Origin: a virus
Reading direction: 5' to 3' (one strand)
Length of the DNA: 33,321 nucleotides
IMG/VR virus record: IMGVR_UViG_3300035670_000810
Span: 1 to 33,321 of that record
Part shown: one piece after another, positions 1 through 33,321 of the stretch
How positions within the stretch are numbered: position 1 is the stretch's first letter
Layout of the letters: each line of letters opens with the position of its first letter
Notes under the pieces: model-generated
What the model saw: the letters and a program-made list of their open reading frames with translations, nothing else
Database searches by the model: none
Told to the model about the DNA's origin: nothing
Made by a program: the position numbers and the translations under genes

Positions 1-63
1 TAAATCGCCGTTCAAAAATTCAATATCGCCGTTTTCGTCTGTTATGATGTCTTTGTAACTCAT
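1..63 (-). CDS. gp25-like baseplate wedge protein, N-terminal fragment (second copy)
   Basis: This is the first 21 codons of the gp25-like gene that appears complete at 32944-33252. The start codon is the complement of the CAT at 61-63, and the frame runs off the left edge. It is not a separate gene: it appears twice only because the window overlaps itself. Read it with the full entry at the right end. Confidence 0.9.
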   Translation of the reverse strand, partial: MSYKDIITDENGDIEFLNGDL

Positions 64-132
64 AATTAATGTTTTATTTTATCGTTTTCAATGTCGGTTG
101 TTTGCGTTGGTGTAATCGTTTGAGTTGACCAC
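1..132. repeat. Terminal overlap, left copy
   Basis: These 132 bases recur at 33190-33321 with one mismatch (G at 127, T at 33316). This is the signature of a circular or terminally redundant molecule whose ends were not trimmed. It falls inside two coding genes, so it is not a dedicated end sequence. Removing one copy gives a unit of about 33,189 bp and joins the baseplate genes at the two ends into one leftward operon. Confidence 0.95.
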
Positions 133-629
133 GCCGTCGCGTCGGCTTTCAATTTTGCCCCGCCGTCTCGCGGAATCGGAACCCATGCCGTAAAAATATT
201 TTTCAATGTGTTCAAGTCATTTTCAACCGCGTTCAATTTGGAAACTAAATCATTTATTTTGATCAATCCGCCATTTGCCCCGCCGTTGAATTGAATGTCG
301 TCACAATCAATTAAAATTTGAACGTCCGATTTTACAATCAATTTGTCAATTTTTGAACATGTCGCCAAATATCCAGTATTATTATTTATAAATGTAACAA
401 TTCCAACACTATCGACCGCCGGAATACAAACGAAACCGTCCGCGCCGTCAATTACTGATTGCAAACGAACGCCATAAATCAACGGATCGCCATTCAATGG
501 TTCTACGTCGCATATTCTCTCCGTTTCGTCAACCGAAACAACTTTCACGGCAATAGAATAGTTTTGAACCGTTTTGTCCTTTGTGATTTCGCGTAATAAT
601 TCGCGAATACTTTTATTGCTTTCGTTCAT
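66..629 (-). CDS. Baseplate spike / assembly protein V (Mu gp45-like)
   Basis: A 187-residue protein that probably forms the central membrane-piercing spike of a contractile tail. Residues about 25-90 look like the N-terminal beta barrel of the gpV/gp45 spike family, with short beta-rich stretches and many glycines. A glycine/asparagine-rich turn (residues 114-121) leads into a short helical segment and a low-complexity Thr/Gln tail. It lies just after the hub gene (633-1583) and just before the gp25-like gene, the usual Mu/P2 baseplate order. In the right-hand duplicate a single base change turns codon 168 from Ser (TCA) to stop (TAA). Family assignment rests on position and general character more than on a sharp motif. 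Confidence 0.7.
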   Translation of the reverse strand: MNESNKSIRELLREITKDKTVQNYSIAVKVVSVDETERICDVEPLNGDPLIYGVRLQSVIDGADGFVCIPAVDSVGIVTFINNNTGYLATCSKIDKLIVKSDVQILIDCDDIQFNGGANGGLIKINDLVSKLNAVENDLNTLKNIFTAWVPIPRDGGAKLKADATAWSTQTITPTQTTDIENDKIKH

Positions 630-632
630 TTC

Positions 633-1583
633 TTAACCTTTACGCCCTAATTCTATTTTTTGTCTAAATCCATTCATTCCAAAGACGGTTTCGACACTAT
701 CAACAAAATATCGTCCTGATCGTTCCGGTATTTTTAGCGACTTCAATTCAATCAAATCGCCGTGCTGAATAACCGGTTCGCCGAATGTTTCAAAGCCACC
801 GCGGAACCCGGTAAACTTATATTTGTTTATTTCCGCCGTTGCAATATCCGTCAATGATTTTTTGTCTAAATTGTAATAATGGGCGGTTCTCGTTTCGCCG
901 TCGCCGTCCCCGACTTCGATTTCAATCTTTGTATTATCCGGCAACATGGAAACCGCTTTCAATTTTATTTTGATGTCGGTTTCGTCGCGCCAAATCAATG
1001 AATTGTCAATGACTTGTTTTTCGATTGTTATTGCGTGAATTTTTTCATTTTCCGCGATATATTGACGACCGACATACAAAACGCCATTCTGAATAAAACT
1101 ATCTAAAAAATACGTTTGTTTTAGTTCGTCCAATATTTGAACCGCCGTAACATTCACAACCCGAAACGACCCCAAATCGGCGTCCGGACAATTGAATTCG
1201 ATTCCAGTTCCGGCGGTTATATATGTCAACAACTGATTTAATGAAACTTTTTTCCACGAATTCGAAAACGATTTGTTTTTCAATAAAAACATGGCGTCCG
1301 AAACCGTCAATTCAATTGGCGTGTTAATCTTTACGTCTGAAATATAGCCGTCGAATACTTTAGTCAAATTTGGAAAATAACCTAATTCAATCGACACTTT
1401 GTCCCCACGCTTGAACAACGAATTCGCGCCGTTGACAATTGGAACGTCGCCGGAACGAATGTTTTTCGGAATTGTGATCCGTACATTGTCCGTGAATTGT
1501 TTCCAACTGGATTGAATGTTTATTTCAGTTGCCCAACGAAACAATTTGTTCCCAACGGTTATTTTACAATTTAATCGTTTCAT
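633..1583 (-). CDS. Baseplate hub protein (late control gpD / Mu gp44-like)
   Basis: A 316-residue protein expected to form the trimeric hub (gp27-like) that links the tail tube to the spike. The N-terminal part is beta-rich: a tube-like domain in which a ligand such as FKRGDKVSIELGY and then a GYISDVK segment match the repeated barrel pattern of this family. The C-terminal part ends with a VDSVETVFGMNGFRQKIELGR stretch, typical of late-control D proteins. It ends 3 bases before the spike gene and its start overlaps the stop of the DUF6046-like gene by 4 bases, pointing to coupled translation. Genome position between the tape measure/DUF6046 protein and the spike strongly supports the call. 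Confidence 0.72.
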   Translation of the reverse strand: MKRLNCKITVGNKLFRWATEINIQSSWKQFTDNVRITIPKNIRSGDVPIVNGANSLFKRGDKVSIELGYFPNLTKVFDGYISDVKINTPIELTVSDAMFLLKNKSFSNSWKKVSLNQLLTYITAGTGIEFNCPDADLGSFRVVNVTAVQILDELKQTYFLDSFIQNGVLYVGRQYIAENEKIHAITIEKQVIDNSLIWRDETDIKIKLKAVSMLPDNTKIEIEVGDGDGETRTAHYYNLDKKSLTDIATAEINKYKFTGFRGGFETFGEPVIQHGDLIELKSLKIPERSGRYFVDSVETVFGMNGFRQKIELGRKG

Positions 1584-2134
1584 ATTTCTTCTAATTCAAC
1601 CGGATTGTCCGACAATAAAGAAATTCTAAATTCTTGAATATTTCTAAAACCCTCCGTTTGTGGTAAATCGTAATTTGTTACAACAACGGACGAAATTCCA
1701 AACCAGTTAAGAAATTCAGAAATCAAAGTCAAATTTGTTTGAGCCTTTAAAATTTGGATCAATTCGTTAACTTCTTTTTCCGGATAAACATTTTGTTTTG
1801 AACTTATAGTTCCTTCAATGTCGATTGTGAAATCGCCGTCGGAAATATATTCTTTGACCGTTCCATTCAGTCCCGCAATGGGTGTCGTGACAATATTTTT
1901 TTGTTGGGAAATCGACATCAAACAATGATCGATTGATATTCCATTTTTTATCTCGATTGTTTCATTTTCTAATGTTTGCCACTTAAACGGCTTAATCTCT
2001 AAATTAGAGAAAACCGGCGTACCGAAATAAGATGTTCGCGTTGCTTGATCGCTTTCAACCGTCAAGGGCGTGAACAACTTTGTTTTTAATAAACCAATTC
2101 CGGCGCCGGTTAATGTATATTTGCCTATTGCCAT
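1580..2134 (-). CDS. Tail protein between tape measure and hub (DUF6046-like)
   Basis: A 184-residue protein resembling the DUF6046 family seen in Bacteroidota phages and prophages. The recognisable core is at about residues 76-115, where a TTPIAGLNGTVKEYISDG segment precedes a beta-rich strand, with a predicted helix and short strands after it. It sits directly between the tape measure and the hub, where other myoviruses encode a LysM-bearing or DNA-circulation (gpN-like) tail protein, so a role in joining the tail tube or baseplate hub is inferred from context only. Its stop overlaps the hub start. Confidence 0.55.
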   Translation of the reverse strand: MAIGKYTLTGAGIGLLKTKLFTPLTVESDQATRTSYFGTPVFSNLEIKPFKWQTLENETIEIKNGISIDHCLMSISQQKNIVTTPIAGLNGTVKEYISDGDFTIDIEGTISSKQNVYPEKEVNELIQILKAQTNLTLISEFLNWFGISSVVVTNYDLPQTEGFRNIQEFRISLLSDNPVELEEI

Positions 2135-2143
2135 TTTTTTTAA

Positions 2144-3811
2144 TTATGTCGTTTGTACGTCGTTAACTACGCCCAACAATAAACGCGAAACTTCTGATCG
2201 GATAATTGATTTCATGTCGGTTAAATCTTTTATCGTTTCGAATTTTTGTTCTTTGATTAACGATCCAATATTTATATTGAAAACTTTCGGCGCTCCGGCT
2301 GAAATTTCAGAAATACCCGACTTTAAATCCGTTTTCGTGCCTTTTAGCTTCGTTTTCTTTTTTGTTGATAGTTGTGTTTGTGCAATGCTTTTTAATGTCT
2401 TGTCGTCCACGCCTTGAACTTTTCCGCCGGTTTTCTTTTGTATGTTTTGAACGGTTTTTTTTGTTTCTTCCGGAACAACAACATTTAATTTTTTTCTCAT
2501 GCTCTTTATCCATTCCGCACCATTTCCGGCAATCTTACCCAAACCGGGGATTTTAGCGATTAGTTGCAAAAATTGTTGCATAGGCATTAATAAGGCGTCA
2601 AGGATAACCATTCCCAACTTTTTGAAACCGGCAATTATTCCACCAGTTGAAAAAGCACTTTTCAATCCGTCCCAGTTACGGCGTAAAGACTGAATAATTC
2701 CAACAATAACCCCAACCGCCGGGCTTAAAAACATTAACATCATTGCGCCCCACTCTTCGAAATGTCGAATCGCTAAAACAATTCCGGCGACAAGCAACGC
2801 AATTGCTCCAATAATAGCGCCTATTGGGTTCGCGTACATGATTGCGTTCAATGTGGCGAACGCCGTCGAAAAACCACCAGTAAACAAGGTCGCTAAACCT
2901 ACGGCAATTTTATACGCGACAAACGCCCCGCCCACAATACCGACAACAATCGCGATGTCTTTTAATAAGCCTTTATTTTCTAAAATTGCACCCGCCAACG
3001 AAATAAAACCATTAATCGCGGGTTGAATAATATCGAAAATTTTGATAGCTAAATTCTTTAAATTATCAATGACGGTTGACATTCGTCCGGCGGTTGTTTG
3101 CGATTGCTTATTCATCATATCGTAAAAAATCCCACCGTTTGACGTCATATTCATGAATGCTTGGTTCATAACGTCGGACGTGATTGCGCCCTTTTCCCCC
3201 ATTTTCATGACTTCGGCTTTCGTCACGCCGAACATTTTTGCAAGTTCCCCCAGGATCGGAATTCCACGTTCCGAAAATTGGTTTAATTCTTCGGCTTGTA
3301 ATTTACCTTTGTTTGTTGCTTTTTGGAATATTTGCGCCAATTCTTCAATTGGAACGGCTGAACCGGACGCCACGTCGCCAATCATTCTCAAATTTGCTTG
3401 AATATCATTCGCGCCAATTCCGGCGGACAATAACATTCGCGACGCTTTCAAAAGTTCGTCGGTTTCAAAGGGCGTGACCGCTCCAAATTGCTGAACCTGT
3501 TCAATTAGTTGGTTGGCTTCTTTTTGGCTACCTAACAACGTCCCAAATGCGACGCGTGTTTGTTCCATGTTCGCGCCCAATTGGTAAACCTCACGACCCG
3601 CCAACGCGACGCCACCCGCCAACGCCGTCCAACCTACAATTTTTGTAAGCCCACCCAAACGAGAAGATAAACCGCTCGAACCGTCGCCAATATTGTCGGA
3701 CAATCCGTCAACCTTTGAACGTAATTTGTCCATTTGATCCGCAATCGTTTTCAGTGATCCGAAATTCCGATCAATCAATTCAATTATATAGGTTTCGCGA
3801 TTATCCGACAT
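2144..3811 (-). CDS. Tail tape measure protein
   Basis: A 555-residue protein that sets tail length and is thought to be expelled with the DNA. Residues about 80-260 are a classic tape-measure domain: an MEQTRVAFGTLLG opening, a GAVTPFETDELLKASRMLL stretch and a LAQIFQKATNKGKLQAEEL stretch. Two strongly hydrophobic blocks follow (about 283-310 and 327-375), as usual for proteins that cross the host membrane during injection. The C-terminal 100 residues are Lys/Thr-rich. It is short for a tape measure; using the usual rule of about 0.15 nm per residue the tail would be near 80 nm. It directly follows the frameshifted chaperone, the conserved order for tailed phages. Confidence 0.92.
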   Translation of the reverse strand: MSDNRETYIIELIDRNFGSLKTIADQMDKLRSKVDGLSDNIGDGSSGLSSRLGGLTKIVGWTALAGGVALAGREVYQLGANMEQTRVAFGTLLGSQKEANQLIEQVQQFGAVTPFETDELLKASRMLLSAGIGANDIQANLRMIGDVASGSAVPIEELAQIFQKATNKGKLQAEELNQFSERGIPILGELAKMFGVTKAEVMKMGEKGAITSDVMNQAFMNMTSNGGIFYDMMNKQSQTTAGRMSTVIDNLKNLAIKIFDIIQPAINGFISLAGAILENKGLLKDIAIVVGIVGGAFVAYKIAVGLATLFTGGFSTAFATLNAIMYANPIGAIIGAIALLVAGIVLAIRHFEEWGAMMLMFLSPAVGVIVGIIQSLRRNWDGLKSAFSTGGIIAGFKKLGMVILDALLMPMQQFLQLIAKIPGLGKIAGNGAEWIKSMRKKLNVVVPEETKKTVQNIQKKTGGKVQGVDDKTLKSIAQTQLSTKKKTKLKGTKTDLKSGISEISAGAPKVFNINIGSLIKEQKFETIKDLTDMKSIIRSEVSRLLLGVVNDVQTT

Positions 3812-3823
3812 ATATTTAATTTT

Positions 3824-4305
3824 TTAACTTTCTTCACTCATTCCAAAACGCTTTGCTTCATGTTCTAAACAGTATTTTAAATCATTCCACAACTTCGCAA
3901 AATCATAATCGTTCAACTGATCCGGATCTATTTTAAAATGAAAACGGATCAAAGCCGACATTTTGCGAATTTCGTCTTCGTTTTTCCCCGGACGAATTGC
4001 CGTCCGGCTTATAACTTTTTTAGGCTTGAACTTTTTCGTTCAATTAATTGAACCGCATTTAAGCACGCGTCGACATACAATTCCGGATCGGTTTTTAATT
4101 CTTCGTCGCCCGAAATCCAACACGAATTTAAAATCAATTCGCCCGCCGTAATCATTTTAGGCGTTCCGGTTAATGGCATGATTAAACCCAACGCTTGTTC
4201 CATTACTGGACGCGTTATCGCTTTTAAATAACATTTTTTTCCCTCAATTTCCAAAACGTATTTCGCGCCATTTGGGATTGTTTCATTTGTTTTTTCCATT
4301 TCCAT
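3824..4305 (-). CDS. Tail assembly chaperone, -1 frameshift fusion product (G-T type)
   Basis: Predicted 160-residue product made when ribosomes slip back one base at 4015-4021. It keeps the first 97 residues of the short chaperone and adds 63 residues (starting VISRTAIRPGKNEDEIRKMS) read in the -1 frame from 4015 to the TAA at 3824-3826. The extension frame is closed by a stop at 4040-4042 and has no start codon before the slip site, so it is reached only by slipping or from an internal ATG at 3959-3961. The extension is rich in Asp, Lys and aromatic residues (LNDYDFAKLWNDLKYCLEHE) and looks like real protein. In other tailed phages the long form binds the tape measure and recruits tube subunits. 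Confidence 0.82.
3988..4021 (-). promoter_or_regulatory. Programmed -1 ribosomal frameshift signal
   Basis: Read on the minus strand, a slippery heptamer A_AAA_AAG (4021 to 4015) is in the correct phase: the zero-frame codons are CTA AAA AAG. After a 7-base spacer (4014-4008) comes a perfect 7-bp stem, CCGGACG (4007-4001) pairing with CGTCCGG (3994-3988) around a 6-base loop GCAATT. Heptamer, spacer length and a strong GC hairpin in otherwise AT-rich DNA together match the standard -1 frameshift element, the same heptamer used by E. coli dnaX. Confidence 0.88.
4009..4305 (-). CDS. Tail assembly chaperone, short form (G-like)
   Basis: A 98-residue protein between tail tube and tape measure genes, the fixed position of the tail assembly chaperone. 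The sequence (NGAKYVLEIEGKKCYLKAIT near the N-terminus, then a helical region with GLIMPLTGTPKMITAGELIL) resembles small Mu-like and Bacteroidota phage chaperones. It ends SSLKKL immediately after the slippery heptamer, and most ribosomes should stop here. The start is the complement of the CAT at 4303-4305; the leader upstream is A-rich. Both short and long forms are needed in fixed ratio in phages where this was tested. Confidence 0.8.
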   Translation of the reverse strand: MEMEKTNETIPNGAKYVLEIEGKKCYLKAITRPVMEQALGLIMPLTGTPKMITAGELILNSCWISGDEELKTDPELYVDACLNAVQLIERKSSSLKKL

Positions 4306-4346
4306 AAAATCAAAAATTTAATTTATTATTTGAACGGTAAAAATAC

Positions 4347-4377
4347 AAAAAAACCCGAACGAATTTGTCCGGGTTTT
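4347..4377 (-). terminator. Intrinsic terminator between tail tube and tail chaperone genes
   Basis: On the minus strand AAAACCCG (4377-4370) and CGGGTTTT (4357-4350) form an 8-bp stem, with two further possible pairs past a mismatch, followed by a run of T (complement of the A-run 4347-4353). It sits in the 98-base gap after the tube gene and faces the late transcript. It would lower expression of the chaperone, tape measure and baseplate genes compared with capsid, sheath and tube, which are needed in many more copies. Confidence 0.75.
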
Positions 4378-4403
4378 AATCAAATTTTATTGTTTGAATT
4401 TTT

Positions 4404-4817
4404 TTATCTCCATACAATATGCGACGGCAATAAGTCGTATTTATATTTCAAATCGGTGTCGCCTTGCGTTCCCGAAACGCCGTCTTTCAAAAACTCACAA
4501 TTTTTTAAAACGTGCGTTGTTGGGTTTTGAGGATTTCCGAAAAAAACCGTAATATCAAATGCCGGAACTTGCAATAAAGATCCGTTTGGTGCAACTCGTC
4601 GAATTGCTTCGGCGTCGTTCATTGAAAATTCAATTGACGCCGTCACTTCAATAGCGCCCGCACCTCTTGAAACTGGTCTATTTCCGGCGCCGTAATTATT
4701 TTTTTTATCTTGCGTTTCTTCATAGTCGATTGCAGAAACCGACGCTACTGGAACGCCTAAAACCGTTACGATTACTTGCGCGAAATCATACGCGCGTCCG
4801 TTAATTAATGGTTGCAT
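4404..4817 (-). CDS. Tail tube protein
   Basis: A 137-residue beta-rich protein forming the inner tube of the contractile tail. It follows the sheath gene by 11 bases and precedes the chaperone, as in other myoviruses. The pattern is that of tube proteins: INGRAYDFAQVIVTVLG at the N-terminus, a YEETQDKKNNYGAGNRPVSR loop and a TASIEFSMNDAEAIRRV segment, then alternating strands. A terminator lies just after its stop. The call rests on order, size and pattern. Confidence 0.82.
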   Translation of the reverse strand: MQPLINGRAYDFAQVIVTVLGVPVASVSAIDYEETQDKKNNYGAGNRPVSRGAGAIEVTASIEFSMNDAEAIRRVAPNGSLLQVPAFDITVFFGNPQNPTTHVLKNCEFLKDGVSGTQGDTDLKYKYDLLPSHIVWR

Positions 4818-4828
4818 ATCTTTTTAAA

Positions 4829-6010
4829 TTAAATGTTTAAGGCAAAGCCAATATTTAACACTATCTCACGCGCTACGCCCACCGGAACCAATTTAATGGC
4901 AATTGATAATTGACCGGTTGACAATACGTTTTGAGCCGGATTAATTGTTACACTAAATGCGGACAATTCGCCGTCAATTTCCATTGATTCCAAACCGCGT
5001 GACGCTTCATTTTTGAATAACGAAATTGTGTTTTCGTCCAATGTTCCGTCTTCATTAATGTACAATGGCGAATTAATGAACGGCAACATGAACGAACGAA
5101 CATTGCGAACCGCTTTGTCAATTGTTCTGTTGTTTTCAATATACGCGTAATCGCTTGTTACTGAAATACAAGTCGGCGCGTCATTGAAAAATGTTCCCGC
5201 AAACCCCGGACGTTTTATCAAAAAGATATATCCGTAATCGCTTAACCCATTCAAAGCCGTTTTAGAAATCGTTTTCACTTGTACCGACGCCGAATTCAAA
5301 GAAATTGCCGGAACGTCAAATTCTGATCCGTCAACGACATTGAATTGACCAACCCAACCGATATTCTCATGAACCTTTGACAATGAAACCATTCCCAAAA
5401 CCGCACCAATACAACCCAATGATTTCCCAGTTGCCGTTGCAATTGCCGTTCCGTCGTTTGCTCCGTCTTCGCCAATACATACAGAAACATTTTTGCAACT
5501 TAACGCCCTCAAATCAACAAATCCGCCAACGGTTGCAATCCCGCGCGTATTTGCCGAATAAATAACGCTTAACGGCATGTCTTCGCCCTCTAAAATTGTC
5601 GCACTTGCTTGTAGTGTCGTAACTTTCGCCGTCGCAAATGCCGTGTTCGGATCAAAGAAACCGATTTGACGAATTTCGCCGTCCGCTGACCTTTGCAAAG
5701 TTTCAATTGATGAATAGTCGATTGCGGTGTCGTCAATCAAATGGATATACAATTTGCCGTTTGGTTGCTTCTTGAAAAACTGGTTCAAGTGATACCATAT
5801 TTGCGTCGTATATGTTCCGGCCTTAACAATTCCCAACGCTTCAACGTCCGAAATCGAATAAACGATTTTTGTTCGATCCGTTGTCGAAAATCCCGCCGGT
5901 AAATTTGCGTTTGTAAACGGCATAATAAAACCGGAAATATGATCGTTCGTCGCTAATGGACGACCTAAACCACCTTTGCCACGGTTTACCGTAATTTTAG
6001 AAATTCCCAT
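4829..6010 (-). CDS. Tail sheath protein (DUF2586-like)
   Basis: A 393-residue protein resembling the DUF2586 tail-sheath family of Bacteroidota phages. It opens MGISKITVNRGKGGLGRP, followed by a DHISGFIMPF stretch, and has a conserved C-terminal domain with NVRSFMLPFINSPLYINEDG (residues 300-320) and a final strand-rich part VLNIGFALNI. Sheath subunits contract to drive the tube through the host envelope, so its presence shows the virion is a myovirus. It is followed 11 bases later by the tube gene, as expected. Confidence 0.88.
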   Translation of the reverse strand: MGISKITVNRGKGGLGRPLATNDHISGFIMPFTNANLPAGFSTTDRTKIVYSISDVEALGIVKAGTYTTQIWYHLNQFFKKQPNGKLYIHLIDDTAIDYSSIETLQRSADGEIRQIGFFDPNTAFATAKVTTLQASATILEGEDMPLSVIYSANTRGIATVGGFVDLRALSCKNVSVCIGEDGANDGTAIATATGKSLGCIGAVLGMVSLSKVHENIGWVGQFNVVDGSEFDVPAISLNSASVQVKTISKTALNGLSDYGYIFLIKRPGFAGTFFNDAPTCISVTSDYAYIENNRTIDKAVRNVRSFMLPFINSPLYINEDGTLDENTISLFKNEASRGLESMEIDGELSAFSVTINPAQNVLSTGQLSIAIKLVPVGVAREIVLNIGFALNI

Positions 6011-6013
6011 TTT

Positions 6014-6328
6014 TTAAATATTTTCTTTTGTTGATTTTTTTGCGGTTGTTTTTTTCTTTTCGCGTCGGTCTTCAATCGCTTCGATAATTTCTTCAATGAT
6101 CAATTTTAAAATCCATTTCGAACCCTCAAATAATAGTCTTTTTAACGGTTCGTCGATTTTATTTTCGTCCTTTGTAAAAATTACAATTTCGCGATTTTCC
6201 AATGTTTGAGAATGTGCGTCCGCAAATCTATAATTGTCTAAATCGAATAGTGTTTCGTCCGATGTTAGGCAAACGCCTTTCGCGTCCGGATTAGACGCGA
6301 AAAACAATTTTGCTTTATCTTCTAACAT
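6014..6328 (-). CDS. Small unknown protein between capsid and sheath genes
   Basis: A 104-residue protein with a mixed N-terminal half (LFFASNPDAKGVCLTSDETLF) and a very charged, helical C-terminal half that ends in a Lys/Thr-rich basic tail (about residues 92-104). It lies between the major capsid and sheath genes, with 3 bases separating it from the sheath start. A small protein at this position is common in related phages and may take part in head-tail joining or in capsid decoration, but I do not recognise the family. Confidence 0.6.
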   Translation of the reverse strand: MLEDKAKLFFASNPDAKGVCLTSDETLFDLDNYRFADAHSQTLENREIVIFTKDENKIDEPLKRLLFEGSKWILKLIIEEIIEAIEDRREKKKTTAKKSTKENI

Positions 6329-6339
6329 TGTTTATCGAA

Positions 6340-7257
6340 TTATGGTGCAACGTAACCTTGAGCCAATGCAACAATACCTTTGTTGTCTGTTCTCATTTTA
6401 CTTGCTCCGTGCATAATCAAAGCAGACATAACGTCGCCGTAATATTCCGGAACGTCCATTGACGCGAAAAAATTAACACTTCCCAACGCTTGAGCAACCG
6501 CCGATTTGTGGAACGCAAACGCCCCTAAACAATCCGTTACCGCGTCCGCTGATCCAATTGCTTTTTTAACCGCGTTTGCTTGTGCGTCAAATAAAACAGT
6601 TGTTGATCTTTTAAAGACTTTGAAACCGAAAATCTCATTCACAACGCCCGACGTTTGATCCGCAACACGACCGAAATCCGCGCGAACTAATGCGTCAATT
6701 CCGAACAATTCGTAATACATTGCCGTTGGTAAAACCAAATAGCGATCCATTGACGGAACATTGTCTAAATCCAATTTACGAGCCATTTTTGCAATGTCGT
6801 CTTTTGTGATTAATTTTCTTGTTCCAGTTGCCGTTGAGTTTGGTAAATCCGACGTTGCTGAACCCGACGTTCTTAATACCAATGAAGACGATCCGTCCGG
6901 TGTCCACGCGTACGCCGTTTCAGTTCCGATTCTTTCATTCAAAACCGCCGTATGTTGTCCTAAAACTGAATTTCTTTTTCCATAAGAAACCTGTAATTCT
7001 TCTAAGTTTGTGATTACGATCGGATCTGTTGAAAACTCTGCCAAATTGTAATCTAAAACCGTGTCGGTTCTTTGTCCGATTGTAGCCGGTAATACTCCGC
7101 GGTTTTTAGAAATTCCCGGAGCCGAACCACTTTGCGGAACGTGAACCGTTTTGTTAGATACATACGCGGAATGATCTGTTCCCGCTTTGATAAACTCCGA
7201 ACCTTGGTGTAATGTTTCCATTATGTCCGCGATCCAAATTTCTTTTTGTAAGCCCAT
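6340..7257 (-). CDS. Major capsid protein
   Basis: A 305-residue protein likely to form the head shell (HK97-like fold inferred). It lies downstream of the protease/scaffold gene and upstream of the tail genes, the usual location. It starts MGLQKEIWIADIMETLHQGS, typical of Bacteroidota phage capsid proteins, and has conserved segments such as NRGVLPATIGQRTDTVLDYN and a C-terminal STTVLFDAQANAVK stretch, including a DVPEYYGDVMSALIMHGASK motif. The C-terminus YVAP fits a mature capsid end. No separate decoration protein is evident. Confidence 0.88.
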   Translation of the reverse strand: MGLQKEIWIADIMETLHQGSEFIKAGTDHSAYVSNKTVHVPQSGSAPGISKNRGVLPATIGQRTDTVLDYNLAEFSTDPIVITNLEELQVSYGKRNSVLGQHTAVLNERIGTETAYAWTPDGSSSLVLRTSGSATSDLPNSTATGTRKLITKDDIAKMARKLDLDNVPSMDRYLVLPTAMYYELFGIDALVRADFGRVADQTSGVVNEIFGFKVFKRSTTVLFDAQANAVKKAIGSADAVTDCLGAFAFHKSAVAQALGSVNFFASMDVPEYYGDVMSALIMHGASKMRTDNKGIVALAQGYVAP

Positions 7258-7293
7258 TTTTTTTTGCTTTTTATTGGTTATTGACTAATTTAA

Positions 7294-8430
7294 TTAAATT
7301 GACGGTTCAACGCCGTATTGATCCAGGTACATTTGTTTGTACGTTTCCGGTTCTTCATTCAAAATTCTTTGAACTTCTTTCGGATTGTTTTTTTCCATTT
7401 CACGCAAAGAAACATTTTTCCCGCCGTTGTTCGTTTGAACGGTGTTCGTTACGCGAACTGGTGTTCTTTTTACCGACTTCAAAATGGTTTTGAACGTGTC
7501 CAAATTGTTTTTTGCAATTTCGATCATTTGTTCTTTTGAACTTTCTTCGATTAAACCGCCTTTGATTGCATTTTCAACGCTTTCAACGGCACGCGCGTCG
7601 TTTTGTTCTTTAACTTCTTTTTCAAGTTCCGTTTTTTCTTCTTCAAGCGCCACTTTTTCCGCTTCTAATTCCGAAACTTTGTTTTGAGCATTTGCCAAAA
7701 GCGTTTCGTTTTCTTTGATTTTATTCAAAATCGACGTTTCGTCGGCTTTTGCGTCTAATCCAAAATGATTTCTAATTTGTTCCATTTTTTGAACTTTATT
7801 TTGATTATACATTGAATTTACTAATGCCAAAAGTTGATCCGGCGTCGTTGCTTCATTCAGTACGCGCCCGGTTGAAATGATTTCGTCCGCCAATCCGTTT
7901 TCGATTGTTTGTTCCGCCGTGAACCACGTTTCACGCGCCATTAAATCGGAAATTTCCGTTTCTGTTAATTTTGAATTGTTCGTCAAAATTGTGACTAACT
8001 GATCCCGGAACGATTCAAGCGCTTTTCTTTGCTTTTCCGACATGAATTCAATCGGTGTTCCGAATGACGGATCGTGAACCATTAAACGCCCAAAATCCGA
8101 AATGTATCGCTTTTGTCCCGCTTGAAATATGATTCCCGAAATTGACGCCCCTAAACCCTCTATAAATGTCGAAACCGGTTTCTTTGAATTTTTGATTGCT
8201 GAAAAAATCGAAAAGCCGTCGATTACAGATCCACCGGCGCTATTAATACGAACATTAATTGCCGAAACGCTTGGATCTGAATTTATCCAATTGATTTCGT
8301 CCGCAAATGATTGTCCGTCGATACCCTCAAAACGCCCAGTTTGATCATTGAATGATCGTCCGATTGTATCAAACAAATACATTTCCGCCGTTCCGTCGTT
8401 TGTGATATTTTTAACGTGCCTTAATTCCAT
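7294..8430 (-). CDS. ClpP-like head maturation protease fused to a scaffold domain
   Basis: A 378-residue protein. Residues 1-215 are a ClpP/S49-like serine protease: an INVRINSAGGSVIDGFSIF stretch (57-76), the nucleophile in GLGASISG (Ser96), the His in LMVHDPS (His119), and an acidic residue in ARETWFTAEQ (Glu167) where ClpP has its Asp. Residues about 235-285 are a long Glu/Lys-rich coiled coil, followed by a C-terminal part ending with YKQMYLDQYGVEPSI. This is the protease-scaffold fusion used to build and then trim the procapsid. It lies directly upstream of the capsid gene. Confidence 0.86.
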   Translation of the reverse strand: MELRHVKNITNDGTAEMYLFDTIGRSFNDQTGRFEGIDGQSFADEINWINSDPSVSAINVRINSAGGSVIDGFSIFSAIKNSKKPVSTFIEGLGASISGIIFQAGQKRYISDFGRLMVHDPSFGTPIEFMSEKQRKALESFRDQLVTILTNNSKLTETEISDLMARETWFTAEQTIENGLADEIISTGRVLNEATTPDQLLALVNSMYNQNKVQKMEQIRNHFGLDAKADETSILNKIKENETLLANAQNKVSELEAEKVALEEEKTELEKEVKEQNDARAVESVENAIKGGLIEESSKEQMIEIAKNNLDTFKTILKSVKRTPVRVTNTVQTNNGGKNVSLREMEKNNPKEVQRILNEEPETYKQMYLDQYGVEPSI

Positions 8431-8463
8431 GCTCCAAAATGAATTAAAAAAAATTATATTTCG

Positions 8464-8472
8464 TATCTTTAC
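8464..8472 (+). promoter_or_regulatory. Possible weak -7 promoter box for the antisense HTH gene
   Basis: TATCTTTAC at 8464-8472 resembles the Bacteroidota -7 element TAnnTTTG, 29 bases before the start at 8501. An overlapping candidate TATATTTC lies at 8455-8462. No clear -33 TTG is seen at the right distance, so this is weak support. It lies in the 70-base gap that separates the leftward protease gene from the rightward HTH gene. Confidence 0.3.
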
Positions 8473-8500
8473 GCGTGTTTAATTTATAGTATATAGTAAA

Positions 8501-8695
8501 ATGTCCGGAAAAAAAAATAAATCCGATATTGAACGCCGTCAAACTTTCGTGTTAAACGAAATTAATTCGCGCAAAGGCGAAAAAATTGACAACATTGTCA
8601 ATGATATTGCCGAAAAATTATTTCTTCGTCCGTCAACAATTTGGCGCGACTTACAAAACGCGAAATCAAATTCCGTCGCCACTTCGAACGACTAA
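8501..8695 (+). CDS. Small HTH DNA-binding protein, antisense to the late operon
   Basis: A 64-residue rightward gene inside an otherwise entirely leftward structural region. Residues about 18-58 form a helix-turn-helix pattern, KGEKIDNIVNDIAEKLFLRP followed by STIWRDLQNAK, in which a DIAEKLFLRPSTIWRDL core resembles a recognition helix pair. The ATG follows an A-rich leader. Its 3' end overlaps the convergent gene 8666-9169 by 30 bases. It may regulate late transcription or the phage's own early genes; a repressor or activator role is inference. Confidence 0.6.
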   Translation: MSGKKNKSDIERRQTFVLNEINSRKGEKIDNIVNDIAEKLFLRPSTIWRDLQNAKSNSVATSND

Positions 8696-9169
8696 ATTGT
8701 CAATGTCTAAATCTCGCGTCACAATTAATGAAATGCCGGAAACGGTCGTTTGTTTGTTCGGCTTGAATTTCGTTTCATCAGTCAATGTACACCCAAAAGT
8801 CAAACGCCAAACATTAACGCGGTCGTGATTGTTGTCCATTATGAAACTCCTTTGCGTAATATCCGAAAAATTATCGCCGGAATAATTGTGCAATGACGTT
8901 CCAATTGCTTCGCATAAATCCCACAAATCAAAAGTTTGATGAAGTTCCGACGTTGCAACATGCAATATGAATTCAACATCTATTTTCTGAATGCCGTTTG
9001 CTTCTGATCTTAACGGCAAATTGATAAATTCAAAAAATACCGCCGGAAATCTGAACGGCTTTTCTTTTCGTTCATTGTCGAACTGGTTATTCCATACGTC
9101 AATCGTTTGGATTGTTGGAATTTCAGTTTCTAAACGTGTTTTGATTACTTCAAAAAATTCTTTTAACAT
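8666..9169 (-). CDS. Head-tail joining / tail completion protein (position of Mu gp37)
   Basis: A 167-residue protein following the gpG-like gene by 1 base. Mixed alpha/beta pattern: the N-terminal helix MLKEFFEVIKTRLETEIPTI, a FRFPAVFFEFINLP strand, and a conserved-looking central part EFILHVATSELHQTFDLWDL. This pattern is typical of tail terminator and completion proteins in Mu-like and P2-like phages, which cap the tail tube and link it to the head. The assignment comes from position and shape. Its 3' end overlaps the antisense HTH gene. Confidence 0.5.
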   Translation of the reverse strand: MLKEFFEVIKTRLETEIPTIQTIDVWNNQFDNERKEKPFRFPAVFFEFINLPLRSEANGIQKIDVEFILHVATSELHQTFDLWDLCEAIGTSLHNYSGDNFSDITQRSFIMDNNHDRVNVWRLTFGCTLTDETKFKPNKQTTVSGISLIVTRDLDIDNLVVRSGDGI

Positions 9170-9170
9170 G

Positions 9171-9590
9171 TTATAATATTTGTTTTAATTGCCTACCTAA
9201 TAAAGTTTTGATTTTGCGATCTAATATTTGCGAACGTCCAATGAATTGACGTTTCGGCATTCCTTTTAGTCCTTGGTTGTGACGTGACGCGTAAATGATC
9301 CCATACGAACCGATTTCAATTCGTTTCCATGTCGTTCGCTTAACAGATAACGAGCCACGCAACGCGCCCGATTGAACTAACAGATTGCGACGTCCGGCGG
9401 TTCGATCTCTTTTCGTTTGTGTTTTTCTTTTTGCCCACGGATCTGATCCAGGTGCAACGTCGGAAAATGCTTCGTCGTCGAACGACTTCAAAAAGAATTG
9501 CAACGCGACGTTTCCGATAATTCGCGGAGCGTCACGCTTCATTTTTTGAATGTCTTTGATTTTCTTTTTCCAGTCTATTCGATTTGTCAT
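9171..9590 (-). CDS. Virion morphogenesis protein (Mu gpG-like)
   Basis: A 139-residue basic protein resembling the phage virion morphogenesis family (Mu gpG / P2 gpS type), involved in tail completion or head-tail joining. The diagnostic segment is NLLVQSGALRGSLSVKR (about residues 69-85) followed by an IGSYGIIYASRHNQGL stretch (92-107) and MPKRQFIGRS, which match the LxxSGxLxxSI ... YAxxHQxG ... PxRxFxG pattern of the family. It starts inside the end of the preceding gene (9587-9590 overlap of 4 bases), indicating coupling. Confidence 0.82.
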   Translation of the reverse strand: MTNRIDWKKKIKDIQKMKRDAPRIIGNVALQFFLKSFDDEAFSDVAPGSDPWAKRKTQTKRDRTAGRRNLLVQSGALRGSLSVKRTTWKRIEIGSYGIIYASRHNQGLKGMPKRQFIGRSQILDRKIKTLLGRQLKQIL

Positions 9591-9790
9591 TTATATTCAA
9601 CATTAATCAATTGTTCGTCGTCGTCGTCGTCCGACATTTTCAAAGTGATTTGTCGTCCTTTCGATTCTTTGAATATATCGATCAATCCGTCAACTCCTAA
9701 CGACTGAAAATAATTTAAGGCGTTGAATTCGTCGTCCGGATATTTTTCGGAATATTCTTTTTGATATTGTATTAATTTATCGAAACTCAT
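9587..9790 (-). CDS. Small acidic protein in the head gene cluster
   Basis: A 67-residue acidic protein of unknown function. It contains a run of Asp residues (DDDDDE) encoded by a TCG trinucleotide tract (9615-9631, five full copies), which could vary in length. The rest is helical (KLIQYQKEYSEKYPDDEFNA). It overlaps the genes on both sides by 4 bases (MuF-like upstream, gpG-like downstream), so it is almost certainly translated as part of the head operon. No family recognised. Confidence 0.6.
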   Translation of the reverse strand: MSFDKLIQYQKEYSEKYPDDEFNALNYFQSLGVDGLIDIFKESKGRQITLKMSDDDDDEQLINVEYK

Positions 9791-11358
9791 TTTTTATAAT
9801 TGTTAATTAGTTCATTCATCATTTCTATCATGTCGTTGTATAACTCCGGGTAAATCTTTTCGAAAACAGGATTTCCGGCAAACTTATTTTCGAACGTGTG
9901 CGCCATAAATTCAGCAACTTGCGAATATTTGCGGTCGCGATTCCAGTATTTCTTTTCATGCCCCCAACCTAATCGACCACGCGTCAACGCGTTTACGGTG
10001 TCCATTGTTGATACGAAATGTTCGTCAAAGTCTTTTTCTAACATTTCCGGAAATTCGTCTTTGATCATTTTGCGCCATGTCCAATGAATTTCGCGCCTAC
10101 TATTTAAATGATCAATAAACTCCGACATTTCGATTCCTTTCGGTTTATATGATAAATTTACGAAATTATTTCCTTCAAATTTATTTGACCACAAATCAAA
10201 AACCTTTTCGACATTCGTGTCGATGTCGTGTCCGCCTATTCCGGCACGTTTGCACCACCCACGCACATTATGAATGACATGTCCAAATTCGTGATATATT
10301 ATTTTCTTTTTTCCCGCGTCGGTTACATATCGGAAATGACTTAAAACAACCAATTTTCCGTCCCCGGACGCATACGAACCCTCTTTTCTTCCTTTTGATC
10401 TTCTTACGACTGGCGTTTCGCTTTCGTCCAACAACGCCCAAAACTTTGGATCCGTTTCCGTTTGCAATACTTTGTCCAAATTTGCCGGTTTGCTTTTTAC
10501 AACGTCTTCAACTGTTTTTGGCAACTCCGGAACGACAATCGGTCGCGTTGGTTTCTTTGGCGTTGGAAAACCAAAATTAATACTTTGAGCCGGGCGGAAT
10601 CGTTCGCCAATTTTTACGGTGTATGGGTGCTTACTTTCGTCAAAAATAAATCCATTTTTCGCCGGATTAAATTCAAACAACGGCTGATCGGGTTTCGGCG
10701 CGTCTTTTAGTTCGTTTTCGGGCGTGATAGTAAATTCGTCCCACTCCGACAACTGAATCATTCGGCAACGGCAATTGAAACCGTTTGGCGGGACGTGTGT
10801 GTCCCAAAACGAATGACCGACCGGCAATGTTATTCCGTCCCATGCTTTGTGATCTTCCCGGACGCGTTCATCATGTACCGAAATATATTTCAAATATGGA
10901 AACGTGTCCGCGTCCGCCATGTATTCGGTAAATTGACGCCCCATTTGAGCCACTCGAACGGCGGTGTTGTATTCAGTCTTCAAATAGGTAACATTGTACA
11001 ATGAAAACAAACCGTCGTGAAAACCGTCCCCAGTAATTAATTTTTTGAAGTCGGAAAAATTACGCTTGTAGCCGTCCGGCGTGAAAACGGCGTTCGACAT
11101 GTCGTTGACTTGCTGAAATGTTTTAGCGCCCGAAAAAATGGCGATATTGTGTTGAAAATATTCCGCCAAAAGTTTGTCCGGCGATCCGTCCGCCATTTCG
11201 TCCAACGTATTCCCGAACCCCTTGAACATTCCGTCCAATAATGTTTCGTAAATTGAATTGTAAAGATCAACCGGCAACCGTGACGGATTGATTGAACCGG
11301 AATATAATTCGCGAATCAAATATTCAAGTTGATCTTTGGTATAATTGAACGATTTCAT
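9787..11358 (-). CDS. MuF-like minor head protein with a C-terminal HExxH metallopeptidase-like domain
   Basis: A 523-residue protein with two parts. Residues about 1-205 are a Mu gpF / SPP1 gp7-type minor head protein, ending in the family motif WDGITLPVGHSFWDTHVPPN and then GFNCRCRMIQLS (residues 173-204), involved in DNA packaging or ejection. After a Pro-rich linker (about 215-290), the C-terminal part carries a zinc-protease signature: YHEFGHVIHN (His356, Glu357, His360), and further on GWGHEKKYW (464-472) and QVAEFMAHTFE (480-490) with Glu483 as a candidate third ligand. This resembles metallopeptidase domains fused to MuF and polyvalent phage proteins, perhaps injected with the DNA. 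The domain call is from motifs; its target is unknown. Confidence 0.8.
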   Translation of the reverse strand: MKSFNYTKDQLEYLIRELYSGSINPSRLPVDLYNSIYETLLDGMFKGFGNTLDEMADGSPDKLLAEYFQHNIAIFSGAKTFQQVNDMSNAVFTPDGYKRNFSDFKKLITGDGFHDGLFSLYNVTYLKTEYNTAVRVAQMGRQFTEYMADADTFPYLKYISVHDERVREDHKAWDGITLPVGHSFWDTHVPPNGFNCRCRMIQLSEWDEFTITPENELKDAPKPDQPLFEFNPAKNGFIFDESKHPYTVKIGERFRPAQSINFGFPTPKKPTRPIVVPELPKTVEDVVKSKPANLDKVLQTETDPKFWALLDESETPVVRRSKGRKEGSYASGDGKLVVLSHFRYVTDAGKKKIIYHEFGHVIHNVRGWCKRAGIGGHDIDTNVEKVFDLWSNKFEGNNFVNLSYKPKGIEMSEFIDHLNSRREIHWTWRKMIKDEFPEMLEKDFDEHFVSTMDTVNALTRGRLGWGHEKKYWNRDRKYSQVAEFMAHTFENKFAGNPVFEKIYPELYNDMIEMMNELINNYKK

Positions 11359-11362
11359 TTTG

Positions 11363-12595
11363 CTAAATTATAGCGTTTTTGTAAAGGTTCGCCACGTCCG
11401 GCAAAACTGACGCCGTTTGTGTTTTAATGTTCTTTTCTTCGACTGGAACATTGAATGTTTCCGCGATCCATTCCGCCGAAATGTTATAATAGTTCAATAA
11501 TTCTTTTGTGATTTCGAAATGTTTGTCAATCGGAATTTGTTCATTGTCTTCAAATTTGAAATATAGTTCCGTATTTGGCAACATGCCGAACATTTTCATT
11601 TTCGGAATAATTACGTTGTGAACATGATCTACAATATCTGTTTTAATTGCTGAAATGTAATCCGCCAAAATTCCGGCGTGAACATTTGCCGAACCAGTGA
11701 ACGATTTTTCGTCGGTTGTTCCGGTCTGACCTAAAACAAGTTTTGATAATTCAGAATTTACGCGGTCGATCATTTTGTCGTAAATTTCATGATTGCTTGT
11801 TCCGGACGTTTGAATAAATTCGATGTTGTCGTCCAAATTGAAAACGCCCCAACTCGCTTGACCCATATTCTCCAACATCTTTTCCATGTTCTGACGGTTC
11901 GCGGGATTTAATATGTCGGTCTTACCTACTCGCAAAGGCATTCCGAAAAGTTCGGCATATTGCGACCACGCCCCAAAAACGCCCTTTTTCCAAATTGCGA
12001 GCGGTGTTGCTTTGTGTAACAATCCCAAATCCGTTTTCGCACCTATCTCAATCAACCAGTCCGAATATGGTTCGGATCTATAATCGACGCCGTCCGTCGC
12101 ATGTGAAAAGCTATTTGTTTTTACGATCCCAAATTCCGGAACGACATTTTCGCGCGGAACTAATTCCAAATTGACGAAACGATCGTTCGAAATTCCGTTG
12201 ATCTGAATTAACGAATGACCATAAAACAACGAATCGACATAAAAATCCAAATAATCGCGAAACCATTTGTCGCGAATCTTCTTTGTCAAATCTTCATTTT
12301 CCGACTTGTCCGCGTTGCAAATATAAATTTCGCCGGATTTTACTTTGAGTTTAATTGTGTTCATGACGCTTGACAAATGGGCGTCCAAAATAACGTCTTT
12401 GTATATTTCCAACAATTTGACGCGGTTCGGGTTCAATATGCTTTCGGCGGTAATTGTTGCGCTTCGCCATTTTTGAATATTTTGCGACGTGCGTGTCAAT
12501 TCTCTTTTAACAACTTTCTGAATTACTTTCAGATATTCCGGAATGTTTTTCGAAACATTTTTCGCGCTTTTTGTTACTCTTTTTGGTGTTTGCAT
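11363..12595 (-). CDS. Portal protein (Mu gp29-like, DUF935)
   Basis: A 410-residue portal candidate, the dodecamer through which DNA enters and leaves the head. Features of the DUF935 family are visible: QKWRSATITAESILNPNRVK (residues 40-60), a helical stem region with SLFYGHSLIQI (about 142-152), the KKGVFGAWSQYAELFGMPLR stretch (about 203-222), and GQTGTTDEKSFTGSANVHAG (about 290-310), in which a LVLGQTGTTDEKS segment is characteristic. It lies between the gp36-like connector and the MuF-like gene, as in Mu-related heads (with gp36 in a different place). Confidence 0.86.
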   Translation of the reverse strand: MQTPKRVTKSAKNVSKNIPEYLKVIQKVVKRELTRTSQNIQKWRSATITAESILNPNRVKLLEIYKDVILDAHLSSVMNTIKLKVKSGEIYICNADKSENEDLTKKIRDKWFRDYLDFYVDSLFYGHSLIQINGISNDRFVNLELVPRENVVPEFGIVKTNSFSHATDGVDYRSEPYSDWLIEIGAKTDLGLLHKATPLAIWKKGVFGAWSQYAELFGMPLRVGKTDILNPANRQNMEKMLENMGQASWGVFNLDDNIEFIQTSGTSNHEIYDKMIDRVNSELSKLVLGQTGTTDEKSFTGSANVHAGILADYISAIKTDIVDHVHNVIIPKMKMFGMLPNTELYFKFEDNEQIPIDKHFEITKELLNYYNISAEWIAETFNVPVEEKNIKTQTASVLPDVANLYKNAII

Positions 12596-12601
12596 GGGTT
12601 T

Positions 12602-13294
12602 TTAATATGAATGATTTGTCGTTAATGAACTATTGCCGAATGAAATGTCAAATCCTTTGCCGTCAACTTGAACTGGCAACGGAAAATTAACGCCTAAATT
12701 TTTTCGGGGATCGGAACAATCTCGCAAAAATTTGATTACGTCGTCGCGTCTTTGAATTCTGAATTCCGGAATGAATCGCGGGTTTATGCGTGAATGCAAT
12801 TCGTACAAAACCAAATCGCACAATTGACGGCACAACAACGGATCTCGCGGATCTGTTTTTTCGAAATACGTCGCGTTGTTTGGGTTTTGCCCGGTGTTGG
12901 CAATCAAAACTTTGTAAAGTGAATTATTTGCCCCTATTGGCGTCCAATATGTCACGTCGGTAACTGGTTGTTTATTGGTTGTGTTCAAAATACACTTGTA
13001 AACATTGCCGGTTGAAACGTCCGAAACTAAATTTCCTAAAACGTATTGCTGATTTTTCCACGCCGGAGCATACAACAAAACAACGTCGGTCGGCGTGTAT
13101 GATTTTGTTGTCGTGAACTCAACAACATTGAAAAACATTTTATCCGTATCGAACCGACCGCCTAAATAAGCTATCATTTCACGCGTCGAACTGGCAATCG
13201 CTTCATTTAAGACGTGATCGTCCGCGTTCAAAATTATGTCTAATTCTGTTTGATCTATTAACTGATCAAAGTCGGTTCTAATTATCAACCCCAT
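12602..13294 (-). CDS. Connector protein (Mu gp36-like, DUF1320) with an aromatic-rich insert
   Basis: A 230-residue protein. The two ends match gp36-like head-tail connectors: the N-terminal helices (VLNEAIASSTREMIAYLGGR) and a C-terminal block LCRQLCDLVLYELHSRINPR with DVIKFLRDCSDPRKNLGV. Between them (residues about 66-120) is an insert with the pattern W..N..Y..G..V.....VYKC......P.....YW, like small carbohydrate-binding modules (CBM5/12-like). A similar block recurs in the fibre protein at 32046-32648. The insert may face outward from the neck; this is inference. The gene sits between large terminase and portal. Confidence 0.68.
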   Translation of the reverse strand: MGLIIRTDFDQLIDQTELDIILNADDHVLNEAIASSTREMIAYLGGRFDTDKMFFNVVEFTTTKSYTPTDVVLLYAPAWKNQQYVLGNLVSDVSTGNVYKCILNTTNKQPVTDVTYWTPIGANNSLYKVLIANTGQNPNNATYFEKTDPRDPLLCRQLCDLVLYELHSRINPRFIPEFRIQRRDDVIKFLRDCSDPRKNLGVNFPLPVQVDGKGFDISFGNSSLTTNHSY

Positions 13295-13329
13295 ATCAAA
13301 AAAAATTCATTTTGACAAATTTAAAAAAA

Positions 13330-14751
13330 TCAATAAGAATTTCCCGAATTATTTTTATTGTATCCGATCCTAACATGATCGAATGTCGGACGTCCGGACG
13401 AATATTGAATGAATTCGGTTTTCATTGCTTCACAAATGAAATAATCGCACGCGTCGGACGTGTGTCCGTATTTCTCAAATGTTATTTTCGTGACCGCGTT
13501 GCGCTCCTTTTCTTTTTTCTTTGTGCCGTCGGCGTCTTCTTTGACGTTGTTAAAATCTGAAATCGTATTGACGCAATCGGACGAAATAACAATTTCAATT
13601 CCGGCGTAATTCTTTTCAAAAATGGCGTTTATGAAGTTGCCACGCATAACAACGGACGGATTCGACAATGGAACGCGCAATGTTGGTTGAAATTGAATCA
13701 AATAATCGCGAATCAATGTGAAAAAATTATGACCCTTTTCGAGTTTGGTGTCCGCCTTGCGTGACGTCGCGTCGCCATAAATGAACAAACCGGACGTATG
13801 ACCGTTGAAATCTCGCGAAATGGCGTCGCAAAGTTTCCGGACGGTGTTATTTGGCGACGGCAAACAATATTCTTTAATCATTTTTAAATCGGTTCGAATG
13901 TTGTTCCGTTCGATTTGCCAAACGACCGCCGTAATGTATGGATTGACGTTTTCATCAAATGAAATATGCAACGCCTTTTCCGGATTATATTCAATTTGCC
14001 CGGTGTGGGCTGACATGTCAAACATTTTATAAAATTCCCCGCCCGACTTCAATTCAATGTCCCAGTTGCCATTTACATAGACTTCATATTCAAACGACGG
14101 CATATTTTTTAAGGAATTTCGATATTCCTCTGAAATATACGGATTGTCGAAAATTTTTGCAGGAATATATTTCCAACGCTCCGGCAATGTTCCATTTTTC
14201 CAACGATCGTAAATTTTTGTTTTGACCCAGTTTTGAGCCGGGTTGCATGTAGAAATAATTATCGGTCGAGGTTGTTTAGTTGCTCCGACAATGATATTCG
14301 ATCCGGCGCGTTCTATCGCCTTGTAAAACGATTTTTCTTGTAGCTCGTTTATTTCTTCCAGTAGAAAGCCATTCACTTCCAAACCTTTCCAACGGTTCAA
14401 ATCTTTGTCCTGATCGTAATTTTCGGCAAAAAAAAGGATTTGCGATCCGTTGTTGAATGTGACCGTTTGCGTATCTTGATTATATTTCTTTACAAACGAT
14501 TTCGGGACAATCTTCCAAAATGACGGAATAGTGTTTCTTTTCAATGTTTGCAAGTCGGTTCTAACGATTGCCCAACGTGATCCGGGAAACGCCTTTGAAA
14601 GAATTAACAACGCGCCAATTCCCGAAAATGTTTTTCCGCCACGGATCGAACCACCATACAAAACAAAATCGAAATTCCCCGAAAAGATACATTCAAGGAA
14701 TTCGATTTGTTTCGGGAACGGTTCGAATAATATTTCTACGTTGTTACTCAA
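13330..14751 (-). CDS. Terminase large subunit
   Basis: A 473-residue DNA-packaging ATPase/nuclease. Walker A is LYGGSIRGGKTFSG (residues 31-44), Walker B is NGFLLEEINE (127-136) with the catalytic Glu at 132/133, and a coupling motif STCNPA follows. The C-terminal nuclease domain shows acidic motifs in HISFDENVNPYITAVV and FIYGDATSRKADT. The start appears to be a TTG (14749-14751) followed by SNNVEILFEPFPKQIEF; this codon overlaps the stop of the small membrane gene 14744-14881, pointing to coupled translation. No ATG lies close enough upstream in frame. The protein is of normal length for the family. Confidence 0.93.
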   Translation of the reverse strand: MSNNVEILFEPFPKQIEFLECIFSGNFDFVLYGGSIRGGKTFSGIGALLILSKAFPGSRWAIVRTDLQTLKRNTIPSFWKIVPKSFVKKYNQDTQTVTFNNGSQILFFAENYDQDKDLNRWKGLEVNGFLLEEINELQEKSFYKAIERAGSNIIVGATKQPRPIIISTCNPAQNWVKTKIYDRWKNGTLPERWKYIPAKIFDNPYISEEYRNSLKNMPSFEYEVYVNGNWDIELKSGGEFYKMFDMSAHTGQIEYNPEKALHISFDENVNPYITAVVWQIERNNIRTDLKMIKEYCLPSPNNTVRKLCDAISRDFNGHTSGLFIYGDATSRKADTKLEKGHNFFTLIRDYLIQFQPTLRVPLSNPSVVMRGNFINAIFEKNYAGIEIVISSDCVNTISDFNNVKEDADGTKKKEKERNAVTKITFEKYGHTSDACDYFICEAMKTEFIQYSSGRPTFDHVRIGYNKNNSGNSY

Positions 14752-14881
14752 AGCAAAAAAATAATATCAAAGCGATGATGAACAAAGCCAAAAAGAAAAC
14801 GAATAAATCAATAAATAATTTAATGTTCCTTACTTCGCGATTAATGTCGTCCAATGGATCTATATTGTCAAAGCCGTACAT
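14744..14881 (-). CDS. Tiny single-span membrane protein between the terminase genes
   Basis: A 45-residue ORF with an acidic N-terminus (YGFDNIDPLDDIN) and one strong membrane helix, LFIDLFVFFLALFIIALILF. It starts with an ATG that overlaps the stop of the small terminase gene (TAATG) and its own stop overlaps the TTG start of the large terminase by 8 bases, so it is wired into the operon. Membrane proteins are unusual at this location; candidate roles are a lysis helper or a membrane tether. Function unknown. Confidence 0.65.
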   Translation of the reverse strand: MYGFDNIDPLDDINREVRNIKLFIDLFVFFLALFIIALILFFCFE

Positions 14882-15285
14882 TATTCAAATTCGATTGTTT
14901 GATCTCCAATTTTGAAAACTTGTTTGTTTTCCGTGATCGTTTGTTCTACTTCTGTTTTATCCACCCAACCCATATTTTTGAGGGCGAAAATTGCTCCGGC
15001 GTTGCTATGCGTTTGGCTTAATTGTTCGTAATGGTGTTCAATCATTGTTCGCGCTTTTTTCACGGCGTGAGAAAACGGTGACGTCTTTTCGTAGTCGTAA
15101 AACGATCGACGGTCGCAAAAACCTAAATACAAAACTAAACCGGTTATCGTCGGTTTTTCGTCGTATTCAAGCAAAAAATCGAAATATTCGTCAACGGCTT
15201 TTTGAAACGATTTTTCAGTAGGATATTTACGAGGACGCCCACCGCGTTCCCCGTAAATTTGCCAAATTGTTTTTTTCTTTTCCAT
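14881..15285 (-). CDS. Terminase small subunit
   Basis: A 134-residue DNA-recognition protein for packaging. The N-terminus GERGGRPRKYPTEKSFQKAV is typical of Bacteroidota phage small terminases, followed by a helix-turn-helix-like segment (PTITGLVLYLGFCDRRSFYD, about 45-64) and a helical region with HSNAGAIFALKNMGWVDKTE (about 94-113), a motif shared by many small terminases. It lies immediately after the 49-aa gene and is followed by the overlapping small membrane gene and large terminase. Confidence 0.85.
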   Translation of the reverse strand: MEKKKTIWQIYGERGGRPRKYPTEKSFQKAVDEYFDFLLEYDEKPTITGLVLYLGFCDRRSFYDYEKTSPFSHAVKKARTMIEHHYEQLSQTHSNAGAIFALKNMGWVDKTEVEQTITENKQVFKIGDQTIEFE

Positions 15286-15435
15286 TTATTTTACTTTTTC
15301 TTTATTTTCTTTTAATTTGATTTTATGATAAAATTTCGCAAATTCAATCATATATCCAATTTGTGAATTTTCTTTAACTACATGTTTTGCAATTGATTTT
15401 TCAATCCACTTTTTAAATATTTCTGAATCATTCAT
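15286..15435 (-). CDS. Small leading protein of the late operon
   Basis: A 49-residue basic, helical protein (begins MNDSEIFKKWIEKSIAKHVV, ends in a Lys/Glu-rich tail). It directly abuts the small terminase start, with no gap (stop at 15286-15288, next start ending 15285). It is the first gene after the candidate late promoter and TGATCA repeats. No family recognised. Coding is supported by the tight packing, not by homology. Confidence 0.5.
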   Translation of the reverse strand: MNDSEIFKKWIEKSIAKHVVKENSQIGYMIEFAKFYHKIKLKENKEKVK

Positions 15436-15471
15436 TGCTTTAATGTTTTTATCAATTGTTTTTGTAGTAAT

Positions 15472-15524
15472 GTTATTTGATCAATGAAAGTTATTTGATC
15501 AATGGAAACAACATTCATTTGATA
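15472..15524. repeat. TGATCA-centred repeats upstream of the late operon
   Basis: A 15-base direct repeat, GTTATTTGATCAATG, occurs at 15472-15486 and 15490-15504. Its centre, TGATCA, is palindromic. A partial inverted copy, CATTTGATAAC, lies close by (15516-15526). The copies lie between the candidate -7 box at 15526-15533 and the first late gene, where a regulator could bind. Role as operator is inference. Confidence 0.55.
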
Positions 15525-15525
15525 A

Positions 15526-15533
15526 CAAATATA
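15526..15533 (-). promoter_or_regulatory. Candidate late promoter -7 box
   Basis: CAAATATA on the plus strand reads TATATTTG on the minus strand, an exact match to the Bacteroidota -7 element TAnnTTTG, about 90 bases ahead of the first late gene. No TTG is present at the usual -33 distance, so full activity may need an activator. It lies between the nuclease gene's end (15592) and the late operon, where a late promoter is expected. Confidence 0.5.
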
Positions 15534-15591
15534 CAATTGTGATATTTTTCGGTTAATTCTTTCAATAAAAAATACAAACATGTTTTAAATT

Positions 15592-16305
15592 TTAATCTTT
15601 ATTTTCATAAAAACGCCCGAACAACATTTTCCGGCGGTCTGATCTTCTTTGCAAATATGCGGAATGTGTTTCTAATTTGCGAAATTTCGTGAATTCCGAA
15701 TCAAATTCAAGTGAAAAGCCGTCCGCCAAATCAAATTCAAATATCATAAATCGTTTTATGCAATCAATGAATTTTTGTTGATTTTCTTTAATACAAATTT
15801 CGTCAATATTTACGACTTGATCTAACGGTAGAGAATATAAATATTCCCAAATTTTGAACTGGTATAAAATTAAATCTTTCTCCAGTTTGAAAATATCCAA
15901 ATTATAAATTTTTTCCATTTTCTCGAATCGTTGTTGAACGTCTTCTAATGTTTCCATAATTAAAAAAGTATAAATGTTTACAAATTGTTCAAATGAGTCG
16001 ATGAGGTAAACGCGAAACCCATTTTTCTTTAAAATCGCGTGAATTGTTTTTTGTTCTGTTGATCTTGTTCCGGTCTTTGTTTTCAGTTCGAAGAAATATG
16101 TTATTCCAAAATGACAAAAAACCAAATCCGGAACCCCTTTAATTGTCCCTGACATTTTTAATCGTGACGCTTCAATTTTTGAACGCTTTCCACCATTTGG
16201 GACGTGAAATAATTTTCTTCTGTGTTCGGGGAAATTTTCCCAAGTCCATTGAAAACAATCGAATTGCAAATTAAATTCTGATTTATGATCTGATAATTTT
16301 TCCAT
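15592..16305 (-). CDS. VRR-NUC domain nuclease with an unknown C-terminal half
   Basis: A 237-residue protein if started at the ATG at 16303-16305. The N-terminal half is a VRR-NUC domain (PD-(D/E)xK nuclease): HVPNGGKRSKIEASRLKMSG, then GVPDLVFCHFGITYFFELKT, supplying the acidic and Lys residues. Such phage nucleases act on branched DNA or recombination intermediates. The C-terminal half (from METLEDVQQRF, about residue 117) is helical and unmatched; it could be a second gene fused in frame. A start 63 bases upstream (16368) is also open but would extend into the origin repeats, so I prefer 16305. Confidence 0.78.
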   Translation of the reverse strand: MEKLSDHKSEFNLQFDCFQWTWENFPEHRRKLFHVPNGGKRSKIEASRLKMSGTIKGVPDLVFCHFGITYFFELKTKTGTRSTEQKTIHAILKKNGFRVYLIDSFEQFVNIYTFLIMETLEDVQQRFEKMEKIYNLDIFKLEKDLILYQFKIWEYLYSLPLDQVVNIDEICIKENQQKFIDCIKRFMIFEFDLADGFSLEFDSEFTKFRKLETHSAYLQRRSDRRKMLFGRFYENKD

Positions 16306-16325
16306 GTTTCTGATTTTTGATTTTT

Positions 16326-16603
16326 GGGTGTGAACGTTGTGAACATTAAAAAAGTGCAACGGCAACACAACGGCAACACGTCCAAAGCCAATAACGGCGG
16401 GCGTTTCGAGAGGGTGTGAACGTTGTGAACATTAATATATATAAATAAATATATATTATATATATTATATATAGGTAGGGGGTACAAACGCGCACAAAAG
16501 TTTGCACATTTTTAATGTCAACGTTCACACTTTTTCTTAATTGGTTCATTTTCATTTATTTAAGTTGTTGCCGTTAAATTTTCCGATTTTTTAACGTTCA
16601 CAC
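16326..16603. other. Candidate replication origin with iterons and AT-rich core
   Basis: This near-300-base non-coding stretch holds a perfect 24-base direct repeat beginning GGGTGTGAACGTTGTG at 16326-16349 and 16412-16435, inverted related copies at 16512-16530 (TTAATGTCAACGTTCACAC) and 16591-16603 (TTAACGTTCACAC), and a 43-base tract of pure A/T at 16431-16473 between them. A second repeat, AACGGCAACAC, occurs in tandem (16358-16368, 16369-16379) with an inverted relative at 16565-16575. It lies next to the primase-helicase gene. Repeats flanking a melting tract are the classic layout of an iteron origin. Confidence 0.7.
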
Positions 16604-18801
16604 TAAAACGGCAATTCGTTTTCGATTGGTGTCGTTTGAATTGTTCCGTCGGTGTCGATATATGTTCCAGTAATCTCTTTTGCATAATATCCGCGAACAA
16701 TATTTCCGTTTATTCTCTTGCGATCCGGATTGAAATTCAATTGAATCATATTTTTCCCGATCAAACGGTCGTTAAATTTGACACGTCCGTCCGTGTAAAA
16801 TGTTAAACGTGAAACAATGTCGGCGATTGTGTAAAACGTCGCGTATGAGTCCATTTTTGAACACGGTTGAAAATATTTCGCGATTAGTTCTTTTCCAACG
16901 TCCGAAACTTCGTGCATTTTGTTTCGGTTCATTTGATGTTCGTTTTCTTCGCTTGACAACTGATCATTGAAATTTTGTTGAAAAAGGGCGTACGCTTGTG
17001 ACCAAACGGAATGAATATCAATTTTAGTATAGTTCCAATCTATGTTTTTGATATTGAAACAAAGCCAACGCGTATTCTCGGTATCTGTTAGGAATTGTGA
17101 ATTGTTTGTCGATCCAAAAAATGAACAACGGCGAACAACTGGTTCTACGTCGTGCGCGTATGGTTTACGTTCTTTTATGATTGCTTGACTAATCATTGCT
17201 TTCAATCGGTTCACGTCGGTGTTTTTCATATCGGATAACTCTTCAATGTTGTAAATGAAATTTTCAGCGAATGAGAATTGTCCGTCTTTGTCATCCCTTA
17301 CTTTCGATTCCGTATAATATTGCCCGATTGGAAATGGGGATAAAAAACGAATGAACGTCGATTTTCCGGTCGATTGTTTTTCTCCGACCAAAACGAAAAC
17401 GAAACGATTTATTTTTGTTGACATGATTTGAGCCACGGAACGAACTAAATGTTTTTTTAGCATTGTTTCAAAAAAATCTTGATCGTCTGTTTCAATGTGA
17501 CTGGCTAATTGTTGAATGAAGTCCGTTTTTTTATCCCACTCCGGCAAATTGATAAAATAACTTTTTAGCGGATCATATTCCGGGACAAAATCCGACCGTA
17601 GAAGCGATTTTATTTTGTCAACTGATGTAACTTGTCCACAATGCAACGCGAAGCGCGTCACGGTGTCGTAATTAACGCGCTCGAACTTTGAATTATGATC
17701 GGCGCGAATGCGACAATCAATAGATTGCAAAACGACGTTCTTTCTGAATTCCCATTTGTCGGCAATTACAATTTCAGTTTTAACGTGTTTTGGCTTGTCG
17801 TCGAACCCGAAAAAATGTTTCTCGCTTTCGAATACGTCGCGAAATATTTGTTCAACGCGATTTTTTGCGAGCAAATATTGTTCGCACATTTGAACAATGT
17901 CGTTTCCGTCGTATTCGCGCCCCGCACGATTGACCGCGCGTGCATAGGTGTAAACACTCGCGACGTGCTTTTTATTTTCGGCGCTTTTCTTTATTTGTTC
18001 GTGATATTGTTCCGGCGTTATTGGTGCGTTTTTTCCGTATGCAATGCCGTCGTTTATTGTGGTTTCAAAATCATAGCTATTATCGAAGTCGCGTTCAATC
18101 CAAACATTTTTTAATCTGTTAACGGTGTCGAATTCGTCAATTAATCCACTCGCTATATAACCACCCATAAGGCGCGACGCTTTCAATAATTTGTTGTGTC
18201 GTTCGCCTTCAATGGCGTTTCGAATCATATTGTCGGCAATTGACAATATTTTTTCCGGATCGAATTCTTTTTCCCGATTTAGATCCAGTCGAACGGCTGA
18301 CGCGTTCAATATACCGTCCGGATCAAATGTCACAAATCTTGGCCGGGAAATATCTTTACACGCTTTGTCGATTTGCAAATGATAATTTTGCAAATAATAC
18401 GATTCAAGAAAATCAAAACTTTCGCGGTGCTTATTTGGATCTATTTTCACAAAAACACAAAGCCCATTCCCGGACACGCTTAAACATGTAAACCACGAAA
18501 AGCGATCCAGGGCAATAAATGATTTAACGTCGTTTGGATCGTCCAAATTATCGAAATCAATTGCAATTATTCCGGAGTGATGTTTTATTCCGTCGTCGCG
18601 TCGGTGCGTGAATGTTCCGGACGCCGTGAAATATGGAATTGTTTTTTTTAGTTCCGTTCGCTTTTCCTTGCTTTCGGCGTTTCGTATATGTTCGACATGA
18701 TCGCACCAAAAACCGTTTTTTATACCGTCGAAAACATCGTTTATTGCGACTTCAATTCCGCCGGTTGTGTCTTTGATACTCTTAAAAATTGATACATTCA
18801 T
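16603..18801 (-). CDS. Primase-helicase (BT4734-like primase plus VirE/SF3-like ATPase)
   Basis: A 732-residue replication protein. The N-terminal part (about 50-180) resembles the BT4734 primase-like domain: GIIAIDFDNLDD (Asp82, Asp84), SVSGNGLCVFVKI (108-120) and SRPRFVTFDPDG (152-163). The C-terminal part (about 400-650) is a VirE-like P-loop helicase: Walker A VGEKQSTGKS (472-481), Walker B YNIEEL (517-522), and RRCSFFGSTNNSQFL (557-571) like a sensor motif. It should prime and unwind DNA at the nearby origin. Its start overlaps the stop of a 49-aa gene (ATGA), and the C-terminus ends ENELPF. Confidence 0.9.
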   Translation of the reverse strand: MNVSIFKSIKDTTGGIEVAINDVFDGIKNGFWCDHVEHIRNAESKEKRTELKKTIPYFTASGTFTHRRDDGIKHHSGIIAIDFDNLDDPNDVKSFIALDRFSWFTCLSVSGNGLCVFVKIDPNKHRESFDFLESYYLQNYHLQIDKACKDISRPRFVTFDPDGILNASAVRLDLNREKEFDPEKILSIADNMIRNAIEGERHNKLLKASRLMGGYIASGLIDEFDTVNRLKNVWIERDFDNSYDFETTINDGIAYGKNAPITPEQYHEQIKKSAENKKHVASVYTYARAVNRAGREYDGNDIVQMCEQYLLAKNRVEQIFRDVFESEKHFFGFDDKPKHVKTEIVIADKWEFRKNVVLQSIDCRIRADHNSKFERVNYDTVTRFALHCGQVTSVDKIKSLLRSDFVPEYDPLKSYFINLPEWDKKTDFIQQLASHIETDDQDFFETMLKKHLVRSVAQIMSTKINRFVFVLVGEKQSTGKSTFIRFLSPFPIGQYYTESKVRDDKDGQFSFAENFIYNIEELSDMKNTDVNRLKAMISQAIIKERKPYAHDVEPVVRRCSFFGSTNNSQFLTDTENTRWLCFNIKNIDWNYTKIDIHSVWSQAYALFQQNFNDQLSSEENEHQMNRNKMHEVSDVGKELIAKYFQPCSKMDSYATFYTIADIVSRLTFYTDGRVKFNDRLIGKNMIQLNFNPDRKRINGNIVRGYYAKEITGTYIDTDGTIQTTPIENELPF

Positions 18802-18947
18802 ATTTTAGATTTTAAATAAATTAATTCCAGTTTATCGCAATCCGAATGCGATATTTTGAAACGCTCACAAATAAACTGATATTTCATTGATTTATAGTTT
18901 TTGAAAACGTCAATTATGTAATATTTGTTATTGTTGAACAATATCAT
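18798..18947 (-). CDS. Small gene coupled to the primase-helicase
   Basis: A 49-residue ORF (begins MILFNNNKYYIIDVFKNYKS) filling the gap between helicase and primase-helicase. It overlaps the helicase stop on one side and ends in an ATGA overlap with the primase-helicase start. A C-terminal segment (KISHSDCDKLELIYLKSK) is helical and could be a short HTH. A shorter version from an internal ATG (29 residues) is also possible. Position supports coding, homology is unknown. Confidence 0.45.
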   Translation of the reverse strand: MILFNNNKYYIIDVFKNYKSMKYQFICERFKISHSDCDKLELIYLKSKI

Positions 18948-20481
18948 TAATTCCGTGTTTGTCATTTTCTGTAATGTTTAAAATGTTCTTTTTTGCAAAA
19001 TGAATCCACGACGGCTTATATCCCATAAGTCGCGCAAATTTGTTTAAATTTTCGTTTGTTGGTTCTATTTGGTGCAAAATCCAATGTTTTTTGAATCCTT
19101 TTATTTCCGCGATTTGGATTAATTCGTCAAAATTCATTTCTGAATATGGTTTTTGTAAATGTTCCGGAACCTCTATAATACCGCCGGAACCGTCAATCAT
19201 TTCCGAAATATCCGTTTCAATCATTTTACGTTCATTTTTTGGAAATTCGAAACCACATTCCGTACAAATTGGCGCGGACGCGTGAACAAATGCCCCGCAA
19301 CCGTGTTTTTTTTGCTTTTCCGCGCTTAGTTCTTCGCGGGTGTACTCTTTAAACGAACCGTCTTCGAAATGTTCCACAAATGGATCCGGACATTGTTTTT
19401 GCGGTGCAACTCCAGAACCTTTGACAATGTGCCATAATGAAAACGTCCGGCGACGTTCCCAAAATCCCAACTCGACGACATTTCCGCCCATATCCAAAAT
19501 AATGAATTCAGATTTGTTTTTATAAATCCTGGATCCACGTCCGCACATTTGCAACCACAACGGAACTGATTTCGTTCGACGGTTCACGACAACACATTCG
19601 ATTGACGGTTCATCATATCCAGTTGTCAATATTTCGACATTACAAAGGACGGTAAAACGTCCGAATTTAAAATCGCGCAATATTCGTTCGCGCTCCGCTT
19701 TTGGGGTGTTGCCGTCCACATGCTCGCAACTGATCCCGGCGGAACGGAACGCGTTTCGAGTTTTTAAAGAATGTTCAACATTAATATTGAAAATGATTGT
19801 CTTTTTGTTTTTGGCAAATTTGTTCCAATGGTTAATTAATCCGTCATACAAAAACGGCTTATCGTACACGTCAAAAAGTTGATCCGATTTATAATCGCCA
19901 CCGGACAACGCGACGCCTTTAACGTCAATCAATGATCCAAAGGTTCGCGCCGGGGACAAAAAGCCGTCCGATATTAAGTCGGCAATTTCAACGGATTGAA
20001 TCAATTCAGAATAAAGATTTCCTAATTGTTCCATGTGACGCCCTTTTCGAATTGGTGTCGCGGTTGCTCCGATAATGTTAACGCCTTTTGAAACATATTC
20101 TTTGACCACCTCATCAAATATTTGTTTGTGGGCTTCATCAATTACCACCAAATCAACAAAGGGAAATTTGCGTCTTTTCAATGTTTGGACGGTTGCAACA
20201 TAGCAACGCGACGAGTAATTAATCCATTTTTTCCCGCCGGTTATTACTTCGGGTTTTAGTCCATATTCAGTTAATTTTGCAACTGATTGATCTGTTAATT
20301 CCTTTCGATCAACAACGACTAAAACTTTGAATCCATTGTTCACGGTATCGCGACAAATGTCGGCAAATGTTACCGTTTTTCCGGAACCAGTAGGCGAACA
20401 AAGAATGACCGACTTAACGCCATTCATAAAACATTCGCGAATATTATTTTTTAACTCTATTTGGTAGGGGCGTAAACTCAT
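18928..20481 (-). CDS. SF2 DNA/RNA helicase (DEAH-box, type III restriction-like)
   Basis: A 517-residue superfamily 2 helicase. Motif I is CSPTGSGKTVTF (28-39), motif II is VVIDEAHKQ (112-120), motif III is GATATP (138-143), and motif VI is LQMCGRGSRIY (310-320). A zinc-ribbon-like C-terminal segment CGAFVHASAPICTECGFEF (395-413) lacks one cysteine of the usual pair. It probably remodels DNA during phage replication. It sits directly upstream of the primase-helicase in the leftward early block and overlaps the upstream small gene. Confidence 0.92.
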   Translation of the reverse strand: MSLRPYQIELKNNIRECFMNGVKSVILCSPTGSGKTVTFADICRDTVNNGFKVLVVVDRKELTDQSVAKLTEYGLKPEVITGGKKWINYSSRCYVATVQTLKRRKFPFVDLVVIDEAHKQIFDEVVKEYVSKGVNIIGATATPIRKGRHMEQLGNLYSELIQSVEIADLISDGFLSPARTFGSLIDVKGVALSGGDYKSDQLFDVYDKPFLYDGLINHWNKFAKNKKTIIFNINVEHSLKTRNAFRSAGISCEHVDGNTPKAERERILRDFKFGRFTVLCNVEILTTGYDEPSIECVVVNRRTKSVPLWLQMCGRGSRIYKNKSEFIILDMGGNVVELGFWERRRTFSLWHIVKGSGVAPQKQCPDPFVEHFEDGSFKEYTREELSAEKQKKHGCGAFVHASAPICTECGFEFPKNERKMIETDISEMIDGSGGIIEVPEHLQKPYSEMNFDELIQIAEIKGFKKHWILHQIEPTNENLNKFARLMGYKPSWIHFAKKNILNITENDKHGINDIVQQ

Positions 20482-20605
20482 TTTTCAACTTTTTAATTTT
20501 GTTATATAAATCAATATTGAAATGATCAAAAAAACTTATTGATCTTAAAATTTCCGGATTGTTTATTTCAACGGAAATTGAATTATTTGTTTTTAAAATT
20601 TTCAT
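20444..20605 (-). CDS. Small mosaic paralogue, copy A
   Basis: A 53-residue ORF whose middle (NNSISVEINNPEILRSISFF followed by DHFNIDLYNKIKKLKNE) clearly matches the product of 20857-21039 (NNTISVQLKNSFDQPEIINS, then IKFFDRFNVDLKNQIKE). It starts within ATGA overlap of gene 20602-20841 and overlaps the helicase start by 38 bases. Part of a family of three small proteins with shared pieces. No function known. Confidence 0.55.
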   Translation of the reverse strand: MKILKTNNSISVEINNPEILRSISFFDHFNIDLYNKIKKLKNEFTPLPNRVKK

Positions 20606-20841
20606 GATACGATTATTTTTAAATCATTAATTAAAAATTGTGATGAAATCATTGTTCCGCGATAACGTATCATTTTTTGATCAAAATCAACTCTATCACC
20701 AAAAAAAGGCAAACATTCGCGTAATTCAAATTTTAAATTCCTAAAATTATTTTCAGAAATCAAAATCAATTCCGGCGCTTTATTCTCTTTTATCTCAAAA
20801 GAATGAATTGCATAATTTATTTTGTTTATTAGTTCCGACAT
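20602..20841 (-). CDS. Small unknown protein, early block
   Basis: A 79-residue protein (begins MSELINKINYAIHSFEIKEN). It has an alternating alpha/beta pattern with an ELILISENNFRNLKFELREC stretch in the middle and ISSQFLINDLKIIV at the end. It overlaps the next gene by 4 bases and lies in the leftward early operon. No family recognised. Confidence 0.55.
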   Translation of the reverse strand: MSELINKINYAIHSFEIKENKAPELILISENNFRNLKFELRECLPFFGDRVDFDQKMIRYRGTMISSQFLINDLKIIVS

Positions 20842-20844
20842 AAA

Positions 20845-20918
20845 TTTTGATTTTAATTATTCGTTAACAGCCTTTTTAATTATTTTTTCAGCTTCTTTAA
20901 TTTGGTTTTTTAAATCCA
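20845..20918. repeat. 74-base repeat, copy 1 (3' end of small gene)
   Basis: This stretch and 21196-21269 match at 71 of 74 positions in the same orientation. They cover the shared C-terminus of two small genes and their leader-proximal region. Three mismatches imply recent duplication or recombination. Confidence 0.85.
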
Positions 20919-21039
20919 CGTTGAAACGATCAAAAAATTTGATCGAATTAATGATTTCCGGTTGATCAAATGAATTTTTCAGTTGAACCGAAATTGTGTT
21001 GTTTATTTTTGTTACTTGCATAATATTTTGATTTACCAT
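20857..21039 (-). CDS. Small mosaic paralogue, copy B
   Basis: A 60-residue protein. Its N-terminal and middle parts match copy A (20444-20605), whereas its last 16 residues (NQIKEAEKIIKKAVNE) are identical to the end of the protein at 21208-21459. The shared end corresponds to a 74-base DNA repeat. The ATG at 21037-21039 overlaps the stop of a tiny membrane gene. No known function. Confidence 0.65.
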   Translation of the reverse strand: MVNQNIMQVTKINNTISVQLKNSFDQPEIINSIKFFDRFNVDLKNQIKEAEKIIKKAVNE

Positions 21040-21185
21040 TTTTTGTCCCTAACTTCTAAATACTTCCATATTTTTTTAAAAAAGTTTAAATACATTACAT
21101 TTACTTTTCTTATTTTATCAATTCTATAAAGAATATAGAAAATTGTAATACTATTTATAATAGTTAGCAATAATAAATATTTCAT
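21033..21185 (-). CDS. Tiny membrane protein, early block
   Basis: A 50-residue ORF with one hydrophobic N-terminal helix (MKYLLLLTIINSITIFYILY) and a basic, aromatic tail (YLNFFKKIWKYLEVRDKKW). It overlaps the start of copy B by 7 bases. It may be a membrane-targeted early protein, for example affecting the host envelope. No homologue recognised. Confidence 0.5.
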   Translation of the reverse strand: MKYLLLLTIINSITIFYILYRIDKIRKVNVMYLNFFKKIWKYLEVRDKKW

Positions 21186-21195
21186 TATTTTATTT

Positions 21196-21269
21196 TTTTG
21201 ATTTTAATTATTCGTTAACAGCCTTTTTGATTATTTTTTCAGCTTCTTTGATTTGGTTTTCTAAATCCA
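21196..21269. repeat. 74-base repeat, copy 2
   Basis: Second copy of the repeat at 20845-20918 (71 of 74 identical). It covers the end of the 83-residue gene at 21208-21459 and 12 bases beyond its stop. Confidence 0.85.
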
Positions 21270-21459
21270 TTATCAACTGACAAACAACATAATTTCTCAA
21301 AGGTTTATGTTTAGGATTAAAATCTATATTGTTCCAACCTCCTTTTGTAAAAACTCTTAATTCAATATCAAAGTCATTCTCATTTGACTTAATTGTTTTT
21401 ATTCTATGCTTACACTTTTCTATTATTTGTAAGTTCTCTTTTATTATATCTGTATTCAT
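21208..21459 (-). CDS. Small mosaic paralogue, copy C
   Basis: An 83-residue protein with a distinct N-terminal domain (MNTDIIKENLQIIEKCKHRI, then a beta-rich part ELRVFTKGGWNNIDF) joined to the same C-terminal segment ENQIKEAEKIIKKAVNE found in copy B. It overlaps the RlpA-like gene by 4 bases. The unlike N-terminus with the same tail shows exchange of gene pieces. No function known. Confidence 0.65.
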   Translation of the reverse strand: MNTDIIKENLQIIEKCKHRIKTIKSNENDFDIELRVFTKGGWNNIDFNPKHKPLRNYVVCQLIMDLENQIKEAEKIIKKAVNE

Positions 21460-21776
21460 AACTTTTTGATTTTAATTTTAACAATACCGACTTTTATGTC
21501 GGCTATTTTCTTGAATGCTTTTTCGGACAAATCCAAAGTCACTTTTTTAAATGATCCGGTGTCATTCACGCGAACAACGACCGATTTTCCATTTTCTATA
21601 TTTGTAACTTTCAAAACCGATCCTATTGGATAAACATTTGACGCACATGTCAATTTGTTTTTGTCAAATATTTCGCCCGACTTTGTTATTCGTCCGTGAA
21701 ATTGTTTTCCGTACCACGTTGCGCGGTGCGTTGCTGATAAACAAACAACGCCCGCGATTATGATTAATTTTTTCAT
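21456..21776 (-). CDS. RlpA-like double-psi beta-barrel protein, secreted
   Basis: A 106-residue protein with a short signal peptide (MKKLIIIAGVVCLSA) followed by a single RlpA-like domain: ATWYGKQFHGRITKSGEIFD (19-38), YPIGSVLKVTNIENGKSV (49-66) and VVRVNDTGSF (67-76). RlpA proteins cut or bind peptidoglycan. Glu35 and Asp38 are kept, but the family's conserved His of the TAAH motif is replaced by Ser46 (LTCAS), so catalysis may be lost. It is in the early leftward block rather than in the lysis cassette, hinting at a role other than lysis. Confidence 0.75.
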   Translation of the reverse strand: MKKLIIIAGVVCLSATHRATWYGKQFHGRITKSGEIFDKNKLTCASNVYPIGSVLKVTNIENGKSVVVRVNDTGSFKKVTLDLSEKAFKKIADIKVGIVKIKIKKL

Positions 21777-22822
21777 TTATATTCGTTTTCAATTCTTTTA
21801 ATTGCCCATTCTTTATAACCGTTGAATTTGTCAATCAAATCCATGTCTAACGGCATATTTCCCAAAAAAATGTCTAAACGTAAATTATTGATATACTGAA
21901 TATAATTTGATTTTTGATTTGATTTGTTAACTCCGATATTTACGGCAATTAGTTCCAGTTCCTGTTTCGGTTGTTGTTTTACGGTAATATTCATAACTTG
22001 CGCTTGTTCGGTATTTACGGCAATTAGTTCAAGTTTCGGTTGTTGTACTGGTGTCTTTTCGCGTTCGATTAATTCCCGAATCATTTTGCGCGTTGCGTTC
22101 AATTCATTTTCAAATTCATTGATTGTCATAACGGTTATTTGATCCGGAGTAATTTTGCGCGTTTGGAATTCAAATTCCGATCCGTTCCAGTTATACCCTA
22201 ATTTTAACAATTCATTTTGACGACGAATCATTTCATTTTCAAATTCAATATGTTCGTTTCTCAATCGTTGTTGCTCCGCTTCATATTCCTTTTGTTCCTT
22301 TTGCGATTTCAAACCTTGCAATAATTCATTGAATTGAATTTCCGTCATTTGTTCAACTGGATATATTGACGCGTCGTTTGTGAATGGTTGCAACTTTGAT
22401 AAACGCTCCGATCTTAAAATTGCGCGTTGTTCATTTTCCCAACGCTCCGCAAATTTTTCTTTTTGCTCCAATTTCGTTTCTAAATTCTCAAATGTTGCGG
22501 AAATCATTTTTCCGGCGTTCATATAAAGTTTATCCATTAGGATCTGATCCGACATTTGTTCCTTTAAAATGTCGCGGTTCTGTTTGATTAACTTTTGCGC
22601 GTCAAGGCGGTATTGTCTTAACATTAGGCGCGTTTCCCTTGCGACTTTCATTTCACGCGTTTGCGTTGGATCATTAACAACAATCTGATCAATTTTTTCC
22701 GCCCATTCCGACGCCGTATCAAAGAATTTTGATAAATTTTCCGCGATAATAGACGTTTTTTCGCGTGTTAGTCCCGATTGATCAATCAAAACGATCAATT
22801 CCTCTTTTCCTTGCTTTTCCAT
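21773..22822 (-). CDS. Coiled-coil phage protein leading the leftward early block
   Basis: A 349-residue protein, largely helical. Residues about 1-105 begin GKEELIVLIDQSGLTREKTS, followed by a KVARETRLMLRQYRLDAQKL stretch; a long charged coiled coil spans about 105-225 (QKEKFAERWENEQRAILRSE). The C-terminal part has two copies of a short repeat (PKLELIAVN, then KQELELIAVN, about 264-294). It resembles DUF1351-type coil proteins of phage recombination/replication clusters, but that is a weak resemblance. First gene after the leftward early promoter; overlaps the RlpA-like gene by 4 bases. Confidence 0.62.
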   Translation of the reverse strand: MEKQGKEELIVLIDQSGLTREKTSIIAENLSKFFDTASEWAEKIDQIVVNDPTQTREMKVARETRLMLRQYRLDAQKLIKQNRDILKEQMSDQILMDKLYMNAGKMISATFENLETKLEQKEKFAERWENEQRAILRSERLSKLQPFTNDASIYPVEQMTEIQFNELLQGLKSQKEQKEYEAEQQRLRNEHIEFENEMIRRQNELLKLGYNWNGSEFEFQTRKITPDQITVMTINEFENELNATRKMIRELIEREKTPVQQPKLELIAVNTEQAQVMNITVKQQPKQELELIAVNIGVNKSNQKSNYIQYINNLRLDIFLGNMPLDMDLIDKFNGYKEWAIKRIENEYK

Positions 22823-22855
22823 AAAGTTTTATATTTTAATTGTTCACAATGGCAA

Positions 22856-22884
22856 CAAATGTATAATAAAAAATTGAATTACAA
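22856..22884 (-). promoter_or_regulatory. Leftward early promoter
   Basis: Plus-strand CAAATGTA (22856-22863) reads TACATTTG on the minus strand, a full match to the Bacteroidota -7 box TAnnTTTG. CAA at 22882-22884 gives the -33 TTG with an 18-base spacer. It would drive the replication block that starts at 22822. It faces a matching rightward promoter 28 bases away. Confidence 0.72.
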
Positions 22885-22912
22885 AAATTTTGTATTTTTT
22901 TTTAGTATTTTG

Positions 22913-22941
22913 TTGTTTGTACAAAAAAAGTTGTATATTTG
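22913..22941 (+). promoter_or_regulatory. Rightward early promoter
   Basis: TTG (22913-22915), 18-base spacer, then TATATTTG (22934-22941), an exact match to the Bacteroidota -33/-7 promoter. Transcription would begin about 20 bases before the ATG at 22970. The spacer equals that of the divergent promoter on the other strand. Confidence 0.78.
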
Positions 22942-22969
22942 CAAAGTCGAACAACAAAAACGGAAACAA

Positions 22970-23152
22970 ATGGAAGCTATCGAAAAAGAGTATGATTTAA
23001 TTTTTAGGGACAAAGATTTGAACGAATTAAAAAGAGTGCCTATATGGTGTTATTCAATTGTTCAAGCGCGAAACTATGCAAAAATTGAACTGGCGAATTG
23101 TCAAATCAATGATTGTAAATCAATAATCGTTAAACGTGTTGCAAAATGTTAG
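22970..23152 (+). CDS. Small unknown protein, first gene of the rightward block
   Basis: A 60-residue protein starting MEAIEKEYDLIFRDKDLNEL. The open frame extends back to 22778, but the promoter lies inside that extension, so the ATG at 22970 after an A-rich leader is preferred. It contains an IWCYSIVQARNYAKIELANC segment. Its stop overlaps the next start (ATG inside the last codons). Early position suggests a host-takeover role; no family recognised. Confidence 0.6.
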   Translation: MEAIEKEYDLIFRDKDLNELKRVPIWCYSIVQARNYAKIELANCQINDCKSIIVKRVAKC

Positions 23153-23367
23153 TCGCTAAAAAATATAGTACAAAATTAAGCGCCGTGAATTGGTGCGAAC
23201 ATTGTCAACGTGAAAATCCGGAATCAAAAATTTTAATTTTCCGGGATTTGTCAAAAGTTTGTCTTTATTATGTTGGCGAACTAAATTATAAAACAGATGA
23301 AAATTTTGTTTTGGCGTGCGGTCTTATTTTACCGCGTTGGAAATTTACAATTTGCAATTACTTTTAA
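23146..23367 (+). CDS. Small unknown protein with Cys pairs
   Basis: A 73-residue protein with WCEHCQREN (CxxC, residues 16-24) and later cysteines (KVCLYY, LACGLI, TICNYF), so a small metal-binding fold is possible. It overlaps the previous gene by 7 bases. Rightward early block. Family not recognised. Confidence 0.55.
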   Translation: MLVAKKYSTKLSAVNWCEHCQRENPESKILIFRDLSKVCLYYVGELNYKTDENFVLACGLILPRWKFTICNYF

Positions 23368-23370
23368 ATT

Positions 23371-23676
23371 ATGGGACGATCTAAACAACTTTTTGATCAA
23401 ATGCGAATGGATCAAATATTTAATCAAAGCAATCAAATAAATAATAGTTATATGAGTGAACCAACAACCGACGCGCTGAAATTGCGTGTCATTAAGGCAA
23501 AGGAAAAATTGCCAAAATCAATAATACCGGTATTCGTCCACGTCTTCAAAGAATACGACAATGAAGATAGCCGGACGCGATTGTCAAACGTCTTACAATT
23601 GCGCGTTTCTGACAAATTCATTACCGAAAAACTGGAACAATTAATTAACATTTTAAAAGTCGAAAACAATGTTTGA
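23371..23676 (+). CDS. Small unknown protein
   Basis: A 101-residue protein. The first 27 residues are Gln/Asn-rich and may be an extension; an alternative start is the internal ATG at codon 28 (MSEPTTDALKLRVIKAKEKL). The remaining part is helical, with a VFVHVFKEYDNEDSRTRLSN segment. It overlaps the following membrane gene by 8 bases. Unknown function. Confidence 0.58.
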   Translation: MGRSKQLFDQMRMDQIFNQSNQINNSYMSEPTTDALKLRVIKAKEKLPKSIIPVFVHVFKEYDNEDSRTRLSNVLQLRVSDKFITEKLEQLINILKVENNV

Positions 23677-23776
23677 AATTTTGTTTAAATGCCTTGGAAT
23701 TGTTTTAATAGTAGTGTTTTCATTACTGGCAATTGCAGAATATCACAAATCGCAAAACGATTGCGAAGAAAATTAA
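23669..23776 (+). CDS. Tiny membrane protein
   Basis: A 35-residue ORF with one hydrophobic helix (FKCLGIVLIVVFSLLAIA) and a short acidic tail (NDCEEN). It overlaps the preceding gene by 8 bases, and the next gene starts 20 bases later. Could be an early-acting membrane protein; function unknown. Confidence 0.55.
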   Translation: MFEILFKCLGIVLIVVFSLLAIAEYHKSQNDCEEN

Positions 23777-23796
23777 AAATCAATAAATAATAAATT

Positions 23797-24024
23797 ATGT
23801 CGGAAAAGGAAAAGGAACAACAAGAAATCATGAAAGATTTTATGATGATTTTGTCAAATTATATGACAAAATTCAAAAAGAATAAAATAAAATGCTCGAT
23901 TGCCGGAGTTTTAGAAACGGAAGATATTCAAGCGGAAATTGTTTTTCGCGGTGGTGTCAATCTTTCAGAATTCGCGGAAAATGTCGCGACGGTAATAGAA
24001 AAGGAATTAACAACTAATAATTAA
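23797..24024 (+). CDS. Small unknown protein
   Basis: A 75-residue protein with a helical, charged N-terminus (SEKEKEQQEIMKDFMMILSN) and a beta/alpha C-terminal half (CSIAGVLETEDIQAEIVFRG). Rightward block. No family recognised. Confidence 0.58.
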   Translation: MSEKEKEQQEIMKDFMMILSNYMTKFKKNKIKCSIAGVLETEDIQAEIVFRGGVNLSEFAENVATVIEKELTTNN

Positions 24025-24029
24025 TAATT

Positions 24030-24260
24030 ATGTCAATGTCAAACACACAATTAGAAAAGCCAAAAAGACGAACTTTTGGCGGGAACTTTAATCTTATTTT
24101 AACTCATAAAGATTTAAACCCATTTCAAAAAAAAGAAAGGAATTTAGAAAGAAAACATTTAAAAGCCTATCTGAAAGGACACAAGTTTTATGATTTCAAA
24201 ATGAATTCATTTCATAGAAAAATGTTACCAACAAAATTAGTTTTAGTAAATTATATTTAA
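24030..24260 (+). CDS. Small basic protein
   Basis: A 76-residue very basic protein (begins MSMSNTQLEKPKRRTFGGNF) with aromatic and Lys-rich stretches (LERKHLKAYLKGHKFYDFKM). Charge suggests nucleic-acid binding, but no fold is recognised. It lies 25 bases ahead of the SSB-like gene. Confidence 0.55.
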   Translation: MSMSNTQLEKPKRRTFGGNFNLILTHKDLNPFQKKERNLERKHLKAYLKGHKFYDFKMNSFHRKMLPTKLVLVNYI

Positions 24261-24285
24261 TCATTAACCTTTAAAATTTAAAATT

Positions 24286-24984
24286 ATGTCAATTTATGCA
24301 GAAGACAATGGCGGACGTTCAGTTGAGCCAATCAAATCCGGAACTTATATTGCGCGTTGCGTTCAAATGGTTCATATCGGAACAATTACAGAAGATATTC
24401 AAGGAAAAACAACGACGAGAAATTTAGTTCGATTCACGTTTGAACTACCAACGGAACAACACGTTTTTGACGCTGAAAAAGGCTCCGAACCGCGATTCGT
24501 TTCAAAAGAATTCAGTTTGTCGTTAAATGAAAAAGCAACATTAAGAAAATTTTTAGATACTTGGCGCGGTGTTCCGTTCACGAATGAAGAAGCAAAGCGT
24601 TTCGATGTTACGCGCTTGATCGGTGTTCCTTGTATGCTTTCAGTTGGATTGAAAACGTCCGGGACCGGAAAAACGTATAACTCAATTGACGGCGCGTTGG
24701 CAATACCGAACGGAATACCAGTTCCCGACCAAATTACGCCGTCGCTTGAAATCAACTTTGATAACATTTCGGAAAACTGGGACAAAATTCCGGGATTCAT
24801 TCAAGACAAAATAAAACTTTCTCCGGAATATGCCAAATGTGGCTTTGTAGCGCCGGAAAAACAAGCTGACGAACCAACGCCACAACCACAACCGGAAACG
24901 ACGCCACAACAAACCGCAACAACACAATACGGCGTTTTACCGTTTGGCGGTGGTGGTGGTGCAACTCCAAAAGCAATGTTTTAA
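24286..24984 (+). CDS. Candidate single-strand DNA-binding / OB-fold replication protein
   Basis: A 232-residue protein. Residues about 1-150 have the alternating-strand pattern of phage OB-fold proteins, GTYIARCVQMVHIGTITEDI, then RNLVRFTFELPTEQHV and KEFSLSLNEKATLRKFLDTW. The C-terminal 55 residues are low-complexity, Pro/Gln/Thr-rich, ending in a Gly run and KAMF, with no acidic tip like bacterial SSB. It probably coats single strands during origin-based replication together with the primase-helicase. Family assignment is tentative. Confidence 0.55.
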   Translation: MSIYAEDNGGRSVEPIKSGTYIARCVQMVHIGTITEDIQGKTTTRNLVRFTFELPTEQHVFDAEKGSEPRFVSKEFSLSLNEKATLRKFLDTWRGVPFTNEEAKRFDVTRLIGVPCMLSVGLKTSGTGKTYNSIDGALAIPNGIPVPDQITPSLEINFDNISENWDKIPGFIQDKIKLSPEYAKCGFVAPEKQADEPTPQPQPETTPQQTATTQYGVLPFGGGGGATPKAMF

Positions 24985-25006
24985 TTTACCTTAACAATTA
25001 CAAAAA

Positions 25007-25441
25007 ATGAATAAAACAGAATATTTAAAACAAATTGTTTCGTCAATGGTTGACGAATTCGAAAACGGTAATGTTTCAGCCCTGGATCTTTACATTGAAT
25101 TGAAAAGTATTGAAAACTTTGTCGGGGATCATATATCCAATATTTCGGACGACGCATTGTCTGACGCCGAACAATATGGAAAAGGCGAACATATTCGAAA
25201 CGGTGTTATTTTTGCCGTTCGAAATGGCGCCGGACGTTGGGATTTCAAACACGTTCCGGAATGGAACGCGAAGAAAAAAGAAATCGAAACGATTGAAACC
25301 GGATTGAAATCTCTTTATAATTTGGTTCAAGCTAATCCGGGACAATACGTTAATACCGATACCGGCGAAGTTCCAACGCTACCCGCGTACAACAAATCAA
25401 AGGATTCATTAATGATTAAGTTTCCAAAAATAAAAAGTTAA
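25007..25441 (+). CDS. Unknown protein, last gene of the rightward block
   Basis: A 144-residue protein. It is helical in the N-terminal half (KQIVSSMVDEFENGNVSALD, DLYIELKSIENFVGDHISNI), contains a GAGRWDFKHVPEWNAKKKEI segment, and ends in a VNTDTGEVPTLPAYNKSKDS stretch before a Lys-rich tail. Small proteins with a similar WDFKHVPEW-type segment occur beside replication genes in Bacteroidota phages, and it follows the SSB-like gene here. A role in replication or recombination is inferred from neighbours only. The terminator follows 20 bases after its stop. Confidence 0.6.
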   Translation: MNKTEYLKQIVSSMVDEFENGNVSALDLYIELKSIENFVGDHISNISDDALSDAEQYGKGEHIRNGVIFAVRNGAGRWDFKHVPEWNAKKKEIETIETGLKSLYNLVQANPGQYVNTDTGEVPTLPAYNKSKDSLMIKFPKIKS

Positions 25442-25460
25442 CAATTTACATTAAACAAGA

Positions 25461-25489
25461 AAAGCGCTAATAAATAGCGCTTTTTTTTT
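25461..25489 (+). terminator. Intrinsic terminator ending the rightward block
   Basis: AAAGCGCTA (25461-25469) and TAGCGCTTT (25475-25483) form a 9-bp perfect stem with a 5-base loop, followed by six further T. It terminates the rightward genes ending at 25441. The mirrored strand has a shorter T-run (TTTTC), so it may also act, more weakly, on the leftward late transcript ending at 25532. Confidence 0.9.
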
Positions 25490-25531
25490 GCTCGCGTCGG
25501 AAACAGGAAACAAAGTTCGCGAACGTGTTTT

Positions 25532-25783
25532 TTAGAATTTTGTGAACAACTCTAAAACTTTGAAAAGTTCGTCAAAAGTAATTAAATTAAATGCTTTTAA
25601 CAGAAATAAAACCGTCGTTATTATCCAAACAATTAAACGAATTCGATCTAATTGTCCCGGATCGGTTGTTTTATCGCTTTGAATATTATTTTCGATTTCA
25701 GTCTTTATGTGACCGAATGGCGTTGCCTTAATTATTCCAGTAATAACCGAAACAAAAAACGTAATTAATTTATTTTTTTGCAT
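25532..25783 (-). CDS. Holin candidate
   Basis: An 83-residue protein with an N-terminal hydrophobic segment (LITFFVSVITGIIKATPF), a polar middle and a clear membrane helix (LIVWIITTVLFLLKAFNLI), ending in FTKF. It overlaps the M15 endolysin gene by 14 bases in the lysis cassette at the end of the late operon. Size and topology fit a holin, but no motif proves it. It is the last gene of the late block. Confidence 0.6.
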   Translation of the reverse strand: MQKNKLITFFVSVITGIIKATPFGHIKTEIENNIQSDKTTDPGQLDRIRLIVWIITTVLFLLKAFNLITFDELFKVLELFTKF

Positions 25784-26237
25784 AAGGAATATAAATTGTT
25801 CTTTTACCTGATTTGGACGCTTTAAAAATTTGTTTTCTGTTTGGGCGCGTGTGACAATATGAAACGTGAACCCATGCCGGATTGTTATTGTCCCCGAATT
25901 CCCAAATTAATTGATCAAATTCCAAATTTTCACGAATATAATTAAACAAATCCGCGTTCGTTTTTTTTCCGATTGCTTTTATATCAATTGCGGAACCGTC
26001 ATTTGCTTTGTGTTGTGAATTTCGCGCCCCTCTAACGTCTTTATGATTGTTTACGGCTTCGGATCTAAACATTGAATTTACGCGAATAGGTTCGCCCGCC
26101 CAAACGCGCAAAGGTTCGAAAACATTTTCCGCTAATTGGATCATGTTTTTTAATTGCTCCGCGTTCGGAGTGTTATCTAAACCTGTCTTTGTCGCGGTCG
26201 CTTCTTTATAGCTTATGTGTTTTGATATATTTTTCAT
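25770..26237 (-). CDS. Endolysin, peptidase M15 family
   Basis: A 155-residue zinc peptidase expected to cut peptide crosslinks in peptidoglycan at lysis. The family signature is IRVNSMFRSEAVNN (51-64), SQHKANDGSAIDI (74-86) with zinc ligands His76 and Asp85, IWEFG with Glu113, and AWVHVSY with His124. An extra two-residue insertion lies in the SxHxxGxAxD motif. No signal peptide, so a holin is needed. The flanking holin-like and spanin-like genes complete a lysis cassette. Confidence 0.92.
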   Translation of the reverse strand: MKNISKHISYKEATATKTGLDNTPNAEQLKNMIQLAENVFEPLRVWAGEPIRVNSMFRSEAVNNHKDVRGARNSQHKANDGSAIDIKAIGKKTNADLFNYIRENLEFDQLIWEFGDNNNPAWVHVSYCHTRPNRKQIFKASKSGKRTIYIPYAKK

Positions 26238-26512
26238 TTTTTTAAATCTTTTATCATTTCTTTCAATTCGTTAATGTCTGAATGAATTTGATTGTATTGC
26301 ATTTCTGAAACTTGTTTAAATGTCTTTATTTCGGATTTTATATCCATTTCAAGCAAATCAACTCGACCGCGTAATTTTCCAATTGTTTCACCAACTTCGT
26401 TTTTGTATTTTTCAAAGTCTGTCTTAAAGGTTTTTTGCTCGTTCAAAAATTGTCTAAAAAAAAACCAAACAACAACTCCAATACCACCTAATATATATTC
26501 TAAAAAATCCAT
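26234..26512 (-). CDS. Membrane-anchored coiled-coil protein (spanin-like)
   Basis: A 92-residue protein with an N-terminal membrane helix (FLEYILGGIGVVVWFFF) and a long coiled coil (QKTFKTDFEKYKNEVGETIG, MDIKSEIKTFKQVSEMQYNQ). This topology matches an inner-membrane spanin or a holin accessory protein. It overlaps the endolysin by 4 bases. The outer-membrane partner (a small lipoprotein) is not evident. Confidence 0.55.
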   Translation of the reverse strand: MDFLEYILGGIGVVVWFFFRQFLNEQKTFKTDFEKYKNEVGETIGKLRGRVDLLEMDIKSEIKTFKQVSEMQYNQIHSDINELKEMIKDLKK

Positions 26513-26514
26513 AA

Positions 26515-27747
26515 TTAATACATTTCAAAAATTAAAGTTCCGGAAATATCCCAACTGGCTGATGTTGGATAATTATCATAGTCGGCAATAAGTTTTGTTT
26601 TAACAATATTAGTATAAGCGCCCGCGTTTTGAACTTGATGATAATAATTAAGATTTAATTGAGCGAACGTCTTATCCGTTCCATTCTGTAATCTTAAAAA
26701 TATTCCATTTCTATTTGTCGCGCCTAAATTATTAAAAGGAACTACTTCAAAAGTATTAGACGCCGGCGACGGAATGTCACATTTTCCAGTTAAATAACCT
26801 TTAAAATTTTTCATTGACCCGCCTACAAAATTTGTTAAACCTAAATTATTTAAGTCAATTAAAATTCCGCTTGCGCTTGCCGTAGGAAAACCGGGAAAAG
26901 ATAAATTATTAATATTTATTGAACAAATAACAGTTTTACCGATTCTTTTTAATCTAAAAAAATAGTTTGTTGAACTTAATGAACCTATCGAAACCAAAGA
27001 AAAAAGACCACTTGGATCTGTTTCATCTGAAAAGCCGGACAAATAAATAACTGGATTTGTTGAACGCATTAAAACCGAATAAGGAACATTAATCCAATCG
27101 TTGTTGACTATTGGATTAACAATATTTTCTAACGCGGTCGTGCGTGCCAATAACAATGACAAAGATTGAAATATTGACGAAATATTATTTTCGTATGTAT
27201 CTAATCTTAACGATATATATTCGCGCTGAATTAATGAACAATTTTCATTGAATTCAAAGTCATATCCGTCGAATAAGTTTGACGGCGAAATTGGCGAACT
27301 TGATGTCAATTCAAAGAAATCGGTAGTTGTTGGCGTTAATGTATATTTTGCGCGTCTAATTTGATACGTTTCAACACTATTACCATTCTCAAAAACTTTT
27401 TGACCCGGAGCCGTTCCACTAAACGAAATATCAATTTCAACGTAGCATTTTGACGACGGCGAAATTCCAGTTGGTAGTGTTTGAGCTGGTAAATAAAATA
27501 TTTCGCCCGAAATGAACGCGAACATTTCCGGCATTGCTTGACCATTAAAACCGCCTATCTTATTATTAAACGCTGACCCCCTTAATAGATCTTTTTCAAT
27601 TAAAAAACCTTTATCGTTTGGATTATTTGGATCTAAAAATCGACTAAAATTTGATTTTAAAACTTCGCGTACACTTTCATCAATAAAACGTAAATCGTCT
27701 AAAACAAATGGAAATCCGCCCGGATTTGTTGTTATTAATTTATTCAT
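26515..27747 (-). CDS. Tail fibre / receptor-binding protein
   Basis: A 410-residue protein downstream of the gp48-like gene, where Mu-type phages encode their fibres. It begins MNKLITTNPGGFPFVLDDLR, a stretch common to Bacteroidota phage fibre N-termini, with a beta-rich rest including CYVEIDISFSGTAPG and Asn/Ser-rich segments, ending SWDISGTLIFEMY. The C-terminal 200 residues probably determine host range. No enzymatic motif is seen. Confidence 0.68.
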   Translation of the reverse strand: MNKLITTNPGGFPFVLDDLRFIDESVREVLKSNFSRFLDPNNPNDKGFLIEKDLLRGSAFNNKIGGFNGQAMPEMFAFISGEIFYLPAQTLPTGISPSSKCYVEIDISFSGTAPGQKVFENGNSVETYQIRRAKYTLTPTTTDFFELTSSSPISPSNLFDGYDFEFNENCSLIQREYISLRLDTYENNISSIFQSLSLLLARTTALENIVNPIVNNDWINVPYSVLMRSTNPVIYLSGFSDETDPSGLFSLVSIGSLSSTNYFFRLKRIGKTVICSININNLSFPGFPTASASGILIDLNNLGLTNFVGGSMKNFKGYLTGKCDIPSPASNTFEVVPFNNLGATNRNGIFLRLQNGTDKTFAQLNLNYYHQVQNAGAYTNIVKTKLIADYDNYPTSASWDISGTLIFEMY

Positions 27748-27750
27748 AAT

Positions 27751-28266
27751 TTAAAAGAATTGAATTTCGTATTTCTTACCGCCTAAATTATAAAAATTAA
27801 CGCGTTTTTTTAGTGTTATTTCTGAAAAAGGTTGTCCGATGTAATCATTTGCCGTTTGACAATAAACTGGAACTTTTATAATGAAATCTTTCGCGACTTG
27901 TTCTTCGTTATTTTTAAAATAAAATGGTTGTCCTAATTCTGAATAATTATTCAAATATGTTTCGACTTGGTTTTCCAGATCATTATAAACGTATTGATAA
28001 ACGACGTTTGATCCGTCCAATATGTGAATATTATTCGGATAAATATATGGGTTTGGATAAACTTCATTCAAATATTTTTCGATATATATTATTTGCATAT
28101 TAAAAGCCAACAAAAAACGATACTCGTTTCGAACGGTATTTAGTTTCGTGTTTGTTGTTTTCAGTCCTTTTGCGAACGAATTCAATAAACCGGATAATTT
28201 ATCCCCCGCCAAAAAATACGGTCGTATATTGGCAAATAATTTTTTAAAATCAATATCGAAATTCAT
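27751..28266 (-). CDS. Baseplate protein (Mu gp48 / gpI position)
   Basis: A 171-residue protein immediately after the gp47-like gene (2-base gap). Helical N-terminus (LFANIRPYFLAGDKLSGLLN) and a C-terminal half rich in aromatic residues (YIYPNNIHILDGSNVVYQYV). Position in the P2/Mu baseplate order supports gpI/gp48-like, which joins baseplate to fibres. Sequence alone would not identify it. Confidence 0.5.
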   Translation of the reverse strand: MNFDIDFKKLFANIRPYFLAGDKLSGLLNSFAKGLKTTNTKLNTVRNEYRFLLAFNMQIIYIEKYLNEVYPNPYIYPNNIHILDGSNVVYQYVYNDLENQVETYLNNYSELGQPFYFKNNEEQVAKDFIIKVPVYCQTANDYIGQPFSEITLKKRVNFYNLGGKKYEIQFF

Positions 28267-28268
28267 AA

Positions 28269-29159
28269 TTAGATTATTTGAGCCGTGTAAGTAATTACCG
28301 CCGGATCTGACAAGGGAAACGTCGGATCAATTTTTAAATAACCCGCTCCGGCAATATAATTGTTTAAAATTGGAACGTATGGTAAAGCGCCGGTTTTTGC
28401 TTCAATGGTGTTAATTATTGGATCAACAACTCCGGACGCGCTTTGCATGGCGTCAATGAATTTATTTCGGTTAAATACGCCGTCAAATGGTAAAAATTTA
28501 ATATAATTATTAATTGCGTCCCTAACTGGATAAAGTCCCGGTTCTGATATTAGTTCTCCGGTTGGCGTCAAAATCAAAGGATTGTAAACAATTTCAATAT
28601 TTAATTTTAAAAGGTCTGCATTTATATTTGTGACTGAAACATTCGTTCCGGCAAATTTGATTTGATTAATATAATTATTGAACGCGGTTTCTTCTCCGGA
28701 ACTTAACGGAACTAAATCCCCCGAAACAAGTTTTGCGACCTTTATTCGAACTTGATTGTTTGATCCTATCGGTTCAATGGCGGACGCTTGGGAAATTATT
28801 TTTGCTCCAGTTGAACCGTCGGGATATTGAAATTTTAATAGATCATTATTCCAAATTAGCGCGTCGCCGTATTGAAACTTTAACGCTTCGTTTCTATACC
28901 AACGCAACGTCCCCGGAATCATTTCATTTGCGCGCGTTTCGATTTCGGCTTTATGCAAATCAAATATTTTTTCGTGCGACCAAATCCCAACGGCAACAAC
29001 GAAAAATATTAAACGCCAAATTGCAACCTTTGAAGACGATGTTAAATCGGTTAATAAATTTTGACCGCTTTCGACATTTGGTTGCAATCCGATTAAATTG
29101 GCGTTCAATTCTTTTTCGGCGATCATTTCGTCGTATATCTCTATAATAGTTCGAGCCAT
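28269..29159 (-). CDS. Baseplate wedge protein (baseplate J, Mu gp47-like)
   Basis: A 296-residue protein of the baseplate J family. N-terminal segment ARTIIEIYDEMIAEKELNAN and a conserved WSHEKIFDLHKAEIETRANE stretch (60-79), then LRWYRNEALKFQYGDALIWN. The second half has SGEETAFNNYINQIKFAGTN (153-172), INADLLKLNIEIVYNPLILT and INNYIKFLPFDGVFNRNKFI, each typical of the family. It is 4 bases after the small gene 29164-29394. Confidence 0.85.
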   Translation of the reverse strand: MARTIIEIYDEMIAEKELNANLIGLQPNVESGQNLLTDLTSSSKVAIWRLIFFVVAVGIWSHEKIFDLHKAEIETRANEMIPGTLRWYRNEALKFQYGDALIWNNDLLKFQYPDGSTGAKIISQASAIEPIGSNNQVRIKVAKLVSGDLVPLSSGEETAFNNYINQIKFAGTNVSVTNINADLLKLNIEIVYNPLILTPTGELISEPGLYPVRDAINNYIKFLPFDGVFNRNKFIDAMQSASGVVDPIINTIEAKTGALPYVPILNNYIAGAGYLKIDPTFPLSDPAVITYTAQII

Positions 29160-29163
29160 GTTT

Positions 29164-29394
29164 TTAAATAATTTGTTTCAAATATACCGCTTTTAAATCG
29201 TTTACATTAAGCGAAAAATATTCAATGATTGAAAATTCCGAAACTATTAACGCGTTTATTTGTTCGATTGTTTGAACTGAATTTTCAATTATATTCATTG
29301 ATAAAACTAAACGCGTTTCGTCGTCGCCGTTATACCCTAAATATTCAACTGATCCGAACGCGTTCAATTGGTTTATTAATGTTGCAAAGTTCAT
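29164..29394 (-). CDS. Small unknown baseplate-cluster protein
   Basis: A 76-residue protein (begins MNFATLINQLNAFGSVEYLG, ends LNVNDLKAVYLKQII). Mixed alpha/beta, no motifs. It lies between the adhesin-like gene and the gp47-like gene with only 3-4 base gaps on each side, so it belongs to the tail operon. No family known. Confidence 0.55.
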   Translation of the reverse strand: MNFATLINQLNAFGSVEYLGYNGDDETRLVLSMNIIENSVQTIEQINALIVSEFSIIEYFSLNVNDLKAVYLKQII

Positions 29395-29397
29395 GTT

Positions 29398-30009
29398 TTA
29401 ATAATTAAATTTTACTAATAATGGGAAATTGTCGCGCGTTCCGTTACCAGTAGGGAACGCCGGATCATTTACTTTATACATTCCACGCGAAACAACATTT
29501 CCGACTTGGAATTCTCCGAAACCGGATTGCCACGTTCCGTCGTAATTTTTCCAAACTAAAATAACATTGTTTGTTCCGTCGTAACAATACGGCGTGTCAA
29601 AAGTGACATTGATCCAGGTGTAATTATTTGAAACCGTAAACGTAAATGACGCTTTTACTTTTGTTAAAGGTTTTCCGGAAACAAATGTTAAATCCGAAAA
29701 ATCAACGGCTGGCGTTGACGTTGGAAATGTTGAATTTGTTATTTCTCCAATCCAAATTTCTTGATTTAATACGGTGTAAGGTGTCGTAAAGGATCGGGCG
29801 TAAACTTGTAACCCGGTTATCTGTTTACTCGATCCGACTTGCGATTGTGTGTATATTGACGCCGTTATTGAATAATTGTAAAGACCGTAAAATGGTTTTA
29901 CGGCATTATATCCGGAATAAGTTCCGATTAATAAATCGGTATTTTGCACGGCATAAGGGCAACTACTCAAATTAACTGGTTGACGCCCTAAAAAAACAGA
30001 ATGAAACAT
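29398..30009 (-). CDS. Adhesin-like beta-sandwich tail protein
   Basis: A 203-residue beta-rich protein. The layout GLYNYSITASIYTQSQVGSS, then KQITGLQVYARS, INVTFDTPYCYDGTNNVILV and WQSGFGEFQ resembles beta-sandwich domains of secreted Bacteroidota adhesins (a Y.YS..Q.IY.. opening followed by a DTPFxYDGTxNLLI core). Placed among the fibre genes, it may bind the cell surface. The likeness is of pattern only. Confidence 0.5.
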   Translation of the reverse strand: MFHSVFLGRQPVNLSSCPYAVQNTDLLIGTYSGYNAVKPFYGLYNYSITASIYTQSQVGSSKQITGLQVYARSFTTPYTVLNQEIWIGEITNSTFPTSTPAVDFSDLTFVSGKPLTKVKASFTFTVSNNYTWINVTFDTPYCYDGTNNVILVWKNYDGTWQSGFGEFQVGNVVSRGMYKVNDPAFPTGNGTRDNFPLLVKFNY

Positions 30010-30018
30010 TTTTTAAAA

Positions 30019-32046
30019 TTAAGAATGATTAACAACCGCCGACGCGATAAATTTTCCGTTCAAATAAACAATTGAAATCAAAGTTTCTTGATTGTTTGTT
30101 AAGTTAGCGAAAATAGGTTTTCCCGACGCACCACCCGACCAACGAACAACTTGAGCAAATGTAATTTCACGCGGTGTCGCGCCTTGAATAACATTCAATA
30201 AATAAGGTGTTCCCTCAATCATATTGGAAAAAGTGATTGTAACATTTCCGGTTGCCGTATCTAAATCAATTTCTTGCGTATTTGCGTTATTGAAATCAAT
30301 AGTTCGCGCCGTTGATGTTGATATTGCATTCGTGTACGTTTTAAAACCGATTTGACCGTCGTCAACTCGTAAATTTCCATTTTTTACACGTGTGTGACCG
30401 TCGCCGTCAACTCCGATCCTTTTCTTTAAAACGCCCGCCGTTTCATTTGAAATTGTTTCGATAGACCATTCAATTCCATGATTTGTTGATGAATGATTTT
30501 GAGTTGCTTTAATTGTTTCTAAAAAACATTGAACGAAAAAAGATCCGTTATATGAATACATTTCACGACTAAACAACAAAAAATTAATCAATATATTTGT
30601 TAATGCTGAATTAGTTCCGCCACTTCTCCAGTACGCTTGTGTATTTGTGTGCGTTGCGTTATTTGAATAAACTAATTGTTGAAATATAGTGTCGTTGTTA
30701 TTTTCAGATAACGAAAAAAGACCGGGCGCAAAACCCACGTAACCGTCGGCGTCATTTATAATTAATTCGTTTGTTGTCGAATTGTAAAATAAATTTGAAT
30801 CTGAAACAATATTTCCGTTTGCGTCAAAAATTGCAATTTCCCCCGCTGAAACTGATAACGCTGTTTCTGTAAATTTCACTAATGCAACATTTCCGTTTGC
30901 GTCAATGATTTTGAATGATTTTCCGGTGTTGTCCGATCCGGTGTCTACTTTCATAACTCTTGACGCTCCAGTTCCGGGATTTCTTACGATAATTTCTAAA
31001 CCTATATTGTCATTCGAATTGCTTTCAGTTGCTTGGGCGGTTGCTCCGACATTCACGCCCGAACTTCCCCCCTCATTTCCGGCAATAAATGTTCCGCCGT
31101 AATTTTTACCGGTGTTTAAGTTGGGGAAATTTGCACCAGTTCGTCCACGCGCTCCTACATTTTTTTGTCCGAATTTTGCATAACCATTCGTTCCGGTGTT
31201 TACATTGGCCGGATTTAAACCGTCTGAAATTCCGTCAACTCCGGAACAATCTTCGTTTGTTGCAATTGCATTTCCTTTTATTGCGGTGTTTTGAGTTGAT
31301 GATCCTTTTACGTTAAAACGAGTATCAACTTCGTGACCGTCATTTATTGCGACGTTTGATCCATTGTCATTTATTTGGGACGGTGTCAATTCGCTTGAAT
31401 TCAAAGCCTTTGGAATGTTATTCGCGTTAATTGTTCCGGAAATTCCCAACGCTTTTAATCCAATCCAAACTGGAACTGTTGGCGTTCCGGTATTTACAAC
31501 AACATCATTTACGGTAACATCATAAACGATTAATCCATTCGCTGGAAATAAAATAGCATTCCTTTGCGCTGATGTCATTCGAGGAATTAAAATCCCCGCT
31601 CCGGTTGATTCAATTTGAAACGCTGCGGAATCGTCCGCGAATCCAGTTCCAACAATAACTTTTCCGTTAATTATTTCTAACGCGATATTACCCTCAAGTG
31701 AACCCGACGCGCCTAATCTTAACGCCGTGTTTATATGTTCAGAATATTTATTTGATAAAATTTCTAAAACGGTCGTCGCGCCGTCTGTTTTGGTATTTTC
31801 TAACTTTAATAAAGTCGAAATTGCTTTTTTGATGTAAAACAAAACGCTTGCGTCAATTGGCGCGTCCCCGACCGCGATATTTGATCCGTTGTCGGTTATT
31901 TGTGAATCCGCATAATTTCCGGCGCCATTGTAACGCGGAACTTTATTTGTTGATCCCGAATGGGCGTGTTTTTTTGCTATTGCGTCCGCGACATTTGGAT
32001 TTGTTTCAATTGCCGTCGATAGGTCTTTAATTTGTTTTGATTTCAT
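30019..32046 (-). CDS. Large tail fibre protein
   Basis: A 675-residue protein, the largest in the fibre cluster. An N-terminal helix (KSKQIKDLSTAIETNPNVAD) leads to a repeated module: residues 36-71 (VPRYNGAGNYADSQITDNGS ...) and 211-247 (IPKALNSSELTPSQINDNGS ...) share the DNGSN(I/V)A core. A GILIPRMTSAQRNAILFPAN segment (151-170) and an FDANGNIVSDSNLFYNSTTN segment are typical of Bacteroidota phage fibres. The C-terminal part is strand-rich and probably trimeric. Its start overlaps the stop of the 32046-32648 gene by one base. Confidence 0.72.
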   Translation of the reverse strand: MKSKQIKDLSTAIETNPNVADAIAKKHAHSGSTNKVPRYNGAGNYADSQITDNGSNIAVGDAPIDASVLFYIKKAISTLLKLENTKTDGATTVLEILSNKYSEHINTALRLGASGSLEGNIALEIINGKVIVGTGFADDSAAFQIESTGAGILIPRMTSAQRNAILFPANGLIVYDVTVNDVVVNTGTPTVPVWIGLKALGISGTINANNIPKALNSSELTPSQINDNGSNVAINDGHEVDTRFNVKGSSTQNTAIKGNAIATNEDCSGVDGISDGLNPANVNTGTNGYAKFGQKNVGARGRTGANFPNLNTGKNYGGTFIAGNEGGSSGVNVGATAQATESNSNDNIGLEIIVRNPGTGASRVMKVDTGSDNTGKSFKIIDANGNVALVKFTETALSVSAGEIAIFDANGNIVSDSNLFYNSTTNELIINDADGYVGFAPGLFSLSENNNDTIFQQLVYSNNATHTNTQAYWRSGGTNSALTNILINFLLFSREMYSYNGSFFVQCFLETIKATQNHSSTNHGIEWSIETISNETAGVLKKRIGVDGDGHTRVKNGNLRVDDGQIGFKTYTNAISTSTARTIDFNNANTQEIDLDTATGNVTITFSNMIEGTPYLLNVIQGATPREITFAQVVRWSGGASGKPIFANLTNNQETLISIVYLNGKFIASAVVNHS

Positions 32047-32648
32047 TAGATTAATGAATTATAGTGTATAGATACTTTGTCTGTTGTTTCTAAATTCCAA
32101 CCAGTAACAACCGCATTAAAAAATAGTTTATCGCCGGTTGTTGTTGCCGAAAATGGACGCGCCGTCGATCCGTTGTCCCCGGACAAATAGAAATTTTTTG
32201 ATTTTGTTCCGTCGCCGGTTTCCAAAAGTTCCCCATTTACAAAAATATCAATTCGACAATTTGCCGGCGGATCGGACGGCAACGTCAATCCGGTGTCGCC
32301 GTTGTTTACTGAAACGGCGTTTGGTGTTCCAAAATTTACTCCAGTTGGGATCGAATTTTGTGAACTTCCTTGTTTGCTCCAATGCAAAGGATTAAATGTC
32401 CCGGTCGTTATTATGTTGCATAAATACAAATCCCCCGAAAATAAACAAGTCGTGCCAACTAAATAAGTTTTTGTACTATCATAGCTTTTTAATCCTATGA
32501 TGTTATTATCTGAAATACTATTCGCATAACTATCAACAATATCAATCAATTGAGCGCGTAATTTTGCGCCGTCAATTTCATTATTTCCATTCGTTGTAAT
32601 AATGGAATTGATTTGATTAATTAACGTAACTCTATCTTTTGCGCTCAT
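32046..32648 (-). CDS. Fibre-associated or baseplate protein with aromatic module
   Basis: A 200-residue protein. Helical N-terminus (RVTLINQINSIITTNGNNEI), then residues 54-90 KSYDSTKTYLVGTTCLFSGD ... HWSKQG with a W/Y spacing like small carbohydrate-binding modules, and a beta-rich C-terminal half (CRIDIFVNGELLETGDG). A similar module lies in the gp36-like protein at 12602-13294. Probably a tail-surface protein; the module match is of pattern only. Confidence 0.52.
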   Translation of the reverse strand: MSAKDRVTLINQINSIITTNGNNEIDGAKLRAQLIDIVDSYANSISDNNIIGLKSYDSTKTYLVGTTCLFSGDLYLCNIITTGTFNPLHWSKQGSSQNSIPTGVNFGTPNAVSVNNGDTGLTLPSDPPANCRIDIFVNGELLETGDGTKSKNFYLSGDNGSTARPFSATTTGDKLFFNAVVTGWNLETTDKVSIHYNSLI

Positions 32649-32650
32649 TT

Positions 32651-32941
32651 CTAAATATTAAAATCGTTGTTAAAATCGTTGTTAAAATCTCCGCCCGAAA
32701 TCGTTTGTTCCAATTGTTCCGCGTTGATAATCGTAAAATTACGGTTTTTAAAATATTGAACTGATTTCGGATCTCCGGGCGTTTCGTTGTTTATAGTTAA
32801 TTGAATGCCTGAATTCAATGTTTCATTCAAGGAAATATTGTTAGCCGTTAAAACATTGAACAAACCCGATTCAATGTCGCCGAAATACTGGATCGAAACG
32901 TCAATTGCCGTTTGCCCCTCTGAAATGATGTGTTTTTCCAT
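32651..32941 (-). CDS. LysM-domain tail/baseplate protein
   Basis: A 96-residue protein. Residues about 7-50 look like a LysM domain: EGQTAIDVSIQYFGDIESGL then LFNVLTANNISLNETLNSGI. LysM modules bind peptidoglycan and are common in myovirus baseplate hub proteins. The C-terminus ends with tandem DFNN units encoded by a 12-base tandem repeat. It is 3 bases after the gp25-like gene and before the fibre genes. Confidence 0.68.
   Translation of the reverse strand: MEKHIISEGQTAIDVSIQYFGDIESGLFNVLTANNISLNETLNSGIQLTINNETPGDPKSVQYFKNRNFTIINAEQLEQTISGGDFNNDFNNDFNI
32658..32689. repeat. 12-base tandem repeat
   Basis: TTAAAATCGTTG is repeated two full times with a partial third (32658-32669, 32670-32681, then TTAAAATC to 32689). 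On the minus strand it codes for repeated Asp-Phe-Asn-Asn at the end of the LysM protein. Copy number could vary by slippage. Confidence 0.9.
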
Positions 32942-32943
32942 AA

Positions 32944-33252
32944 TTAAACATTTTTTCGTTCCGCGTCGATGTCAATATCGAAACCTTTTGTATTATCAAT
33001 TGTAATTTGTCGGACGTTATATCCGTCGCTTTCTAAATTAAGTCTAATTTGTTGTTGAACTTCGATTTGATTAGGCGTTCCATTTAATAAACGACCGATC
33101 CCAACGCCCAACAATGGAAATTGACGAAATTGTCCTTTGTCGGTTGTGATAATATGATCAACGTGTTGCGCGTCGCTTTCATTCACTTTTAAATCGCCGT
33201 TCAAAAATTCAATATCGCCGTTTTCGTCTGTTATGATGTCTTTGTAACTCAT
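32944..33252 (-). CDS. gp25-like baseplate wedge protein (GPW/gp25)
   Basis: A 102-residue protein of the T4 gp25 / phage gpW-like family. The family segment is ITTDKGQFRQFPLLGVGIGR (34-53) with VQQQIRLNLESDGYN after it. gp25 builds the baseplate wedge that joins sheath and hub. It starts 2 bases after the end of the spike gene, which spans the circle junction, and is followed by the LysM protein. The N-terminal 21 codons also appear at 1-63. Confidence 0.82.
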   Translation of the reverse strand: MSYKDIITDENGDIEFLNGDLKVNESDAQHVDHIITTDKGQFRQFPLLGVGIGRLLNGTPNQIEVQQQIRLNLESDGYNVRQITIDNTKGFDIDIDAERKNV

Positions 33253-33321
33253 AATTAATGTTTTATTTTATCGTTTTCAATGTCGGTTGTTTGCGTTGGT
33301 GTAATCGTTTGAGTTTACCAC
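33190..33321. repeat. Terminal overlap, right copy
   Basis: Second copy of window bases 1-132; identical except T at 33316 in place of G at 127. It closes the genome into a circle. Confidence 0.95.
33255..33321 (-). CDS. Spike protein (gp45-like), C-terminal fragment (second copy)
   Basis: The 3' end of the spike gene listed complete at 66-629, duplicated by the terminal overlap. In this copy T at 33316 makes codon 168 a TAA stop, removing the last 20 residues. The left copy keeps a serine there. Because the rest matches exactly, a sequencing or assembly error at the contig end, or a real minor variant, are the two explanations. Confidence 0.8.

Follow-up and report, generated by a model that had tools for sequence, protein, structure and literature searches.

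A probable -1 frameshift linking G- and T-like reading frames in the tail gene cluster of contractile-tailed Bacteroidota phages

The DNA analysed here, a 33,321-base IMG/VR virus record (IMGVR_UViG_3300035670_000810, positions 1 to 33,321; hereafter the window), contains a short tail-cluster gene, G, that is followed in the -1 frame by an open reading frame, T, ending just ahead of the tape measure gene. This arrangement raises the question of whether G and T form a tail chaperone cassette of the lambda type, in which some ribosomes would shift frame near the end of G, or whether T has to be explained in another way. It has been reported that conservation of the G/GT frameshift extends widely across the long-tailed dsDNA phages (PMC5009743). 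The features of the locus are the following.

4829..6010, minus strand: tail sheath gene (DUF2586); Pfam DUF2586 E=2.6e-38, PHROG tail sheath E=3.8e-36
4404..4817, minus strand: probable tail tube protein, directly upstream of G; phrog_4579 tail protein E=1e-14, together with its place behind the sheath gene
4343..4377, minus strand: hairpin and T-run resembling an intrinsic terminator, located between tube gene and G; recurs in relatives
4009..4305, minus strand: G, zero-frame product of 98 aa ending SLKKL; an ORF conserved in relatives, matching phrog_19076 ('unknown function') with E=1.8e-12
4015..4021, minus strand: in-phase slippery heptamer A_AAA_AAG, 10 nt ahead of the G stop codon; 29 of 37 distinct loci have a motif of this class there
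4008..4014, minus strand: 7-nt spacer TTATAAG, containing the zero-frame stop TAA (4011-4009)
3988..4007, minus strand: possible stimulatory hairpin of 7 bp, CCGGACG/CGTCCGG with loop GCAATT, 7 nt past the heptamer
3824..4015, minus strand: T-like extension in the -1 frame, 63 codons and a stop codon, by translation; dN/dS well below 1
2144..3811, minus strand: tape measure protein, 555 aa, directly downstream of T; Pfam TMP_3 E=6e-25, PHROG tape measure E=1.5e-48

According to Pfam and PHROG matches, the gene order at the locus is sheath (DUF2586), probable tube, G, T, tape measure and baseplate hub proteins, which is the usual contractile-tail order, and the DUF2586 sheath gene indicates that the tail is contractile. 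It should be noted that the tube candidate at 4404..4817 also matches phrog_9206, named major head protein (E=2.5e-17). Isolates keep the same order, with G and T located between the tube gene (4404-4817 in the window) and the tape measure gene (2144-3811). The cultured relatives nearest to the window are Flavobacterium phages placed in Winoviridae, and the window phage is a contractile-tailed phage of Bacteroidota.

Inspection of the minus strand shows that the zero frame at the end of G reads AGC CTA AAA AAG TTA TAA, with the stop one codon past the heptamer. The anatomy that a sequence-only reading of the window had described is present in all its parts: A_AAA_AAG lies in phase at 4021-4015, the 7-base spacer and the 7-bp hairpin occupy 4014-3988, and translation gives a -1 frame of 63 codons (4015-3827) that runs to a TAA at 3826-3824 and has no start codon before the slip. 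The gap between the short chaperone and the tape measure, which T had been said to fill, is indeed occupied, with T ending at 3824. Upstream of the slip, the -1 frame is open for 8 codons only (from 4039), and ATG, GTG and TTG are absent from that part; the first ATG in this frame is located at 3961-3959. The G-T fusion is predicted to have 160 aa (97 + 63), and the predicted tryptic peptides of the window T past the slip include VISR, TAIRPGK and IDPDQLNDYDFAK. AAAAAAG is present in 22 copies in the window, against 30 expected by chance in this A-rich genome. Thus, a heptamer of this kind is unremarkable in an A-rich window, the window by itself proves little, and the case must rest on relatives.

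Relatives were collected with two queries. Firstly, with G as the query we found five viral contigs; in all five, and in FPSV-S1, A_AAA_AAG is located exactly 10 nt before the G stop and T is open in the -1 frame. Secondly, with the T alignment as the query, and hence with the slip site outside the query, we found 41 loci in viral contigs and 5 in bacterial genomes (46), two of which are so truncated that G cannot be seen; after removal of near-identical contigs and addition of the window and FPSV-S1, 37 distinct loci were obtained. T lies in the -1 frame of the upstream G in all 37, and T in the +1 frame, fused in frame to G, or free-standing was found in none of them. Exactly 10 nt before the G stop, 29 of the 37 loci have A_AAA_AAR (A_AAA_AAG in 22 and A_AAA_AAA in 7) and another four have G_GAA_AAG, which gives perfect re-pairing for the A_AAG tetramer only. 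The A_AAA_AAR motif is displaced in three loci: in L019 the G stop is lost, G ends 15 nt later and the heptamer is retained, and in L023 and L039 G still ends in KKL, but its lysines are coded AAG AAA, which is not slippery, and an in-phase A_AAA_AAA lies 15 nt upstream instead. The overlap in L059 has canonical heptamers solely at positions further upstream, and its likeliest slip site is, tentatively, A_AAT_TTT at -31. The carriers of G_GAA_AAG 10 nt before the G stop are L031, L032, L034 and L061, plus the gut phage record L066.

Lys-Lys pairs elsewhere in the same loci served as a control. The form A_AAA_AAR is seen in 58/220 (26%) of these, whereas at the slip position all 29 Lys-Lys pairs without another slip site have it. 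It is this difference, 29/37 with A_AAA_AAR at -10 versus 26% of the Lys-Lys pairs elsewhere, that lifts the slip site above chance. Counts over the 37 loci are non-independent through phylogeny, and as a counterweight we clustered them at 60% T identity, after which A_AAA_AAR at -10 is present in 14 of 17 clusters. The sequence-only reading had proposed comparing the two frames across related phages; this comparison finds both the heptamer and the open -1 frame conserved, so that its central claim, a programmed -1 frameshift from a short chaperone into a T-like extension, is strongly supported.

The same comparison bears on the explanation that a homopolymer error in sequencing or assembly produced the frame break, which coincides with an A6 run, or that T is a decayed in-frame tail. 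The distinct contigs with this arrangement number 37, cultured phage genomes among them, and purifying selection acts on T; these comparative data refute both versions, and we assign them a vanishingly small probability. A different explanation is that the shift is transcriptional, with RNA polymerase slipping on the A-run and producing mixed mRNAs. The slip site is an A-run, and three loci (L025, L043 and L046) have nine A's, which by the length rule is long enough for polymerase slippage. However, the run is no longer than A6 in the window and most relatives and is only A4 in the four relatives with G_GAA_AAG, and transcriptional slippage does not require the fixed frame phase of the motif. 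We regard it as very unlikely.

Several observations show that T is a coding sequence and bear on how it is translated. The T proteins of the distinct loci are 27-83% identical to the window T, and their alignment has an invariant A, L and L, and nearly invariant K, R, F, D, P, W and L. Pairwise dN/dS values for T range from 0.04 to 0.39 (0.19 for the window versus its relative L008), indicating that purifying selection acts on T. It could be argued that T is a separate small gene with its own start, translated by re-initiation after the G stop or from the ATG at 3961, and not part of a fusion: this ATG is in frame in T, and the depositors of the lotta8-1 genome annotated a truncated T (gp039, 42 aa) from an internal start. 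However, roughly half of the loci have Ile in place of the Met of this ATG, and T is conserved also upstream of it. Furthermore, no ATG, GTG or TTG is present anywhere in the T frame of four loci (L024, L040, L045 and L059), which argues against independent translation, and a separate gene would not require the conserved phase and position of the heptamer. We consider a separate T gene highly improbable, and prefer the reading in which T is translated as an extension of G. The claim that T is missed by simple gene calling also holds for the deposited genomes, T being unannotated in the FPSV-S1 and Peternella records and truncated in that of lotta8-1. No T family was found in Pfam or PHROGs, as expected where gene callers do not see the ORF, and we found no mention of a tail-chaperone frameshift in the available portions of the Winoviridae and Flavobacterium phage papers PMC8776804, PMC7077304 and PMC10367356.

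What, then, might G and T do? G belongs to the same PHROG (phrog_19076) in 34/37 loci. G and T were modelled as separate chains; the predicted G model consists of a beta-hairpin followed by helices (pLDDT 91.7), and the predicted T model of two helices (pLDDT 88). A Foldseek search of the G model against viral models returned several tail assembly chaperones as weak matches (E 0.01-0.4; best named match E=0.012), and searches against the PDB gave nothing significant for G and no match for T. At the sequence level, no match of G or T to a named chaperone family was found in Pfam, PHROGs or the PDB. The sequence-only reading had held that the arrangement is exactly that of other tailed phages; this applies to the gene order and the logic, but not to the proteins, neither of which matches a known chaperone family by sequence. 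It is conceivable that G and T are linked by frameshifting and yet are not tail chaperones, having some other role in tail assembly, with which the missing sequence matches and the weak fold evidence would agree. We judge this unlikely, however: the position between tube and tape measure and the short product with a -1 extension point to G/GT, and the best named viral fold match of G is a tail assembly chaperone. We infer a tail chaperone role for G and T from position, frameshift and the weak fold match, and mainly from the first two.

In 12 of the 37 loci (L007, L021, L024, L026, L030, L033, L035, L037, L038, L041, L042 and L045), a single G chain of about 175-183 aa contains two tandem G-like domains, and the -1 slip and T still follow. 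Profile comparison of the first domain of the two-G chain with the G alignment gave a probability of 99.1% and E = 1.4e-18. The window G has one domain.

Direct observation covers the anatomy of the slip site, the conservation in 37 loci, the coding selection on T, and the synteny with the tube and tape measure genes. In our view the locus is very probably a lambda-type G/GT tail-chaperone cassette with a -1 frameshift and a G-T fusion. Most ribosomes would read G and stop after 98 aa, leaving G in excess, and at A_AAA_AAG the tRNA-Lys(UUU) in the P and A sites of a minority of ribosomes would re-pair one base back, from AAA AAG to AAA AAA, after which reading would continue through T to give the 160-aa fusion. 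In the window lineage, the hairpin may raise the shift rate. As in lambda, G may coat or bind the tape measure and T may recruit tube subunits (PMC5009743). That the shift occurs is inferred, as are its rate, the effect of the hairpin and the roles of G and T.

The hairpin had been claimed as part of the signal. It is real in the window, where folding of a 62-nt stretch gives -15.5 kcal/mol (z = -2.7; 3/200 shuffles as good), but it is not conserved: a local hairpin scan, evaluated against control positions, found a strong simple hairpin at 7 nt in only three of the 37 loci, namely the window, its nearest relative L008, and L062. The stem is identical in the window and L008, so that this pair offers no compensatory change. 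L062, a distant prophage, has an unrelated stem sequence in the same register, suggesting that a similar hairpin arose there. RNAalifold analysis of two groups revealed no conserved RNA structure downstream of the slip, and the window hairpin would be at best a lineage-specific stimulator. A Shine-Dalgarno-like stimulator upstream of the slip is absent from the window and present in 6/37 loci. The hairpin scan, RNAalifold and the Shine-Dalgarno scan thus found no stimulator conserved in the family, whether a structure or Shine-Dalgarno-like.

For E. coli, A_AAA_AAG ranks in the top three heptamers by efficiency and A_AAG first of the tetramers, and some shifting is seen at most heptamers when no stimulator is present (PMC4066793). 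The shiftiness of A_AAA_AAG has been attributed to tRNA-Lys(UUU) reading AAG (PMC5009743; also PMC4066793 for the role of the tRNA). In two prophage-bearing host assemblies, both of them MAGs that may be incomplete and neither known as a host of the window phage, tRNA-Lys(UUU) is the only lysine tRNA seen. A possible, though rather doubtful, reading of the group as a whole is that frameshifting is set almost wholly by the heptamer and the stop one codon later, without conserved RNA structure or Shine-Dalgarno sequence, that some lineages use the weaker G_GAA_AAG, and that the G:GT ratio is tuned otherwise, for example by the two-G fusion or by a terminator upstream of G.

The terminator-like element upstream of G is also present in L008, L009, L010, L014, L015, L016, L019, L025, L032 and L059. 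In the single-G phages close to the window it occupies the same place with different stem sequences, and 6 of 12 pairs have changed on both sides (compensatory); no terminator between tube and G was found in those two-G phages that could be examined. The element may lower the expression of the G/GT/tape-measure block, setting tube versus chaperone/tape-measure transcript levels.

Comparison with known systems places the locus as follows. Like lambda gpG/gpGT, it combines a short chaperone ORF with a -1 extension that has no start of its own, placed between the tube and tape measure genes, and has a canonical heptamer near the end of G. It differs from lambda, whose slip site is G_GGA_AAG, in its A_AAA_AAG heptamer, its contractile tail, its Bacteroidota hosts, and in that G and T have no detected sequence relationship to a named chaperone family. 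With E. coli dnaX and IS911 it shares the A_AAA_AAG heptamer, and the window hairpin at 7 nt falls in the 4-10 nt stimulator range used in PMC4066793; unlike these, the window lacks an upstream Shine-Dalgarno-like stimulator, the genes are unrelated, and the hairpin is not conserved in the family. The closest parallels are the cultured Winoviridae, Flavobacterium phages lotta8-1 and FPSV-S1 and Winogradskyella phage Peternella, whose sheath or tail genes are homologous and follow the same order, whose G and T are homologues of those of the window, and which have A_AAA_AAG 10 nt before the G stop. Lotta8-1 and FPSV-S1 have two tandem G domains (175-180 aa), whereas G has a single domain in the window and in Peternella.

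Mechanistically this is textbook material, and the value of these results lies in annotation. The family phrog_19076 gains a probable function, tail assembly chaperone, and a conserved T domain is added, absent from Pfam and PHROGs alike, which annotation by ORFs overlooks or cuts short in the cultured phages of Flavobacterium and Winogradskyella. Moreover, the natural slip-site variants at homologous positions (A_AAA_AAG, A_AAA_AAA, G_GAA_AAG and displaced sites) provide material for testing the determinants of frameshift rate in Bacteroidota, in which Shine-Dalgarno use by the ribosome is unlike that in E. coli.

Elsewhere in the window, a 74-nt direct repeat (20845-20918 and 21196-21269; 96% identical) covers the 3' ends of the small ORFs at 20857-21039 and 21208-21459 on the minus strand, which have a common C-terminal tail, NQIKEAEKIIKKAVNE. 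A small double-psi beta-barrel protein (DPBB_1, RlpA-like) is encoded at 21456-21776 on the minus strand, among small genes and far from the lysis genes.
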